From Streptomyces hundungensis (lineage in GTDB: Bacteria > Actinomycetota > Actinomycetes > Streptomycetales > Streptomycetaceae), in NCBI RefSeq assembly GCF_003627815.1, contig NZ_CP032698.1:5642001-5706000 (forward strand): a stretch of DNA of 64,000 nt, given 5' to 3'. Numbering within the stretch: position 1 is the stretch's first letter; every line of letters starts with the position of its first letter. Below are positions 1 through 64,000 of this stretch, piece after piece. The position numbers were made by a program, and so were the translations under genes. The notes under the pieces are model-generated. The model saw nothing but the letters and a program-made list of their open reading frames with translations. It was not told the origin of the DNA and did no database searches.

Positions 1-1250
1 CCCCGGGCTTCGACGCCTCGGCCGCCTATGTGTACGGGCAGCTCAAGCGCGCCGGGTACGACGTCGCGTACCAGGACTTCACGTTCTACGAGTCGAAGAC
101 CCTGCGCCAGAAGCTGACCGTCCAGGGGCGTCAACTCCCCGTCGCCGCCTATGGGTTCAGCGCCTCGACCCCGGCGGGCGGCCTCACCGCCGAGCTGAAG
201 GCGGCCCGCGTCGACGACACCCCGGGCTGCTCCCTCGAGGACTACGCCTCCGGGGGCTTCGCCGGGAAGATCGCGCTGGTGAAGCGGGGGAGCTGCACCT
301 TCCAGGAGAAGGAGGCCGTCGCCGCGAAGGCGGGCGCGGCCGGGATCGTCCTCTACAACCACTCCGGTACCGAGCCGGTGCACGGCACGGTGGAGGCGCC
401 CGCCAACGCCCACATCCCGGCCGCCGGGATCACCCTGGCCGACGGCGAGGCGCTCGCCGGGCAGCTCGCCAAGGGCCCGGTGCAGGTCACCCTGGACGTG
501 GCCACCGAGGCCCTCGCCAAGAAGACCCGCAACGTGATCGCCGAGACCCGCACCGGCGACCCGGACCAGGTGGTCGCGCTCGGCAGCCACCTCGACTCGG
601 TCCCCGCGGGCCCCGGCATCAACGACAACGGCTCCGGCTCGGCGGGGCTGCTCGAAGTCGCGCTCAAGCTCGCCGACGAGACCAAGCAGACCAGGAAGCA
701 CCCCAAGCAGTTGCCGCACAAGGTGCGGTTCGCCTGGTGGTCGGGCGAGGAGCTCGGCCTGCTCGGCTCGGAGCACTATGTGAAGAGCCTCGACGAGAGC
801 CAGAAGAAGCAGATCAAGCTGTATCTGAACTTCGACATGATCGGCTCGCCCAACGCCGCCCAGCTCGTCTACGACGGCGACGACTCCGACCACAAGGGCG
901 CGGGCCCGGGCCCGGCGGGCTCGGCACAGATCGAGGGACTGATCAACACCTACCTCGACCGGCGGCACGTCCCGCACGAGGGCTATGACTTCGACGGCCG
1001 ATCCGACTACGGCCCCTTCATCGCCGTCGGCATCCCGGCCGGCGGCACCTACACCGGCGCCGAGGAGATCAAGACGCCCGAGCAGGCCAAGAAGTGGGGC
1101 GGGCGCGCGGGCGAGGCCTTCGACCCCAACTACCACGCCGCGGGCGACACCTTGGACAACATCGACGCGCGGTTCTTCGACCTCAACATCGACGTCATCG
1201 CGCACGCCGTGGGCACCTACGCCTACGACCTGAGCTCGATCCAGAACTGA
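1..1250 (+). CDS. M28-family zinc aminopeptidase with PA domain (5' partial)
   Basis: The reading frame is open to the left edge (first full codon at base 3), so the N terminus and any signal peptide lie outside. The visible 416 residues show a protease-associated (PA) domain (region with CSLEDY and KRGSCTFQEK) inserted before an M28 di-zinc peptidase core. The metal and catalytic motifs are in order: GSHLDS (His), INDNGSG (bridging Asp), SGEELGLLGS (catalytic Glu plus Glu ligand), LNFDMIG (Asp) and NYHAAGDTLDN (His). This is the ligand set of Streptomyces griseus aminopeptidase, an exported enzyme that releases N-terminal hydrophobic residues. The gene converges on the subtilase gene, and both probably feed extracellular peptide degradation. 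Family assignment is firm; export is inferred. Confidence 0.93.
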   Translation, partial: PGFDASAAYVYGQLKRAGYDVAYQDFTFYESKTLRQKLTVQGRQLPVAAYGFSASTPAGGLTAELKAARVDDTPGCSLEDYASGGFAGKIALVKRGSCTFQEKEAVAAKAGAAGIVLYNHSGTEPVHGTVEAPANAHIPAAGITLADGEALAGQLAKGPVQVTLDVATEALAKKTRNVIAETRTGDPDQVVALGSHLDSVPAGPGINDNGSGSAGLLEVALKLADETKQTRKHPKQLPHKVRFAWWSGEELGLLGSEHYVKSLDESQKKQIKLYLNFDMIGSPNAAQLVYDGDDSDHKGAGPGPAGSAQIEGLINTYLDRRHVPHEGYDFDGRSDYGPFIAVGIPAGGTYTGAEEIKTPEQAKKWGGRAGEAFDPNYHAAGDTLDNIDARFFDLNIDVIAHAVGTYAYDLSSIQN

Positions 1251-1264
1251 GGGACCACGAACAA

Positions 1265-1299
1265 GCGGGGCGGGCGCTCACCATGAGCACCCGCCCCGC
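1265..1299. terminator. Bidirectional hairpin terminator between convergent peptidase genes
   Basis: Stem GCGGGGCGGG then GCTC, loop ACCAT, then GAGC and CCCGCCCCGC, with one mismatch position. It lies in the 66-bp gap between the two stop codons, so it can serve both genes. Confidence 0.8.
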
Positions 1300-1316
1300 C
1301 GTGTTCGTACGGGTCG

Positions 1317-4300
1317 TTACTGCGTGACCTTCCCGATGATCACGCTGCCGGTGCCCGCGGCGGTGCCGCGCTCGTTCACCAGCTGCACGGTGCCGAAGAA
1401 CTGGCGTCCCTCGGGAGCCGCGCCCGCCACCACGACGTCCGCGGCGACCTGCGCCGAGGTGCCGCTCGCGAGCTTGACGGTCTTGCTCTCGTCGACCTTC
1501 AGGGTGCCGAGCGAGGGCGCGAAGTACACGTCCTTGTAGGCGTACGTGGTCGACCCGGACGGGACGGCGTAGCCGGCCACCTGGATCGTGTACGTGCCCG
1601 CGGCCGGCTTGACCACGCTGACCGACTCGTCGGAGCTGCTGGTCGTCGACTTGGCGACCGTCTTGCCGTTCTGGTCCAGGACGTACAGGTCGAGGTCGGC
1701 GCCCTTGTCCGAGGTGCCGCCGATCGACACGTCGAGGTGCTCGACGCCCGCACCGACGGTGACCGTGCTGGTCTGCGTCTCACCGGTCTTGATGGTGGGA
1801 GTGGCGACCTTCGCGGAGCCCAGCGAGCCACCCTTCAGCTTGCCCTCCAGGGCGGCGAAGTTGTTGGTGACCTTCCACTGCACGGGGGCCGGGGTGCCGG
1901 TCTTCGCCTCGGGCACCGTCTGGGTGGCCGGGTCGAAGGTGACGCCGAGCACCGAGACGTCCAGCTTGTAGGAGTTGTCCAGGTACGGCGACGTACGGCG
2001 CGCCTCGACCTCGATCTCCCAGACACCGGCCTGCGGGTTGGCGTACGACCGCAGGTCGGGGCGGCAGGTGTTGGCCGGGTTGTCGTAGTTCGGGTAGCAG
2101 TTCGGCGTGCCCGTCGGGTCCACGGCCACACCGTAGGGGTGGATGGAGATGAAGCGGGTCTGGCTGCCCGAGCGCAGCGCGCCCATGCGGACTTCCAGGT
2201 TCTTCGCGCCGGCCGGGACGTTCACGAAGTACGACGTGGTGGAGTTGCGCTGCACCGTCGAGGACGCCGAGAAGGTGTAGCCGGGGCCCGCGATGGGCGT
2301 CGCGACGATGACCGTGGCCATGATCTGCTGGTCCACGCCGACCGTCTTGGCGTCGTCGACCTGGAGGATCGCGCTGTGCACGCCGCCGGACTTCGGCTGC
2401 GCCTGCACCTTGACGGTGACGGGCTTGCCGAGCGGCAGGTTCACCTCGTCGTCGCCGAGCACCTTGAACGTGCCGTCGTCGTTCTTCAGCGACAACTTGT
2501 GCTTGACGTTCTTGTCGGGGCCCGTGGTGCGGACCACCGTGACGTCGTACGTCTTCTTCTGCCCGGCCTTCAGACCGCTCTCGCGGTCGTAGATGCCGGT
2601 GCCGACGTTCGGCGTCTTCAGCGCGAAGCCGAGCGCGCTGGAGACCGGCGCGGTGACCGTGTACTCGTGCGCCGGGGCGTGCTTCTTCGCGGTCTGCTTG
2701 ATCGCGTCCCAGGCGCCCACGACGTTGATGAGGCCGGCACCCTCGGAGTAGGCCTGAACTCCCTTGATGTGCTTGGCCGTCGAGGTCAGCGCGGTCCGCA
2801 GATCGGCCGGCGGCAGGTCGACGCCCTGCTGCTTGGCGGCCGAGATCAGCAGCGCCGAGGCGCCGGCGGCCTGCGGGGAGGCCATCGAGGTGCCCTGGAG
2901 CATCGAGTAGCCGGCCGGCAGGTCGTAGCCCGACTCCTTGACCGGGCTGCCGGGCAGCCAGGTCTGGGTGGAGTTGATGGCCGCGCCCGGGGCGCTCAGC
3001 GTCGGCGTGAAGCCGCCGTCCTCACGCGGGCCGCGCGAGGAGAACGGCATCATCTGGTACGCCGTGGAGACGCCGGAGCCGTAGTTGGCGGCCCAGGTCT
3101 CCTTGGAGATGGCGGCGCCCACCGAGATGACGTGGTCGGCGAGGCCGGGGTCGCCGATGGTGTTGACGCCCGGGCCGTCGTTGCCGGCCGAGATGACCAG
3201 CTGGACGCCGTAGGTGTCGATGAGGCGCTTGTAGAGCTCGGCGCGCGCGTTGTTGCCGTCGTTGAGCGCCGGCAGGCCGCCGATCGACATGTTGACGATG
3301 TCGACGTGACGGTTGGTGACGAGGTCGATCATGCCCTCGGTCAGCGCGATGTTGGTGCAGCCGCCGTCCCAGTTGCAGGCGCGCGAGGAGACGAGCTTCG
3401 CGCCGGGCGCGGCCCCGCTCATCGCGCCGCCGAACAGGCCGTTGGCGGAGGTGATGCCCGCGACGTGGGTGCCGTGCTCGGACTCGATGACGCCGATGTT
3501 GACGTAGTCCGAGGTGTGCCCGGCCGCGTCGTAGACGACGTTCTTGCGGATCTCCACGGTGAACGGCACCCGCTCGACGACATCGGTCGCCGGGTTGTCG
3601 GTGCCGAAGTAACCGACCTGGTTGCCGTTCTTGTACGGCTTCATCGGAGCGTCGTCCGTGAAGTCGTTGTTGTTGTTCAGGTCCACGGTGACCGTGCCGG
3701 CGACCGGGTCGTAGAGCACGCCCCAGCTGTCGGAGGTGTCGCCGTCGCGGTTCAGGTCGCCCTTGGCGTCGCCGCCCGCCGTGACCTTCTCGGCGAAGGT
3801 GGAGAAGTCGTAGGAGCCCGCCGGGGCCTTCCACGTCTTGCCGCCCGCCGTGAACGTCGGCCCGGCGACCGCGGTGTTGGCGCGCAGCCAGGTGCCGTCG
3901 TTGTCCTGCACCGGGTCGGTCGCGGTGACCCAGTCGACGATCTTGCGCTCGCCGGTGGTGGTCTTCTGGAGCGCCGGGTGGCCGAGGTCGACGCCCGAGT
4001 CCAGGATGCCGATGGTGACCCCGCGGCCGTCCGCCTGCGGGTGCTGCTTCACGAAGTCGACCGCACCCGTCTCGAAGCTCGGGTTGTACGGGTTCTTCGC
4101 GGGGGTGTTCTTGTCCGGTGCCGGGTAGCTGCCCGAGGTGCGCAGCGTCTTGGCGGACTTCGTGGTGTCGCCCGAGGGGGTCGGGTCGTCCAGCGGGATG
4201 TCCTGCTTGAGGTCGATGCCGTGCACCGAGGGCAGCTTCGCCGCCGCCTTCAAGGCCGCCTCGGCCTTCGCCGTCGGCAGCGTCGCCCGGACGTAGCCGA

Positions 4301-4640
4301 GCTTGTCGTCCTGCTTGCCCACGGTCGCCCCCGCGACCGCGTGCAGTTGTTCGGCGACGTCGGAGGTGGCGCCCGGAGCGGTCGCCACCATGACGGTGAC
4401 GCTCTTGTCGCCCTTGGCCTGCGCCTCGGCGAGACGCTGCTCGTCGGCCTTGCCGAGCTTGTCCTCGGCGGTCTTGGCCGGAGCGGTCTTCACCGGGGGC
4501 GCGGTCGGGTCGTCGCCACCCGTGGCGGCGAAGGCCGGTGCGGCGCCCGCCGTGACGAGCGCGGCCACCAGGCCGGCCGCCGCCGCTATTCGGGCCGTGC
4601 GTCTCGCCCCGGGTATGGGGCGCGGGGATTCAGTGGTCAT
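1317..4640 (-). CDS. Secreted S8 (subtilisin-like) serine peptidase, 1107 aa
   Basis: Large subtilase. The N terminus has a basic stretch (GARRTARI) and an Ala-rich hydrophobic segment ending AFA-ATGG, a probable Sec signal peptide. An inhibitor-like propeptide follows (about residues 60-150). The catalytic triad is visible: Asp214 in ILDSGVD, His389 in EHGTHVAG and Ser585 in GTSMASP. The Asp-His spacing (175 residues) is far longer than in subtilisin because of an insert with Asp-rich loops (DLNRDGD, DLNNNNDFTDD) that resemble calcium-binding loops. The C terminus carries beta-sandwich regions, including a PPC-like domain (DLDLYVLDQNGKTV). The start ATG has AGGG upstream. The gene is monocistronic and divergent from the Nudix gene. 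Substrate is unknown. Confidence 0.93.
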   Translation of the reverse strand: MTTESPRPIPGARRTARIAAAAGLVAALVTAGAAPAFAATGGDDPTAPPVKTAPAKTAEDKLGKADEQRLAEAQAKGDKSVTVMVATAPGATSDVAEQLHAVAGATVGKQDDKLGYVRATLPTAKAEAALKAAAKLPSVHGIDLKQDIPLDDPTPSGDTTKSAKTLRTSGSYPAPDKNTPAKNPYNPSFETGAVDFVKQHPQADGRGVTIGILDSGVDLGHPALQKTTTGERKIVDWVTATDPVQDNDGTWLRANTAVAGPTFTAGGKTWKAPAGSYDFSTFAEKVTAGGDAKGDLNRDGDTSDSWGVLYDPVAGTVTVDLNNNNDFTDDAPMKPYKNGNQVGYFGTDNPATDVVERVPFTVEIRKNVVYDAAGHTSDYVNIGVIESEHGTHVAGITSANGLFGGAMSGAAPGAKLVSSRACNWDGGCTNIALTEGMIDLVTNRHVDIVNMSIGGLPALNDGNNARAELYKRLIDTYGVQLVISAGNDGPGVNTIGDPGLADHVISVGAAISKETWAANYGSGVSTAYQMMPFSSRGPREDGGFTPTLSAPGAAINSTQTWLPGSPVKESGYDLPAGYSMLQGTSMASPQAAGASALLISAAKQQGVDLPPADLRTALTSTAKHIKGVQAYSEGAGLINVVGAWDAIKQTAKKHAPAHEYTVTAPVSSALGFALKTPNVGTGIYDRESGLKAGQKKTYDVTVVRTTGPDKNVKHKLSLKNDDGTFKVLGDDEVNLPLGKPVTVKVQAQPKSGGVHSAILQVDDAKTVGVDQQIMATVIVATPIAGPGYTFSASSTVQRNSTTSYFVNVPAGAKNLEVRMGALRSGSQTRFISIHPYGVAVDPTGTPNCYPNYDNPANTCRPDLRSYANPQAGVWEIEVEARRTSPYLDNSYKLDVSVLGVTFDPATQTVPEAKTGTPAPVQWKVTNNFAALEGKLKGGSLGSAKVATPTIKTGETQTSTVTVGAGVEHLDVSIGGTSDKGADLDLYVLDQNGKTVAKSTTSSSDESVSVVKPAAGTYTIQVAGYAVPSGSTTYAYKDVYFAPSLGTLKVDESKTVKLASGTSAQVAADVVVAGAAPEGRQFFGTVQLVNERGTAAGTGSVIIGKVTQ

Positions 4641-4877
4641 TCAGCATCCCTGTGAAGTGGGTAAGGGCCCGGACTCGTAACGGTTCGTATTTCGGTACCG
4701 GGTGACCGCTGAGCATTGCGTATATGACAGTTGTTTGTGGAGAGTTGACCGTTACGTGATGTGCACATGGCACATTCCCGCCATCGCGTACGACCCGCCA
4801 CGGCGATCGGAGCGGGCCGGCGCGGCGCTCGGGGCCGACTGCCCACCCGGGGAGCGGCGCCCGCCCACGCCGACCCG

Positions 4878-4883
4878 TAACCT
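4878..4883 (+). promoter_or_regulatory. -10 hexamer TAACCT, predicted leaderless start for the Nudix gene
   Basis: TAACCT ends six bases before the ATG, so position -12 falls 12 bases upstream of the A. Transcription would then begin at the start codon. No Shine-Dalgarno sequence is visible before this ATG. No clear -35 TTGAC is seen. Confidence 0.5.
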
Positions 4884-4889
4884 CACCAA

Positions 4890-5360
4890 ATGAACACGGA
4901 GTTGCGGGTGGCGGCCTACGCCGTATGCGTCCGGGAAACCGGGGGCGTCCAGGAGATCCTTCTCGCCCGCTGGGTGGCCCGGGACGGCACCAAGCGGTGG
5001 ACGCTGCCGGGCGGCGGCATGGACCACGGCGAGGACCCCCTGGAGACGGTGGTCCGCGAACTCGACGAGGAGACGGGCTATGTCGTCGAGCCGGTCCGGC
5101 TCCTCGGCATCGACTCCATCAACCGGCGCTATCCGCGCAAGCTCGGCCGGTTCGCCGACTTCCAGGGGCTGCGCATCGTGTACGAGGGCCGGGTCACCGG
5201 CGGCGAACTGCGCCACGAGACCAACGGCTCCACCGACCTCGCCGCCTGGCACCCTCTCGAAGGGGTGGCCGATCTCGACCGGGTCGAACTCGTCGACGTG
5301 GGCGTGCGGTTGTGGCGCACCCGGCCCCCCACGGGCAAGGCGCACCCGGACGTGGACTGA
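4890..5360 (+). CDS. Nudix hydrolase, 156 aa
   Basis: The Nudix box is complete near residues 44-66: GGMDHGEDPLETVV followed by RELDEETGY, matching GX5EX7REUXEEXGU. This metal-binding helix cleaves nucleoside diphosphates linked to another group. The protein is a single compact domain of usual length. There is no fused domain that would indicate a specific substrate (oxidised dNTP, ADP-ribose or NADH), so substrate is open. It is a single gene between divergent subtilase and convergent AbiEi-like genes. The ATG has no ribosome binding site but sits exactly at the predicted +1 of a TAACCT -10 element. Confidence 0.9.
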   Translation: MNTELRVAAYAVCVRETGGVQEILLARWVARDGTKRWTLPGGGMDHGEDPLETVVRELDEETGYVVEPVRLLGIDSINRRYPRKLGRFADFQGLRIVYEGRVTGGELRHETNGSTDLAAWHPLEGVADLDRVELVDVGVRLWRTRPPTGKAHPDVD

Positions 5361-5376
5361 AGCCGCGCCCGCGGTC

Positions 5377-5418
5377 GCGGGCGGCGGGCCGTTCCCCTCC
5401 TGAAGGCCCGCCGCCCGC
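5377..5418. terminator. Bidirectional terminator, 14-bp stem
   Basis: GCGGGCGGCGGGCC at 5377-5390 pairs perfectly with GGCCCGCCGCCCGC at 5405-5418. It lies between the convergent Nudix and AbiEi-like genes. Confidence 0.8.
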
Positions 5419-5426
5419 GCCCGGGG

Positions 5427-6473
5427 TCAGCGGGGGAGGATCACCACATAGGCGGCGGGCTCCCGCTCGGCGGAGGCCATCAGCGCGGTCCGCACCACGG
5501 CCGCCTGCTGCTCCAGACAGTCGCGCAACTTCTTCGGCGTGATGTGCACCACGGTGATCCCGAGCCGCTCAAGAGCCTCGCGCTTGCGGGTGCACTCCTT
5601 CCACTGCTCGGCCTCCTCCTCCTGGCCCTGCCGCGGCGCCCGGGTGTCCAGCTCCACCGCCACCGCGTGCTCGGGCCAGTACGCGTCCAGGCCCCCCAGG
5701 TGCGGGCCGCCCGGCAGGCGCAGGTCCACGTTCCACAGCGGATCCGGCAGGCCGAACCCGCGCACCATCGTGTACAGCCGCTCCTCCGCGATGGAGCGCC
5801 CCTCGGCGAGCAGCGCGTCCACCGCGTCCACCACGTGGTCCCGGGTCAGCAGCCGCGCCTGCGTCAACTCCCTTACGATCGCGGCCGGTTCGGTGTGGCC
5901 GCGGCGTACCGCCTCGGTCAGCAGACGGCGTACGGCCTCGGCGTCGTCCAGGACCGCCACCGCGTCGGCGAGCGCCCGCGGCACCGGCGCCACCGGCACC
6001 CCCGCGATCATCTCGGCGCCGGGCATCGCGTGCGCCCGTACCAACTGGACACAGCCCGTGGAGCGCAGCCGCCGGGTGCGCGGCACCAGGATGTCGATCC
6101 GGTCGAGCGAGAGCAGCGGGGGAGCGGAGGAGAACCGGTGCAGCGCCAGCGCCGCGAGCCCGGTCACGATCGCCGCCGGAGCCTCGGCGGGCGCCGCCTT
6201 GCCCTGCTCCGGAATGGCCTTGGCGCGCCCGGCGGCCGGCCATCCCGCGTACAGGAGCGCCGCGTGCAGCCGCTCCTCGCTGGTGGCCGGGCCCGGGTGC
6301 AGCACGTACACGCCGGGGAGCAGCTGCTGCCAGGGGCCGCCGGGACGGCACTGGGCGGTGGCGCGTGCGGCCGAAACCCCGTGCGCGCGCAGCTGGTTGG
6401 CGGAGAGCACGCGCCGCTGCACATCGGTGAGGTGGCTCAGGGGGCGGGGGGAGAGCGGGGTGTTGTGGTTCAT
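5427..6473 (-). CDS. AbiEi-like N-terminal domain joined to a restriction-endonuclease-fold-like C terminus, 348 aa
   Basis: The N-terminal 70 residues (LSANQLRAHGVSAA, then WQQLLPGVYVLHPG) resemble the winged-helix start of AbiEi-type antitoxins and related proteins. The C-terminal 120 residues contain PDPLWNVDLRLPGGPHLGGLDAYWPEHAVAVELD and then KREALERLGITVVHITPKKL. That order resembles the DUF559/Vsr-like nuclease fold (Asp, then E-L-D). No AbiEii-like nucleotidyltransferase toxin is adjacent, so this is not a complete type IV toxin-antitoxin pair. Proteins of this layout are common and mostly uncharacterised in Streptomyces. A palindrome lies about 70 bp upstream. Function is not known; the domain reading is by pattern only. 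Confidence 0.6.
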   Translation of the reverse strand: MNHNTPLSPRPLSHLTDVQRRVLSANQLRAHGVSAARATAQCRPGGPWQQLLPGVYVLHPGPATSEERLHAALLYAGWPAAGRAKAIPEQGKAAPAEAPAAIVTGLAALALHRFSSAPPLLSLDRIDILVPRTRRLRSTGCVQLVRAHAMPGAEMIAGVPVAPVPRALADAVAVLDDAEAVRRLLTEAVRRGHTEPAAIVRELTQARLLTRDHVVDAVDALLAEGRSIAEERLYTMVRGFGLPDPLWNVDLRLPGGPHLGGLDAYWPEHAVAVELDTRAPRQGQEEEAEQWKECTRKREALERLGITVVHITPKKLRDCLEQQAAVVRTALMASAEREPAAYVVILPR

Positions 6474-6542
6474 GCGCGGGGTTTTCCGCAGCCGGAGCGC
6501 CCGCTAACCGCTGTTACAAGCCCGTCGACAAATCCGGACAAG

Positions 6543-6560
6543 CCCGTACTAAAGTACGGG
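6543..6560. promoter_or_regulatory. 18-bp palindrome, candidate operator of the AbiEi-like gene
   Basis: CCCGTACTAAAGTACGGG has two perfect 8-bp arms with a 2-bp centre. It lies upstream of the AbiEi-like gene on its promoter side. It is preceded by a 10-bp direct repeat ACAAGCCCGT at 6516-6525 and 6538-6547. It could also act as a weak hairpin between the two genes. Confidence 0.45.
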
Positions 6561-6621
6561 CGTTCGAGTGCCGATCAGGGGGCCCGCCTCCGGGCCCCCG
6601 AACGGGTGTCGGCGGCCGGTG

Positions 6622-9201
6622 TCAGTGGCCGGCCGCCGCCGCGTCGCAGGCCTGGCCGCGCAGGGTGCGCGCCAGGTCGTCGCGGGCTTCGAGGACCAGA
6701 CGACGCAGCGCGGGAGCCGCCCCCTCGTGCGCGGCGAGCCACGCGTCCGTCGCCGACAGCGTCGCCTCGTCGTCCTGGAGCCCGGGGAACAGACCCTTGA
6801 CGACGTCCATCCCGATCTGGATCGAACGCTCGGCCCAGACCCGCTCGATCGCCTCGAAGTACTTCGGGACGTAAGCGGCGGTCAGCTCGCGCTGCGACGG
6901 CTGGTTGAAGCCCGAAATCGTCGCCTCCACCAGGGCGTTGGACAACGTGTCCGACTCCACGACCTGCGCCCAGGCCTGCGCCTTGACGGCCACCGAGGGA
7001 CGCGCGGCCAGACAGCGCACCTGGTGGCGCTTGCCGGAGGCGGTGTCGTCACGGGCCAGCTCCGCGTCGATGGCGCCCTCGTCGACGACGCCGTGCGTGG
7101 CCAGCGGTTCGAGCAGCGCCCAGCGCAGCTCCTGGTCCACCTCCAGGCCGTCGATCTTGGCCGAGCCCGCGAGCAGGCCCTGGAGCAGCTGGAAGTCGGA
7201 GCCGGAGGCGGCCGTCGACGCGAAGAAGCGCGCCCAGGTGAGCTGGTGCTGGCTGCCCGGCTCGGCGAGCCGCAGCTCGCGCAGGGCGCCCGCGGCGAGC
7301 AGCGCGCCGCCCTCCGCGCGCCAGGCCGGCGCCGCGTAGTGCGTGACCGCCGACCGGGCCCAGGCATGCAGCATCTGGAGCACGCCGATGTCGGACTCGC
7401 GCCCCGCGTGCGCGAGGACCAGCGCGACGAAGTCACGGGCCGGCATGAGCGCGTCGCGCGTCAGGTTCCACAGCGCCGACCAGCACAGGGCGCGGGCCAG
7501 CGGGTCGCTGATGGAGCCGAGGTGGGCGCGCAGGGTGGCGAGCGAACCCTCGTCGAAGCGGATCTTGCAGTAGGTCAGGTCGTCGTCGTTGACCAGGATG
7601 AGATCCGGCCGCTCGGATCCGGCGAGCTCGGCCACGACCGTGCGCGGACCCTCGACGTCGACCTCCGCGCGGGCGTAGCGCACGAGCGCCCCCGACTCGG
7701 CGCGGTACAGGCCCACCGCGACCCGGTGCGGGCGCAGTTCGGGGTGTGATTCCGCGGCTTCCTGGATGACGGCGAGCTCGGTGATGCGGTCGCCCGCGTC
7801 ATAAGTGGCCACCGGCGTAAGGGAGTTGACGCCCGCCGTCTGGAGCCAGGAGCGCGACCAGGTGGTCATGTCGCGGCCCGACACCTCTTCGAGCACCGAC
7901 AGCAGGTCGCCCAGGCGGGTGTTGCCGTAGGCGTGCCGCTTGAAGTAGCGCCGGGCGCCTTCGAGGAAGTCGTCCCGGCCGACGTAGGCGACGAGCTGCT
8001 TGAGCACCGAGGCGCCCTTGGCGTAGGTGATCCCGTCGAAGTTGAGCTTGGCGTCCTCCAGGTCACGGATGTCGGCTGTGATCGGATGCGTGGACGGCAG
8101 CTGGTCGGCCCGGTAGGCCCACGCCTTGCGGTTGTTGGCGAACGTCACCCAGCTGTTGGTGAAGCGCGTCGCCTCGGCCTGCGAGAAGGAGCCCATGAAG
8201 TCGGCGAAGGACTCCTTGAGCCACAGGTCGTCCCACCACACCATGGTGACCAGGTCGCCGAACCACATGTGTGCCATCTCGTGCAGGATGACGTTGGCCC
8301 GGCGCTCGTAGGCGGCCTGGGTCACGTTGCCGCGGTAGATGTACTCCTCGCGGAAGGTCACCAGGCCCGGGTTCTCCATGGCGCCCAGGTTGTACTCGGG
8401 CACGAAGGCCTGGTCGTACTTGCCGAACGGGTACGGGAAGTCGAAGTGGTCGTGGAAGAAGTCCAGGCCCTGCTTGGTGACGAGGAAGACGTCATCGGCG
8501 TCGAAGTGCTTGGCGAGCCCCTTGCGGCACATCGCGCCGAGCGGGATCTCCAGGGTGCGGCCGTCGTCGAAGGTGCGCGTGTAGGAATCGGTGACGTAGT
8601 GGTAGGGGCCCGCCACCACGCAGGTGATGTACGTCGAGATCGGCTCGGTGGCCGCGAAGCGCCAGACGCCGTCCGCCTCCTGGCCGCCGGCGCCGTTGGA
8701 CCACACCGTCCAGCCCTCGGGGGCCTGCGCCTCGAAGACGAAGGGGGCCTTGAGGTCGGGCTGCTCGAAGCCCGCGAACACCCGGCGTGCGTCGGCCGGT
8801 TCGTACTGCGTGTAGAGGTAGACCTCGCCGTCCTCCGGGTCGACGAAGCGGTGCATGCCCTCGCCGGTCCTGCTGTACGCGCACTGCGCGTCGACCACCA
8901 GGACGTTGTCCTCGGCCAGGTCGGCCAGGGCGATCCGGTTGCCGTCGAAGACCTCGGCCGGGTCGAGCGCGCGGCCGTTGAGCGTCACCGAGGTCACCGA
9001 CGGGGCGATGAGGTCGGCGAAGGTGGCGGCGCCGGGGCGGCCGGAGCGGAAGCGGATCGTGGTCTGCGACCGGAAGGTGCGGGGCCCGTCCGGGGCGTCC
9101 CCGACCGCGGACCGCAGGTCGAGGCGGACGTGGTAGCCCTCGACGGACAGCAGCTCGGCCCGCTCGCGGGCCTCGTCGCGGGACAGATTCTCACCGGGCA
9201 C
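6622..9201 (-). CDS. pepN: Aminopeptidase N (M1 zinc metallopeptidase), 859 aa
   Basis: Cytosolic M1 aminopeptidase that removes N-terminal residues from peptides. The exopeptidase motif GAMENPG precedes the zinc site HEMAH (His307, Glu308, His311), with the third ligand Glu330 in LWLKESFADFMG. The C-terminal half is the helical ERAP1/PepN-like domain. The frame stays open upstream past 9201, but that extension is antisense to the next gene. The start is set at the GTG at 9201, five bases after AAAGGAG, giving MPGENLSRDEARERA. That length is usual for the actinobacterial family. The gene is divergent from the thioredoxin-fold oxidoreductase gene. Confidence 0.95.
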   Translation of the reverse strand: MPGENLSRDEARERAELLSVEGYHVRLDLRSAVGDAPDGPRTFRSQTTIRFRSGRPGAATFADLIAPSVTSVTLNGRALDPAEVFDGNRIALADLAEDNVLVVDAQCAYSRTGEGMHRFVDPEDGEVYLYTQYEPADARRVFAGFEQPDLKAPFVFEAQAPEGWTVWSNGAGGQEADGVWRFAATEPISTYITCVVAGPYHYVTDSYTRTFDDGRTLEIPLGAMCRKGLAKHFDADDVFLVTKQGLDFFHDHFDFPYPFGKYDQAFVPEYNLGAMENPGLVTFREEYIYRGNVTQAAYERRANVILHEMAHMWFGDLVTMVWWDDLWLKESFADFMGSFSQAEATRFTNSWVTFANNRKAWAYRADQLPSTHPITADIRDLEDAKLNFDGITYAKGASVLKQLVAYVGRDDFLEGARRYFKRHAYGNTRLGDLLSVLEEVSGRDMTTWSRSWLQTAGVNSLTPVATYDAGDRITELAVIQEAAESHPELRPHRVAVGLYRAESGALVRYARAEVDVEGPRTVVAELAGSERPDLILVNDDDLTYCKIRFDEGSLATLRAHLGSISDPLARALCWSALWNLTRDALMPARDFVALVLAHAGRESDIGVLQMLHAWARSAVTHYAAPAWRAEGGALLAAGALRELRLAEPGSQHQLTWARFFASTAASGSDFQLLQGLLAGSAKIDGLEVDQELRWALLEPLATHGVVDEGAIDAELARDDTASGKRHQVRCLAARPSVAVKAQAWAQVVESDTLSNALVEATISGFNQPSQRELTAAYVPKYFEAIERVWAERSIQIGMDVVKGLFPGLQDDEATLSATDAWLAAHEGAAPALRRLVLEARDDLARTLRGQACDAAAAGH

Positions 9202-9299
9202 GGGCACTCCTTTGTGTCTCGTTCGAACGGCTTCGATCCTCCCATGCCGTCGAGTCGGGGGCGGGGTGGTGAGGTGAGCGGCCGAAAAGGGCTCGGGGC

Positions 9300-9326
9300 G
9301 GGATGGTTTCGGCCGCCGCCGGTGTT
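9300..9326 (+). promoter_or_regulatory. Possible SigR-type promoter (GGGAT-N19-GTT)
   Basis: GGGAT at 9300-9304 and GTT at 9324-9326 are separated by 19 bp. The SigR consensus is close to GGAAT-N18-GTT. The downstream gene is a mycothiol-type thiol oxidoreductase, which fits the SigR regulon in kind. The match is imperfect and the leader would be about 70 nt. Confidence 0.3.
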
Positions 9327-9405
9327 CCGCCGTACAGACGCGTGTTTCGTTCCACGCGTTCTTTGGACGTTGCCCGATGCTCAGCGCCGTTGCCCTAGGA
9401 GAGAC

Positions 9406-10056
9406 ATGTCCGAGTCCGCCAAGACCCCCGTCGACTTCTGGTTCGACCCCCTCTGCCCCTGGGCGTGGATGACCTCGCGCTGGATGCTGGAGGTCGAGAA
9501 GGTCCGCGACGTCGAGGTGCGCTGGCACGTGATGAGCCTCGCCGTCCTCAACGAGAACCGCCTGGACGAACTGCCCGCCGAGTACGCCGAGAACATGCGG
9601 CCGGGCGGGAAGGCGTGGGGGCCGGTGCGTGTCGTGGTCGCCGCGCGCGAGCTGCACGGCGACGAGGTCGTCGGCCCGCTCTACACCGCGCTCGGCACCC
9701 GCATCCACAACGAGGGGCTCGGGGTGAGCCGGGAGGCCGTCGCCGCCGCCCTCAAGGACGTCGGGCTCCCCGCCGACCTCATCGACTACATCGACCGGGA
9801 CACCTACGACGTCCAGCTCCGGGCCTCCCACAAGGAGGGCATCGAGAAGGTCGGCCAGGACGTCGGCACGCCGGTCATCGCGGTGCCGGGCGCCGACGGC
9901 GAGCAGATCGCCTTCTTCGGACCGGTCGTCACGCCGGCCCCCCGGGGCGAGGCCGCGGCGCGGCTGTGGGACGGCACGCTGCTGGTCGCCGCGACCCCGG
10001 GCTTCTACGAGCTGAAGCGAAGCCGCACCAAGGGCCCCGACTTCACCAACCTCTGA
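9406..10056 (+). CDS. DsbA-like / mycothiol-dependent nitroreductase (Rv2466c) family protein, 216 aa
   Basis: Thioredoxin-fold protein with an inserted helical domain, starting VDFWFDPLCPWAWMTSRW. Rv2466c in Mycobacterium is a mycothiol-dependent reductase with a CPWC active site. Here the motif is CPWA, so the nucleophilic Cys is kept and the resolving Cys is replaced by Ala. The cis-Pro loop region is GTPVIAVPG, near residue 165. A monothiol mechanism using mycothiol as second thiol is a reasonable inference. The ATG follows TAGGAGA at good spacing. The gene is divergent from pepN. Family is fairly certain; substrate is unknown. Confidence 0.85.
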   Translation: MSESAKTPVDFWFDPLCPWAWMTSRWMLEVEKVRDVEVRWHVMSLAVLNENRLDELPAEYAENMRPGGKAWGPVRVVVAARELHGDEVVGPLYTALGTRIHNEGLGVSREAVAAALKDVGLPADLIDYIDRDTYDVQLRASHKEGIEKVGQDVGTPVIAVPGADGEQIAFFGPVVTPAPRGEAAARLWDGTLLVAATPGFYELKRSRTKGPDFTNL

Positions 10057-10111
10057 CCTTTCCGACGCGGGGTTCCCTACGGGGGTGGGCGGCCGGTTGG
10101 CGCCGGGTGCC

Positions 10112-10660
10112 CTACGAGGGGCGCGGGGAACTGCGCGGGTGCCCCAGCACGGTCGGCAGTCGAAAGCGGCGGGGTTGCTGGGGCTTCGCCCCAGACCCCG
10201 GGGGATGCCCCACCCCGCCCCTTCCCGAAACCCTCCGGGGGCGGGAGTCGGGCGGATGCCCAACCCCCTGGGGCTCCGCCCCAGACCCCGTTCGCGCCTG
10301 AACGGCGCTCGTCCTCAAACGCCGGACGGGCTGAAGATGCCGATGCGGGCCAGCGCCGATCCGCCAGGGGCGCGGGGAACTGCGCGAGAAGCGAGCACGG
10401 TCCGCAGATTCGAGAGGGTTTAGGGGCGCGGGGAACTGCGCGACCAGCCACGCACGGTCCGCAGCCGAAACCCCTGGGGCTTCGCCCCAGACCCCGTTCG
10501 CGCCTGAACGGCGCTCGTCCTCAATCTCCCCCAAGGCCTTAAGGGCCAGGGGGGACCCCCATGACGGGCTGAGGTGCGGGCCAGCACCGAGCAGTTAAGG
10601 GGCGCGGGGAACTGCGCGGGTGGCCCAGCACGGTCCGCACCCGAAACCGGCGGGTGCCAC
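10112..10660. repeat. Cluster of composite intergenic repeats (four core copies)
   Basis: This 731-bp gene-free gap holds four + strand copies of GGGGCGCGGGGAACTGCGCG at 10118, 10367, 10423 and 10599, most followed by a CAGCACGGTCCGCA-like tail. Between them are two copies of a second module that begins with a GGGGC-TCC/TTC-GCCCC hairpin (10269 and 10476). That module continues with CAGACCCCGTTCGCGCCTGA and CGGCGCTCGTCCTCAA and ends with GACGGGCTGA. The second copy is interrupted by an extra inverted repeat near 10530-10556. No protein-coding potential is supported. The same modules recur at 25.6, 39.1, 40.7 and 63.8 kb. Confidence 0.85.
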
Positions 10661-10668
10661 GACGTACG

Positions 10669-10709
10669 CGAGCGACCCCCGCGAGTCACGTCCTCGCGGG
10701 GGCCGCTCG
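10669..10709. terminator. Strong hairpin terminator downstream of sodF
   Basis: CGAGCG-A-CCCCCGCGAG, loop TCACGTC, then CTCGCGGGGG-C-CGCTCG: 16 paired bases with one mismatch. It lies about 80 bp past the sodF stop and can also stop read-through from the repeat cluster. Confidence 0.75.
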
Positions 10710-10787
10710 TTTCATCCGCCCGCACGTGAAGGGTGAGAAGACGATCACGAGCAGGACGTTCGGGGCGCCGAGGCGGCGCCGGGTGGC

Positions 10788-11429
10788 CTAGGGGGCCAGG
10801 ATCAGGTTGTTGCCGGCCTGCTTCGCCGCGGCGTAACGCTTCGCGACGTCCTGCCAGTTGACGACCCGCCACATCGCCTCGATGAAGTCGACCTTCTGGT
10901 TCTTGTACTGGAGGTAGAAGGCGTGCTCCCACGCGTCGAAGACCAGGATCGGGGTCGAGCCCTGTCCCACGTTGCCCTGGTGGTCGTAGATCTGCTCGAC
11001 CACGAGGCGGCCGCTGATCGGCTCGTAGGCGAGGACGCCCCAGCCCGAACCCTGCGTCGTCGCCGAGGCCTTGGTCAGCTGGGCCTTGAACTTGGCGAAG
11101 GAGCCGAAGGACTCGGCGATGGCGTCGGCCAGCTCGCCGGTGCCGTCCTTGTCCAGGGGCTCGCCGCCGCCGTCGCCCGTCATGTTGTGCCAGTAGATCG
11201 AGTGCAGGATGTGGCCGGAGAGGTGGAACGCGAGGTTCTTCTCCAGGCCGTTGATCGCGCCCCAGGAATCCTTGTCGCGCGCCTCGGCGAGCTGCTCCAG
11301 GGTGTCGTTCGCGCCCTTCACGTACGCCGCGTGGTGCTTGTCATGGTGCAGCTCGATGATCTCCGGGCTGATGACGGGTTCGAGCGCCGCGTAGTCGTAC
11401 GGAAGTTCAGGAAGCGTGTACATGGCCAT
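10788..11429 (-). CDS. sodF: Superoxide dismutase, Fe/Mn family, 213 aa
   Basis: Cytosolic enzyme converting superoxide to peroxide and oxygen. It starts [18 protein letters not shown], the usual N terminus. Metal ligands are visible: His in ELHHDKHH, His in [12 protein letters not shown], then DAWEHAFY providing Asp and His. Length is normal. In S. coelicolor the Fe-type SodF is repressed by the nickel-sensing Fur-family regulator Nur, while Ni-SOD (SodN) replaces it when nickel is present. A matching Nur-type operator lies 36 bp upstream of this ATG, which favours the Fe enzyme. RBS GGAGGG precedes the ATG by seven bases. Confidence 0.96.
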
Positions 11430-11464
11430 GTCCGAGCCCTCCGACTGCTTACTGCTACTGCTTA

Positions 11465-11481
11465 TTGCAAGAGATGTGCAA
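11465..11481 (-). promoter_or_regulatory. Nur-type operator upstream of sodF
   Basis: On the sodF strand the sequence is TTGCAC-ATCTC-TTGCAA. The Nur box described for S. coelicolor sodF is tTGCaa-N5-ttGCAA. All 6+5+6 positions fit except the last base of the first half. It sits between likely promoter and coding region, where nickel-loaded Nur would block transcription. Confidence 0.75.
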
Positions 11482-11592
11482 GTGCACGCTATCAGCAGTA
11501 ATACGTCCGCGCAGCCCAGGGTGGCGGCATGAAAAAGTCCCGCGTCCGGGGCCAGGGGCCGCCGGACACAGGACTGTTGGGGCAGGAGGGGG

Positions 11593-13002
11593 TCAGGCGT
11601 CGAGCGGCGCCTGCCGGCTCGTGCGTTGGCGGATGTAGCCGACGATCGCGAGCACCAGGGTCAGGCCGCCCGTGTAGTAGAGCTGGACCCGGGTGCCGTC
11701 CTCACGGGCCATCAGCACGAAGACCACCGCCATGCCGATCAGCGCGATCCAGGTGAGCCACGGGTACAGCCACATCCGCACGACCAGCTTCTCCGGGGCC
11801 TCGCGCTCCAGGCGCCGGCGCAGCATCAACTGGGAGGCGGCGATGAAGAACCAGACGACCAGGATGATCGCGCCGATGGTGTTCAGGAGCCACTGGAAGA
11901 TGTCGTCCGGGCGCCAGTAGCTGAGCAGCACGCACACGAAGCCGAAGGCCGAGGAGGTCAGCACCGCCACCCGGGGCACCCCGCCGGAGATCTTGCCCAG
12001 CACCTTGGGGCCCTGGCCGCGCGAGACCAGCGAGCCGGCCATGCGCGAGGCGCCGTAGATGTTGGCGTTCATCGCGGACAGCAGGGCGATCAGGATCACG
12101 ACGTTCATGATGTGGCTCGCGGCCGGGATGCCCAGGTGGTCCAGGGTCGCGACGTAGGGGCCCTTGGTGGCGATGTCCTTGGCCGTCCACGGCAGCAGCG
12201 TCACGACGACGGCCATCGAGCCGACGTAAAAGATCGCGATCCGCCACATCGCGGTGCGCACGGCCTTCGCGACGCCCTGGACGGGGTGCTCGGACTCGGC
12301 CGCGGCGATGGTGACCGTCTCCAGACCGCCGTACGCGAAGACCGAGGCGAGCAGTCCGACGATGAGCCCCTCGCTGCCGTTGGGCATGAAGCCGCCCTGG
12401 CCGGTCAGGTTGGTCAGGCCCGGCGCGCTGGTGTCCGGCAGTACGCCGAGGATCGCGAGCACACCGATGACCAGGAAGAGGACGATCGCGCCGATCTTCA
12501 GCGCGGCGAACCAGAACTCGAACTCGCCGAAGTTCTTCACGGCCGCCAGGTTGGTGCCGCAGAACAGCAGCATGAACACGGCCACCAGCGCCCACTCCGG
12601 GACGCCCGGCAGCCAGCCGTGCACGATGCCGGCGGCGCCGATGCCCTCCAGGCCGACGGCCACGCACAGCAGGAACCAGAAGGCCCAGCCGGCGGTGAAC
12701 CCGGCCCACGGGCCGATCGCCCGCTCGGCGTGGACCGAGAAGGAACCGGAGGCGGGGTTGGCGGCCGACATCTCGCCCAGCATGCGCATCACGAGCATGA
12801 CCAGGGCGCCCGATATCGCATAGGCCAGGATGATGGAGGGCCCGGCCGCGGCGATCGCGGTGCCGGAGCCGACGAAGAGCCCGGCGCCGATGACACCGCC
12901 GAGGGCGATCATCGACAGATGGCGCTGCTTGAGGCCACGGGTGAGCGGAGAGTCGGCCGCCAGCCGACTGTCCTCCGGCGCGGGCGCGGTTGTCCGAGAC
13001 AT
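11593..13002 (-). CDS. APC-superfamily amino acid permease (copy 1), 469 aa
   Basis: Twelve-TM amino acid transporter of the GABA/aromatic/lysine-type APC group. The first-helix signature [20 protein letters not shown] and the conserved [21 protein letters not shown] and [14 protein letters not shown] segments are present. The ATG at 13002 is chosen because AGGG lies seven bases upstream; the ATG at 13008 would overlap that site. It is about 150 bp downstream of a closely related permease in the same orientation (13153-14520), and a third relative lies at 19193. Substrate cannot be read from sequence. Confidence 0.9.
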
Positions 13003-13152
13003 GGGCATGCCCTGTTCAGTAGCTGATCCACCGGGTCGGCGGGACGGAGCCACAGTCTTAGGGCGGCCCCGCTCGGAGGGAACACCCGACCGCTATGCGG
13101 ACACCCGACTCACACAGCGTGAAGAGGCGCACGCGCGTTGTTCATCGCGCCT

Positions 13153-14520
13153 TCACATGCGGCGCGTGCGCCACTCCCGTACCCCTGCCACCAGGAGCAC
13201 CACCGCGGTGGCACCCGCCGACCAGAGCACCTGCGGCCGGGCCGTCGAGTCGAACAGCATCAGGACGAGCACCGCGGCCATCGCGGCGAGCGCGGCCCAA
13301 CTGAGGTAGGGGAAGGCCCACATCCGCAGCGTCAGCGTCTCGGGCGCCTCGCGCTCGATGCGACGGCGCAGCCGCACCTGGGACAGGGCGATCAGCGCCC
13401 AGACGAACAGCAGGACCGCGCCGACCGCGTTGAGCATGTAGAGGAACACCGAGTCCGGCCACTTCAGGTTCAGCAGCACCGAGACGAACCCGAAGGCCAC
13501 CGACGCCAGCACCGCCCGGCGCGGCACCCCGCCGCCCGACACCTTGAGCAGCCCCTGGGGCGCCTCGCCCCGCTCGGCGAGCGAGAAGATCATGCGCGAG
13601 GAGCCGTACAGATTGGCGTTGAGGGCGGAGAGCAGCGCCACGAACACCACGATGTTCATGATCTGGCCGGCCGAGGGGATGCCGATCGAGTCGAGGACGG
13701 CGACATAGGGGCTCTGGCCCGGCTTCATCGACGTCCACGGCAGCAGCGTCACGATGACCAGCATCGAGCCCACATAGAAGAAGAGGATCCGCCACACCGC
13801 GCTGCGCACCGCGCGCCCGACCGCGCGCACCGGGTCGTCCGACTCGGCCGCGGCGATGGTGACGACTTCGAGACCCCCGAACGCGAAGATCACCGCGAGC
13901 ACCCCCGAGACGACCCCGCTCCACCCGGCGGGCAGGAACCCGCCCCGCCCGGTCAGATTGGACAGGCCCACCGCCGAGGTGTCGGGCAGCACGCCGAAGA
14001 CCGCCAGCAGTCCGAGCACCAGGAAGGCGACGATCGCGAAGATCTTCAGGGCGGCGAACCAGAACTCGAACTCGCCGAAGTTCTTCACCGCGGCCAGATT
14101 GGCCCCCGTGAACACCACCATGAAGATCAGCACCCAGGCCCACTGCGGCACCCCCGGCGCCCAGCCGTTGGCGATCTTCGCGGCGCCGGTCGCCTCCACG
14201 GCAAGCACGACCACCAGCAGGAACCAGTAGAGCCAGCCGACGCTGAACCCGGCCCAACGGCCCAGCGCCCGCTCGGCGTGCACCGAGAACGAGCCGGATG
14301 CGGGCATCGCCGCCGACATCTCGCCCAGCATCCGCATCACCAGCATCGCGATCGCGCCCGCGATCAGATACGAGACGACGATGCCGGGGCCCGCCACCGC
14401 GATCCCGGCGCCCGACCCCACGAAGAGCCCCGCACCGATCACCCCGCCGAGGCCGAGCATGGTCAGATGGCGCTGCTTCAGCCCGTGCGAGAGGGGCTCC
14501 GCGGGCAAGGAGTCGTGCAT
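13153..14520 (-). CDS. APC-superfamily amino acid permease (copy 2), 455 aa
   Basis: Paralogue of the permease at 11593-13002, with the same blocks: [53 protein letters not shown] and [17 protein letters not shown]. Twelve predicted TM helices; a short cytoplasmic tail ends in EWRTRRM. The ATG at 14520 has only a weak GAG upstream. The tandem arrangement with copy 1 suggests local duplication followed by divergence in substrate range. Confidence 0.9.
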   Translation of the reverse strand: MHDSLPAEPLSHGLKQRHLTMLGLGGVIGAGLFVGSGAGIAVAGPGIVVSYLIAGAIAMLVMRMLGEMSAAMPASGSFSVHAERALGRWAGFSVGWLYWFLLVVVLAVEATGAAKIANGWAPGVPQWAWVLIFMVVFTGANLAAVKNFGEFEFWFAALKIFAIVAFLVLGLLAVFGVLPDTSAVGLSNLTGRGGFLPAGWSGVVSGVLAVIFAFGGLEVVTIAAAESDDPVRAVGRAVRSAVWRILFFYVGSMLVIVTLLPWTSMKPGQSPYVAVLDSIGIPSAGQIMNIVVFVALLSALNANLYGSSRMIFSLAERGEAPQGLLKVSGGGVPRRAVLASVAFGFVSVLLNLKWPDSVFLYMLNAVGAVLLFVWALIALSQVRLRRRIEREAPETLTLRMWAFPYLSWAALAAMAAVLVLMLFDSTARPQVLWSAGATAVVLLVAGVREWRTRRM

Positions 14521-14779
14521 GGCGCTCGTAACTTTCGGTTTATGGGGAACCTACAGTCTCGCCGAGCGGCGACCCCGGGCGCAAAAGGGATACCCGACCC
14601 CTTCGCCGTAGTGACGAGGGTCACGCCGGGCCGGGCATGAATCCCGCGCTTTGTGCGGACCCCACCAAGGCTTCAACACCCGCTTTGTGGGCGGCTGCTG
14701 GTGATCCAGCGAGATTCAGTGGGCTAACGTCACCGTGTCCCCAGCACGTCCCGCCACCTCAACACCCGCCGGAGTCCCG

Positions 14780-15367
14780 ATGAGCACTGCGTCCGCCGCC
14801 GCCCCCCGCACCGGATCGGTCCTCGCCGACCTGCTGCCTGCCTCCCGCACCAAGGACATCGCGCTGGTCGTCGGCGGCGCGGCGCTGACCGGAATCGCCG
14901 CCCAGATCGCCGTACCGGTCCCCGGCTCGCCCGTCCCCGTCACCGGCCAGACCTTCGCGGCACTGCTCGTCGGCGCCGGCCTCGGCGCGGGCCGCGGTTT
15001 CCTCTCCCTCGCGCTGTACGCCCTGGTCGGCATGGCCGGGATGCCCTGGTTCGCGAACGGCACCTCCGGCGCGGGCGGCGCCTCCTTCGGCTATGTGCTC
15101 GGCATGATGCTCGCCTCCACCGTGGTGGGCGCGCTCGCCCGCCGCGGCGCCGACCGCTCGGTGCTGCGCACCGCGGGCACCATGGTGCTCGGCTCGGCGA
15201 TCATCTACGCGGTGGGCGTGCCCTACCTCGCCGACTCCACCGGCATGTCCCTGGCCGCGGCGGTCGCCGCGGGCCTGACCCCCTTCCTCCTCGGCGACGC
15301 CCTCAAGGCGGCGCTGGCGATGGGGCTGCTGCCCGCCGCGTGGAAGCTGGTCGGCCGCAAGGGCTGA
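14780..15367 (+). CDS. bioY: BioY biotin transporter S component, 195 aa
   Basis: Membrane S component of an ECF-type biotin transporter. Six hydrophobic helices; family motifs are PVPGSPVPVTGQTFAALLVGA and GLGAGRGFLSLALYALVGMAGMPWF. Helix 5-6 contains GVPYLADSTG and LTPFLLGDALKAALA. No bioM/bioN energy-coupling genes are adjacent, so it works either with shared ECF modules encoded elsewhere or alone. The ATG follows CCGGAG by five bases. A candidate -10 TAACGT is at 14725-14730. Confidence 0.92.
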   Translation: MSTASAAAPRTGSVLADLLPASRTKDIALVVGGAALTGIAAQIAVPVPGSPVPVTGQTFAALLVGAGLGAGRGFLSLALYALVGMAGMPWFANGTSGAGGASFGYVLGMMLASTVVGALARRGADRSVLRTAGTMVLGSAIIYAVGVPYLADSTGMSLAAAVAAGLTPFLLGDALKAALAMGLLPAAWKLVGRKG

Positions 15368-15403
15368 CCCCGACAGATACGACAGCCGACACGTACCACA
15401 GCC

Positions 15404-15429
15404 AAGGGCCCGGCTCACGCCGGGCCCTT
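15404..15429 (+). terminator. Terminator after bioY
   Basis: AAGGGCCCGGC, loop TCAC, GCCGGGCCCTT: perfect 11-bp stem starting 37 bases past the stop. Confidence 0.85.
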
Positions 15430-15587
15430 CGCGTTACGCCCGCTCTGAGCAGGAAGGATTCTCCGTCACTCGAACAGGTGAACGTCCCCGCTGGGGGCGG
15501 CGGAGGGGCCCGCGCTCCCGCCATGCTCCTGCCCGGGGCCGCCCACCGGGCGTAGCCTGACACCAGCGACGAGGGAGGAACGCCAGC

Positions 15588-16199
15588 ATGAGCGCCGACC
15601 CCATCACCGAGCCGGTGAACGAGGCACAGGACCCCATCGACCTGTTGATCGAGTTCGAGAAGGCTTCCAAGGAGCCGATTCGGGCCGAGTACGTCGAGGG
15701 AATGGTGATTGTGCCGCCTCAGCCCGACCACAACCACAACCGCGCGGCCACGGAGCTCTACTTCCAGCTCCGCACTGCCGGAATCGCACACGTCGGCATC
15801 GGCAACGGCTACCGCACCGGTGTGACCGCCGAGAAGACGCTGAGCCTGCTCGTCCCCGACTTCTACGTCATGCGGCGCGAACCGAGCGACCTGGATGAGG
15901 CGTACCGCAGGACCAACCGGGGCTGGTATCCCATCGAGCTGCTGCACCTCGCCGGAGAGGTCACATCGACCAACCACGAGACGGACACCGGCCCCAAATA
16001 CCGCAGTTACGCCGCCGCCGGGGTTCCGCTGTACGTGATCGTGCACCGTTACGAGCGCAAGGTGTACGTCCACTCCGAGCCGGTGCCGGACAAGAAGCAG
16101 CCCCTCAACAGCCACTATCGGACGACGACGGTCACCGAACTCGGCGGCACGTTCCCGCTCCCCGCGCCGTACCCGGTCCTGGACACCTCGGTCCTGTAG
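15588..16199 (+). CDS. Uma2-family (DUF820) restriction-endonuclease-fold protein, 203 aa
   Basis: PD-(D/E)XK-fold protein of the Uma2/DUF820 type, which is abundant and mostly uncharacterised in Streptomyces and cyanobacteria. Visible fold positions are RAEYVEGMVIV at the N terminus, LLVPDFYVM (Asp) and LAGEVTSTNHETD (Glu), followed by KYRSYAAAGVPLYVIVHR (Lys and the family core). GGAGGAAC precedes the ATG, and a -10 TAGCCT lies at 15553-15558. It is a single gene with no partner methyltransferase or mobile-element gene. Nuclease activity is inferred from the fold only. Confidence 0.85.
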   Translation: MSADPITEPVNEAQDPIDLLIEFEKASKEPIRAEYVEGMVIVPPQPDHNHNRAATELYFQLRTAGIAHVGIGNGYRTGVTAEKTLSLLVPDFYVMRREPSDLDEAYRRTNRGWYPIELLHLAGEVTSTNHETDTGPKYRSYAAAGVPLYVIVHRYERKVYVHSEPVPDKKQPLNSHYRTTTVTELGGTFPLPAPYPVLDTSVL

Positions 16200-16256
16200 T
16201 TTCCCTTTCGTCCGGGACTCAACTCCCTTGCCGAGAAGGCGCGTTCGGGGTTTCCT

Positions 16257-17048
16257 TCAGTGCCCGACCGTCCGGCGTCGGCTCCTCGTCGTCCACCACA
16301 GGCCCGCGCCCCCGGCGAACAGGAACAGGATGCCGGCCGCGGTGAGCGGGAGGACCCCGTCGCTGACGCCTGTCTTCGGGAGCTGGGGCGGCGCGGAGGG
16401 TGAGGACGGCGCCGGGCTCTTCGCTGACGCACTCGGGGAGGGGGAGGCCGTACCCGAGGGCGGGGCCGCTGGGACGTTGTCGGTGCCCAGCAGCAGCGGG
16501 GTGTCGGGCGCGTTCGGCGTCGGCCTCGTCGTACCGAACGGCACCGGGCCCTGCTGCCACAGCACCTTGTCGCTCTTGCCCTCGGTCACCGGCAGACAGA
16601 TCTTGCCGGTCTTCGTCAGGTCGTAGGTGGCTGAGACGGTGTACGAGCGCGACTGGCCGGGTGCCAGATCGGGGATCGCGCAGCCGAAGCCGCTGTTGGT
16701 GACCGGCGGACGCTTGCCGCTCGGCAGCGGCGCACACCCCCGCACCCCGGTGATCTTCATGCCGCCCAGTCCGAGCACGGTCAGGGTGACCGGACCCGTC
16801 GCCCGGCTGCCGTGGTTGGCGACGGTCGCGGTGAACGTGGTGCGGTGCGTCGCGTTGTTCACCCTGATCGTCGACGGTAGTTCGGTGGAGATCTTCAGTC
16901 CCGCCGGGGCGCTCGGCCCCGGAGTGCCGCCCTGGCTGCTGCCCGGCGTCGGACCGGCGGCCAGAGCCGTGCCCGCGCCGAACGAAACCATCAGCAGTGC
17001 GGCGAATGCCGAGGCGAATTGAGATCCTTTGGTTTTTCGAACACGCAT
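16257..17048 (-). CDS. LPXTG-anchored secreted protein, 263 aa
   Basis: The N terminus MRVRKTKGSQFASAFAALL and the following hydrophobic stretch ending ALAA form a signal peptide. The middle has a beta-sandwich adhesion-like domain (residues 50-165) with TFTATVANHGSRATGPVTLTV, a CARDB/DUF11-like pattern, and paired Cys in RGCAPLPSG and FGCAIPD. A Pro/Ser-rich spacer follows, then the sorting signal LPKTG, a hydrophobic helix and an RSRRR tail. A sortase (class E or F in Streptomyces) would link it to peptidoglycan. No sortase gene is in this window. Its partner and function are unknown. Confidence 0.85.
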   Translation of the reverse strand: MRVRKTKGSQFASAFAALLMVSFGAGTALAAGPTPGSSQGGTPGPSAPAGLKISTELPSTIRVNNATHRTTFTATVANHGSRATGPVTLTVLGLGGMKITGVRGCAPLPSGKRPPVTNSGFGCAIPDLAPGQSRSYTVSATYDLTKTGKICLPVTEGKSDKVLWQQGPVPFGTTRPTPNAPDTPLLLGTDNVPAAPPSGTASPSPSASAKSPAPSSPSAPPQLPKTGVSDGVLPLTAAGILFLFAGGAGLWWTTRSRRRTVGH

Positions 17049-17177
17049 TTCCCGTCCCCCTCACCCGTGGTGGGTGCTTCTGTGCACAGAAGGGTCCCAC
17101 AAGATTGGCAGGAATTATGCTGTGATGGTGTCACCGTCATGAATCAGTCCAGGTCACAGTAGGTGCTGAGGGGGTGG

Positions 17178-19229
17178 ATGGTCATGCCGGGAACGCGGGG
17201 GCTATTGATCGCGGGGCGCTACCGCCTGGGCGAAACAATTGGCCAGGGAGGAATGGGGCGGGTGTGGCGTGCGGCGGACGAGATACTCGACCGCCAGGTC
17301 GCCGTAAAAGAAATGCGCATCGACGAATTCGATGCCGAGGACAGTCGAATTCGCCGCGAGCGTTCTCTGCGCGAGGCCCGCGCCACCGCCCGGATCGACC
17401 ATCCGAACGTGGTGCGGGTCTATGACGTGGTGGCCGAGGAGAGCGACCGGTTGTGGATCGTGATGGAGCTCGTCGAATCCCGCTCCCTGGAGAAGCTGCT
17501 CGTGGAGGACGGGCCCGTCACCCCGCGCGAAGCCGCCCGTATCGGCGTCGGGCTCGCCGCGGCCCTCGTCGAGGTGCACGCGGTGGGCGTTCTGCACCGC
17601 GACATCAAACCGGGCAATGTGCTGCTCGGCGCGGGCGGCCGGGTCGTCCTCACCGACTTCGGCATCGCCGCCATCCAGGACGCGACGGCCCTCACCGTGG
17701 TCGGGATGCTGGTGGGCTCGCCCGACTACATGGCGCCCGAGCGCGTCACCGGCAAACCCCAGGGCTCCGCCTCCGACATCTGGTCGCTCGGCGCCACCCT
17801 GTGCGCGGCCGTCGGCGGGCGCTCCCCCTTCTCCCGGGCGTCCACCCTGGCCACCCTGCACGCGGTGCTGTACGAGGAGCCCGAACTCCCGCCCGCCGCG
17901 GGCCCCTTGGCGCCCCTCCTGGAGCGGCTCCTGGTCAAGGACCCGGAGCTGCGGCCGGGCCTCGCCGAGATCACCGCCCTGCTGACGCCGATCGCCGCGC
18001 CCCCGACCGTCCCGGCCCCCCATCCGCCGACCCTCCAGGTGTACGACACCCCACAGCCCTGGCCGGGCCGGTCGGTGGGGGCCCAACCTCCCTCTCCAGC
18101 AAGGGAGTTGCCTCAGGCACAGGCCCAATCCCAGCCCCCGCCCACGGCCCAACCCCAGGCCCTGGCTCAGCACGCGGCCCCGGCCCCGCCCCAACCCCAG
18201 GCCCCGGCCCCGCCCCAATCCCAGACCCCGCCCCAACCCCAGGCCCCGTCCCCGGCCCAGTCCCAGGCTCCGGCCCCGGTTCGTCCTCAGCCCGCGGTCC
18301 CGGTCCCGGCCCCGGCTCAGCACGCGGTACCGGCCCCGGCTCAGCACGCGGCCCCGGCCCCGGTTCGTCCTCAGCCCGCGGTCCCGGCTCCGGTCCAACC
18401 TCAGCCCGGGGTCCCGGCCCCCGCCCGGCCCGGAGGGGCCGCGCCGGACCGGCCCGCTGGCGCGTCCGATCGGCCGGGTGGGACCACGTCCGACCGGTCC
18501 GGCGCCCCCGCACCCGCCTGGCCCGGCGCAACCGCGCCCGCCTCGTCCGGCGGTACTGCACCCGGCCAGCCCGGCGGAACCGCCCCCCACCCGCCTGGCG
18601 GAGCCAAACCCGCCCAGCCCGGCACGCCCGCCCCCCGCCGCCGCAGGATCCGGGCCTGGATGCCGGCCGTGGCCCTCGGGGTGGTGGCCCTCGCCGTGGC
18701 CGCCGTGCTGATCGCAAAACCCGCGGAGCGCGGAGGCACCGCGAGCGGGTCCGGTGGGCCGGTGACGCCCACCGTCGAGGGCACGTCACGGCCGCCCTCC
18801 GCCACGCCCCCGCCCGGCTCCCGTGACGAGACCGGCTTCGCCTGGATCCCGCCCGAGGGCTGGACCCGTACCGCCAAGAGCCCGTCCAACATCCACTACC
18901 ACGCGCCGGGCGGACAACAAGAGATCGCCGCCTCGTACGCACTCGTACGCGGCGGCGATCTCATGACCCAGTGGCAGGGAGCCGAGGCGGGCTCGCACGA
19001 CGTGCCCGGCTACCGGAAGATCCGTCTGGAGCGGACGACCTTCCACGAGCAGCCGGCCATCGTCTGGGACTACGACTTCACGCAGAACGGCGTCCCCTGG
19101 AAGGCCCGCCAGATCGGCTTCGACGAGGGCGGCAAGTCCTACCAGGTCAACACCTGGTACCAGGCCGACACGGAGACCGCCGCCCTCGGCGCCTATGACG
19201 CGGTGACGTCGTCCTTCACCCCGCTGTAG
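17178..19229 (+). CDS. Membrane Ser/Thr protein kinase (PknB-like), 683 aa
   Basis: N-terminal Hanks-type kinase with the loop GQGGMGRVW, Lys44 in AVKEM, HRDIKPGN with Asp142, DFG with Asp160, and the activation segment ending YMAPERV. Residues 286-490 form an extreme Pro/Ala/Gln linker with repeated PAPAQHA-type units. One TM helix (AWMPAVALGVVALAVAAVLI) lies near residue 500. The outer domain (about 150 residues, FAWIPPEGWTRTAKSPSNIHY onward) resembles those of other Streptomyces membrane kinases, not PASTA repeats. Start: ATG at 17178, six bases after GAGG; ATG at 17184 is possible. The 3' end overlaps the convergent permease by 37 bp. Confidence 0.92.
   Translation: MVMPGTRGLLIAGRYRLGETIGQGGMGRVWRAADEILDRQVAVKEMRIDEFDAEDSRIRRERSLREARATARIDHPNVVRVYDVVAEESDRLWIVMELVESRSLEKLLVEDGPVTPREAARIGVGLAAALVEVHAVGVLHRDIKPGNVLLGAGGRVVLTDFGIAAIQDATALTVVGMLVGSPDYMAPERVTGKPQGSASDIWSLGATLCAAVGGRSPFSRASTLATLHAVLYEEPELPPAAGPLAPLLERLLVKDPELRPGLAEITALLTPIAAPPTVPAPHPPTLQVYDTPQPWPGRSVGAQPPSPARELPQAQAQSQPPPTAQPQALAQHAAPAPPQPQAPAPPQSQTPPQPQAPSPAQSQAPAPVRPQPAVPVPAPAQHAVPAPAQHAAPAPVRPQPAVPAPVQPQPGVPAPARPGGAAPDRPAGASDRPGGTTSDRSGAPAPAWPGATAPASSGGTAPGQPGGTAPHPPGGAKPAQPGTPAPRRRRIRAWMPAVALGVVALAVAAVLIAKPAERGGTASGSGGPVTPTVEGTSRPPSATPPPGSRDETGFAWIPPEGWTRTAKSPSNIHYHAPGGQQEIAASYALVRGGDLMTQWQGAEAGSHDVPGYRKIRLERTTFHEQPAIVWDYDFTQNGVPWKARQIGFDEGGKSYQVNTWYQADTETAALGAYDAVTSSFTPL
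18103..18425 (+). repeat. Pro/Ala/Gln-coding tandem repeats in the kinase linker
   Basis: Degenerate short tandem repeats, such as repeated CCCCGGCTCAGCACGCGG and GGTTCGTCCTCAGCCCGCGG blocks, encode PAPAQHA and PVRPQPAVPAP units. They lie wholly inside the kinase coding region between the catalytic domain and the TM helix. Such tracts are prone to length change by slippage. Confidence 0.8.
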
Positions 19230-20662
19230 GCGGCGGCGCGGCCCGCGAGCACCTTCTCCTTGACCACCGCGATCACGATGACGATCGCCGCGACGAGCAG
19301 CGAGAGCAGCACCTGCTCGCGCCCCGAGTCGTCGAACAGCATGTAGACGAGGACGAAGGAGATCATCCCGATCGTGAGCCACGTGAGATAGGGGAAGCCC
19401 CACATCTTCACCGTCAGCTTCTCCGGCTGCTCGCGCAGGATGATGCCGCGCATCCGCAGCTGGGTGAAGCAGATCACCAGCCACACGAACAGGGCGACGG
19501 CGCCCGAGGAGTTGAGCAGGAAGGCGAAGACGGTGTCCGGCCACTCGTAGTTGAAGAAGACCGCCACGAAGCCGAACACGACCGAGGAGAGGATCGCGAC
19601 CCGTGGCACGCCCCGCTTGTTGGTCCGGGCGAAGGACTTGGGGGCGTCGCCGCGCTCACCGAGCGAGAACGCCATCCGGGACGCCGTGTACAGGCCGGAG
19701 TTGAGGCAGGAGAGCACCGCCGTCAGGACGATCACGTTCATGATCTGGTCGGCGTGCGGGATGCCGATCGTCTTGAGGGCCGCCACATAGGAGCCGTCCG
19801 CGACGATCGAGGGGTCGTTCCACTTCAGGAGGGTCAGCACGATGAAGATCGAACCGAGGTAGAAGACCGCGATCCGCCAGATCACGCTGTTGGTGGCCTT
19901 CGTCACGGCGCGGCGCGGGTCCTCGGACTCGCCTGCGGCCAGGGTGACGATCTCGGAGCCCATGAAGGAGAACACGACCATCAGCACACCCGTGAGGATC
20001 GCGCCGTAGCCCTTGGGGAAGAACCCGCCGGCGTCCGTGAGGTGCGCGAAGCCCTCGCCCGGGTTGTCGGAGCCCGGCAGCACGCCGAACACCGCGAGCA
20101 GACCGATGATCACGAAGCCGCCGATCGCGACGACCTTGATCCCGGCGAACCAGAACTCGAACTCACCGTACGAGGAGACCGAGGCGAGGTTGGTGGCGGT
20201 CAGGACCACCATCACTATGAGCGCCCAGCCCCACTGCGGGACCCCCGGCACCCAGTCGTGCAGGATCTTCGCGCCGGCGGTGGCCTCGACGGCGAGCACC
20301 ACGACCCAGAAGAACCAGTAGAGCCAGCCGATGGAGAACCCGGCCCAGCGGCCGAGCGCCCGGTCCGCGTAGGCCGAGAACGAGCCGGACGACGGGCGGG
20401 CCGCCGCCATCTCGCCCAGCATCCGCATCACGAAGACGACCATCACGCCGACGAGGGCGTACGAGAGCAGAATGGCGGGTCCTGCCGCGGCGATGCCGGA
20501 GCCGGAGCCCACGAACAGGCCGGCGCCGATCACACCACCGATGGCGATCATGGACAGATGACGGTTCTTGAGACCGGCCTTGAGGCCGCTGTCGGGCACC
20601 TGCGCATCACCGGGTTCACCGGGCAGGCGGTCTTCCTTCGCAAGGGACGGCTGCGAGGTCAT
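19193..20662 (-). CDS. APC-superfamily amino acid permease (copy 3), 489 aa
   Basis: Third permease of the same group: [59 protein letters not shown] and [14 protein letters not shown]. It is more divergent from the copies at 11.6 and 13.2 kb. The start is the ATG at 20662 with AAGGAA seven bases upstream; an in-frame upstream start lacks a site. Its last 37 bases overlap the tail of the kinase gene on the other strand, so there is no room for a terminator between the two. Confidence 0.9.
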   Translation of the reverse strand: MTSQPSLAKEDRLPGEPGDAQVPDSGLKAGLKNRHLSMIAIGGVIGAGLFVGSGSGIAAAGPAILLSYALVGVMVVFVMRMLGEMAAARPSSGSFSAYADRALGRWAGFSIGWLYWFFWVVVLAVEATAGAKILHDWVPGVPQWGWALIVMVVLTATNLASVSSYGEFEFWFAGIKVVAIGGFVIIGLLAVFGVLPGSDNPGEGFAHLTDAGGFFPKGYGAILTGVLMVVFSFMGSEIVTLAAGESEDPRRAVTKATNSVIWRIAVFYLGSIFIVLTLLKWNDPSIVADGSYVAALKTIGIPHADQIMNVIVLTAVLSCLNSGLYTASRMAFSLGERGDAPKSFARTNKRGVPRVAILSSVVFGFVAVFFNYEWPDTVFAFLLNSSGAVALFVWLVICFTQLRMRGIILREQPEKLTVKMWGFPYLTWLTIGMISFVLVYMLFDDSGREQVLLSLLVAAIVIVIAVVKEKVLAGRAAAYSGVKDDVTAS

Positions 20663-20834
20663 GAACGCTTCCTTACGTCTTCGGAGCACTCGGGTTACGA
20701 GCCCGGGTATTCAAACCTGGTCCGCTTCGGGACGGAAGGCCTGAATCCGGATCGTTAGACAGGACCAACGACAGGGACCAAAGGCCTCACCCCGCTCAGC
20801 CCTGCCCAGCCCCACGCATGCCACACTCGGGTAC

Positions 20835-21323
20835 ATGCGCGTGTACCTCGGCTCCGACCATGCCGGCTTCGAACTCAAGAACCACCTCGTCGAGTGGCTC
20901 ACGGCCCACGGCCATGAGCCCGTGGACTGCGGTCCGCACATCTACGACGCCCAGGACGACTACCCGCCGTTCTGTCTGCGGGCCGCCGAGAAGACGGCCG
21001 CCGACCCGGAGGCGCTCGGCATCGTGATCGGCGGCTCCGGCAACGGCGAGCAGATCGCGGCCAACAAGGTCAAGGGCGTCCGTGCCGCACTGGCCTGGAG
21101 CGAGCAGACCGCGGCGCTCGGGCGTGAGCACAACGACGCCAACGTGATCTCCATCGGCGGCCGGATGCACACCGAGGAGGAGGCGACCCGCTTCGTCGAG
21201 ATCTTCCTCGCCACCCCGTACTCGGGTGAGGAGCGCCACACCCGGCGCATCGAGATGCTCACCGAGTACGAGACCAGCGGCAAGCTCCCCGAGATCCCGG
21301 CCCACCACCCGCAGCAGGGCTGA
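20835..21323 (+). CDS. rpiB: Ribose-5-phosphate isomerase B, 162 aa
   Basis: LacA/RpiB-fold isomerase of the pentose phosphate pathway, interconverting ribose-5-P and ribulose-5-P. It starts MRVYLGSDHAGFELKNHL. The phosphate-binding motif GGSGNGEQIAANK and the segment HNDANVISIGGRM are typical. The family Cys of many RpiB enzymes (GTxG/GxGxC) is replaced by GSGNGE, as in actinobacterial RpiB. It is nine bases ahead of the Nei/Fpg gene and probably cotranscribed. A CACACT hexamer lies near -12, too weak to call leaderless with confidence. Confidence 0.94.
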   Translation: MRVYLGSDHAGFELKNHLVEWLTAHGHEPVDCGPHIYDAQDDYPPFCLRAAEKTAADPEALGIVIGGSGNGEQIAANKVKGVRAALAWSEQTAALGREHNDANVISIGGRMHTEEEATRFVEIFLATPYSGEERHTRRIEMLTEYETSGKLPEIPAHHPQQG

Positions 21324-21332
21324 ACCCGGCCC

Positions 21333-22142
21333 ATGCCCGAGGGTCACACCATCCACCGCCTGGCCGCCGACCACGACCTGATGTTCGGCGGCCGGCCGCT
21401 GCGCGCCGCCAGCCCCCAGGGCAAGTTCTCGGACGGCGCGGCCCTCGTCGACGGCCAGGTCCTGGAAGGCGCCGAAGCCCACGGCAAGCACCTGTTCCTC
21501 GGCTTCGGACCCTCGGGCTGGATCCACATCCACCTCGGCCTCTTCGGCAAGTACGCCCTGGGCGAGGCACCGGCCCCGCCGCCCACTGACACCGTACGGC
21601 TGCGGCTCCTCAACGACACCGCCTACGCCGACCTGCGCGGGCCGACGACCTGCGCGCTGATCACCGACGGCGAGAAGCGGGCGATACACGACCGGCTCGG
21701 CCCCGACCCGCTGCGGCCCGCCGACACCGGCGACAAGGCCTGGCAGCGGATCTCCCGCAGCCGCACCACGATCGCCGCCCTGCTCATGGACCAGAAGGTC
21801 ATCGCGGGCGTCGGCAACGTCTACCGCGCCGAAGTCCTCTTCCGGCACGGCATCGACCCCTACCGCCCCGGCAAGGACCTCGACCGCGCCACCTGGGACG
21901 CGATCTGGGCCGACCTGGTGGAGCTGATGCGCGAGGGCGTACGGCTGAACCGCATCGACACCGTCCGCCCCGAGCACACCCCCGAGGCGATGGGCCGCCC
22001 GCCGCGCCTCGACGACCACGGCGGCGAGGTGTACGTCTACCGCCGCGCCCACCAGGGCTGTCACATCTGCGGCGGCGAGATCCGCACCGCCGACCTCGCC
22101 GCCCGCAACCTGTTCTGGTGCCCCGGCTGTCAGAAGCCGTGA
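21333..22142 (+). CDS. Fpg/Nei-family DNA glycosylase/AP lyase, 269 aa
   Basis: Base-excision repair enzyme. The N terminus MPEGHTIHRLA carries catalytic Pro2 and Glu3. The helix-two-turn-helix region (QKVIAGVGNVYRAEVLF) is present, and the C terminus has the zinc finger GCHICGG...WCPGCQK with four Cys. The PEGHT start is typical of actinobacterial Nei-type (endonuclease VIII-like) enzymes acting on oxidised pyrimidines, rather than PELPE-type MutM. The gene follows rpiB by nine bases. Its last 13 bases overlap the convergent acetyltransferase gene. Confidence 0.93.
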   Translation: MPEGHTIHRLAADHDLMFGGRPLRAASPQGKFSDGAALVDGQVLEGAEAHGKHLFLGFGPSGWIHIHLGLFGKYALGEAPAPPPTDTVRLRLLNDTAYADLRGPTTCALITDGEKRAIHDRLGPDPLRPADTGDKAWQRISRSRTTIAALLMDQKVIAGVGNVYRAEVLFRHGIDPYRPGKDLDRATWDAIWADLVELMREGVRLNRIDTVRPEHTPEAMGRPPRLDDHGGEVYVYRRAHQGCHICGGEIRTADLAARNLFWCPGCQKP

Positions 22143-23359
22143 GGCAGCCAGGGCGCGAGCACGCCGGCGAACGCCGTCGAGGCCTCCGCCAGGGCGCCCT
22201 GGCGCAGCTCGCGCACCCGGCCCGCCGCCGCCAGTGAGGCCAGGGTGACGCCGCCGAGGTAGGCGGAGCCCAACTCCCGTACGGACAGCGCCAGTTCGGC
22301 CGGGTCCTCGGTGCGGACACAGGAGGCGCCCTTGGCGTCACCGGTCAGCCGCCAGCGGCCCGCGTTCCACGGACAGAAGGCGTCCTCCACCTCGAACACC
22401 ACATCCACCGGCGCCGTGTACGTACGCGCCTCCAGGGCCGCCCCCACCTCCACCAGACGCACGTGCAGCGAGTCCCGCAGCCGCAGACCGCAGCGGCGCA
22501 CATCGGAGACCAGGTGCTGGAAGAGGTCGTCGACCGGACGGCTCTTGACCTTCAGCGTGTTCGTCAGGTCCAGGCCGAACAGATAGCGCCACAGCGCCGC
22601 GGCGGCCGCCGGGTCCACCGCCTCCAGGTCCTGGAGCGTCACCGTGCCGTTGGCGCCCGTCGGCTCCGAGGCCATCGCGATCCGGTAGCGCGCGTACCCC
22701 ACGAGTTCCCCGTCCCGCTCGGCCAGGACGCACTGGAGCGGCGATGCGCCGTCGCGGTACGCCACCGGGTCGAGCGTGGTGAACCGGTCCCAGCCCGGCT
22801 GGCGGGCCAGCATCCCGGGGCGCCCCGGCACCAGACGCGCGTACAACTCCTCGCACGCCGCGAGGGACTCCCCGGTCTTCACATAGCGCAGCCGCACCTC
22901 GTCGGTGCCCGGCGGGACATCGAGCCGCACCCGGGTCGTGTCCACCTCCGCGGACAGCGCCATGGTGCCGATGCCGTAGCCGAACCGCCCGTAGATGGCC
23001 GGCTCGGACGCGGTCAGGACGGCGAGCGCCTCGCCGCGCTCCCGCAGATCGTCCAGCTGGCGCCGCATCATCGAGGTGAGAAAGCCGCGACGACGATGGG
23101 TGCCCATGACGCCGACCCCCGTCACGCCCGCGGCCGGCACCACGGCCCCGCCGGGGACGCTCAGCCGGAACGGGAAGGTGCTGGTGCCGGCGACGCACTG
23201 GTCGCCGTCCCACACGGCGATCGTTCGCTCGGGGTCGATCAACTCCCGCCACACGTCCACCTCGTCGGGGGCGTCCGATATGCCCCCGAAGGCCACCACC
23301 AGGGCCGCATACCACTGATCCCACTCGGCCGGATCCAGAACCCGAAACTCCATCGTCAT
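22130..23359 (-). CDS. Eis-like GNAT N-acetyltransferase, 409 aa
   Basis: Enhanced-intracellular-survival type acetyltransferase: two GNAT-like domains followed by an SCP2-like C-terminal region. The acetyl-CoA-binding motif is VTGVGVMGTHRRRGFLTSMM. The SEPAIYGRFGYGIG segment is characteristic of Eis relatives. The C-terminal carboxylate (ending HGF), which acts in catalysis in mycobacterial Eis, is conserved in position. Mycobacterial Eis acetylates aminoglycosides and peptides at several amines; the Streptomyces substrate is not known. ATG at 23359 with GGAAGGG upstream. Confidence 0.9.
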   Translation of the reverse strand: MTMEFRVLDPAEWDQWYAALVVAFGGISDAPDEVDVWRELIDPERTIAVWDGDQCVAGTSTFPFRLSVPGGAVVPAAGVTGVGVMGTHRRRGFLTSMMRRQLDDLRERGEALAVLTASEPAIYGRFGYGIGTMALSAEVDTTRVRLDVPPGTDEVRLRYVKTGESLAACEELYARLVPGRPGMLARQPGWDRFTTLDPVAYRDGASPLQCVLAERDGELVGYARYRIAMASEPTGANGTVTLQDLEAVDPAAAAALWRYLFGLDLTNTLKVKSRPVDDLFQHLVSDVRRCGLRLRDSLHVRLVEVGAALEARTYTAPVDVVFEVEDAFCPWNAGRWRLTGDAKGASCVRTEDPAELALSVRELGSAYLGGVTLASLAAAGRVRELRQGALAEASTAFAGVLAPWLPHGF

Positions 23360-23476
23360 GGGCCCTTCCTAACAGGGAGTACGCCGTCCGAGCGACCCGG
23401 TTTCCATCGGGGCGCCCGTTCCGGGCGCCGGGGGTCACCTGCGCGCGGCGGCACCGGCTGGATAGGGTCCTCGACG

Positions 23477-24622
23477 ATGGCACGTGCGATGAGAGCGGAC
23501 TCGTTCACCGCCCGGTGGCGCAAGGCGCTGCACCGGGTCCGCAACGCGGTGCGCAGATCCGGCGTCGACTACTTCCGCGGCGACGGCTCGGACTGGGTCG
23601 CGCTGGCCGGACTGCTCCTCACCGTCCCCGCCATCACCTGCGCCACCCTCATCGCCCCGCTCTGGTGCGCCCCCTCCGCCCTCGTCCTGCCGATCGTGGC
23701 GGGCGGCCTCCTGCTGCGCCCCGCCAACCTCCTCGGCCTGTACGCGGCCGCCGCGGCCGCCCTGATCGTGGAGTCGGTACGGCTCGGCCCCTACACGGCG
23801 GGCCCCTCCCGGGTCACCCCCGGCACGGTCCTCGTGGTGGCGGCCTGCGGCCTCTTCGGGCTGCTCATCGCCCAGTTCCGGGCCCGGGTCGGGGTGCCCT
23901 GGCGGCGCGGCGGCACCATGCTGTTCGACCTGCGCGAACGCATCCGCGTCCAGAGCGCGCTGCCGCCGCTGCCCCGGGGCTGGCACCGCGAGATGGCGCT
24001 GCGGCCGGCCGGCGGCCAGTCCTTCTCCGGCGACTTCGTCGTGGCGGCCCGCACCGGCAACGGCCGCACCCTGGAGATCGTCCTGACCGACGTCTCCGGC
24101 AAGGGCATGGACGCCGGCTCGCGCGCCCTGCTGCTCTCCGGCGCCTTCGGCGGACTCCTCGGCTCACTGCCCCCGCACGCCTTCCTGCCCGCCGCCAACG
24201 GCTATCTGCTCCGCCAGGACTGGGACGAGGGCTTCGCCACCGCCATCCACCTCGTCCTCGACCTCGACTCCGGCGACTACGAACTCCTCTCCGCCGGCCA
24301 CCCCCCGGCCCTGCAACTCCACGCGGGCTCCGGCCGCTGGCAGGAACAGGCCGCCGAGGGCCCCCTGCTCGGGGTCTACGACGGCGCCGAATTCCACCCG
24401 GCCAAGGGCTCGTTGGCCCCCGGCGACGTCCTGATGCTCTTCACCGACGGCCTCGTGGAGACCTCCGAACGCGACATCGGCGAAGGCATCGACCGCCTGA
24501 CCGGGGAGGCCGACCGCTATGTCACCACGGGCTTCGGCGGGGCGGCCTGGCATCTGATCGAAGCGGTCGCCAAGGACGTCAACGACGACCGCGCCCTACT
24601 GCTGATCAGGCGCGACGCCTGA
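23477..24622 (+). CDS. Membrane PP2C-type (SpoIIE/RsbU-like) phosphatase, 381 aa
   Basis: Four hydrophobic helices (residues 35-140) anchor the protein; the C-terminal 240 residues are a PPM/SpoIIE domain. Metal-binding motifs are FSGDFVVA, LTDVSGKGMDA and LFTDGLVE, and the C-terminal NDDRALLLIRR is the expected DD-ALL ending. Such proteins dephosphorylate anti-sigma-factor antagonists. No PAS or GAF sensor and no anti-sigma kinase domain is fused. A -10-like TAGGGT at 23463-23468 would put +1 two bases before the ATG, making this mRNA nearly leaderless. Target proteins are not evident. Confidence 0.9.
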   Translation: MARAMRADSFTARWRKALHRVRNAVRRSGVDYFRGDGSDWVALAGLLLTVPAITCATLIAPLWCAPSALVLPIVAGGLLLRPANLLGLYAAAAAALIVESVRLGPYTAGPSRVTPGTVLVVAACGLFGLLIAQFRARVGVPWRRGGTMLFDLRERIRVQSALPPLPRGWHREMALRPAGGQSFSGDFVVAARTGNGRTLEIVLTDVSGKGMDAGSRALLLSGAFGGLLGSLPPHAFLPAANGYLLRQDWDEGFATAIHLVLDLDSGDYELLSAGHPPALQLHAGSGRWQEQAAEGPLLGVYDGAEFHPAKGSLAPGDVLMLFTDGLVETSERDIGEGIDRLTGEADRYVTTGFGGAAWHLIEAVAKDVNDDRALLLIRRDA

Positions 24623-24784
24623 ACCCCGCACGGCCACGGCCCCGGGGGCCGGCCGGGCCGCCGTGGTGGGGCCAGCCCCACCCTTGATCCACCGGCGGCC
24701 GCCATGGCCCCCACCCCACCCCGCTCCCTAGGTTCGAAGGGTCGGCGCGAGCGCGTCGGCCGGAGCGAGCGAAGGGCAGGGGCC

Positions 24785-25591
24785 ATGGCACTGCGACGGG
24801 CCAAGAACACACGGCGGACGACCGCGGCGAACGCGGCGCCCGGCCACGACTGGGCCGTCGAACTGCGCGGCGTCACGCGCCGGTACGGGCGCGGCGCCGC
24901 CACCGTGCACGCCCTGCGTGGCATCGACCTCACCCTGCCCCGGGCCAGCTTCACCGCGGTGATGGGCCCCTCCGGCTCCGGCAAGTCGACGTTCCTCCAG
25001 TGCTCGGCGGGCCTGGACCGGCCCAGCGAGGGCTCGGTGCGGCTCGGCGGCACCGAGATCACCGGCATGAGCGAGAACAAGCTCACCGAGCTGCGCCGCT
25101 CCCGCCTCGGCTTCGTCTTCCAGGCGTTCAACCTGCTGCCCTCGCTCACCGTCGAGCAGAACGTGGTCCTGCCGATGCGGCTCGCGGGCGACCGCCCCGA
25201 CCGCCGCCGCGCCGCCCAACTCCTCGCCCAGGTCGGCCTGGAGGGCAAGGGCGACCGCCGCCCCGGCGAACTCTCCGGCGGCCAGCAGCAGCGCGTGGCG
25301 ATCGCCCGCGCGCTGGTCACCAATCCGGACGTGATCTTCGCGGACGAGCCGACCGGCGCGCTGGACACCACCACCGCGGCCGAGGTCCTCGCCCTGCTCC
25401 GCAACGCGGTGGACGCGCTGGGGGCGACGGTGGTGATGGTCACCCACGACCCCTCGGCGGCCGCCTACGCCGACCAGGTCCTCTTCCTTGCGGACGGCTC
25501 CATGGTGGACGCCCTTTCGCAGGCCTCGGCCTCCCAGATCGCCACCCGCATGACCACCCTGACAACCCGCCGGGTAAGCACAGCGGCCTAG
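24785..25591 (+). CDS. ABC transporter ATP-binding protein (MacB/LolD-like), 268 aa
   Basis: Complete ABC ATPase: Walker A GPSGSGKS, Q-loop FQAFNLLPSLTV, signature LSGGQQQR, Walker B VIFADEPTGALD and switch His in VTHDPSA. The FNLLPSLT block and TGALD are typical of the MacB/LolD/FtsE subgroup that pairs with FtsX-type permeases, and such a permease follows. The start is ATG 24785 with GCAGGGG upstream; an upstream in-frame ATG at 24704 lacks a site. A 204-bp repeat-bearing gap separates it from the permease. Confidence 0.93.
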   Translation: MALRRAKNTRRTTAANAAPGHDWAVELRGVTRRYGRGAATVHALRGIDLTLPRASFTAVMGPSGSGKSTFLQCSAGLDRPSEGSVRLGGTEITGMSENKLTELRRSRLGFVFQAFNLLPSLTVEQNVVLPMRLAGDRPDRRRAAQLLAQVGLEGKGDRRPGELSGGQQQRVAIARALVTNPDVIFADEPTGALDTTTAAEVLALLRNAVDALGATVVMVTHDPSAAAYADQVLFLADGSMVDALSQASASQIATRMTTLTTRRVSTAA

Positions 25592-25605
25592 GGGTTGACC
25601 GGTTC

Positions 25606-25750
25606 GGCCCCTGGGGCTCCGCCCCAGACCCCGATCGCGCCTTAAGGGCGCTCGTCCTCAATCGCCGGACAGGCTGAAGGTGCCCCAGCGCCGAGTAGTT
25701 AGGGGCGCGGGGAACTGCGCGCCCAGCCACAGGCGGCCCGCACCCAAACC
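25606..25750 (+). repeat. Composite intergenic repeat inside the ABC operon
   Basis: Module order: hairpin GGGGCTCCGCCCC (25612), CGCGCCTTAAGGGCGCTCG (itself containing the palindrome GCGCCTTAAGGGCGC), CCTCAATCGCCGGACAGGCTGA, then the core GGGGCGCGGGGAACTGCGCG at 25702-25721 and a CAGCCAC tail. It lies between the ATPase and permease genes of one transporter. Confidence 0.85.
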
Positions 25751-25795
25751 GCAACCCCAAGCCCCCCTCCATCAGCCCTCCGCAGGAGACCCCCA

Positions 25796-28270
25796 ATGCA
25801 CGCCCCCAACCGCCTGGCCCGCGCAGCCCTCCGCTTCAAACCGTCCGCCTTCGCCGGCACATTCGTCGCGCTGCTCATGGCCGCGATGATCGTCTCCGCC
25901 TGCGGCCTCCTGCTCGCGACCGGTCTCACCGCCTCCGTGCCGCCCCAGCGTTACGCCGCCGCCCCCGTCGTGGTCGCCGCCGACCAGAACCTGCGGTACA
26001 CGATCGGCACCGGCGAGGACCGCGACGAGGAGCGGCTGGCCCTGCCGGACCGGGCCCGCCTCGACGACTCCCTGGTGGCGAAGGCCGCTTCGGCCCCCGG
26101 CGCCGCCGCCACGATCGCCGACCTCGCCGTGCCGGTGCGTACCGGCAAGAACGTCCCCGTCACGGCGTACACCTGGGCCTCCACCGCCTTCACCGGTACG
26201 AAGCCGGCCTCCGGCGCCGCGCCCCGCCCCGGCGAGGTGGTCATCACGACGGGCACGGTGGGGGAGCGGATCACCCTCGACACCCCTGCCGGACCAAGGG
26301 AGTTCAAGGTCTCCGGCACGATCGCCACAACCGCCACAAGCAGCGCAACCGGCGACGCGACCGCCACGACCGGCATCTGGCTGAACGACGCCGACGCCCG
26401 TGCCCTGTCCGGACACCCCGGCAAAGTCGACGCGATCGCCGTACTGCCCCAGCCCGGCACCTCCACCGACGCCCTCGCCGCCCAGGTGAAGCGCGCCCTC
26501 GGCGACCGGGCGCAGGTGCACACCGGGGACGACCGCTCCACCGTCGAGGACCGCGGCCTCGCCCAGGCCAAGGAGGTGCTCATCGGCCTCGGCGGCTCCT
26601 TCGGCGGCGTGGCCACGATGGTCGCCGTGTTCACCGCCGCCGGCACCGTCGCCCTCTTCGTCGGACAGCGCCGCCGTGAGTACGCCCTGCTGCGCGCCAT
26701 CGGCGCCACCCCGCGCCAGATCCGCCGCACCATCGCCACCGAGGCCCTGCTCGTCGCCCCGCTCGCCGGAGCCCTCGGCTGCCTGCCCGGTGTCGCGCTC
26801 GCGACCTGGTGGTTCGGGCAGCTGCGCGACAAGGGCGCGATCCCGGAGAGCGTGGACCTGGCGATCACCCCGCTGCCGCTGTTCGTCGCCGTGGGCGCCA
26901 CCGTCGTGACCGCCCTGTGCGCCGGCGCCGCCGCGGCCCGCCGGCCCGCGAAGATCAAGCCTGGTCAGGCGCTCGCCGAGTCCGCCGCGGAGCGGCTGCG
27001 CCCCGGCTGGATCCGTACCACGCTCGGTGTCGGCGCCGTCGTCGGCGGGTGTTCCTTCGCCGGGCTCGCGGCCTCCGAGACGGGGGAGGACGCGGCCAAC
27101 GCCGCCCTCGGCGTCGTCATGCTGTTCATGATGGCCGTCGCCCTGCTCGGCCCGCTGCTCGCCCGCGGCTGCACCGCCGTCTTCGGCCTCCCGCTGCGCG
27201 CCGCCGGCGCGGCCGGCTCACTCGCCGCCGCCAACACCCGTACCAACGCACGCCGGTTGGCCTCCGCGATCACCCCCATCGTCCTCGCGATGGCCTTCTC
27301 CTCGGTGCTGGTCTTCCTGCACACCAGCGAGGACCGGGCGATCGAGGACCAGCAGCGGGCCGGCATCACCGCGAACCAGGTGGTCACCGACCCCGCCGGC
27401 CTGCCCTCCGACGCGGTGGCCCGGGCCGGCGCCATGCCCGGCGTCGCGACGGCGGTGGGCCTCACCCGCACCTCCGTCCTCATCCCGAACGGTGGCACCG
27501 GCTACACCCCCAGCGAAGCCTCCGCGCAAGGCGTCACCGGCAGCGGCGCCGACCTCGCCAAGGTCCAGGACCTGGGCCTGAGCACCGGATCCCTGGCCGC
27601 CCTCGCCCCGGGCACCGCCGCCCTCGACGCCTCTCTCGCCGAAGCCGCCCACGTGCGCCTCGGCGACCGCCTCCCGCTGCTGCTGCCGGACGGCACCAAG
27701 GCGTCCCCGAAGATCGTGGCCACCTACGACCGAGGCCTCGGCCTGGCCCAACTGACCTTCCCCCAGGCCGACTTGACGGCCCACCTCACCCGCCCCAACC
27801 CCACCACCCTGCTGACCAGGGCCACCCCCGCCGCGGCCGCGCCCCTCGCCACCCTCGGCAAGGTCACCGACGCCGCGGGCCACGCCGCCGCACAGAGCAC
27901 GGACCGGGAGGTCAACGCCTGGGCCAACACCGTCATGGCCGCGGTACTCGGCGGCTTCGCGGCCGTCGCCGCCGTCAACACCCTGGTGATGACGGTCTTC
28001 GACCGCCGCCGCGAACTCGGCACCCTGCGCCTGATCGGCACCACCCGCCGCCAGGTCCTCAAGATGATCCGCTGGGAGGCGCTCCTGGTGGTCGCGGCCG
28101 GCATCGTCATCGGCAGCGCGATCGCCCTGGCCACCCTCGTCCCGATGGTGAACGGCCTCACCGGCCGCGCCCCGTACATACCGCCGCTCCTGTACGGCTC
28201 GTTCGCTGGCGGCATCCTGGTCCTGGGCCTGGCCGCGACCGCCCTGCCCGCCCGCGCCGCCCTGAAGTGA
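25796..28270 (+). CDS. ABC transporter permease with two FtsX-like domains, 824 aa
   Basis: Type VII ABC permease. The N-terminal TM helix (about residues 20-45) is followed by a periplasm-facing MacB-like region and three helices (about 265-380). A second half repeats the layout, ending with helices around residues 715-820. Conserved cytoplasmic loops are RRREYALLRAIGATPRQI and DRRRELGTLRLIGTTRRQV, the duplicated FtsX-domain signature. RBS AGGAG. It pairs with the ATPase upstream. Such pairs export antibiotics, peptides or lipids, or act as mechanotransmitters; no clue to substrate is present. Confidence 0.92.
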   Translation: MHAPNRLARAALRFKPSAFAGTFVALLMAAMIVSACGLLLATGLTASVPPQRYAAAPVVVAADQNLRYTIGTGEDRDEERLALPDRARLDDSLVAKAASAPGAAATIADLAVPVRTGKNVPVTAYTWASTAFTGTKPASGAAPRPGEVVITTGTVGERITLDTPAGPREFKVSGTIATTATSSATGDATATTGIWLNDADARALSGHPGKVDAIAVLPQPGTSTDALAAQVKRALGDRAQVHTGDDRSTVEDRGLAQAKEVLIGLGGSFGGVATMVAVFTAAGTVALFVGQRRREYALLRAIGATPRQIRRTIATEALLVAPLAGALGCLPGVALATWWFGQLRDKGAIPESVDLAITPLPLFVAVGATVVTALCAGAAAARRPAKIKPGQALAESAAERLRPGWIRTTLGVGAVVGGCSFAGLAASETGEDAANAALGVVMLFMMAVALLGPLLARGCTAVFGLPLRAAGAAGSLAAANTRTNARRLASAITPIVLAMAFSSVLVFLHTSEDRAIEDQQRAGITANQVVTDPAGLPSDAVARAGAMPGVATAVGLTRTSVLIPNGGTGYTPSEASAQGVTGSGADLAKVQDLGLSTGSLAALAPGTAALDASLAEAAHVRLGDRLPLLLPDGTKASPKIVATYDRGLGLAQLTFPQADLTAHLTRPNPTTLLTRATPAAAAPLATLGKVTDAAGHAAAQSTDREVNAWANTVMAAVLGGFAAVAAVNTLVMTVFDRRRELGTLRLIGTTRRQVLKMIRWEALLVVAAGIVIGSAIALATLVPMVNGLTGRAPYIPPLLYGSFAGGILVLGLAATALPARAALK

Positions 28271-28599
28271 GCCCGCGCCGGGCCACGGGCCGACCGAGGC
28301 ACGCGGAACGTCTCGCTCCGCTGGCCAGATTTCGCCGAACTCCCGCGAGCGCCACGGCACTTGACCGAACCCTCCATCAAGCGGGTGGCCGCGGGCCGCC
28401 CGGAATCCGGGCGCCCCGCGCGACTCGTGAACAGGTGAACCCCTGGAGGCGGGCTCGCGGTTGGCCGGATCCATGCATGGTCCGTCCGCCACCCGGGGAC
28501 AACCACAGGGGTGTTGGTGGCACGATGGTTCTCGCGGGGGTGTGTGCGACATGCCCTCGGGCCGGCAAGGCGGACCGACCAAGGGGTGTGTGATCAGTT
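28271..28599. other. Gene-free stretch
   Basis: I see no supported gene. It holds the palindrome CCATGCATGG near 28471-28480 and the 12-mer GAACAGGTGAAC at 28429-28440, which also occurs at 15472-15483. The end of the stretch presumably carries the promoter of the small membrane protein gene; AAGGGG at 28581 is its only candidate ribosome site. Confidence 0.5.
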
Positions 28600-28794
28600 G
28601 TGGCCATTTCACTGTCAGCCGTAGTGCTGTTGGCGGTCGTCCTCGTGGTGCTCATCCGCGGCGGCTCCATCAAGGCCGGCCCAGCGATCGTCGCGATACT
28701 TTTCGGCTTCTTCCTGGCATCGACGGGCATGGCCCCCTCGATCCAGCGCTTCCTGAACTCGATAGCGGACACGATCAACCAGATCAAGTTCTGA
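28600..28794 (+). CDS. Small conserved-type membrane protein, 64 aa
   Basis: Starts MAISLSAVVLLAVVLVVLIR (GTG codon) with one TM helix; a second hydrophobic segment is AGPAIVAILFGFFLASTGMA, and the tail is amphipathic (IQRFLNSIADTINQIKF). A perfect terminator immediately follows, supporting a real short gene. I recall similar small proteins in other Streptomyces genomes but know no function. The RBS is distant (AAGGGG, 13 bases). Confidence 0.75.
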   Translation: MAISLSAVVLLAVVLVVLIRGGSIKAGPAIVAILFGFFLASTGMAPSIQRFLNSIADTINQIKF

Positions 28795-28799
28795 GCACG

Positions 28800-28836
28800 C
28801 CGAAGGGCCCGGCAGCTCGGCTGCCGGGCCCTTCGG
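28800..28836. terminator. Perfect 17-bp-stem terminator
   Basis: CCGAAGGGCCCGGCAGC, loop TCG, GCTGCCGGGCCCTTCGG. It serves the small membrane protein gene on the + strand and, being symmetric, the tRNA-Gly transcript from the other side. Confidence 0.9.
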
Positions 28837-28846
28837 ACCTATCGAG

Positions 28847-28917
28847 AGCGGGCGACGGGAATCGAACCCGCGTAGCTAGTTTGGAAGACTAGGGCTCTAC
28901 CATTGAGCTACGCCCGC
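28847..28917 (-). tRNA. tRNA-Gly (anticodon UCC)
   Basis: 71-nt cloverleaf on the minus strand. The 7-bp acceptor GCGGGCG pairs with CGCCCGC, the anticodon loop is CTTCCAA, and the T-loop sequence is GGTTCGATTCC. The discriminator base is U and the 3' CCA is not encoded. Confidence 0.97.
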
Positions 28918-29130
28918 AAGCATCGCGCCGCAGGTCATCGCGACCCCGGCACGTAGAGCATCGTAGCGGGTCACCCCCCGGACGTGCACACCGCGTTTCC
29001 CGGCCACCGTCCTGAGCGGGCCGAGCCGGGCCGCCCGGGCCCGATCCGGGCGCGCGCCCCGCCGGGCGGACGCCCCGAACAAAGCGGCCGACGCGGCCCT
29101 CGCGGGCATGTACCCTACGTCTCGCACCGA

Positions 29131-29207
29131 CGGGGTGTGGCGCAGCTTGGTAGCGCGTCCGCTTTGGGAGCGGAAGGCCGTGGGTTCAAATCCCGCCACC
29201 CCGACCA
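29131..29207 (+). tRNA. tRNA-Pro (anticodon UGG), CCA encoded
   Basis: 77-nt cloverleaf: acceptor CGGGGTG pairs with CACCCCG, anticodon stem TCCGC/GCGGA around loop TTTGGGA, and T-arm GGGTTCAAATCCC. The discriminator A is followed by an encoded CCA. Confidence 0.97.
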
Positions 29208-29396
29208 GCGTCACCGACGTTCGATCTCCGCGTTCTCCGCGTATCAAGATCACATTGTGGGAGGCATCCCGCTTGCGGTTACTATGCAAGCTGCGTGCCC
29301 GTGTGTCTGATGAATCCGATGTACCGGGCCCCATCCGCTCCAGACCGTCGGTCTGCGGCAGAACCCCAAAGAAGTCAGCCACAAGGAGACCGAACC

Positions 29397-30791
29397 GTGA
29401 AGAGCGCCGTGGAGACCCTGAACCCGACTCGGGTTCGGCTCACTGTCGAGGTGCCCTTCGAGGAGCTCAAGGACAGCCTCGACGCGGCGTACAAGAAGAT
29501 CAACCAGCAGGTCACGGTCAAGGGCTTCCGTAAGGGCAAGATCCCGGCCCGAGTGATCGACCAGCGGTTCGGTCGTGGCGCCGTGCTCGAAGAGGCCGTC
29601 AATGACGCGCTTCCGAAGTTCTACACCGAGGCGATCAACGAGGCGGAGCTGAACCCGCTGGGTCAGCCCGAGGTCGACATCACCGAGCTGAAGGACGGCG
29701 AGACGCTGAACTTCACCGCCGAGGTCGACATCCGCCCGACCATCGAGATCCCGGACTACTCCGGCATCGAGGTCACCGTGGACGCCGTCGAGGTCAGCGA
29801 CGAGGACGTCGAGAAGTCCGTGGAGCAGCTCCGCGAGCGCTTCGCCTCGACCTCCCCCGTCGAGCGTGCCGCCGAGGACGGCGACGTCGTGACGATCGAC
29901 CTCGAGGCCAAGGTCGACGGCGAGGTCCTGGAGGACGGCGTGGCCGAGGGTGTCTCGTACACCATCGGTTCCGGCGAGCTCCTCGAGGGCATCGACGACG
30001 CCGTGAAGGGCCTGGAGGCCGGTGGCGAGGCCACCTTCACCTCCGAGCTCAAGGGCGGCTCGGCCGAGGGCAAGGAGGCCGAGGTCACCGTCAAGGTCAC
30101 CCAGGTCGCCGCCCGTGAACTGCCTGCCCTGGACGACGACTTCGCGCAGCTCGCGTCGGAGTTCGACACCCTGGACGAGCTCAAGGCCGACAGCCGCAAG
30201 CGCCTCGAGAACATGAAGCAGTACGACCAGGCCACCCAGGCCCAGGAGCGCGTCCTCGACGAGCTCCTGAAGCTGGCCGAGGTCCCGATCCCCGAGAAGC
30301 TCCTCGCGGACGAGATCCAGACCCGCAAGCACAACCTCGAGCACCACCAGCTCGGCCAGATGGGCATCGACCTCGCCAAGTACCTGGAGATCCAGGGCAA
30401 GACCGAGGAAGAGTTCACCGCCGAGACCGAGGAGCAGGCGGTCAAGGGCATCAAGACGCAGTTCATCCTGGACGAGCTCGTCAACAAGGAGAAGCTGAAC
30501 GTCAACCAGGAGGAGCTCACCGAGCACCTCATGCGGCGTGCCGCCTCCTCCGGCATGAGCCCGGACCAGTTCGCCCAGGCCGTCGTCGAGGGTGGCCAGG
30601 TGCCGATGCTCGTCGGCGAGGTCGCCCGCGGCAAGGCGCTCGCCGTCGTCGTCGAGGCCGCCAAGGTCACCGACACCAACGGTGAGGTCGTCGACCTGGA
30701 GGACGCCGAGGACGAGGCCGCCGAGGCCGCCGCCGAGGTCGAGTCCGCCGAGTCCGCCGAGGACGAGGCCGCGGAGAAGACCGAGGCCTAA
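29397..30791 (+). CDS. tig: Trigger factor, ribosome-associated chaperone and PPIase, 464 aa
   Basis: Binds at the ribosomal exit tunnel and folds nascent chains. The N-terminal ribosome-binding domain has the signature [18 protein letters not shown] (TF signature GFRxGxxP). The FKBP-type PPIase domain follows ([16 protein letters not shown] and [22 protein letters not shown]), then the helical arm domain. The C terminus is a very acidic Glu/Asp/Ala tail of about 30 residues. The GTG start at 29397 follows AAGGAG. It is next to the Clp protease genes, as in many bacteria, but has its own terminator. Confidence 0.97.
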
Positions 30792-30811
30792 AGCCTCCTT
30801 CTGACCGCTGA

Positions 30812-30844
30812 GAAGGGCCCTGCGCAGCCGCGCACGGGCCCTTC
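30812..30844 (+). terminator. Terminator after tig
   Basis: GAAGGGCCC-T-GCGC, loop AGCC, GCGC-AC-GGGCCCTTC, then TTCG. Starts 21 bases past the stop and separates tig from clpP1. Confidence 0.85.
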
Positions 30845-30871
30845 TTCGTACCGAATTCCGCTTCAACCACC

Positions 30872-30888
30872 TTGCGCTCCGAGCGAAC
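30872..30888. promoter_or_regulatory. ClgR-type operator upstream of clpP1
   Basis: TTGCGCTCCGAGCGAAC; its complement reads GTTCGCTCGGAGCGCAA. This matches the ClgR box known from Streptomyces and Corynebacterium (GTTCGCT-N-rich centre-GCG). Its centre is about 59 bp upstream of the predicted start point, a usual place for an activator. Confidence 0.7.
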
Positions 30889-30926
30889 AGTTCGGGAACC
30901 GGGATGGCGTTGTCCCACCTGCGCGT

Positions 30927-30932
30927 TAGGGT
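30927..30932 (+). promoter_or_regulatory. Candidate clpP1 -10 hexamer TAGGGT
   Basis: TAGGGT matches TANNNT. No TTGAC -35 is found at 16-19 bp, which fits activator dependence. The predicted leader is about 95 nt. Confidence 0.5.
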
Positions 30933-31033
30933 CCATGAATACGAGGGTGGTGGAGTCTGGCGAGCCGGAGTCCGCGCCCCCGGAACGAAGACGCTGAGAC
31001 GGTTGAAGCCGTCAGAGACGAGCAGGTGGATAC

Positions 31034-31654
31034 GTGACGAATCTGATGCCTTACGCCGCCGGAGAGCCGTCCCTCGGTGGTGGCCTCGGTGACCAGGTCT
31101 ACAGCCGACTGCTCAACGACCGCATCATCTTCCTCGGCCAGCAGGTCGACGACGAGATCGCCAACAAGATCACCGCCCAGATGCTCCTCCTGGCCGCTGC
31201 CGACCAGGACAAGGACATCTACCTCTACATCAACAGCCCCGGCGGCTCGGTGACGGCCGGCATGGCGGTCTACGACACCATGCAGTACATCCAGAACGAC
31301 GTGGTCACCATCGGCATGGGCATGGCCGCCTCGATGGGCCAGTTCCTGCTGACCGGTGGCGCCGCGGGCAAGCGCTTCGCGCTCCCCAACACCGACATCC
31401 TGATGCACCAGGGCTCCGCCGGTATCGGTGGCACCGCCTCCGACATCAAGATCCAGGCCGAGTACCTGATCCGGACGAAGAAGCGCATGGCGGAGATCAC
31501 TGCCGCGCACTCCGGCCAGACCGTCGAGACGATCATCCGCGACGGCGACCGCGACCGCTGGTACACGGCGGAGGAGGCCAAGGAATACGGCCTCATCGAC
31601 GAGATCATCTCCGCTGCCTCGGGCGTTCCGGGCGGCGGCGGCACCGGGGCCTGA
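31034..31654 (+). CDS. clpP1: ATP-dependent Clp protease proteolytic subunit ClpP1, 206 aa
   Basis: Serine protease subunit forming heptameric rings that degrade substrates fed by ClpX or ClpC. Catalytic Ser is in [11 protein letters not shown], His in DILMHQG and Asp in the YGLIDEI region. The GTG start follows AGGTGG. It forms an operon with clpP2 (61-bp spacing). In actinobacteria the active particle is a ClpP1P2 hetero-complex. A ClgR-type box and TAGGGT -10 lie upstream. The C terminus ends in a short Gly-rich tail. Confidence 0.97.
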
Positions 31655-31715
31655 GCCCCGACCCGCACCCGCTCCCCCTGCCCACTTGAACGCCACCAGG
31701 ATGGTGAAGACCCCC

Positions 31716-32390
31716 ATGAGCAACTTCTCCGGCCTCTCGGCCAACGCGAGCGGCCTCTACACCGGCCCGCAGGTCGACAACCGCTACATCGTCCCGCGCT
31801 TCGTCGAGCGCACCTCGCAGGGCGTGCGCGAGTACGACCCGTACGCGAAGCTCTTCGAGGAGCGCGTGATCTTCCTCGGCGTGCAGATCGACGACGCGTC
31901 CGCCAACGACGTCATGGCGCAGCTCCTGTGCCTGGAGTCGATGGACCCCGACCGTGACATCTCGATCTACATCAACAGCCCGGGTGGTTCCTTCACCGCC
32001 CTCACGGCGATCTACGACACGATGCAGTTCGTGAAGCCCGACATCCAGACGGTCTGCATGGGCCAGGCGGCCTCCGCCGCCGCCGTCCTGCTCGCCGCCG
32101 GTACGCCGGGCAAGCGCATGGCGCTGCCGAACGCACGCGTCCTGATCCACCAGCCCTCGGGCGGCACCGGCCGCGAGCAGCTCTCCGACCTGGAGATCGC
32201 GGCCAACGAGATCCTCCGGATGCGTTCGCAGCTGGAGGAGATGCTGGCCAAGCACTCGACGACGCCGATCGAGAAGATCCGCGACGACATCGAGCGCGAC
32301 AAGATCCTCACGGCCGAGGACGCGCTGTCCTACGGCCTGGTCGACCAGATCGTGTCGACCCGCAAGACGACGACCTCCGCGGCCGCCTGA
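31716..32390 (+). CDS. clpP2: ATP-dependent Clp protease proteolytic subunit ClpP2, 224 aa
   Basis: Second ClpP subunit. Catalytic Ser is in [11 protein letters not shown], His in VLIHQPSGG and Asp in YGLVDQI. The N-terminal 30 residues before [14 protein letters not shown] are a propeptide that is normally removed. The ATG at 31716 (MSNFSG) with GAAG six bases upstream is preferred; ATG 31701 is possible but has its AGG directly abutting. It is cotranscribed with clpP1 and followed by a hairpin, so clpX may be mainly expressed from its own promoter. Confidence 0.96.
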
Positions 32391-32405
32391 CCCGCTTCGG
32401 CGAGC

Positions 32406-32439
32406 TTGGCGCGGTCCACGTGGAAGTGAACCGCGCCAA
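32406..32439 (+). terminator. Hairpin after clpP2
   Basis: TTGGCGCGGT and ACCGCGCCAA form a 10-bp stem over a 14-nt loop, followed by a second G/C hairpin (GGGCCC...GGGGCCC) to about 32462. Confidence 0.65.
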
Positions 32440-32566
32440 GGGGGGCCCGAACGGGGGCCCCGGCAAGGTACCGTCGGTAGGGGGTCTGGGGGCGTCCCCC
32501 CGGAAAACGCAGTAGGCACCAGGAGGCGGCGCACATGGCGTCTCCCAGGCGAAGGGGAAGCACCTC

Positions 32567-33859
<1,293 letters not shown>

Positions 33860-33886
33860 CACCGCACTCGGCCTCTCGCACACACC

Positions 33887-33929
33887 AAGGGGCCCGCCCG
33901 GTCAACTTCCTTGACCGGACGGGCCCTTT
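33887..33929. terminator. Bidirectional terminator after clpX
   Basis: AAGGGGCCCG-C-CCGGTCAA, loop CTTCC, TTGACCGG-A-CGGGCCCTTT. It lies between the convergent clpX and proline-rich membrane protein genes. Confidence 0.9.
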
Positions 33930-33937
33930 GACGTGTG

Positions 33938-34933
33938 CTAGGCCTTCTTGCGGGCCGTGTTGTAGACCGAGGCCGTCAGCTTGGCGGCGTCCTCCTGGCT
34001 CGCGCCGCCTCCCGTGGAGGCCTTGCCGATGTCCATCAGGAGCACGACGCCGTACGTGCTGTAGTCCGCCCACACGCACGCCGGGGCCGTGAACTCCTTG
34101 GGCCCCTTGTCCAGCGAACCGTCGGCGCCGGAGTTGGTGAACTTCATGTCCTGGCACTTCATCAGGGCGCCCTTGAACCCGGCCGGCTTGACGAGCTTGG
34201 GCGAGCCGATGAGCTCGACCTTGATGGTCTTGCTCTTGGCGGTGTTGTCCTTGGCGTTCTGGAACGAGGCGTCGATCACCTTCGCCGGGTCGCTGATCTC
34301 GCCCCAATAGGCGTTGATCTGAAGCGACTTGGCGGTCAGCGGGTTCAGCTTCGGGTCGCCGGAGGCGTACGAGGCGCCGGTCTGTTGCGGGTTCTTGACC
34401 CCGGCTGCCTCGGCCTTCTTCTTCTGCTCGTCCGACATCGGCGCCGTGTCGTCGCCCTTGGCGTCCTTCTTGAAGTCCTCGACCGTGGCGGGCAGGACGA
34501 CCTTGTAGCCCTTGGTGTCGGCCGACACGTCGCTGTTGCTCGCGCCGCCCTTGGTGAGGAACCACGCGCCGCCGCCGACGACCGCGAGCGCCACGACGAC
34601 CGCCGTGACGATCAGGCCGGTCTTCTTCTTCGGGGGGACCGGCGGCATCGGGTGCGTCGGCGCGCCGTACGGGGGCTGCTGGCCGTAGGGCGGCTGCTGG
34701 CCGTACTGCGGGGCCTGCTGCTGCGGGTAGCCGTAGGGCTGCTGCTGCGGCTGCTGCTGACCGTACGGGCCCGGCTGCTGCGGCGGCACGCCCTGCGGGG
34801 CCTGCTGCGGGTAGCCGTAACCGGGCTGCGGCGGACCGGGCTGCCCGTACGGGGGCTGCTGCGGAGGCTGCTGGCCGTACGGGCCGGGCTGCTGGGGCTG
34901 GCCACCGTACGGGCCCGGCTGGTTGTAGCTCAT
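33938..34933 (-). CDS. Pro/Gln/Gly-rich single-pass membrane protein, 331 aa
   Basis: Residues 1-95 are low-complexity PYGQQP/GYPQQ repeats facing the cytoplasm, then one TM helix ([22 protein letters not shown]). The outer domain of about 210 residues includes [40 protein letters not shown] and [16 protein letters not shown], with two Cys that may pair. The layout resembles many Streptomyces membrane proteins of unknown function. The ATG at 34933 has AGGGGG upstream; an ATG at 34960 lacks a site. Function unknown. Confidence 0.8.
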
Positions 34934-35058
34934 GGTTGGGTTCCCCCTAGACACGTTCATCCGATCCGAACATCCTCGCGGAACGGCCGCCGACCCCGTG
35001 CATCGGGGGCCCCGCCGTTACGAATCATTCCCGTTTCGGTGCGGGCCGGTGACACCCC

Positions 35059-35064
35059 TAAACT
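35059..35064 (+). promoter_or_regulatory. -10 hexamer TAAACT, predicted leaderless start for valS
   Basis: The hexamer occupies -12 to -7 relative to the GTG start codon, so +1 is the G of GTG. No T-box leader or Shine-Dalgarno sequence is present. No clear -35. Confidence 0.55.
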
Positions 35065-35070
35065 GACCCC

Positions 35071-37695
35071 GTGACCGAGAACACTCAGCAGCAGAACCCA
35101 GCGCCCACCACCGAACTGCCGACCCAGTACGCGCCGGCCGAGGTAGAGGGGAAGCTGTACGAGCGCTGGGTGGAGCGCGGTTACTTCACCGCCGACGCCG
35201 GGTCCGAGAAGGACCCGTACACCATCGTCATCCCGCCGCCCAACGTCACCGGAGCGCTGCACCTGGGGCACGCCTTCCAGGTCACGCTCATGGACGCGCT
35301 CACCCGCCGCAAGCGGATGCAGGGCTACGAGACGCTGTGGCTGCCCGGCATGGACCACGCGGGCATCGCCACCCAGAACAAGGTGGAGCAGCAGCTCGCC
35401 GAGGAGGGCAAGTCCCGCCAGGACCTGGGGCGCGAGGCCTTCACCGAGCGCGTGTGGCAGTGGAAGGACGAGTACGGCGGCCGAATCCTCGGCCAGCTCA
35501 GGCGGCTCGGCGCGGGCCTGGACTGGTCGCGTGAGCGGTTCACCATGGACGAGGGCCTCTCCAAGGCCGTCCAGACCATCTTCAAGAACCTGTACGACGA
35601 CGAGCTGATCTACCGCGCCGAGCGCATCATCAACTGGTGCCCGCGCTGTCTGACCGCCATCTCCGACATCGAGGTCGAGTACCAGGACGACCCGGGCGAG
35701 CTCGTCTCGCTGAAGTACGGCGAGGGGGACGACACCCTCGTCGTCGCCACCACCCGCGCCGAGACGATGCTGGGCGACACCGCGATCGCCGTCCACCCCG
35801 ACGACGAGCGGTACAAGCACCTCGTCGGCAAGCTCATCAAGCTGCCGCTGACCGACCGCTCCATCCCGGTCGTCGCGGACACCCACGTCGACCCCGAGTT
35901 CGGCACCGGCTGCGTCAAGGTGACCCCGGCGCACGACCCGAACGACTTCGCCATCGGGCAGCGCCACGGCCTGGAATCCATGACGATCATGGACGAGCGC
36001 GGTGTCATCACCGTCCCCGGCCCCTTCCAGGGTCTCGACCGCTACGAGGCCCGCTCGGCCGTCGTGGGCGCCCTCAAGGAGCAGGGTCGCATCGTCGCCG
36101 AGAAGCGCCCCTACATGCACTCGGTCGGGCACTGCTCGCGCTGCAAGACGACCGTCGAGCCGCGCCTGTCGATGCAGTGGTGGGTCAAGGTCGGCCCGCT
36201 CGCGCAGGCCGCAGGCGACGCGGTCCGCGACGGCCGGGTCAAGATCCACCCCGAGGACATGTCGAAGCGGTACTTCGACTGGGTCGACAACATGCACGAC
36301 TGGTGCATCTCGCGCCAGCTGTGGTGGGGCCACCGCATCCCGATCTGGTACGGCCCCGAGGGCCAGGTCGTCTGCGTCGGACCCGACGACGAGATCCCGA
36401 CCGGCGAGGGCTGGTACCAGGACCCCGACGTCCTGGACACCTGGTTCTCCTCGGGCCTGTGGCCCTTCTCCACGCTCGGCTGGCCGGAGAAGACCGCCGA
36501 TCTGGAGAAGTTCTACTCCACCGACGTCCTGCTCACCGGCCACGACATCATCTTCTTCTGGGTCGCCCGGATGATGATGTTCGGCCTGTACGCGATGGAC
36601 GGCGAAGTCCCGTTCAAGACGGTCGCGTTGACCGGTCTGGTGCGCGACGAGTTCGGCAAGAAGATGTCGAAGTCCAACCCGAACGCGGTCGACCCCATCG
36701 ACTGGATGGACGCCTACGGCTCGGACGCGGTCCGCTTCACCCTGGCCAAGGGCGCCAACCCCGGTGCGGACGTGCCGATCGGCGAGGACTGGGTCCAGGC
36801 GTCCCGCAACTTCGCCAACAAGATCTGGAACGCCACCCGCTTCGCGCTGATGAACGGCGCCACCATCGAGGGCGAACTCCCGCCCGTGGAGCGGCTTTCG
36901 GCGACCGACCGCTGGATCCTGTCGCGGCTGAACAAGACCGTGGCCGAGGTCGACGCGTACTACGAGGACTACCAGTTCGCCAAGCTCAGCGAGTCGCTGT
37001 ACCACTTCGCGTGGGACGAGGTCTTCGACTGGTACGTCGAGCTGTCGAAGACGACGTTCTTCGCGGGCGGCGAGCAGGCGAAGGTCTCCGGGCGGGTCCT
37101 CGGCGAGGTCCTCGACGTGATGCTGCGGGTCCTGCACCCCATCGTCCCGTTCGTCACCGACACCCTGTGGACGACGCTGACCGGCGGCGAGTCCCTGGTC
37201 GTCGCCGACTGGCCGCGTGACAGCGGCTTCCGCGACGAGGCGGCCGAGCGCGAGATCGAGCTGGTCCAGCAGGTCGTCACCGAGGTCCGCCGCTTCCGCT
37301 CCGACCAGGGTCTCCAGCCCGGCCAGAAGGTCCCGGCCGAGCTCACCCTGACCGGCACGGCGCTGGCCCCGCACGAGGCGGCCATCCGCCAGCTGCTCCG
37401 GCTCCAGCCGGCCGGCGAGGACTTCCACGCCACCGCCTCGCTGCCGGTCGCCGGCGCCACGGTCGCGCTCGACCTGTCGGGCACCATCGACGTCGAGGCC
37501 GAGCGCAAGCGCCTGACCAAGGACCTCGGCGCCGCCGAGAAGGAGAAGGCGGACGCGAACAAGAAGCTCGGCAACGAGGCCTTCCTCGCGAAGGCCCCCG
37601 ACAACGTGGTCGACAAGATCCGTACGCGGCTGGCCAAGGCCGAGTCCGACATCGAGCGCATCGCCCGCCAGATCGCGTCGCTGCCCCAGGGCTGA
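35071..37695 (+). CDS. valS: Valyl-tRNA synthetase, 874 aa
   Basis: Class I aminoacyl-tRNA synthetase charging tRNA-Val. The HIGH motif is HLGH in [10 protein letters not shown], the KMSKS motif is [14 protein letters not shown], and the CP1 editing domain contains [15 protein letters not shown] and [16 protein letters not shown]. The C terminus ends in the valyl-specific coiled coil ([14 protein letters not shown]). Full length. Translation starts at GTG with no ribosome site but a perfectly placed -10, suggesting a leaderless mRNA. Confidence 0.98.
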
Positions 37696-37717
37696 CCGGC
37701 GTCATGGCGAGGTGAGC

Positions 37718-37749
37718 AAGGCCCCCGGGACCTCGGTCCCGGGGGCCTT
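37718..37749 (+). terminator. Terminator after valS
   Basis: AAGGCCCCCGGGAC, loop CTCG, GTCCCGGGGGCCTT: perfect 14-bp stem. Confidence 0.9.
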
Positions 37750-37868
37750 CCTCATGCGCGCGGGGCGGCCGCCCCGGGCCCGGCAGCGGCGGGGCGGACG
37801 AGGGGAGCGTGCGACATATCACTACATGGGGGCCGTTCGACTCGGGCGTTCGGGCCCAAAGACCTTGG

Positions 37869-39041
37869 ATGATGGAAGGCATGCACACCCCGCTCCCCAC
37901 CTCCGCGCCACAGCGCGCGCTGGCGGCGGCGCGGGCGACGGGCACCCGCTGGGTGGGCGAGGAGCGCGCCCTGGACGTGCTGATCGCACTGAGCTGCTTC
38001 GGCCTGATGGTCCTGGACGTGCCGGGCCTGGCCCGGAGCGACAACTCCCTCAACAGCTATACCGCGCCGCCCGTCCTGGCCCTGGGCGCGGCGACCCTGC
38101 TGCTGCGGCGCCGATGGCCATGGGTGCCGTATCTGGTCGCCCTGGTGTTCCTGGGCTGGCTGCACCAGCTCAACCTGGTGCAGTTCGCGCTGTATTCGCT
38201 GGGCCGCTTCCGGGGCCGCCGCGCGGGCATCCTGGCCACCTGCGGATACATCGCGGTGGCGTACGTCCTGTTCAACCTGCCGGGGTGGCCCGACATCCGG
38301 GGCGAGACGCTCAGCTCGTTCCTGGCGATCGTGGTGCCGGTGGGCGTGCTCGCCTCCGGCGTCGGCATCTCCGCCTACCGGCACGACCTCGTCCACGAGC
38401 TGGAGGTCCAGCGCGCCGAGAGCGCGGCCCTGCACGCCGTGCAGGCCGAGCGGGTCTCGGTCGCCCGGGACGTGCACGACATGGTGGGACGGGAGCTGAC
38501 GATGCTCGCGGTGCGCTCCGAGGTGCTGGCGGTACGGGCCAGGAACGAGCCGCACCACAAGGACTTCGAGGAGCTCGCCGACACCGCGCGCCGGGCCCAC
38601 CTCATGCTCAACGAGATCATCGTGCGGCGCGCGGACGAACGCACCGCCACCCCCGGGATCGACGGGCTGCACGCGCTCGCCGAGGAGAGCCGGCTCGCGG
38701 GCACCCCGGTCGGTCTCGACATCGAGGAGGCCGCCCACCGGCTGTCCCCGCTGCGGCAGGCGGCCGTCTACCGGGTGGTCCAGGAGTGCCTGACCAACTC
38801 GGTCAAGCACGCCCGGGGCGAGCCCGTCGCGGTGACGATCCGGCTGGCTGCCGGGGACCTCGTGGTCACCGTGCAGAACCCGCTGCCGCGCTCGGCGCCG
38901 GTCAAGGCCCCGGTCTCCACCGGGACCGGGACGTCCTCGATGCGGGAACGGGTGGAGAGCATGGGCGGCTCGCTCGCGACGACCCGTACCGACACGACGT
39001 ACGAGGTCCGGGCCACGCTCCCGGCGGGCGCGATCGGCTGA
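37869..39041 (+). CDS. Orphan sensor histidine kinase (HisKA_3/NarL type), 390 aa
   Basis: Five or six N-terminal TM helices (residues 30-180) with almost no extracytoplasmic loop. A dimerisation helix carries the phospho-His in RDVHDMVGRELTML, and the HATPase domain has the N-box VQECLTNSVKHARG and ends GTGTSSMRERVESMGG. The usual DxG box is replaced by TVQNPLP, as in a subgroup of Streptomyces kinases. No NarL-type response regulator lies next to it; an IS110 element follows by about 380 bp. Start: ATG at 37869 or 37872; neither has a good RBS. Confidence 0.82.
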   Translation: MMEGMHTPLPTSAPQRALAAARATGTRWVGEERALDVLIALSCFGLMVLDVPGLARSDNSLNSYTAPPVLALGAATLLLRRRWPWVPYLVALVFLGWLHQLNLVQFALYSLGRFRGRRAGILATCGYIAVAYVLFNLPGWPDIRGETLSSFLAIVVPVGVLASGVGISAYRHDLVHELEVQRAESAALHAVQAERVSVARDVHDMVGRELTMLAVRSEVLAVRARNEPHHKDFEELADTARRAHLMLNEIIVRRADERTATPGIDGLHALAEESRLAGTPVGLDIEEAAHRLSPLRQAAVYRVVQECLTNSVKHARGEPVAVTIRLAAGDLVVTVQNPLPRSAPVKAPVSTGTGTSSMRERVESMGGSLATTRTDTTYEVRATLPAGAIG

Positions 39042-39101
39042 CCGGGGCTGCCCTCCCCGGGGGGCCTTCCCTCTCGGCGCTGCCCAGCCCCCAACTCCCC
39101 A

Positions 39102-39121
39102 GGGGCGCGGGGAACTGCGCG
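39102..39121 (+). repeat. Intergenic repeat core upstream of the IS110 transposase
   Basis: GGGGCGCGGGGAACTGCGCG, followed by CCCAGCCACGCACGGCCTGCG. Same orientation as the copy at 40671 beyond the transposase. Confidence 0.85.
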
Positions 39122-39169
39122 CCCAGCCACGCACGGCCTGCGGACGACCACGTAGGTCAGCCCCGTTAT

Positions 39170-40670
39170 CTTCTTCGCGGTCCTGCAAGAGGGCCGCTGG
39201 CCTCCGGGCCCGGCATGACTGTTGCCCCCTGTCGAACGGATGACCTGGGGGGTGGTGTCACCGGGCCCGGGAGGTGCCGTCGGAGACGCTGATGAGAGGT
39301 CCGGCCACCACCCGGTCCGGCGCAATGCCGGACAGCTCGCGGGCGGCAGGTCTGCATAACGTGGATGCGCGCGTACGACACCACTGCCAAGGCCGGCACG
39401 TTCAACTCTGCTGGAAGGGCACGATGTTCGACACCGAAGACGTAGGCGTGTTCCTCGGCCTGGACGTCGGCAAGACCGCTCATCACGGCCATGGGCTCAC
39501 CCCGGCCGGGAAGAAGGTCTTCGACAAGCCGATGCCCAACAGCGAGCCGAAACTGCGGGCCGTCTTCGACAAGCTGACCGCGAAGTTCGGCACCGTCCTG
39601 GTGATCGTGGACCAGCCCGCCTCCATCGGAGCCCTCCCGCTGACCGTGGCCCGGGACGCGGGCTGCAAGGTCGCCTACCTGCCCGGACTCGCGATGCGCC
39701 GCATCGCCGACCTCTACCCGGGCGAGGCCAAGACCGACGCGAAGGACGCCGCGGTGATCGCGGACGCCGCCCGCACCATGCCGCACACGCTGCGCTCTCT
39801 GGAGCTGACCGACGAGATCACCGCCGAACTCACCGTCCTGACCGGCTTCGACCAGGACCTCGCCGCCGAGGCAACCCGCACCTCCAACCGGATACGCGGC
39901 CTGCTCACCCAGTTCCACCCCTCGCTGGAACGCGTCCTCGGCCCCCGCCTGGACCACCCCGCCGTCACCTGGCTGCTGGAACGCTACGGCTCCCCGGCCG
40001 CCCTGCGGAAAGCCGGCCGCCGCAGACTCGTCGAACTCATCCGGCCCAAGGCCCCGCGCATGGCTACCCGGCTGGTCGACGACGTCTTCGACGCCCTGGA
40101 CGAACAGACCGTGGTCGTTCCCGGCACCGGCACCCTCGACACGGTCGTGCCCTCCCTGGCCCGATCGCTCGCGGCGGTCCACGAACAACGCCGGGCCCTG
40201 GAAGCCCAGATCAAAGCCCTGCTGGAGGACCACCCTCTTTCCAAGGTCCTGACCTCGATGCCAGGGGTCGCGGTCAGGACCGCCGCAGTTCTGCTGGTCA
40301 CCGTCGGCGACGGCACCAGCTTCCCCACCGCCGCCCACCTGGCCTCCTACGCCGGCCTCGCCCCGACAACGAAGTCCTCGGGGACCTCGATCCACGGCGA
40401 ACACGCACCACGAGGCGGAAACCGGCAGCTCAAACGCGCAATGTTCCTGTCCGCGTTCGCAGCCCTGCACGATCCCGCCTCCCGCACCTACTACGACAAA
40501 TGCCGGGCCCGGGGAAAGACCCACACCCAGGCCCTGCTCCGCCTCGCCCGCCACCGCATCAGCGTCCTGTTCGCCATGCTCCGCGACGGCACCTTCTACG
40601 AACCACGCGTCCCTGAAGCAGCCGTCGCATGACCAGCTCAGGCTTGACGAAGGACATAGAGGCACCCCCC
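39170..40670 (+). mobile_element. IS110-family insertion element (ends approximate)
   Basis: Contains one DEDD transposase gene and long non-coding flanks. IS110 elements lack terminal inverted repeats, so I cannot fix the ends. The outer limits given are the intergenic repeats on either side. The left flank (39170-39423) has a 7-bp hairpin GTCCGGC-GCAAT-GCCGGAC at 39315-39333 and further pairing potential. In this family the non-coding end encodes a bridge RNA that guides donor and target choice. No target duplication is expected. Confidence 0.7.
39424..40632 (+). CDS. IS110-family transposase (DEDD recombinase), 402 aa
   Basis: N-terminal RuvC-like DEDD domain: FLGLDVGKTAHH (first Asp), VIVDQPASIG (second acidic residue, here Asp) and KTDAKDAAVIADAAR (last two Asp). 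A coiled linker follows, then the C-terminal Tnp_20 domain with helix-hairpin-helix SMPGVAVRTAAVLL, the catalytic-Ser segment GLAPTTKSSGTSIHG and GNRQLKRAMF. Full length with no frameshift, so probably active. ATG with GGAAGGG upstream. Confidence 0.95.
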   Translation: MFDTEDVGVFLGLDVGKTAHHGHGLTPAGKKVFDKPMPNSEPKLRAVFDKLTAKFGTVLVIVDQPASIGALPLTVARDAGCKVAYLPGLAMRRIADLYPGEAKTDAKDAAVIADAARTMPHTLRSLELTDEITAELTVLTGFDQDLAAEATRTSNRIRGLLTQFHPSLERVLGPRLDHPAVTWLLERYGSPAALRKAGRRRLVELIRPKAPRMATRLVDDVFDALDEQTVVVPGTGTLDTVVPSLARSLAAVHEQRRALEAQIKALLEDHPLSKVLTSMPGVAVRTAAVLLVTVGDGTSFPTAAHLASYAGLAPTTKSSGTSIHGEHAPRGGNRQLKRAMFLSAFAALHDPASRTYYDKCRARGKTHTQALLRLARHRISVLFAMLRDGTFYEPRVPEAAVA

Positions 40671-40803
40671 GGGGCGCGGGGAACTGCGCGAACGGGTCCC
40701 ATGGTCCGCGGACGAAGGTGCCCGGCACCGGGGTGTCGCGCTTCCGCGTGTACGTGGATCGGTGCGGCCCGTCGTGGGCTGGTCGCGCAGTTCCCCGCGC
40801 CCC
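40671..40803. repeat. Inverted pair of intergenic repeat cores downstream of the transposase
   Basis: GGGGCGCGGGGAACTGCGCG at 40671-40690 is followed 93 bp later by its exact complement at 40784-40803. The 20-bp arms could form a very large hairpin between the transposase and the convergent mreB-like gene. Confidence 0.85.
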
Positions 40804-40805
40804 TA

Positions 40806-40881
40806 GTAGGTGGGCCAGTGCCGGGCCGGCAAGGCGCGCGGGTTCTCGGGGGCCTGGTAGGTGGGCCAGTGTCGAGCCGGC
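40806..40881. repeat. 51-bp-period direct repeat
   Basis: GTAGGTGGGCCAGTG at 40806-40820 and 40857-40871, each followed by a related 10-mer (CCGGGCCGGC and TCGAGCCGGC). Non-coding, just beyond the stop of the mreB-like gene. Confidence 0.75.
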
Positions 40882-40912
40882 TGGGGGCGTGGCCCCGGGC
40901 TGCGGAGAGGGG

Positions 40913-41920
40913 CTACGCGCCGGTCAGCACCCGCTGCAACCCGTCGAAGTCCTCCACGCACCTGCCCGAACCCAGCACCACACAGTCCAGCGGGTCGTCC
41001 GCCACGAAGACCGGGATGCCGGTCGCCGACGCCATCCGCAGGTCCAGGCCCGGCAGCAGCGCGCCGCCGCCGGTCAGCATGATGCCGTGCTCCATCACGT
41101 CCCCGGACAGCTCCGGCGGGCACTCCTCCAGGGTCACCTTCACCGCCGCGATGATCGACTCCACGGGCTCGTCGAGGGCGGCCCGCACCTCGCGCGTGGT
41201 GAGCGAGAGCGTCTTGGGCAGGCCCCGCACCTTCTCGCGGCCCCGGATCCTGAAAGTCCGCTCCTCCAGCTCCTCGTCGCCCGGCACCGGCCACGCCGAC
41301 CCGATCGCGCACTTGACGTCCTCGGCGGTGCGCTCGCCTATGAGCAGCGAGTGCTCCTTGCGTACGTAGTCGGTGATCGCGGCGTCCAGGCGGTCGCCGC
41401 CCACCCTGAGGGACTGCGAGGTCACGATGCCGCCGAGTGAGATCACCGCGACCTCGGTGGTGCCGCCGCCGATGTCCACCACCATCGAACCGCGCGGCTC
41501 GGCCACCGGAAGGCCGGCCCCGATCGCCGCCGCCATCGGCTCCTCGATGAGGTGCACGGCCTTCGCGCCGGCCCGCTGCGCTGCGTGCACGATGGCCCGC
41601 CGCTCCACCGGGGTCACCCCGCTCGGCACGCACACCACCATGCGGGTGCGCGGCCTGCGCCCGGGCACGGCCTTCTTCACGAAGTGGCGGATCATTTCCT
41701 CGGCCGCCTCGTAGTCGCTGATCACCCCGTCGCGCAGCGGCCGGATCGCGGTGATCGAGCCGGGCGTGCGGCCGATGGTCTCCTTGGCCTCCGTGCCGAC
41801 GGCGAGCGCCGTGCGGCCGCCCTCCTTCATCGCCACCACGGACGGTTCGTTGAGCACGATGCCCTGCCCGCGGGCGTAGAGAAGCGTATTGGCGGTCCCG
41901 AGGTCGATCCCTATGTCCAT
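40913..41920 (-). CDS. MreB/Mbl-like actin-family protein (second paralogue), 335 aa
   Basis: Bacterial actin fold: phosphate-1 loop [18 protein letters not shown], phosphate-2 [18 protein letters not shown] and adenosine motif [14 protein letters not shown] are intact, so ATP binding should be kept. It differs from the MreB of the mre cluster (44652-45671) in loops (AVPGRRPRTRM, SAWPVPGDEELEERTFRI) and lacks the SFIGRDMAV membrane-contact N terminus. It is most like Mbl-type paralogues, which in S. coelicolor act in spore-wall formation with MreB. The ATG at 41920 is chosen; TTG at 41929 is the only upstream alternative. Divergent from folC with a 101-bp gap. Confidence 0.9.
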   Translation of the reverse strand: MDIGIDLGTANTLLYARGQGIVLNEPSVVAMKEGGRTALAVGTEAKETIGRTPGSITAIRPLRDGVISDYEAAEEMIRHFVKKAVPGRRPRTRMVVCVPSGVTPVERRAIVHAAQRAGAKAVHLIEEPMAAAIGAGLPVAEPRGSMVVDIGGGTTEVAVISLGGIVTSQSLRVGGDRLDAAITDYVRKEHSLLIGERTAEDVKCAIGSAWPVPGDEELEERTFRIRGREKVRGLPKTLSLTTREVRAALDEPVESIIAAVKVTLEECPPELSGDVMEHGIMLTGGGALLPGLDLRMASATGIPVFVADDPLDCVVLGSGRCVEDFDGLQRVLTGA

Positions 41921-42009
41921 GATCGCCAAGTTTGCCGGGGGAGTGCCGGGGACCCGGGGGCCGAAGGTCCCGAAAGGGGCGGGTCCAAGGTCCTGTCGGT
42001 ACCCCTCCG

Positions 42010-42015
42010 TAGACT
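42010..42015 (+). promoter_or_regulatory. -10 hexamer TAGACT, predicted leaderless start for folC
   Basis: The hexamer occupies -12 to -7 relative to the GTG start, so +1 is the first base of the start codon. No Shine-Dalgarno sequence is present. Confidence 0.55.
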
Positions 42016-42021
42016 GGTCCC

Positions 42022-43527
42022 GTGACCGAGCAGCCCGACCCCCGTGAAGCCGATGACTTCGACGACATCGTCGAAGCCGAGACCACCCGAGACCCCGACC
42101 TGGCGGTGATCGAAGCGGGCAGCCGCACCCTGCGCACCCACGGCGGAGCGCCGCAGGGCGAGGCCGTGCCCGGCCGCCCCGCCGACCCCGAGGTGGACGC
42201 GGCGCTGCGCGCGGTCGAGACCGAGCTCGCGGGCCGCTGGGGCGAGACCAAGCTGGAGCCGTCGGTGCGCCGCATCGCCGCCCTGATGGACGTCCTGGGC
42301 GAGCCGCAGCGCGCCTACCCGACGATCCACATCACCGGCACCAACGGCAAGACCTCCACCGCCCGGATGATCGAGGCCCTGCTCGGCGCCTTCGAGCTGC
42401 GCACGGGGCGCTACACCTCGCCGCACGTCCAGTCGATCACCGAGCGCATCAGCCTGGACGGCCTGCCGATCTCCGCCGAGCGCTTCGTCGAGACGTATGA
42501 CGACATCAAGCCGTACGTCGAGATGGTGGACGCGCGCGAGGAGTTCCGGCTCTCCTTCTTCGAGGTCCTCACCGGCATGGCGTACGCGGCCTTCGCGGAC
42601 GCGCCGGTCGACGTGGCCGTCATCGAGGTCGGCATGGGCGGCTCCTGGGACGCGACGAACGTCATCGACGCGGGCGTCGCCGTCGTCACCCCCATCGACC
42701 TCGACCACACCGACCGGCTCGGCAACACGCCCGCCGAGATCGCCGTCGAGAAGTCCGGGATCATCAAGCAGGGCGCGACGGTGATCCTCGCCCAGCAGCC
42801 CGTCGACGCGGCGCAGGTCATGCTGAAGAAGGCCGTCGAGACGGACGCCACGGTGGCCCGCGAGGGCATGGAGTTCGGCATCGTGCGGCGCGAGGTCGCC
42901 GTCGGCGGCCAGCTCCTGACCCTGCGGGGCCTCGGCGGCGAGTACGAGGACGTCTTCCTGCCGCTGTACGGAGCCCACCAGGCGCACAACGCGCTGGTGG
43001 CGCTCGCCGCGGTCGAGGCGTTCTTCGGCGTCGGCTCCCAGCAGCCCGGCCCGCTGGACATCGACACCGTCCGCAAGGCGTTCGCCGCCGTCGTCTCGCC
43101 CGGCCGCCTGGAGGTCGTGCGCCGCTCGCCCACCGTCGTGCTTGACGCCGCGCACAACCCGGCGGGCGCCCGCGCCACCGCGGACGGCCTGACCGAGGCG
43201 TTCGGCTTCTCCCGTCTGATCGGCGTGATCGCCGCCAGCGCCGACAAGGACGTCAAGGGCGTCCTCGAAGCCTTCGAGCCGGTCCTGGCCGAGGTGGTCG
43301 TCACCGCCAACACCTCCATGCGCTCCATGGACGTGGACGAGCTGGCCGCCCTCGCCGTCGAGGTGTTCGGCGACGACCGGGTGGTGGTCGAGCCCCGGCT
43401 CGACGACGCGATCGAGGCCGCCATCACCCTCGCCGAGGAGGAGGACGAGTACGCGGGCGCGGGCGTCCTCGTCACCGGCTCCGTGTTCACGGTCGGCGAC
43501 GCCCGGCTGCTGCTGAAGAGGGGCTGA
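42022..43527 (+). CDS. folC: Folylpolyglutamate/dihydrofolate synthase, 501 aa
   Basis: Mur-ligase-like enzyme adding glutamates to folates (and possibly glutamate to dihydropteroate). P-loop HITGTNGKTSTARM, then YTSPHVQSITERI (family motif) and the C-terminal VLDAAHNPAGARATADGL. The first about 75 residues are an acidic extension before the catalytic domain. The GTG start has no ribosome site. DUF4233 follows by five bases, so they form an operon with ndk possible downstream. Confidence 0.96.
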   Translation: MTEQPDPREADDFDDIVEAETTRDPDLAVIEAGSRTLRTHGGAPQGEAVPGRPADPEVDAALRAVETELAGRWGETKLEPSVRRIAALMDVLGEPQRAYPTIHITGTNGKTSTARMIEALLGAFELRTGRYTSPHVQSITERISLDGLPISAERFVETYDDIKPYVEMVDAREEFRLSFFEVLTGMAYAAFADAPVDVAVIEVGMGGSWDATNVIDAGVAVVTPIDLDHTDRLGNTPAEIAVEKSGIIKQGATVILAQQPVDAAQVMLKKAVETDATVAREGMEFGIVRREVAVGGQLLTLRGLGGEYEDVFLPLYGAHQAHNALVALAAVEAFFGVGSQQPGPLDIDTVRKAFAAVVSPGRLEVVRRSPTVVLDAAHNPAGARATADGLTEAFGFSRLIGVIAASADKDVKGVLEAFEPVLAEVVVTANTSMRSMDVDELAALAVEVFGDDRVVVEPRLDDAIEAAITLAEEEDEYAGAGVLVTGSVFTVGDARLLLKRG

Positions 43528-43532
43528 GCCCG

Positions 43533-43883
43533 ATGCGTACGCTCTGCGCGTCCACCCTGATCGGTGAATTCTTCGTGATCGCCTTCGCGGGCCTGGTCGC
43601 GATGAAGGACCCCGACCTCGCCACCACCACCGTGTGGACGGTGTGCGGCATCGGCATGCTGCTCTCGGTGCTGCTGTGCGGGATGCTCGGCCGGCGCGGC
43701 GGGGTCGAGCTCGGCTGGGCCCTCCAGGTCGCCCTGATCGCGAGCGGTTTCGCCGTTCCGCTGATGTTCTTCATGGGCCTCGTCTTCGGCGCCCTGTGGT
43801 GGGCCTCGGTGCACTACGGCCGCAAGATCGACGAGGCGAAGGCGCGATTCGCCGCGGCGGCCGAGGCCCAGCCGGGGGCCTGA
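43533..43883 (+). CDS. DUF4233 membrane protein, 116 aa
   Basis: Small protein with three or four TM helices (MRTLCASTLIGEFFVIAFAGL, VCGIGMLLSVLLCGMLG, VALIASGFAVPLMFFMGLVFGALW) and a charged C-terminal tail. It matches the DUF4233 family, which sits next to folC in many actinobacteria. Five bases after the folC stop, so translationally coupled. Function not known. Confidence 0.9.
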   Translation: MRTLCASTLIGEFFVIAFAGLVAMKDPDLATTTVWTVCGIGMLLSVLLCGMLGRRGGVELGWALQVALIASGFAVPLMFFMGLVFGALWWASVHYGRKIDEAKARFAAAAEAQPGA

Positions 43884-43927
43884 GGGCCCTTGGCGGGACC
43901 GGGTGCCGGGGCTTCGGCTACACCCGG

Positions 43928-43933
43928 TAATCT
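43928..43933 (+). promoter_or_regulatory. Candidate ndk -10 hexamer TAATCT
   Basis: TAATCT fits TANNNT and would give a leader of about 31 nt containing AAGGAG. No good -35. Confidence 0.45.
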
Positions 43934-43970
43934 CGGCGGACCGCACACGTTTGCCAAGGAGCCGTACACC

Positions 43971-44384
43971 ATGACGCAGCGCACCCTCGTCCTCCTCAAG
44001 CCGGACGCCGTCCGCCGCTCGCTGGTCGGCGAGATCATCGGCCGCATCGAGCGCAAGGCCGGCTGGGAGATCACCGCCCTCGAACTGCGCGCCCTGGACC
44101 AGGACACCCTGGAGCAGCACTACGGCGAGCACAAGGGCAAGCCGTTCTACGAGCCGCTCGTGGAGTTCATGTCCTCGGGCCCGGTCGTCGCCCTGGTCGT
44201 CGAGGGTGAGCGCGTCATCGAGGGTGTACGCCAGTTGGCGGGTCCCACCGACCCGATCGCGGCGGCCCCCGGTTCGATCCGCGGCGACTTCGGCACCATC
44301 GTCCGGGAGAACCTCATCCACGCCTCGGACTCCGAGGAGTCCGCCGAGCGGGAACTGAAGCTCTTCTTCCCCGGCCGCGCCTGA
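43971..44384 (+). CDS. ndk: Nucleoside-diphosphate kinase, 137 aa
   Basis: Balances NTP and dNTP pools by phospho-His transfer. TLVLLKPDAVRR (N-terminal strand) and the active site NLIHASDSEESAERE with catalytic His are present. Full length. AAGGAG precedes the ATG; an in-frame GTG further upstream (43890) lies before the -10 element and is not used. Confidence 0.98.
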   Translation: MTQRTLVLLKPDAVRRSLVGEIIGRIERKAGWEITALELRALDQDTLEQHYGEHKGKPFYEPLVEFMSSGPVVALVVEGERVIEGVRQLAGPTDPIAAAPGSIRGDFGTIVRENLIHASDSEESAERELKLFFPGRA

Positions 44385-44651
44385 ACACATACTGACGCGA
44401 TGTCAGCCATATAGCGCTCATGACCTGGGGCGACCGAAGGAATTTCGGTCGTCCCTGGGCATATGCGGGCCGACTTCGGGAACGCATCGCCCCGACACGA
44501 CGTCACCATTACTGAGGTGGACCACCGCGCCGTGTCCGCGCAGGCCGGACTACGATGGGGCCTCACGCTCAACGCACCCACCTCGCCGACCTGAGAAGCC
44601 GTCAACGCTCGATTAGGGAAGGCCGGACGCATCCTCATGGGGAGCAACAAA

Positions 44652-45671
44652 ATGTCGTTCATCGGCCGTGACATGGCTGTCGACCTCGGGACCGCCAACA
44701 CGCTGGTGTACGTCAGGGGCCGCGGAATCGTCCTGAACGAGCCGTCCGTCGTCGCCATCAACACCAACACCGGCGGCATCCTGGCGGTCGGCGCGGAAGC
44801 CAAGAAGATGATCGGCCGTACGCCGGGCAACATCGTCGCCGTACGGCCCCTGAAGGACGGCGTGATCGCCGACTTCGAAATCACCGAGCGGATGCTCCGC
44901 TACTTCATCCTGAAGATCCACAAGCGCCGGTATCTGGCCCGCCCGCGCGTCGTGGTCTGTGTGCCCTCGGGCATCACGGGAGTCGAGCGCCGCGCCGTCA
45001 TCGAGGCCTCCACCCAGGCGGGCGCCCGCCAGGTGCACATCATCGAGGAGCCCATGGCCGCGGCCATCGGCTCGGGTCTGCCGGTCCACGAGGCCACCGG
45101 CAACATGGTGGTGGACATCGGCGGCGGCACCACCGAGGTCGCCGTCATCTCGCTCGGCGGAATCGTCACGGCACAGTCGATCCGGGTCGCGGGCGACGAG
45201 CTGGACAACGCGATCATCCAGCACATCAAGAAGGAGTACTCCCTCCTCCTCGGTGAGCGCACCGCGGAGCAGATCAAGATCACGATCGGTTCCGCGTACG
45301 ACCTCGACAAGGACGAGCACACCGAGATCCGCGGCCGCGACCTCGTCTCCGGGCTGCCCAAGACCGTGGTGATCTCCGCGGCCGAGGTGCGCAAGGCGAT
45401 CGAGGAACCCGTCAACGCGATCGTCGACGCCGTGAAGACGACGCTCGACAAGTGCCCGCCCGAGCTCTCCGGCGACATCATGGACCGCGGCATCGTCCTC
45501 ACCGGCGGCGGCGCCCTGCTGCGCGGCCTGGACGAGCGGCTGCGCCGGGAGACCGGCATGCCGATCCACATCGCCGAGGACCCGCTCGACTCGGTCGCCC
45601 TGGGGTCCGGCAAGTGCGTGGAGGAGTTCGAAGCGCTCCAGCAGGTGCTCGACGCACAGCCCCGCCGCTAG
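44652..45671 (+). CDS. mreB: Rod-shape-determining protein MreB, 339 aa
   Basis: Actin homologue organising wall synthesis; in Streptomyces it is needed mainly for spore-wall integrity, not hyphal growth. Phosphate loops [17 protein letters not shown] and [18 protein letters not shown], and adenosine motif [13 protein letters not shown]. The N-terminal MSFIGRD is a short amphipathic start. The ATG at 44652 follows GGGGAG by six bases; ATG 44637 is the alternative. First gene of the mreB-mreC-mreD-PBP2-RodA cluster. Confidence 0.97.
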
Positions 45672-45735
45672 CTCCCGGAGCCTGCTGTCCGCCGTATGGG
45701 TCACTGCCAACCCGTACGGCGGATCGTTGATATAC

Positions 45736-45758
45736 AGATCGAAGAGATCTTGTAGATC
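45736..45758 (+). promoter_or_regulatory. Three AGATC direct repeats at 9-bp spacing upstream of mreC
   Basis: AGATC occurs at 45736, 45745 and 45754 in a locally AT-rich stretch (45727-45770) unusual for this genome. TTGATA at 45727 and TAGATC at 45753 could be promoter elements but are 20 bp apart. A separate mreC promoter or an operator is possible. Confidence 0.4.
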
Positions 45759-45794
45759 ACCCACATTCCTACGAGGAAGGCACGGCCGCCGCAC

Positions 45795-46913
45795 GTGAGG
45801 GACACACGAGAGAGCCGGCTGCTCCTGGTGCTGCTGATCGCCGTAGCGTTCGCGCTGATCACGGTCGACATCAGAGGCGGGGCGAATTCACCGGTGGACG
45901 GCGCCCGGCAGGCCGCCGCCGCGGTCTTCGGACCGGTGGAGAACGGGGTCGCGGCCGCCGTCGACCCGGTAGGCAACGCGATCGGCGCGGTACGCGACTC
46001 AGGAAAGCGCCACGACAGGATCTCCGCCCTCCAGGCCGAGAACGAAGCCCTCAAGCAGAGGCTCGGCAGCGACGCCCGCAACCGCAGCCGTCTCAACCAG
46101 CTCGACGCGATGCTGAAGACCGCCGGCGAAGGCCAGTACGGCATCAAGGCCGCCCAGGTCGTCGCCATAGGAGCGGCCCAGGGCTTCTCCTGGACGGTCA
46201 CCATCGACGCCGGGTCCAACGACGGCATCCAGCGCGACATGACGGTGCTCAACGGTGAGGGCCTGGTCGGGCGGGTCACCACCGTCGGCCCCTCCACCTC
46301 GACCGTGCTGCTCGCCAACGACCCCGACTTCACCGTCGGCACCCGGATGGAGAAGAGCGACGAGCTCGGCTTCGCCACCGGCCACGGCGACCGTCCGCTC
46401 TCGGTGCAGCTGCTCAACGGCAAGGCCAAGGTCAACCCCGGCGACCGCCTGGTGACCTTCGGCTCCCAGGCCGACAAGCCGTTCGTGCCCGGCGTTCCCG
46501 TCGGCGAGGTCGTCAAGGTCGACCCCTCGGGCGGCGACCTCACCCGCACCATCTACGTACGCCCCTACGTCGGCTTCACCAAGCTCGACATCGTCGGCGT
46601 CGTCGTCCAGGCCCCGCGCACCGACCCGCGCGACCAGGTGCTGCCCGCCAAGCCCCAGCCCACCCCGACGCCCACGGTCACCGTCACGGCCACCCCGTCC
46701 GGGACGCCCAACCCGCAGGGCAACACGGACATCGCCAACCAGAACGCGAACGGCGTCGGCAACCCCGACCCGAACGCGAAGCCCGACCCGGCCGGCGGCA
46801 ACGCCAACCCGCCGGCGGGCAACGCCAACCCACCGGCCGGAACGAACCCGAACGCCAATCCGAAGCCCAACCCGGACGGCAACGGCAACGCCAACGCCGA
46901 CGGCGAGCAGTAG
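45795..46913 (+). CDS. mreC: Rod-shape-determining protein MreC, 372 aa
   Basis: Single-pass membrane protein linking MreB and PBP2. N-terminal TM helix RLLLVLLIAVAFALITV, coiled coil about residues 70-105 (HDRISALQAENEALKQRLG), then the double beta-barrel domain. The last 85 residues are an Asn/Pro/Asp-rich disordered tail with NANPPAG repeats. The GTG start has no close Shine-Dalgarno (AGGAAGG is 16 bases away). Confidence 0.95.
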   Translation: MRDTRESRLLLVLLIAVAFALITVDIRGGANSPVDGARQAAAAVFGPVENGVAAAVDPVGNAIGAVRDSGKRHDRISALQAENEALKQRLGSDARNRSRLNQLDAMLKTAGEGQYGIKAAQVVAIGAAQGFSWTVTIDAGSNDGIQRDMTVLNGEGLVGRVTTVGPSTSTVLLANDPDFTVGTRMEKSDELGFATGHGDRPLSVQLLNGKAKVNPGDRLVTFGSQADKPFVPGVPVGEVVKVDPSGGDLTRTIYVRPYVGFTKLDIVGVVVQAPRTDPRDQVLPAKPQPTPTPTVTVTATPSGTPNPQGNTDIANQNANGVGNPDPNAKPDPAGGNANPPAGNANPPAGTNPNANPKPNPDGNGNANADGEQ

Positions 46914-46925
46914 GAGCTGATCCAG

Positions 46926-47600
46926 ATGCGTCTCAACAGGGTCCTCCTCTCCGCCGCCCTGATCGTCGTCGCCCTCGTCATCCAGGTGAGCGTCCTCGCC
47001 CGCCTCCAACTCCCCGGCGCCGTACCGGACTTGGTGCTTCTGACCGTCCTCGGTCTGGCCCTGGTGTACGGCCATCTCGGGGGTGCCTTCGTCGGCTTCG
47101 GCGCGGGGCTGCTCGCCGACCTGGCGCCGCCCGCCGACCACGCCGCCGGGCGCTACGCCCTGGTGCTTTGCGTGATCGGCTACCTCGCCGGCCTCGCCAA
47201 GCCCGACCACGGACGGCTGCGCACCGCGGTCGGCCCGATGCTGGTGGTGGTCGGCGCGGCCATCGGCTCGACGCTGCTCTACGCCACCGTCGGGGCCCTG
47301 GTGGGAGACACCGCGGCCCGCCATGTCGGCCTGCCCAGCCTGCTGTTCACGGCCACCGTCTACGATCTGCTGCTCGCTCCGTTCACCGTGCCGCTGATCA
47401 TGGCGATCGCCCGGCGGGCCGAGAACGACCCGCTCGCCGACACCACCGCCAACGGCAGCCCCAAGAGCAACATCACCTCCGGCTGGCTCTCCGGCGGCAC
47501 CGGTCTGCGCATCGGCAACCAGCGCGGCGGTCTGCGGATCAAGGCCGCCAGGAACAGGGCGGCCCGCGCCGGCCGCATCAAGGGCGTCAAGCGACTGTGA
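46926..47600 (+). CDS. mreD: Rod-shape-determining protein MreD, 224 aa
   Basis: Integral membrane partner of MreC with five or six TM helices starting MRLNRVLLSAALIVVALVIQ. The core (about 165 residues) is normal; the C-terminal 55 residues are a basic cytoplasmic extension (GGLRIKAARNRAARAGRIKG). Twelve bases after mreC, 19 bases before the PBP2 gene. Confidence 0.95.
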   Translation: MRLNRVLLSAALIVVALVIQVSVLARLQLPGAVPDLVLLTVLGLALVYGHLGGAFVGFGAGLLADLAPPADHAAGRYALVLCVIGYLAGLAKPDHGRLRTAVGPMLVVVGAAIGSTLLYATVGALVGDTAARHVGLPSLLFTATVYDLLLAPFTVPLIMAIARRAENDPLADTTANGSPKSNITSGWLSGGTGLRIGNQRGGLRIKAARNRAARAGRIKGVKRL

Positions 47601-47619
47601 ACCAGGGGGTCGTCACAGC

Positions 47620-49842
47620 ATGAGCAACATCCCCGAGACCGGACGCACCCCCCGGGTGCAAATCCGCCTCATCATCATCCAGGTCCTGGTCTTCTCGCTC
47701 CTGCTCACCCTGGGCGGGCGCCTGTGGTACCTCCAGATCCGCAACGGCCAGGAGTATCAGGACGAGGCCAAGAACAACCACGTCCAGCAGGTCGTCCAGC
47801 CCGCCGTGCGCGGCTCGATCCTCGACGCGCGGGGCGTCCCGCTCGCCGACAACGAGACCCGGCTCGTGGTCTCCGCCTCGCGCACCGACCTGTCCAAGAT
47901 GCCCGACCGGGGCAAGGCCGTCCTGACCCGGCTCGCCGGGGTGCTCGGCATGAAGCCGCAGGACGTCATGGACAAGGTCCGGCTCTGTGACGCCAAGACC
48001 CCCAAGCCGTGCTGGAACGGCTCCCCGTACCAGCCGATCCCGGTCACCGACAAGGCCACCACCCAGCAGGCCCTGCAAATCCGCGAGCGCTCCGAGGACT
48101 TCCCCGGCATCACCGCCGACCCGACCGCCGTGCGCCGCTACCCGGCGCCCGGCAAGTCCAACACCGCGCAGGTGCTCGGCTACCTCTCGCCCGTCACCGA
48201 CGACGAGATCACCAAGGCCAAGGACACCGACTCGCCCTATCTGCGCTCCGACCAGGTCGGCCGCTCGGGCCTCGAGCGCACCTACGACAAGCAGCTGCGC
48301 GGCAAGGCCGGCGTCACCCGCTACGAGGTCGACAACCTCGGCCGGGTCATCGGGCAGGCCGAGAGCGACAAGGCCCAGCCCGGCTCCAACGTCGTCACGT
48401 CGATAGACGCACGCGTGCAGGCGGTCGCCGAGTACGAGCTGAACAACGCGATGGTCGAGGCCCGCCAGCAGTTCGACAAGATCACCAACGAGAACTACAA
48501 GGCGGACTCCGGCGCGGTCATCGTCATGGAGGCCAAGACCGGGCGGATCGTCGCCATGGCCTCGGCGCCCACCTACGACCCCAACGTCTGGGTCGGCGGC
48601 ATCTCCGGCAAGGACTACCAGCAGCTCACCGGCAAGGACAGCGACTATCCGCTGCTGAACCGCGCCATACAGGGTCAGGCCGCGCCCGGTTCGACGTTCA
48701 AGGTGGTCTCCACGGCCGCCGCGGTCGAAGCCGGCTACAAGTGGGACGGCGGTTACCCCTGCACCAGCTCGTACTCCGTGGGCGGGCAGGTCTTCAAGAA
48801 CTTCGAGGGCGAGAACTTCGGACCCATCTCCCTCGGCCGCGCCCTTGAGGTCTCCTGCGACACCGTCTTCTACGGGCTCGCCGACAACGAGTGGAAGAAG
48901 GACGGCGGGATCAACCCGAAGAAGGGCCAGCCCAAGGACTACTTCTACAAGGCGGCCCACCAGTTCGGCCTCGGCAAGCCCACCGGGGTGGACCTGCCCA
49001 ACGAGGTCACCGGCCGCGTCCCCGACCGCCAGTGGAAGGAGAACTACTGGGCGGCCAACAAGGACAGCTGGTGCAAGACGGGCAAGAAGGACGGCAGTTA
49101 CGTCGAGAAGATCGCGTACGAGAACTGCCTCGAAGGCAACAAGATGCGTGAGGGCGACTCGATCAACTACTCCATCGGCCAGGGCGACACCCTCGTCACG
49201 CCGATCCAGGAGGCCATGATCTACGGGGCCATCGCCAACGGCGGCACCATGCACGCCCCCACCATCGGCAAGGCGATCATCAGCGCCGACGGCAAGTCGA
49301 TCACGGAGATCAAGCCGAAGGTCAACGGAAAGCTCCCGGTCACCCAGGCCACCCTCGACGGCTTCAACAAGGCCCTCGCGGGCGTCGTCACCAGCGGTAC
49401 CGCCGCCTGGAAGTTCCAGGGCTGGCCGCAGGACAAGGTCGAACTCCACGCCAAGACCGGCACCGCCGAGGTCTACGGCAAGCAGACCACCTCCTGGCTC
49501 GCCACGTACTCCAAGGACTACACCGTCGTCATGACGATCGCCCAGGCCGGTACGGGTTCCGGCGCCTCCGGTGCCGCCGTGCGCAAGATCTACGAGGCGA
49601 TGTACGGCATCGACGACGCGGGGAACCAGGACATCAAGCGCGCCCTGCTCCCGCAGCCCGAGCAGTCCCTGCCCAAGATCCAGGCAGACGGCTCCATCGA
49701 CGCCCCGGCCGTCGCCGCGTACGACCCGGACGCGGGCAAGACCAAGGACAAGGACAAGGGCAAGCAGCAGCCCGCCGGCCAGCCGCAGCCCGACAACAGC
49801 CCGGCGGCCACCGTCGACAACCGCAACCCACGGAGGGACTAG
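47620..49842 (+). CDS. mrdA: Penicillin-binding protein 2 (class B, elongasome transpeptidase), 740 aa
   Basis: N-terminal TM helix (about residues 15-35), pedestal domain, then transpeptidase: SxxK with Ser358 in GSTFK, SxN-type motif SCD in EVSCDTVFYG, and KTG with Lys612 in HAKTGTAE. The SxN motif reads S-C-D, as is usual for PBP2. Cross-links peptidoglycan with RodA as partner glycosyltransferase. The C terminus is a charged Lys/Asp/Pro-rich tail. Confidence 0.96.
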   Translation: MSNIPETGRTPRVQIRLIIIQVLVFSLLLTLGGRLWYLQIRNGQEYQDEAKNNHVQQVVQPAVRGSILDARGVPLADNETRLVVSASRTDLSKMPDRGKAVLTRLAGVLGMKPQDVMDKVRLCDAKTPKPCWNGSPYQPIPVTDKATTQQALQIRERSEDFPGITADPTAVRRYPAPGKSNTAQVLGYLSPVTDDEITKAKDTDSPYLRSDQVGRSGLERTYDKQLRGKAGVTRYEVDNLGRVIGQAESDKAQPGSNVVTSIDARVQAVAEYELNNAMVEARQQFDKITNENYKADSGAVIVMEAKTGRIVAMASAPTYDPNVWVGGISGKDYQQLTGKDSDYPLLNRAIQGQAAPGSTFKVVSTAAAVEAGYKWDGGYPCTSSYSVGGQVFKNFEGENFGPISLGRALEVSCDTVFYGLADNEWKKDGGINPKKGQPKDYFYKAAHQFGLGKPTGVDLPNEVTGRVPDRQWKENYWAANKDSWCKTGKKDGSYVEKIAYENCLEGNKMREGDSINYSIGQGDTLVTPIQEAMIYGAIANGGTMHAPTIGKAIISADGKSITEIKPKVNGKLPVTQATLDGFNKALAGVVTSGTAAWKFQGWPQDKVELHAKTGTAEVYGKQTTSWLATYSKDYTVVMTIAQAGTGSGASGAAVRKIYEAMYGIDDAGNQDIKRALLPQPEQSLPKIQADGSIDAPAVAAYDPDAGKTKDKDKGKQQPAGQPQPDNSPAATVDNRNPRRD

Positions 49843-49846
49843 CGCC

Positions 49847-51037
49847 ATGGCAGGCTTCTCCGTCCAGCGCTACGCCCCCGAGCGCGGCGCCTTCGCCAAG
49901 CTGACGGCGCGCGACTCGGTGCTGCGCCGGCTCGACTGGCCGCTGCTGCTCTCGGCCCTCGCGCTCTGCCTCATCGGCTCGCTCCTGGTGTGGTCCGCGA
50001 CCCGCAACCGCACCGCCATCAACCAGGGCGACCCGTACTTCTTCCTCATCCGGCACATCGTGAACTCCGGCATCGGGCTCTGCCTGATGATCGGCACGAT
50101 GTGGCTCGGCCACCGCACCCTGCGCGGCGCCGTGCCCATCCTGTACGGCCTGTCCATCCTGCTGCTGCTCGCGGTGCTCTCGCCGCTCGGCGCCACCGTC
50201 AACGGTGCGCACTCCTGGATCGTGCTCGGCGGCGGGTTCTCCCTCCAGCCCTCCGAGTTCGCGAAGATCTCGATCATCCTGTGCATGGCGATGCTGCTCG
50301 CCGCGCGGGTGGACGCCGGCGACCAACTGCACCCCGACCACCGCACCGTGACCAAGGCGCTCGCCCTCGCGATGGTGCCGATCGGCTGCATCATGCTCAT
50401 GCCCGACCTCGGCTCCACCATGGTCATCGTGGTGATCATCCTCGGTGTGCTGCTCTCCTCCGGGGCGTCCAACCGCTGGATCATCGGCCTGTTCTCGGCC
50501 GGAGTGGTCGGAGCGGTGCTCGTGGCCGCGCTCGGAATACTGGACAAGTACCAGATCAACCGCTTCGCCGCCTTCGCCAACCCCAGCCTCGACCCGGCCG
50601 GCGTCGGCTACAACACCAGCCAGGCCAGGATCGCCATCGGCTCCGGCGGCCTCACCGGCACCGGCCTGTTCAAGGGCTCCCAGACCACCGGCCAGTTCGT
50701 ACCCGAACAGCAGACGGACTTCGTGTTCACCGTCGCCGGCGAGGAACTCGGCTTCGTGGGCGCCGGATTGATCATCGTGCTGCTCGGCGTCGTCCTGTGG
50801 CGCGCCTGCCGCATCGCCCGCGAGACGACCGAGCTGTACGGCACGATCGTCGCGGCCGGCATCATCGCCTGGTTCGCCTTCCAGTCCTTCGAGAACATCG
50901 GCATGACGCTCGGCATCATGCCGGTCACCGGCATCCCGCTGCCCTTCGTCTCCTACGGAGGGTCCTCGATGTTCGCGGTGTGGGTCGCCATAGGGCTGCT
51001 CCAGTCGATCCGGGTGCAGCGGCCGATAACGGCATAG
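49847..51037 (+). CDS. rodA: SEDS-family peptidoglycan polymerase RodA, 396 aa
   Basis: Ten-TM lipid-II glycosyltransferase. Starts MAGFSVQRYAPERG; conserved SEDS segments include GAHSWIVLGGGFSLQPSEFAK, MPDLGSTMV (catalytic Asp region), EQQTDFVFTVAGEELGF and LPFVSYGGSSM. Four bases after the PBP2 stop; AGGGA RBS lies within the end of that gene. The S. coelicolor counterpart is called sfr. Confidence 0.96.
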   Translation: MAGFSVQRYAPERGAFAKLTARDSVLRRLDWPLLLSALALCLIGSLLVWSATRNRTAINQGDPYFFLIRHIVNSGIGLCLMIGTMWLGHRTLRGAVPILYGLSILLLLAVLSPLGATVNGAHSWIVLGGGFSLQPSEFAKISIILCMAMLLAARVDAGDQLHPDHRTVTKALALAMVPIGCIMLMPDLGSTMVIVVIILGVLLSSGASNRWIIGLFSAGVVGAVLVAALGILDKYQINRFAAFANPSLDPAGVGYNTSQARIAIGSGGLTGTGLFKGSQTTGQFVPEQQTDFVFTVAGEELGFVGAGLIIVLLGVVLWRACRIARETTELYGTIVAAGIIAWFAFQSFENIGMTLGIMPVTGIPLPFVSYGGSSMFAVWVAIGLLQSIRVQRPITA

Positions 51038-51064
51038 CCGCGCCGAGGAGGCCCGACCAGGAAG

Positions 51065-51110
51065 GGACCGGCCGGACACGGCCGGTCCGGGCGCCCTGCC
51101 GCCGGGCGCC
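51065..51110 (+). terminator. Double hairpin after the mre-rodA cluster
   Basis: GGACCGGCCG-GACA-CGGCCGGTCC at 51065-51088 and GGCGCCC/GGGCGCC at about 51090-51110. Confidence 0.8.
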
Positions 51111-51119
51111 GAACGCGTC

Positions 51120-51125
51120 TAGATT
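51120..51125 (+). promoter_or_regulatory. -10 hexamer TAGATT, predicted leaderless start for the CYTH/CHAD gene
   Basis: Hexamer at -12 to -7 relative to the ATG, with an unusually T-rich stretch TTTTTCT between. No ribosome site. Confidence 0.55.
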
Positions 51126-51131
51126 TTTCTC

Positions 51132-52679
51132 ATGGCGGACACCAAGCGCGAGATCGAGCGGAAATTCGAGTTCCCCACGGCCGGCGGGGAGGACCGCACC
51201 GAGCTCCCCGACCTGACCGGCGTCCCCGGCATCGCCCGCGTCGCGGCCCAGGGCGTCACGGAGCTCGACGCCGTCTACTACGACACCCAGGACCTGCGCC
51301 TCGACGCCGCCCAGCTCACCCTGCGCCGCCGCACCGGCGGCGACGACGCCGGCTGGCATCTGAAGGTCCCCGTCGCCGCCGGTGTCCGCGACGAGATCCG
51401 CGCCCCGCTCAGCGACGACGTGCCGCCCGCGCTCGCCGCCCTGCTGCGCTCCCGCGTGCGCGAGCGCCAACTCGTCCCCGTGGTACGGCTGTTGTCCTCG
51501 CGCGAGGTCAGCCTCCTCCTGGCCGACGACGCCACGCCGCTCGCCGAGCTCAGCATCGACACCGTCGTCGCCCAGGGTCTGACCGACGGCGCGACGAGCA
51601 CCACCTGGACCGAGATCGAGGTCGAACTCGCCGACGGCGTCCACGACCAGGACCTCCTCGACGCGGTGGAGAACACGCTGCGGACGGCGGGCATCCTGCC
51701 CTCGGCGAGCGCCTCCAAGGTCGCCCGCGCCCTGCGCGAGACGACCCCCGCGCCCCCGCGCGCCCGCGACACCACCACCGAACCCGCCGACGGCACCGCC
51801 GGCGCCCACGTCCTGGCCCATCTGCGGGCCCAGCGCGACACCCTGATCGCCCTCGACCCCGCCGTGCGGCGCGAACTGCCCGACGCCGTCCACCGGATGA
51901 GGGTCGCCACCCGCCGGCTGCGCAGCGCCTTCCGCTCGTACGCCAAGGTGATCGACCGGTCCGCCACCGAACCCGTCCGGGCGGAACTCACCTGGCTCGC
52001 CGCCGAACTCGGCGTCGAACGCGACGGGGAAGTGCTCGCCGAACGCCTGATGACCCGGATCGCGGCGCTCCCCGACACGCTGCTGCTCGGCCCGGTCCAC
52101 GCCCGGCTGCGGATCCGTACCGTGGCCGGCCGCGCCGACGCCCGGCGCAGGACGCTCACCGCCCTCGACGGCCAGCGCTACCTCGCCCTGCTCGACGCAC
52201 TCGACGCGCTGCTCGCCGCCCCGCCGCTGCGGCCCGCGGCCAACCAACCCGCCCCCGGCGTGCTCCGCAAGGCCGTCCGCAAGGACCACCGGCGCCTCGC
52301 CCGCCGCCTCGACACCGCGCTCGCCCTCGAACCCGGCCCCGAGCGCGACCTCGCCCTGCACGCGGCCCGCAAGGCGGCCAAGCGCGCCCGGTACGCCGCC
52401 CAGGCCGCGGCCCCCGCCCTCGGCAAGCCCGCCAAGAAACTCACCAAGCGCCTCAAGGCCGTCCAGAACGTCCTCGGCGAGCACCACGACAGCGTGGTCG
52501 CCCGCGACGCGCTGCGCACCCTGGCCGCGCAGGCCCACGCGGCCGGCGAGTCCGCGTTCACCTGGGGACTCCTGTACGGACACGAACAGGCGACGGCCGC
52601 ACGGCGCGAGCACCAACTGCCCGGGGTATGGGCCCGCGCCGCCCGGCCCGGGCTCCCCAAGGGCACGGCGGCCCCTTGA
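51132..52679 (+). CDS. CYTH and CHAD domain protein, 515 aa
   Basis: N-terminal CYTH domain with the ExExK signature REIERKFEF, which in related enzymes binds triphosphate/polyphosphate. C-terminal CHAD domain (from about residue 225) with the basic helices VHRMRVATRRLRSAFRSY and a second half ALHAARKAAKRARYAAQA. CHAD domains bind polyphosphate. A role in polyphosphate metabolism or storage granules is likely but not proven. Single gene followed by a tandem repeat over its stop codon. Confidence 0.93.
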   Translation: MADTKREIERKFEFPTAGGEDRTELPDLTGVPGIARVAAQGVTELDAVYYDTQDLRLDAAQLTLRRRTGGDDAGWHLKVPVAAGVRDEIRAPLSDDVPPALAALLRSRVRERQLVPVVRLLSSREVSLLLADDATPLAELSIDTVVAQGLTDGATSTTWTEIEVELADGVHDQDLLDAVENTLRTAGILPSASASKVARALRETTPAPPRARDTTTEPADGTAGAHVLAHLRAQRDTLIALDPAVRRELPDAVHRMRVATRRLRSAFRSYAKVIDRSATEPVRAELTWLAAELGVERDGEVLAERLMTRIAALPDTLLLGPVHARLRIRTVAGRADARRRTLTALDGQRYLALLDALDALLAAPPLRPAANQPAPGVLRKAVRKDHRRLARRLDTALALEPGPERDLALHAARKAAKRARYAAQAAAPALGKPAKKLTKRLKAVQNVLGEHHDSVVARDALRTLAAQAHAAGESAFTWGLLYGHEQATAARREHQLPGVWARAARPGLPKGTAAP

Positions 52680-52722
52680 TCGTCGTGCGAAGGGGCGAGT
52701 GATCGTCGTGCGAGGGGGCGAC
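52677..52722 (+). repeat. 23-bp tandem duplication over the CYTH/CHAD stop codon
   Basis: Two adjacent copies of TGATCGTCGTGCGA followed by A/G-GGGGCGA-G/C. The first T is the first base of the stop codon. Confidence 0.85.
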
Positions 52723-52774
52723 GCGGCTCGCGTTACGCTAGAGAGTCGCCCCCTGCCAGCCCACGAAGGTCGAG

Positions 52775-54699
<1,925 letters not shown>

Positions 54700-54714
54700 C
54701 CGCCTGATCACGAA

Positions 54715-54743
54715 GGGCCCCCCGTCGCAACGGCGAGGGGCCC
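54715..54743 (+). terminator. Terminator after the radical SAM gene
   Basis: GGGCCCC at 54715-54721 and GGGGCCC at 54737-54743 with a smaller GTCG/CGGC inner stem. Confidence 0.7.
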
Positions 54744-54762
54744 GTCGTGCGTCCTTGCCCAC

Positions 54763-55896
54763 ATGGAGAACCGCCCGGCCCCGCAGGGCCCTGAAGGCTG
54801 CCTGACCGTGGCGATCCGCATCCCGGTACGCATCGTGGTGCTGGTCCTCGTCGTTCCCGTGCGGATCGTCTGGGACCTCTTGGTGGTCGGGGCCAAGGCC
54901 CTGCGGCGAGTGGTGCTCGCGCCCCTGTGGCGCGGGCTCGTCGTGATCCCGTTCGGGTGGTTGTACCGCTGGGTGCTGACCCCGCTGGGGCGGTCAACCG
55001 CCTGGCTGGCGAGGGGAGTTGGCGTGGTCGTCGCCGCGGTGGGGGAGGCGGTCGGGGTCGCCGTCACCTGGGTCCTGGTGACGCTGATCGCGGCCCCCTC
55101 GGTCTGGCTGTACCGCCAGGTGCTCACGCCGCTCGCCCGGATCGCCGGCCACACGATCAAGGCCCTCGCGATCGGCCTCACCCGGGTGCTGTGGGCGGTG
55201 TTCGTGTGGCCTCCCGTCACCCTGTGGCGCCTCCTCCTGTTCCCGCTGCTGCGCTACGGAATCCTCCTGCCCGCGTCCTGGCTCCTGCGCACCCTGCAAA
55301 GCGCCGCGGCCTGGCTCTACCGCACCGCCCTCACCCCCACCGGCCACGCCCTCGCCCGGCTGGCCGCGCTGATCGGTGCCGGTCTGGTGGCGCTGGGGCG
55401 GGGGCTCGTGGCGTTGGGGGTGCTGTTGGTGGTGGTTCCGGTGGGGTGGGTGTATCGGAGGGTGCTGACGCCGCTCGGGCGGGGGCTGGCCGTCGTCGTG
55501 CGGGAGATCGGGCACGCGATCGGCCACGCCTGGCGGGTCGCCGGACACCTCTCCCGGGCGATCGGGCGCGGCCTCAAGTGGCTCGCCCACACCCTCGTGG
55601 GACGGCCGACGCGCTGGGTGTACGTCGTGATTCTGACGCCGGTCGGCCACGCGGTACGGGACGCCGTGTGGCGACCGGCCGCCCGGGCCGCGCGCGAGGC
55701 GGGCCGCGCCGCACGCCAGGCGCTGACCACGGCCCGCGAGACCGTACGCACCGCCCGGCAGGAGGCCTGGCGAGCCCTTGTCGGCGGCCCGCCCCGGGAA
55801 CGGACCGAGCACCGGGCGCGTACTCTGGGTAGTACAACTACTGCCTCCGGCGCGGTGCCCGCCCCCGAGATCTCCCTCAGCAAAGCCGAGGGATGA
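54763..55896 (+). CDS. Membrane protein with repeated WxYR-LTP modules, 377 aa, unrecognised family
   Basis: Highly hydrophobic and basic. A motif W-[LV]-Y-x2-[VAI]-L-T-P-x-[GA]-[RH] occurs five times, starting at Trp66, Trp115, Trp184, Trp229 and Trp285 (for example GWLYRWVLTPLGR, GWVYRRVLTPLGR). Two degenerate modules fit near residues 37-57 (LRRVVLAPLWR) and 155-164 (LWRLLLFPLLR). Between motifs lie Val/Leu/Ala-rich helices. The last 75 residues are an Arg/Ala-rich helix (AAREAGRAARQALTTARE) and a polar tail. No RBS before ATG 54763; GTG 54808 after GAAGG is an alternative. It lies between the radical-SAM gene and its DUF2344 partner. I know no function for it. Confidence 0.75.
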   Translation: MENRPAPQGPEGCLTVAIRIPVRIVVLVLVVPVRIVWDLLVVGAKALRRVVLAPLWRGLVVIPFGWLYRWVLTPLGRSTAWLARGVGVVVAAVGEAVGVAVTWVLVTLIAAPSVWLYRQVLTPLARIAGHTIKALAIGLTRVLWAVFVWPPVTLWRLLLFPLLRYGILLPASWLLRTLQSAAAWLYRTALTPTGHALARLAALIGAGLVALGRGLVALGVLLVVVPVGWVYRRVLTPLGRGLAVVVREIGHAIGHAWRVAGHLSRAIGRGLKWLAHTLVGRPTRWVYVVILTPVGHAVRDAVWRPAARAAREAGRAARQALTTARETVRTARQEAWRALVGGPPRERTEHRARTLGSTTTASGAVPAPEISLSKAEG

Positions 55897-55987
55897 GCCG
55901 GGTGGCGCACCGGCCGTGACCGGAGGGGCCCCCACAGGACGGTGGGCGGCGCTCACCGCGCCCGCCCCGCACCGAGGAGAAGAACCA

Positions 55988-56809
55988 CTGGGCAAGCGAC
56001 AGCCCGAAGGCCCGCCGCCCGCACCTGCGGTGCAGCGCATCCGACTGCGCTACACCAAGCGCGGCCGCCTCCGGTTCACCAGCCACCGTGACTTCCAGCG
56101 CGCCTTCGAGCGGGCCCTGCGCCGCGCCGAGGTGCCCATGGCCTACTCGGCGGGCTTCACCCCGCACCCCAAGGTCTCCTACGCCAACGCCGCGCCCACC
56201 GGCGTCGGCTCCGAGGCCGAATACCTGGAGATCGCGCTCACCGCACAGCGCGACCCCGAGAAACTGCGCGCCCTGCTCGACGAGTCGCTGCCCACCGGGC
56301 TCGACATCATCGACGCCGTCGAAGCCCGCACCTCGGGCCTCGCCGACCGACTGACCGCCTCCATCTGGGAGCTGCGCCTCGACGGCGTCACCGTCGAAGA
56401 GGCCGGCAAGGCAGTCGAGACCTTCCTCGCCGCCGAGAGCGTCGAGGTGCAGCGCAAGACCAAGAACGGCATGCGCACCTTCGACACCAGGGGCGCGGTC
56501 GCAGAGCTCCAGGCGCTTGCCCCGCAGGCCGATAGGCCTCTCGGCGACGCCTGTGCGATACTGCGGCTGGTAGTGCGGCACCTGACACCTGCCGTACGAC
56601 CCGACGACGTCCTGTCCGGTCTCCGAGCTGTGGCCGACCTGGCGCCGCCGGTCCCCGCAGCGGTGACCAGGCTGGCGCAGGGGCTCTTCGACGAGGAGTC
56701 CGGCACGGTGACCGACCCGCTCGCGCCCGACCGCGAGGCAGCCCCGGCCGCTCCACAAACGGCCGCCGGGACCGTCTCTGCGACGGCGCCGGAAGGTCCC
56801 GCCGCGTAA
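55988..56809 (+). CDS. TIGR03936-type radical-SAM-associated protein (DUF2344), 273 aa, probable CTG start
   Basis: RIRLRYTKRGRLRFTSHRDF and AYSAGFTPHPKVSYANA are family signatures; this domain accompanies TIGR03960 radical SAM proteins in many bacteria and is sometimes fused to them. No ATG, GTG or TTG fits in frame at the family N terminus. A CTG at 55988 lies eight bases after GAGGAGA and yields (M)GKRQPEGPPPAP. A GTG at 55916 is in frame but has a poor site and would add 24 odd residues. Function unknown; tRNA or sulfur-insertion chemistry has been guessed for the pair. Its partner gene here is frameshifted. Confidence 0.85.
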   Translation: MGKRQPEGPPPAPAVQRIRLRYTKRGRLRFTSHRDFQRAFERALRRAEVPMAYSAGFTPHPKVSYANAAPTGVGSEAEYLEIALTAQRDPEKLRALLDESLPTGLDIIDAVEARTSGLADRLTASIWELRLDGVTVEEAGKAVETFLAAESVEVQRKTKNGMRTFDTRGAVAELQALAPQADRPLGDACAILRLVVRHLTPAVRPDDVLSGLRAVADLAPPVPAAVTRLAQGLFDEESGTVTDPLAPDREAAPAAPQTAAGTVSATAPEGPAA

Positions 56810-57045
56810 GGGCGGTCGTCGTAGCGCAGCCCTGGCACTCGGAGCCACCTGGGTCGGGCCGCGCACAGACCTAAAAGACTTTCGCCAGGCCGTACGCACA
56901 CCGCATACGGAACCGGCGAGCCAGACATAACAGCTCCCGTGCGGCGCCCGCGCCCCGGACGGCGGCACCCGCGCACACCAAGCGGGCCGTGCCGCCGGAC
57001 CGGAACAGGCGCGGCGCCCGGGAGCGTGACGGGAGCTACGCCCGC

Positions 57046-60000
57046 ATGCTTGAGCAGAACGAATCCGGTACCACCCGGGACAACGACCAGAACAGCCCCA
57101 GCGACACGCTGCCGCCGCGCCGCAGGCGCCGCGCGGCGTCGCGGCCCGCGGGGCCGCCGGTGGGTGCGACACCCGCCGAGCAGGCCACCGAGCCGACGGC
57201 GGGGACCGCCGAGTTGGCCGCGCCCGCCGCCGAGCAGTCCGAGGCCCCCGCGCCGCGTGCCCGTCGCCGTGCGACCCGTAAGGCGACGGCTCCGGCCGGT
57301 GCGCCGCAGGCCGCCGAGGAGATCGTGGAGGCCACTGCGGCCCCGGTCGCCGCCGAGGCATCCGCGCCCGCCGCCGATGAGCCCGAGGCTCCCGCGCCGC
57401 GTGCCCGTCGCCGTGCGACACGTAAGGCCACCGCTCCGGCTGGTGCGCCGCAGTCCGCCGAGGAGATCGTGGAGGCCGCCCCGGCCGCCGTCGCCGAGGC
57501 GCCGGAGAGCGTGTCCGGGAACGTCGAGGAGGCCTCCGAGGCCCCCGCGCCGCGTGCCCGTCGCCGTGCGACCCGTAAGGCGACGGCCCCTGCTGGTGCG
57601 CCGCAGGCCGCCGAGGAGATCGTGGAGGCCGCCCCGGCCGCCGTCGCCGAGGCGCCCGAGAGCGTGTCCGGGAACGTCGAAGAGGCCTCCGAGGCCCCCG
57701 CACCGCGTACCCGCCGCCGCGCCACCCGCAAGGCGACCGCGCCGCAGACCACCGTCGCGGCCCCCGCCGCCGAGATCGTCGTCGCCGACGAGCTCGACGA
57801 GGACGAGGAGGCGCAGGAGAGCGCCGAGGCCGTCGCCGAGGCCCCCGTCGCCGAGGAGCCCGCCGCGGCTCCGGCGCCCCGCACCCGCCGCCGCGCCACC
57901 CGCCAGGCCACCGCACCCGCCGGCGCGCCCCAGGCCGCGCCCGAGGAGCCCGCCGCGCCCGAGGAGCCGGCCCGGGTCGAGACCCCGGCCGCCGCCCAGG
58001 ACGACGCGCCGCGCGGCCGCACCCGCCGCCGCGCCGCCCGGCCCGTGTCCACCCCGCAGTTCACCCCCGTCGAGCCGGAGCCGCAGCCCGCGCCGCAGGC
58101 GGAGGAGCCCGCCACGGGCCGCAGCCGCGGCGCCAAGGGCCAGAGCGCGTCCGGCCGTCGCCGCGCCACGCGCCCCGCCGTCGCCGTCTTCCAGGCGCCG
58201 GTCTTCACCGAGCCCATGTTCCAGACCCCGGAGACGGCCGCGGCCGCCGCTGCCGCCGCCCGCGTCGAGGAGCCCGAGGAGACCGAGCCGACCTCCGTCG
58301 AGGCCGTCGAGACCTTCGAGGCACCCGAGCCGGCCGCCGAGCCGCAGGGCCGCTCGCGCCGTCGCCGCCGCCGTGGCGAGGCCGCCGAGCCCGCGCAGGA
58401 CAAGGCCGTCGACGAGCCCGTGGACGAGCACGTCGAGGAGCCGGCCGAGGCCGAGGCCGAAACGGAGTCCGAGGACGCCGACGACGACCGCCCCTCGCGC
58501 CGCCGTCGCCGTGGTGGCCGCCGCCGTCGCCGCGGTGAGCCCACCGAGGCCGAGGACGCCGCCGAGGAGCACCCCGACGAGCAGGCCGACCAGGCCGAGG
58601 GCGCCGAGTCCGACGAGGACGACGACGAGCACGACGAGCACGAGCACGAGGACGAGGACGGCACGCCGTCCGCGGCCGGAACCAGCAGCAGCCGTCGCCG
58701 GCGCCGCCGCCGTCGCCGCTCGGGCGACTCGGGCCCCGACGGCGAGCAGGGCCCCGACGACCCGGAGCGTACGGTCGTCAAGGTCCGCGAGCCGCGCCCG
58801 GTGCGCGAGCGCATGGACGCCCTCACGTCCTCCTCCTCCGACGAGGTCCAGTCCATCAAGGGCTCGACCCGTCTGGAGGCCAAGAAGCAGCGCCGCCGCG
58901 AGGGCCGCGAGCAGGGCCGCCGCCGCGTCCCGATCATCACCGAGGCCGAGTTCCTGGCCCGCCGCGAAGCCGTCGAGCGCGTCATGGTCGTCCGCCAGAG
59001 CGGCGAGCGCACCCAGATCGGCGTCCTGGAAGACGACGTGCTCGTCGAGCACTACGTCAACAAGGAGCAGGCCACCTCGTACGTCGGCAACGTCTACCTG
59101 GGCAAGGTCCAGAACGTGCTGCCGTCCATGGAGGCCGCGTTCGTCGACATCGGCAAGGGCCGCAACGCCGTCCTGTACGCCGGCGAGGTCAACTTCGAGT
59201 CGCTCGGCATGGGCAACGGCCCGCGCCGCATCGAGGCCGCCCTCAAGTCCGGCCAGTCGGTGCTCGTCCAGGTCACCAAGGACCCCATCGGCCACAAGGG
59301 CGCCCGCCTGACCAGCCAGGTCTCGCTGCCCGGCCGCTACCTGGTCTACGTGCCCGAAGGCTCGATGACCGGCATCAGCCGCAAGCTGCCCGACACCGAG
59401 CGCGCGCGTCTGAAGACCATCCTAAAGAAGATCGTCCCCGAAGACGCGGGCGTCATCGTGCGCACCGCCGCCGAAGGCGCCAGCGAGGACGAGCTGCGCC
59501 GTGACGTCGAGCGCCTCCAGGCGCAGTGGGCCGACATCCAGAAGAAGGCCAACCAGATCTCGACGTCCTCGCCGTCGCTGCTCTACGGCGAGCCGGACAT
59601 GACCGTCCGGGTCGTCCGCGACATCTTCAACGAGGACTTCACCAAGGTCATCGTCAGCGGTGACGAGGCGTGGGAGACCATCCACGGCTACGTCCAGCAC
59701 GTCGCCCCGGACCTCACCGAGCGGCTTTCCCGCTGGACCAGCGAGGTCGACGTCTTCGCGACGTACCGGATCGACGAGCAGCTCGCCAAGGCCCTGGACC
59801 GCAAGGTCTGGCTGCCCTCCGGCGGCTCGCTGGTGATCGACAAGACCGAGGCGATGATCGTCGTCGACGTCAACACCGGCAAGTTCACCGGCCAGGGCGG
59901 CAACCTCGAAGAGACCGTGACGAGGAACAACCTCGAAGCGGCCGAGGAGATCGTGCGCCAGCTGCGGCTGCGCGACCTCGGCGGCATCGTGGTCATCGAC

Positions 60001-61209
60001 TTCATCGACATGGTCCTGGAGTCCAACCGCGACCTCGTCCTGCGCAGGCTGCTCGAATGCCTGGGCCGTGACCGCACCAAGCACCAAGTGGCCGAGGTCA
60101 CCTCGCTCGGCCTGGTCCAGATGACGCGCAAGCGCGTCGGCCAGGGCCTGTTGGAGTCCTTCTCCGAGACCTGCGTCCACTGCAACGGGCGCGGCGTGAT
60201 CGTGCACATGGAGCAGCCGACCTCGGTCGGCGGCGGCACCGGCAAGCGCGCGAAGAAGCGCGGCCGCGGCGGCGCCGAGCACGACCAGCACACCCACGAG
60301 CACGAGCACGACGTCGTGGACGCCGAGCTCGTCGAGCCCGAGGACGTCGAGACGGAGGCCGTCGAGTCCGAGGCCGAGGTCGCCGCGGAGATCGCGGCGC
60401 CGATCGCGCTCGCCGAGCCCGAGTTCGTGCCCGACGAGGAGCTGTACGGAAGCGTCGCCGAGGCGGAAGCCGCCGCGCGCGGCGGACGTGGCCGAGGCGG
60501 CCGGGGTCAGCAGGGCGCCACCGCGCGCCGCCGTGCCACCCGCAAGGCCTCGGCTCCGGCCGGTGCGCCCCGTACGGCCGCCGCGGAGGCCCCGCAGGCC
60601 CCGGCCGCGGTGGTCGAGGAGCCGGAGGCCGAGCAGGCTCCGGCGGCGGTGACGGTCGCCTCGTTCATCGAGGACGACGCGCCGCGCGGTCGTACCCGTC
60701 GCCGCGCCACCCGCAAGGTGTCCGCCCCGGCCGGCGCGCCGGCCTCGGCCGTCGCCGAACCGGTGGTGGTCGTCACCGTGCCCGAGCCGAAGGCCGAGGA
60801 GCCGGCGCGGGAGCCGGCGGCCGAACCCGTCGCGTCCGTCGCGCCTGCCGCCGAGGAGGCGCCCGTCGCCGCCCCGCCGCGTGCTCGCCGCCGTGCGACC
60901 CGCAAGGCGACGGCCCCGGCCGGTTCGCCGTCGGGCGCCGAGGAAGCCGCGATCGTCGTCGTGGAGGCCGCCCCGGCGGCCGAGCGGACCGGGTCGACGG
61001 AGCCGTCCGAGCCGGTGTCCGCGCCGGTGTCCGAGTCGGCGGAGTCCGCCGAGGAGGGCGCGCCGGCCAAGAAGGCGGCCCGTAAGACGGCGAAGAAGGC
61101 CACCGCGAAGAAGGCCGCCACGAAGAAGACGGCGGCCAAGAAGACCGCGGCGAAGAAGACGACCGCCAAGAAGGCCACGGCCAAGAAGACGGCGGCGGCG
61201 GAGCAGTAG
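57046..61209 (+). CDS. rne: Ribonuclease E/G with long repeated arms, 1387 aa
   Basis: Endoribonuclease central to mRNA decay and rRNA/tRNA processing. The catalytic core is in the middle: S1 domain from about residue 680 (GNVYLGKVQNVLPSMEAAFVDIG), DNase I-like site VVDVNTGKFTG (about 940) and VIDFIDM (about 982), and zinc-link CVHCNGRG (about 1043). Both arms are disordered. The N arm (1-620) holds repeated ARRRATRKATAPAGAPQ blocks, then acidic and Arg-rich tracts. The C arm repeats the same block and ends in a histone-H1-like (AKK-TA)n tail. This matches the S. coelicolor RNase ES plan, whose arms flank the core. ATG 57046 follows GGGAG by ten bases. Confidence 0.95.
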   Translation: MLEQNESGTTRDNDQNSPSDTLPPRRRRRAASRPAGPPVGATPAEQATEPTAGTAELAAPAAEQSEAPAPRARRRATRKATAPAGAPQAAEEIVEATAAPVAAEASAPAADEPEAPAPRARRRATRKATAPAGAPQSAEEIVEAAPAAVAEAPESVSGNVEEASEAPAPRARRRATRKATAPAGAPQAAEEIVEAAPAAVAEAPESVSGNVEEASEAPAPRTRRRATRKATAPQTTVAAPAAEIVVADELDEDEEAQESAEAVAEAPVAEEPAAAPAPRTRRRATRQATAPAGAPQAAPEEPAAPEEPARVETPAAAQDDAPRGRTRRRAARPVSTPQFTPVEPEPQPAPQAEEPATGRSRGAKGQSASGRRRATRPAVAVFQAPVFTEPMFQTPETAAAAAAAARVEEPEETEPTSVEAVETFEAPEPAAEPQGRSRRRRRRGEAAEPAQDKAVDEPVDEHVEEPAEAEAETESEDADDDRPSRRRRRGGRRRRRGEPTEAEDAAEEHPDEQADQAEGAESDEDDDEHDEHEHEDEDGTPSAAGTSSSRRRRRRRRRSGDSGPDGEQGPDDPERTVVKVREPRPVRERMDALTSSSSDEVQSIKGSTRLEAKKQRRREGREQGRRRVPIITEAEFLARREAVERVMVVRQSGERTQIGVLEDDVLVEHYVNKEQATSYVGNVYLGKVQNVLPSMEAAFVDIGKGRNAVLYAGEVNFESLGMGNGPRRIEAALKSGQSVLVQVTKDPIGHKGARLTSQVSLPGRYLVYVPEGSMTGISRKLPDTERARLKTILKKIVPEDAGVIVRTAAEGASEDELRRDVERLQAQWADIQKKANQISTSSPSLLYGEPDMTVRVVRDIFNEDFTKVIVSGDEAWETIHGYVQHVAPDLTERLSRWTSEVDVFATYRIDEQLAKALDRKVWLPSGGSLVIDKTEAMIVVDVNTGKFTGQGGNLEETVTRNNLEAAEEIVRQLRLRDLGGIVVIDFIDMVLESNRDLVLRRLLECLGRDRTKHQVAEVTSLGLVQMTRKRVGQGLLESFSETCVHCNGRGVIVHMEQPTSVGGGTGKRAKKRGRGGAEHDQHTHEHEHDVVDAELVEPEDVETEAVESEAEVAAEIAAPIALAEPEFVPDEELYGSVAEAEAAARGGRGRGGRGQQGATARRRATRKASAPAGAPRTAAAEAPQAPAAVVEEPEAEQAPAAVTVASFIEDDAPRGRTRRRATRKVSAPAGAPASAVAEPVVVVTVPEPKAEEPAREPAAEPVASVAPAAEEAPVAAPPRARRRATRKATAPAGSPSGAEEAAIVVVEAAPAAERTGSTEPSEPVSAPVSESAESAEEGAPAKKAARKTAKKATAKKAATKKTAAKKTAAKKTTAKKATAKKTAAAEQ
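57238..57740 (+). repeat. Tandem repeats coding the RNase E N-terminal arm
   Basis: Four near-identical units encoding PAPRARRRATRKATAP begin near 57247, 57388, 57547 and 57697, separated by Glu/Ala-rich spacers. The third and fourth spacers are almost identical (ESVSGNVEEASEAPAPR twice). Related units recur near 57875, 60526, 60700 and 60880. Confidence 0.85.
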
Positions 61210-61301
61210 CAGTCCTCGGTCTCGGTTCCGACCGAGAGCTGAGGGTCCTCAACTGCCGTACCGCGCCGAGCAATTGGCCCGCACGCGGCTCAGGAGCCCG
61301 T

Positions 61302-61338
61302 CCCCGGAACATCCGGGGGCGGGCCCCGTCGTGCGGGG
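61302..61338 (+). terminator. Terminator after rne
   Basis: CCCCGG-AACAT-CCGGGG and CCCCG-TCGTG-CGGGG in tandem. Confidence 0.7.
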
Positions 61339-61398
61339 TCCTGCCGCGGACGCGTCCGCCTGGTTTGGTCGCTGAGCAGCGCGGGTAATGACGCTGGT

Positions 61399-61427
61399 TT
61401 GACCCGCCACGTCCGGCCCCGTAGCCT
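61399..61427 (+). promoter_or_regulatory. rplU-rpmA promoter (TTGACC-17-TAGCCT)
   Basis: TTGACC at 61399-61404 and TAGCCT at 61422-61427 with a 17-bp spacer: the best SigA/HrdB-type promoter in the window. Predicted start about 61434, leaving a 124-nt leader that contains the hairpin CCTCCCGG...CCGGGGGAGG near 61470-61491. Confidence 0.8.
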
Positions 61428-61557
61428 TGTCCTTCGGCGTGTTTATATACGCGCCTGCCCCTGAGCACCTCACCTCCCGGTCCGCCGGGGGAGGCCCCCT
61501 GCTTTCTGCGGGAAGGCTGGCTTCAAGGGTCCCGTATCGAGCGAGAGAGAGATCCGC

Positions 61558-61878
61558 GTGTACGCCATCGTGCGCAGCGGTGGTCGCCAGCACAAGGTTG
61601 CTGTCGGCGACATCGTTGAGGTTGACAAGATTTCCACTGCCAAGGTTGGCGACACGGTCGAGCTCTCGACCCTGCTCGTTGTCGACGGCGACGCCGTGAC
61701 CAGCGACCCGTGGGTGCTGGCCGGGATCAAGGTCACCGCCGAGATCGTGGACCACCACAAGGGTGCCAAGATCGACATCCTTCGGTACAAGAACAAGACC
61801 GGTTACCGCCGTCGCCAGGGCCACCGCCAGCAGTACACGGCGATCAAGGTCACCGGCATCCCCACGGCTGCGAAGTAA
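61558..61878 (+). CDS. rplU: 50S ribosomal protein L21, 106 aa
   Basis: Starts [22 protein letters not shown] (GTG codon) and ends with the conserved [24 protein letters not shown]. Full length. First gene of the rplU-rpmA operon; a long structured leader precedes it. Confidence 0.98.
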
Positions 61879-61892
61879 GGGACTGAGGAGAC

Positions 61893-62147
61893 ATGGCACA
61901 CAAGAAGGGCGCATCGTCCACTCGGAACGGTCGCGACTCCAACGCTCAGCGGCTCGGCGTCAAGCGCTTCGGCGGCCAGACCGTCAACGCCGGTGAGATC
62001 CTGGTCCGCCAGCGCGGCACCCACTTCCACCCGGGCGCGGGCGTCGGTCGCGGTGGCGACGACACCCTGTTCGCGCTGGAGGCCGGTGCGGTGCAGTTCG
62101 GCACCCACCGTGGCCGCAAGGTCGTGAACATCGTTCCGGCTGCCTGA
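61893..62147 (+). CDS. rpmA: 50S ribosomal protein L27, 84 aa
   Basis: Starts [20 protein letters not shown], the standard N terminus without the Firmicutes cleavable leader; [20 protein letters not shown] is the core. The N-terminal tail reaches the peptidyl-transferase centre. Fourteen bases after rplU with GAGGAG RBS. Confidence 0.98.
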
Positions 62148-62180
62148 TCACTTAGGCATCTGTAGAGCGATTCCAGCGGA

Positions 62181-62220
62181 GGCGGACCTCACTTCCCTTT
62201 CGGGAAGCGGGTCCGCCTTT
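62181..62220 (+). terminator. Terminator after rpmA
   Basis: GGCGGACC and GGTCCGCC with inner stem TTCCC-TTTC-GGGAA, then TTT. It separates rpmA from obg, so obg needs its own promoter or read-through. Confidence 0.9.
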
Positions 62221-62296
62221 CGCGTGTTACAGAATAGACATCCCCGTATCTTCCCCCAGCCCGACAAAGGCCCGGGGGCCTCAGGAGGCACATCCC

Positions 62297-63736
62297 ATGA
62301 CCACCTTCGTGGACCGCGTCGAGCTGCACGTCGCCGCGGGTAACGGAGGCCACGGCTGTGCCTCCGTCCACCGTGAGAAGTTCAAGCCGCTGGGCGGCCC
62401 GGACGGCGGAAACGGCGGCCGTGGCGGCGATGTCACCCTGGTCGTCGACCAGTCCGTGACGACGCTCCTCGACTACCACCACTCGCCGCACCGCAAGGCC
62501 ACCAACGGCCAGCCCGGCGCCGGCGACAACCGCTCCGGCAAGGACGGCCAGGACCTGGTCCTGCCCGTGCCCGACGGCACCGTCGTCCTCGACAAGCAGG
62601 GCAACGTCCTGGCCGACCTGGTCGGCGAGGGCACCACCTATGTCGCGGGCCAGGGCGGCCGCGGCGGCCTCGGCAACGCGGCGCTCTCCTCCGCCCGCCG
62701 CAAGGCCCCCGGCTTCGCGCTGCTCGGCGTCCCCGGTGAGTCCGCCGACATCGTCCTGGAGCTCAAGAGCGTCGCCGACGTCGCCCTGGTGGGCTACCCG
62801 AGCGCCGGCAAGTCCTCGCTGATCTCGGTGCTCTCCGCGGCCAAGCCGAAGATCGCGGACTACCCGTTCACGACGCTCGTCCCCAACCTCGGCGTGGTGA
62901 CGGCCGGTTCCACCGTCTACACCATCGCCGACGTCCCCGGCCTGATCCCCGGCGCCAGCCAGGGCAAGGGCCTGGGCCTTGAGTTCCTGCGCCACGTCGA
63001 GCGCTGCTCGGTCCTGGTGCACGTCCTGGACACCGCCACGCTGGAGTCCGGCCGCGACCCGGTCTCCGACCTCGACATGATCGAGGAGGAGCTCAAGCAG
63101 TACGGCGGTCTCGACGACCGGCCGCGCCTGGTCGTGCTCAACAAGATCGACATCCCGGACGGCCAGGAGCTCGCGGAGATGATCCGCCCGGACCTGGAGG
63201 CCCGCGGCTACCAGGTCTTCGAGGTCTCGGCCGTCGCCCGTACGGGCCTGAAGGAGCTGTCCTTCGCGCTCGCCGGGATCGTCGCGCAGGCGCGTGCGGC
63301 CAAGCCCAAGCAGGAGTCGACGCGTATCGTCATCCGGCCCCGCGCCGTCGACGACGCGGGCTTCACCGTCGCCTTCGACGAGGTGAACGAGGTCTACCGG
63401 GTGCGGGGCGAGAAGCCGGAGCGCTGGATCCGCCAGACCGACTTCAACAACGACGAGGCCGTCGGCTACCTCGCCGACCGCCTCAACCGCCTCGGCGTCG
63501 AGGAGGCCCTGATGAAGGCCGGTGCGCGCGCGGGCGACGGCGTGGCCATCGGTCCCGAGGAGAACGCGGTCGTCTTCGACTGGGAGCCGACGATGATGGC
63601 GGGTGCGGAGATGCTGGGTCGTCGTGGTGAGGACCACCGCCTCGAGGCGCCGCGTCCGGCGGCTCAGCGGCGGCGGGATCGGGATGCGGAGCGGGACGAG
63701 GCGGACCAGGAATTCAAGGAGTTCGGCCCCTTCTGA
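62297..63736 (+). CDS. obgE: Obg-family GTPase, 479 aa
   Basis: Ribosome-associated GTPase; in Streptomyces Obg affects the onset of aerial growth. The N-terminal glycine-rich Obg fold (residues 1-158) is followed by G1 [10 protein letters not shown]3 [10 protein letters not shown] and G4 NKID. The C-terminal OCT domain contains [20 protein letters not shown] and [20 protein letters not shown]. The tail is charged ([16 protein letters not shown]). Strong AGGAGG upstream. Confidence 0.97.
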
Positions 63737-63799
63737 GGCTGGGCCGGGCTGCTCCCCGGGGGCTTTCCCCGGGGCCGGGCCCGGGCTCTGCGGCGCGGT

Positions 63800-64000
63800 C
63801 CGAGGCCACCGGGCTGGTCTGCGCGGTTCCCCGCGCCCCTTGACCCTCTCGATCCTGCCGGTCGTGGGTGGCTGGTCGCGCAGTTCCCCGCGCCCCTTGG
63901 CTGCTCGGTGCGGGGGCACCTTCAGCCTGTCCGGCGTTTGAGGACGAGCGCCCTTAAGGCGCGATCGGGGTTTGGGGCGGAGCCCCAGGGCGCTCCTGTT
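63800..64000 (-). repeat. Composite intergenic repeat, reverse orientation
   Basis: Reverse copies of the core at 63821-63839 (GCGCGGTTCC variant) and 63877-63896, followed by the second module in reverse (GGCGTTTGAGGACGAGCGCC, then CTTAAGGCGCGATCGGGGTT, then GGGGCGGAGCCCC). Read from the other strand, the module order is the same as at 25.6 kb. No gene is seen in 63737-64000. Confidence 0.85.

Follow-up and report, generated by a model that had tools for sequence, protein, structure and literature searches.

A Streptomyces repeat-protein gene with a putative ECF-type promoter and a 3' end that probably overprints promoter-like DNA

Repeats of the apolipoprotein A-I type are built from amphipathic helices punctuated by proline. 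The protein described here resembles them in having tandem, proline-separated amphipathic helical units in variable number and no predicted globular core, yet it is far more hydrophobic and Trp/Arg-rich, with an 11-residue Pro-to-Pro unit containing W-x-Y-R. On the regulatory side, the nearest described systems are the sigmaE promoters of Streptomyces coelicolor, among which are sites such as GGGAAC-N17-CGTCTG and the published target mreBCD, with a GGGAAC-N17-CGTCTC site listed at 157 (PMC6767563). Site spacers are 18 bp long in 59 of 100 cases, with a range of 16-19 (PMC10771440). The locus shares with these promoters a GGGAAC-like -35 with a 17-18 nt spacer, a CGTC -10 ahead of the repeat-protein gene and an mreB target in the same region; it differs in that the -35 of this gene is often GGATCC or GCATCC, in that most loci keep a constant distance of 13 nt to the ATG, and in that a second site embedded further downstream reads CGTAC instead of CGTCT. 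The gene, hereafter the module gene, is a genomic neighbor of the radical-SAM pair TIGR03960/DUF2344 (TIGR03936), to which it is accessory, and lies upstream of a relative of RNase E, an enzyme that is membrane-tethered in Escherichia coli (PMC10126417). Its features within the window, i.e., the whole 64,000-nucleotide stretch of Streptomyces hundungensis DNA analyzed here, are as follows.

52775..54699, + strand: B12-binding radical-SAM gene (TIGR03960), split over two frames near 53896-53911.
54727..54754, + strand: putative ECF (sigmaE)-type promoter, GCAAC-N18-CGTCC, the CGTC of which begins 13 nt upstream of the ATG.
54763..55896, + strand: module gene with an ATG start, encoding a Trp/Arg-rich, probable membrane repeat protein of 377 aa.
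54796..54948, + strand: conserved N-terminal segment, residues 12-62, GCLTxAIRIPVRIVVLVLVVPVRxVWDLL (invariant columns of an 87-row alignment).
54949..55497, + strand: variable middle spanning residues 63-245 and holding the modules at residues 66, 115, 150 (degenerate), 184 and 229.
55498..55782, + strand: conserved C-terminal domain, residues 246-340, a predicted amphipathic helix with a module at residue 285.
55796..55826, + strand: promoter-like GGGAAC-N17-CGTACTCT over the codons for RE ... RTL, which likely drives DUF2344.
55820..55835, + strand: operator-like inverted repeat GTACT-N6-AGTAC over the embedded -10, recognized by eye and the weakest of the elements.
55871..55896, + strand: predicted RNA hairpin spanning residues 370-377 (codons ISLSKAEG-stop), with the stop codon inside its 3' arm.
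55988..56809, + strand: DUF2344/TIGR03936 gene with a probable CTG start (Pfam and NCBIfam matches from 56030 on).

The setting is as an earlier note on this DNA had described it, with the radical-SAM gene upstream, DUF2344 downstream and an RNase E/G-family gene (PF10150, E 1.3e-102) beyond; mreB, mreC, a PBP2-like transpeptidase and an FtsW/RodA gene lie in the same neighborhood. Among the best 80 of 416 relatives in a GTDB scan, which are related by descent and do not represent independent events, the DUF2344 match starts 62-347 bp after the module match in 80/80 loci, whereas the radical-SAM match ends at most 0.7 kb upstream in only 45/80; it lies 1.1-5.0 kb away in 20/80, and the fetched flank of 15/80, some of them contig-cut, showed no such match. 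In nine genomes of three other genera, picked from 50 matches in other genera, DUF2344 adjoins the module gene in 9/9, and the radical-SAM gene falls inside the short flank in 6/9. The gene is therefore not always between these two partners, a point that the earlier note had proposed to check. About 10-31 kb separates the radical-SAM and module genes in several genomes (G007, G011, G016, G024, G033 and others), so that this junction tolerates large insertions. TIGR03960 scored above its cut-off in 57 of the 61 genomes searched, and its split in the window, in a single-contig genome (model positions 2-366 in one frame, 362-598 in another), reflects either a sequencing error or a real lesion. 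The apparent start of DUF2344 reads CTGG[GC]C in 116 of 119 stretches (one of 120 was dropped for want of a DUF2344 match, and the three outside the CTG pattern were dropped as well), an unusually fixed non-standard start codon.

The W-x-Y-x3-L-T-P modules at 45-69-residue spacing, of which the earlier note had counted at least five, are confirmed; five exact ones begin at residues 66, 115, 184, 229 and 285 (spacing 49, 69, 45 and 56), and W-x-[YF]-x4-T-P-x-[GA], found five times in the protein, occurred 0.0006 times on average and at most once in 20,000 shuffles of the same protein. Two degenerate copies had also been claimed, and these correspond to PPVTLWRLLLFP at residues 150-161, which represents a sister type P-x3-L-W-R-Y-V-L-V-P known from homologues, and to a weaker copy identified by eye, LRRVVLAPLWRG, near residues 47-58. 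The repeat is better captured as P-x3-x-[YW]-R-x2-L-x-P-x-G-[RH]. Conservation of the modules in orthologues, on which the earlier reading had been staked, was borne out: a relaxed pattern recovered 1,205 units across 235 homologues, with 2-10 (median 5) per protein, most often spaced 49, 27, 20 or 56 residues apart, while exact modules number 0-5 per protein among the 120 matches listed. Homologues range from 184 to 475 aa, and length is correlated with module count (r 0.60, 235 proteins).

This family is real and is undescribed in the libraries and literature searched. A search of 5.8 billion proteins, in which 7,995 candidates were scored, yielded 1,208 matches at E <= 1e-3; the 120 matches listed are from Streptomyces wherever the source gives an organism, are named hypothetical or "integral membrane" proteins, and carry no precomputed Pfam domain. 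A second query representing a shorter subfamily (220 aa, genome G015) gave 492 matches among 7,997 scored, again without a Pfam domain among the 120 listed. The module protein itself reached a best E of 0.32 against Pfam, below cut-off, and had no match in NCBIfam or among PDB sequences, in agreement with the earlier note, which had recognized no family, and with the structural comparison below. The literature search returned nothing on SCO2601 or on the module gene, and nothing relevant on TIGR03960/DUF2344/TIGR03936.

By whole-genome search, 173 of 297 members of the bacterial family match, in 4 of 17 genera, and a single-protein search of 60 relatives plus the own genome gave matches in 29/61, including weak matches away from this locus in G008, on a different contig and containing a stop, and in G051, which belongs to a different bacterial family. 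Within the genomes searched, the module family is restricted to Streptomycetaceae apart from the weak G051 match. Of 37 genomes of the genus, 24 carry the module gene in a single open frame and three (G005, G006, G025) have a broken copy or remnant; it is contig-cut in one and gave no profile match in nine. The spacer ahead of DUF2344 in these genomes was taken whole or in its DUF2344-proximal part (G001 and G033 in part, G017 up to the contig end). Two of the nine retain traces there: a translated match covering roughly the final 80 residues in G028, which may be a remnant, and a match to the tail bases alone in G022; no translated match to the family was found in the spacer of the other seven. 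Being absent or broken in 12/37 genomes, the gene is common but dispensable, and it is intact in only 24/37.

The protein is hydrophobic and Trp/Arg-rich, in support of the earlier reading, with 4.8% Trp and a net charge of +33 (family median +27). Hydrophobicity is periodic above chance in the middle and the C domain, as expected of an amphipathic helix repeat: the helical moment at 100 degrees is 0.52 in the C domain (shuffled 0.27, sd 0.05), 0.30 in the middle (0.21, sd 0.02) and, weakly, 0.37 in the N segment (0.26, sd 0.07). AlphaFold2 modeled the window protein as helices 13-61 and 64-340 (mean pLDDT 75, pTM 0.35) and predicted a single helix 20-216 for the 220-aa subfamily member (mean pLDDT 83, pTM 0.33). 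Foldseek comparison of both models with the PDB gave no match, lone long helices carrying little fold information. The interfacial turns proposed earlier for the modules are not apparent in the models, in which continuous helices run through the LTP motifs, at low pTM. From composition and modeling, the module protein quite probably associates with the membrane, its long helices, kinked at prolines, being placed within or along the inner leaflet on this reading.

Comparison of seven pairs by Nei-Gojobori on mafft alignments, which is rough owing to strong GC bias and module shuffling, partitioned the protein body. In the N segment, dN/dS was 0.05-0.15 in six pairs and 0.26 in the seventh (L110), with dS 0.2-0.8 and dN 0.01-0.11; in the middle it rose to 0.48-0.62; and in the C domain it was 0.24-0.46 (dS 0.29-0.58, dN 0.07-0.20). 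This pattern demonstrates, at the level of substitutions, that the body (residues 12-340) is under protein-level purifying selection.

Starts could be placed in 68 of 81 loci (window plus 80; the 13 dropped had no placeable N-terminal motif or ATG start), and CGTC or TGTC begins exactly 13 nt before the ATG in 53 of them, plus nine more if an in-frame ATG 9 nt downstream is the start, for a total of 62/68 loci with this geometry. When upstream stretches were shuffled 300 times, the [CT]GTC tetramer 4-24 nt upstream reached a mean of 11.3 and a maximum of 21 loci, vs. 62 observed. In loci aligned on CGTC, position -20 is A in 60/61, -18 is C in 51/61, and -19 may be T, A, C or G; the window promoter has a spacer 1 nt longer than the aligned loci. 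The -35 is frequently GGATCC or GCATCC, not GGAAC; the sequence fits the sigmaE/ECF pattern (GGAAC-like -35, 16-19 nt, CGTC) with a degenerate -35. At the starts of DUF2344, [CT]GTC at -13 was found in 0/116, a weak control as the bases upstream of DUF2344 are themselves conserved. The 13-nt geometry was not seen in placeable loci of genera g18 and g27 (L186, L187, L189, L190) or of genus g20 (L182, L183), and so looks like a Streptomyces feature. Since a -10 box this close to the ATG allows no leader, a leaderless mRNA is implied, and we consider a leaderless ECF-type promoter quite probable for the module gene. A second candidate sigmaE site in the window, GGGAAC-N17-CGTC at 44478-44504, lies 158-159 bp before mreB, matching the listed S. 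coelicolor mreB position. SCO2599-2602 are not among the SCO26 entries in the consulted part of PMC6767563 (SCO2609-2611, SCO2629).

The strongest conservation in the protein is C-terminal (near-invariant ARTLGSTTT...PEIS in the 87-row alignment), and, as the earlier note missed, it appears to belong to a DNA element and not to the protein. The eight codons RTLGSTTT have a mean GC3 of 0.34 vs. 0.92 in the body, lower in 66/66 loci, and the tail Arg is CGT in 66/66, a codon that makes up 5.9% of body Arg codons (66 of 80 loci; in the 14 dropped, a pattern requiring R[TN]LG found no in-frame tail). Between the window and relatives L101-L106, synonymous differences over residues 347-377 amount to 0-1 of 27-29 identical residues, whereas the N and C domains of the same relatives show 9-27 of 43-83, and tail dN and dS are both low (0.03-0.12); L110 has no aligned tail and was excluded from this comparison.

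The same bases also stand just upstream of DUF2344 in genomes without the module gene. GGAAC lies exactly 17 nt ahead of CGTA in 22/24 intact-gene genomes (all except G004 and G030), 3/3 broken-gene genomes and 6/9 genomes without a gene match (including G028), G017 having been left out of this table because of its contig end. The other three gene-less genomes (G018, G031, G035) have no GGAAC and keep only the -10 half, and G030 matches poorly at both halves. In G015, the protein stops at 2618, ahead of the entire block (2631-2660); in G004, whose protein stops at 11289, the -10 half comes afterwards, at 11347, with GGAAC absent. Overall, 107 of 119 stretches match the -10 block at >=10/13 positions, 96 of these 107 with GGAAC at 17 nt and 11 with no GGAAC within 30 nt, and the embedded block is absent from the three genomes outside the family that were covered (G037, G038, G041). 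Low GC3, near-zero synonymous change and a block that persists without coding together indicate that the tail is selected as DNA; a constraint on the DNA is demonstrated by these comparisons, and we hold with high confidence that the tail overprints a DNA element. The nature of this element is a further step: the most economical reading is that it likely comprises the promoter and leader of DUF2344, as its conservation independently of coding and the synonymous constraint on the tail would suggest.

The embedded -10 CGTACTCT differs from the sigmaE CGTCT, and its TACTCT also fits the housekeeping TANNNT; the block is hence called ECF-like and is assigned to no sigma factor. A genome-wide search for an exact regulon of the element returned none, its only zero-mismatch site in the own genome being the locus itself; at <=2 mismatches there were 47 sites vs. 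28 for a reversed-pattern control. No description of such an embedded promoter was found in the literature searched.

Downstream of the block, the ISLxKxG-stop hairpin pattern occurs in 51/119 stretches, all 51 of which fold, into hairpins of 30 to 48 nt. Within the 30-nt class (24 sequences, 12 distinct), 7/9 pairs are kept in 12/12 distinct sequences, two pairs are broken in 1-2 of the 12, and a two-sided change is seen at a single pair (C-G, U-A, U-G). With so little covariation, structural selection on the leader hairpin is suggested rather than proven, and the case for a covarying structure is weakened. An Rfam search of 55600-57100 returned one weak match alone, on the opposite strand and attributable to chance, so the hairpin does not correspond to any catalogued RNA. 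The inverted repeat over the embedded -10 could be a repressor or activator site; in relatives it takes the form GTACT-N6 to N9-AGTAC, with GTACTC-N6-GAGTAC in G008.

Other leader types occur upstream of DUF2344. Some genomes form a second group, in which the leader is short and lacks the hairpin. Another class (L156, L170, L171 and G036, the last also designated L097) carries GC-rich hairpins CCCCGC...GCGGGG, which flank sequence resembling the DUF2344 start and, in L156, L170 and L171, form two hairpins ~58-60 nt apart by eye. A likeness of these hairpins to a type I-E CRISPR repeat was considered and dropped, their period and flanks being unlike those of a CRISPR array.

Several other explanations of the locus were weighed. 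The near-invariance of tail residues in protein alignments would be expected if the tail were a protein motif, e.g., a docking or sorting signal, and if the DNA likeness in gene-less genomes reflected recent gene loss, for which the decaying copies in G005, G006 and G025, and possibly G028, offer some support. This is very unlikely, given near-zero synonymous change, rare codons, a G015 protein without the tail whose DNA block stays after the stop codon, and the retention of the block in G008 and G010 and of its -10 half in G018 and G035 with no translated family match in the spacer; because the conservation extends to synonymous sites, a docking role was rejected. Equally hard to credit is the opposite extreme, in which the protein is a spurious translation and the locus only a transcribed regulatory region ahead of DUF2344. 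The gene's absence or breakage in 12/37 genomes and its fast middle (dN/dS 0.48-0.62) are compatible with that idea, yet dN/dS stays mostly at 0.05-0.15 in the N segment and at 0.24-0.46 in the C segment, modules are retained across four genera, and the gene has its own conserved upstream geometry.

For the protein itself, an ordinary polytopic, transporter-like membrane protein with modules as membrane-spanning hairpins is an alternative that we regard as rather unlikely. It would account for the hydrophobicity (six listed 19-residue windows exceed Kyte-Doolittle 1.6, three of them overlapping, to give four regions), for uncharged runs of 17-22 residues within the family and for the name "Integral membrane protein" given by sources to some homologues; however, uncharged runs are mostly of 6-7 or 10-11 residues and so fall short of a span, the number of modules varies freely, and no family match was found. 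The constant adjacency of DUF2344 (80/80 loci, 9/9 other-genus genomes) could instead mean that the protein works with the radical-SAM/DUF2344 pair or with RNase E, for instance by helping to place the latter at the membrane. This too seems improbable, as the radical-SAM and DUF2344 genes persist without the module gene in nine genus genomes, the radical-SAM gene has often moved away, and the adjacency is partly explained by shared regulatory DNA.

We therefore favor, at roughly even confidence because role and topology are uncertain, a membrane-binding repeat protein that is stress-inducible in the sigmaE manner, the 3' end of its gene overprinting the DUF2344 promoter and leader. In Streptomyces, transcription of the module gene would start at an ECF/sigmaE-type promoter with a -10 ending ~8 nt before the ATG, most likely producing a leaderless mRNA. 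The body of the protein, selected as such, combines conserved ends with a fast-changing middle of Pro-punctuated modules. Composition, hydropathy and AlphaFold models suggest that these modules form long kinked helices embedded in, or resting on, the membrane's cytoplasmic face, where Arg, Trp and Tyr would hold them, and that module number may set the length of membrane covered. The last ~30 codons would read through the putative DUF2344 promoter and the leader hairpin, an overlap that would make the conserved tail a by-product of selection on DNA. The weakest step is the last: made under envelope stress beside mreB-mreC-PBP2-RodA, the protein might coat or scaffold the stressed membrane, a role that promoter and neighborhood hint at and that we put forward tentatively, as somewhat doubtful.

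A more speculative extension, to which we give little credence, is a cis switch in which polymerase from the stress-induced, leaderless module gene crosses the DUF2344 promoter and the stop-codon hairpin. If this were true, stress, membrane coating and DUF2344 expression (perhaps also that of RNase E) would be coupled, and the variable modules would represent a fast-evolving membrane coat on a fixed regulatory end. Independently of such a switch, the tail offers a candidate regulatory region for the DUF2344 unit, perhaps including RNase E, and near-perfect protein conservation that apparently arises from an embedded promoter-like element urges caution before conserved tails are called protein motifs. 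The module family adds to streptomycete biology an uncharacterized yet widespread protein with a testable regulator and a likely stress context.
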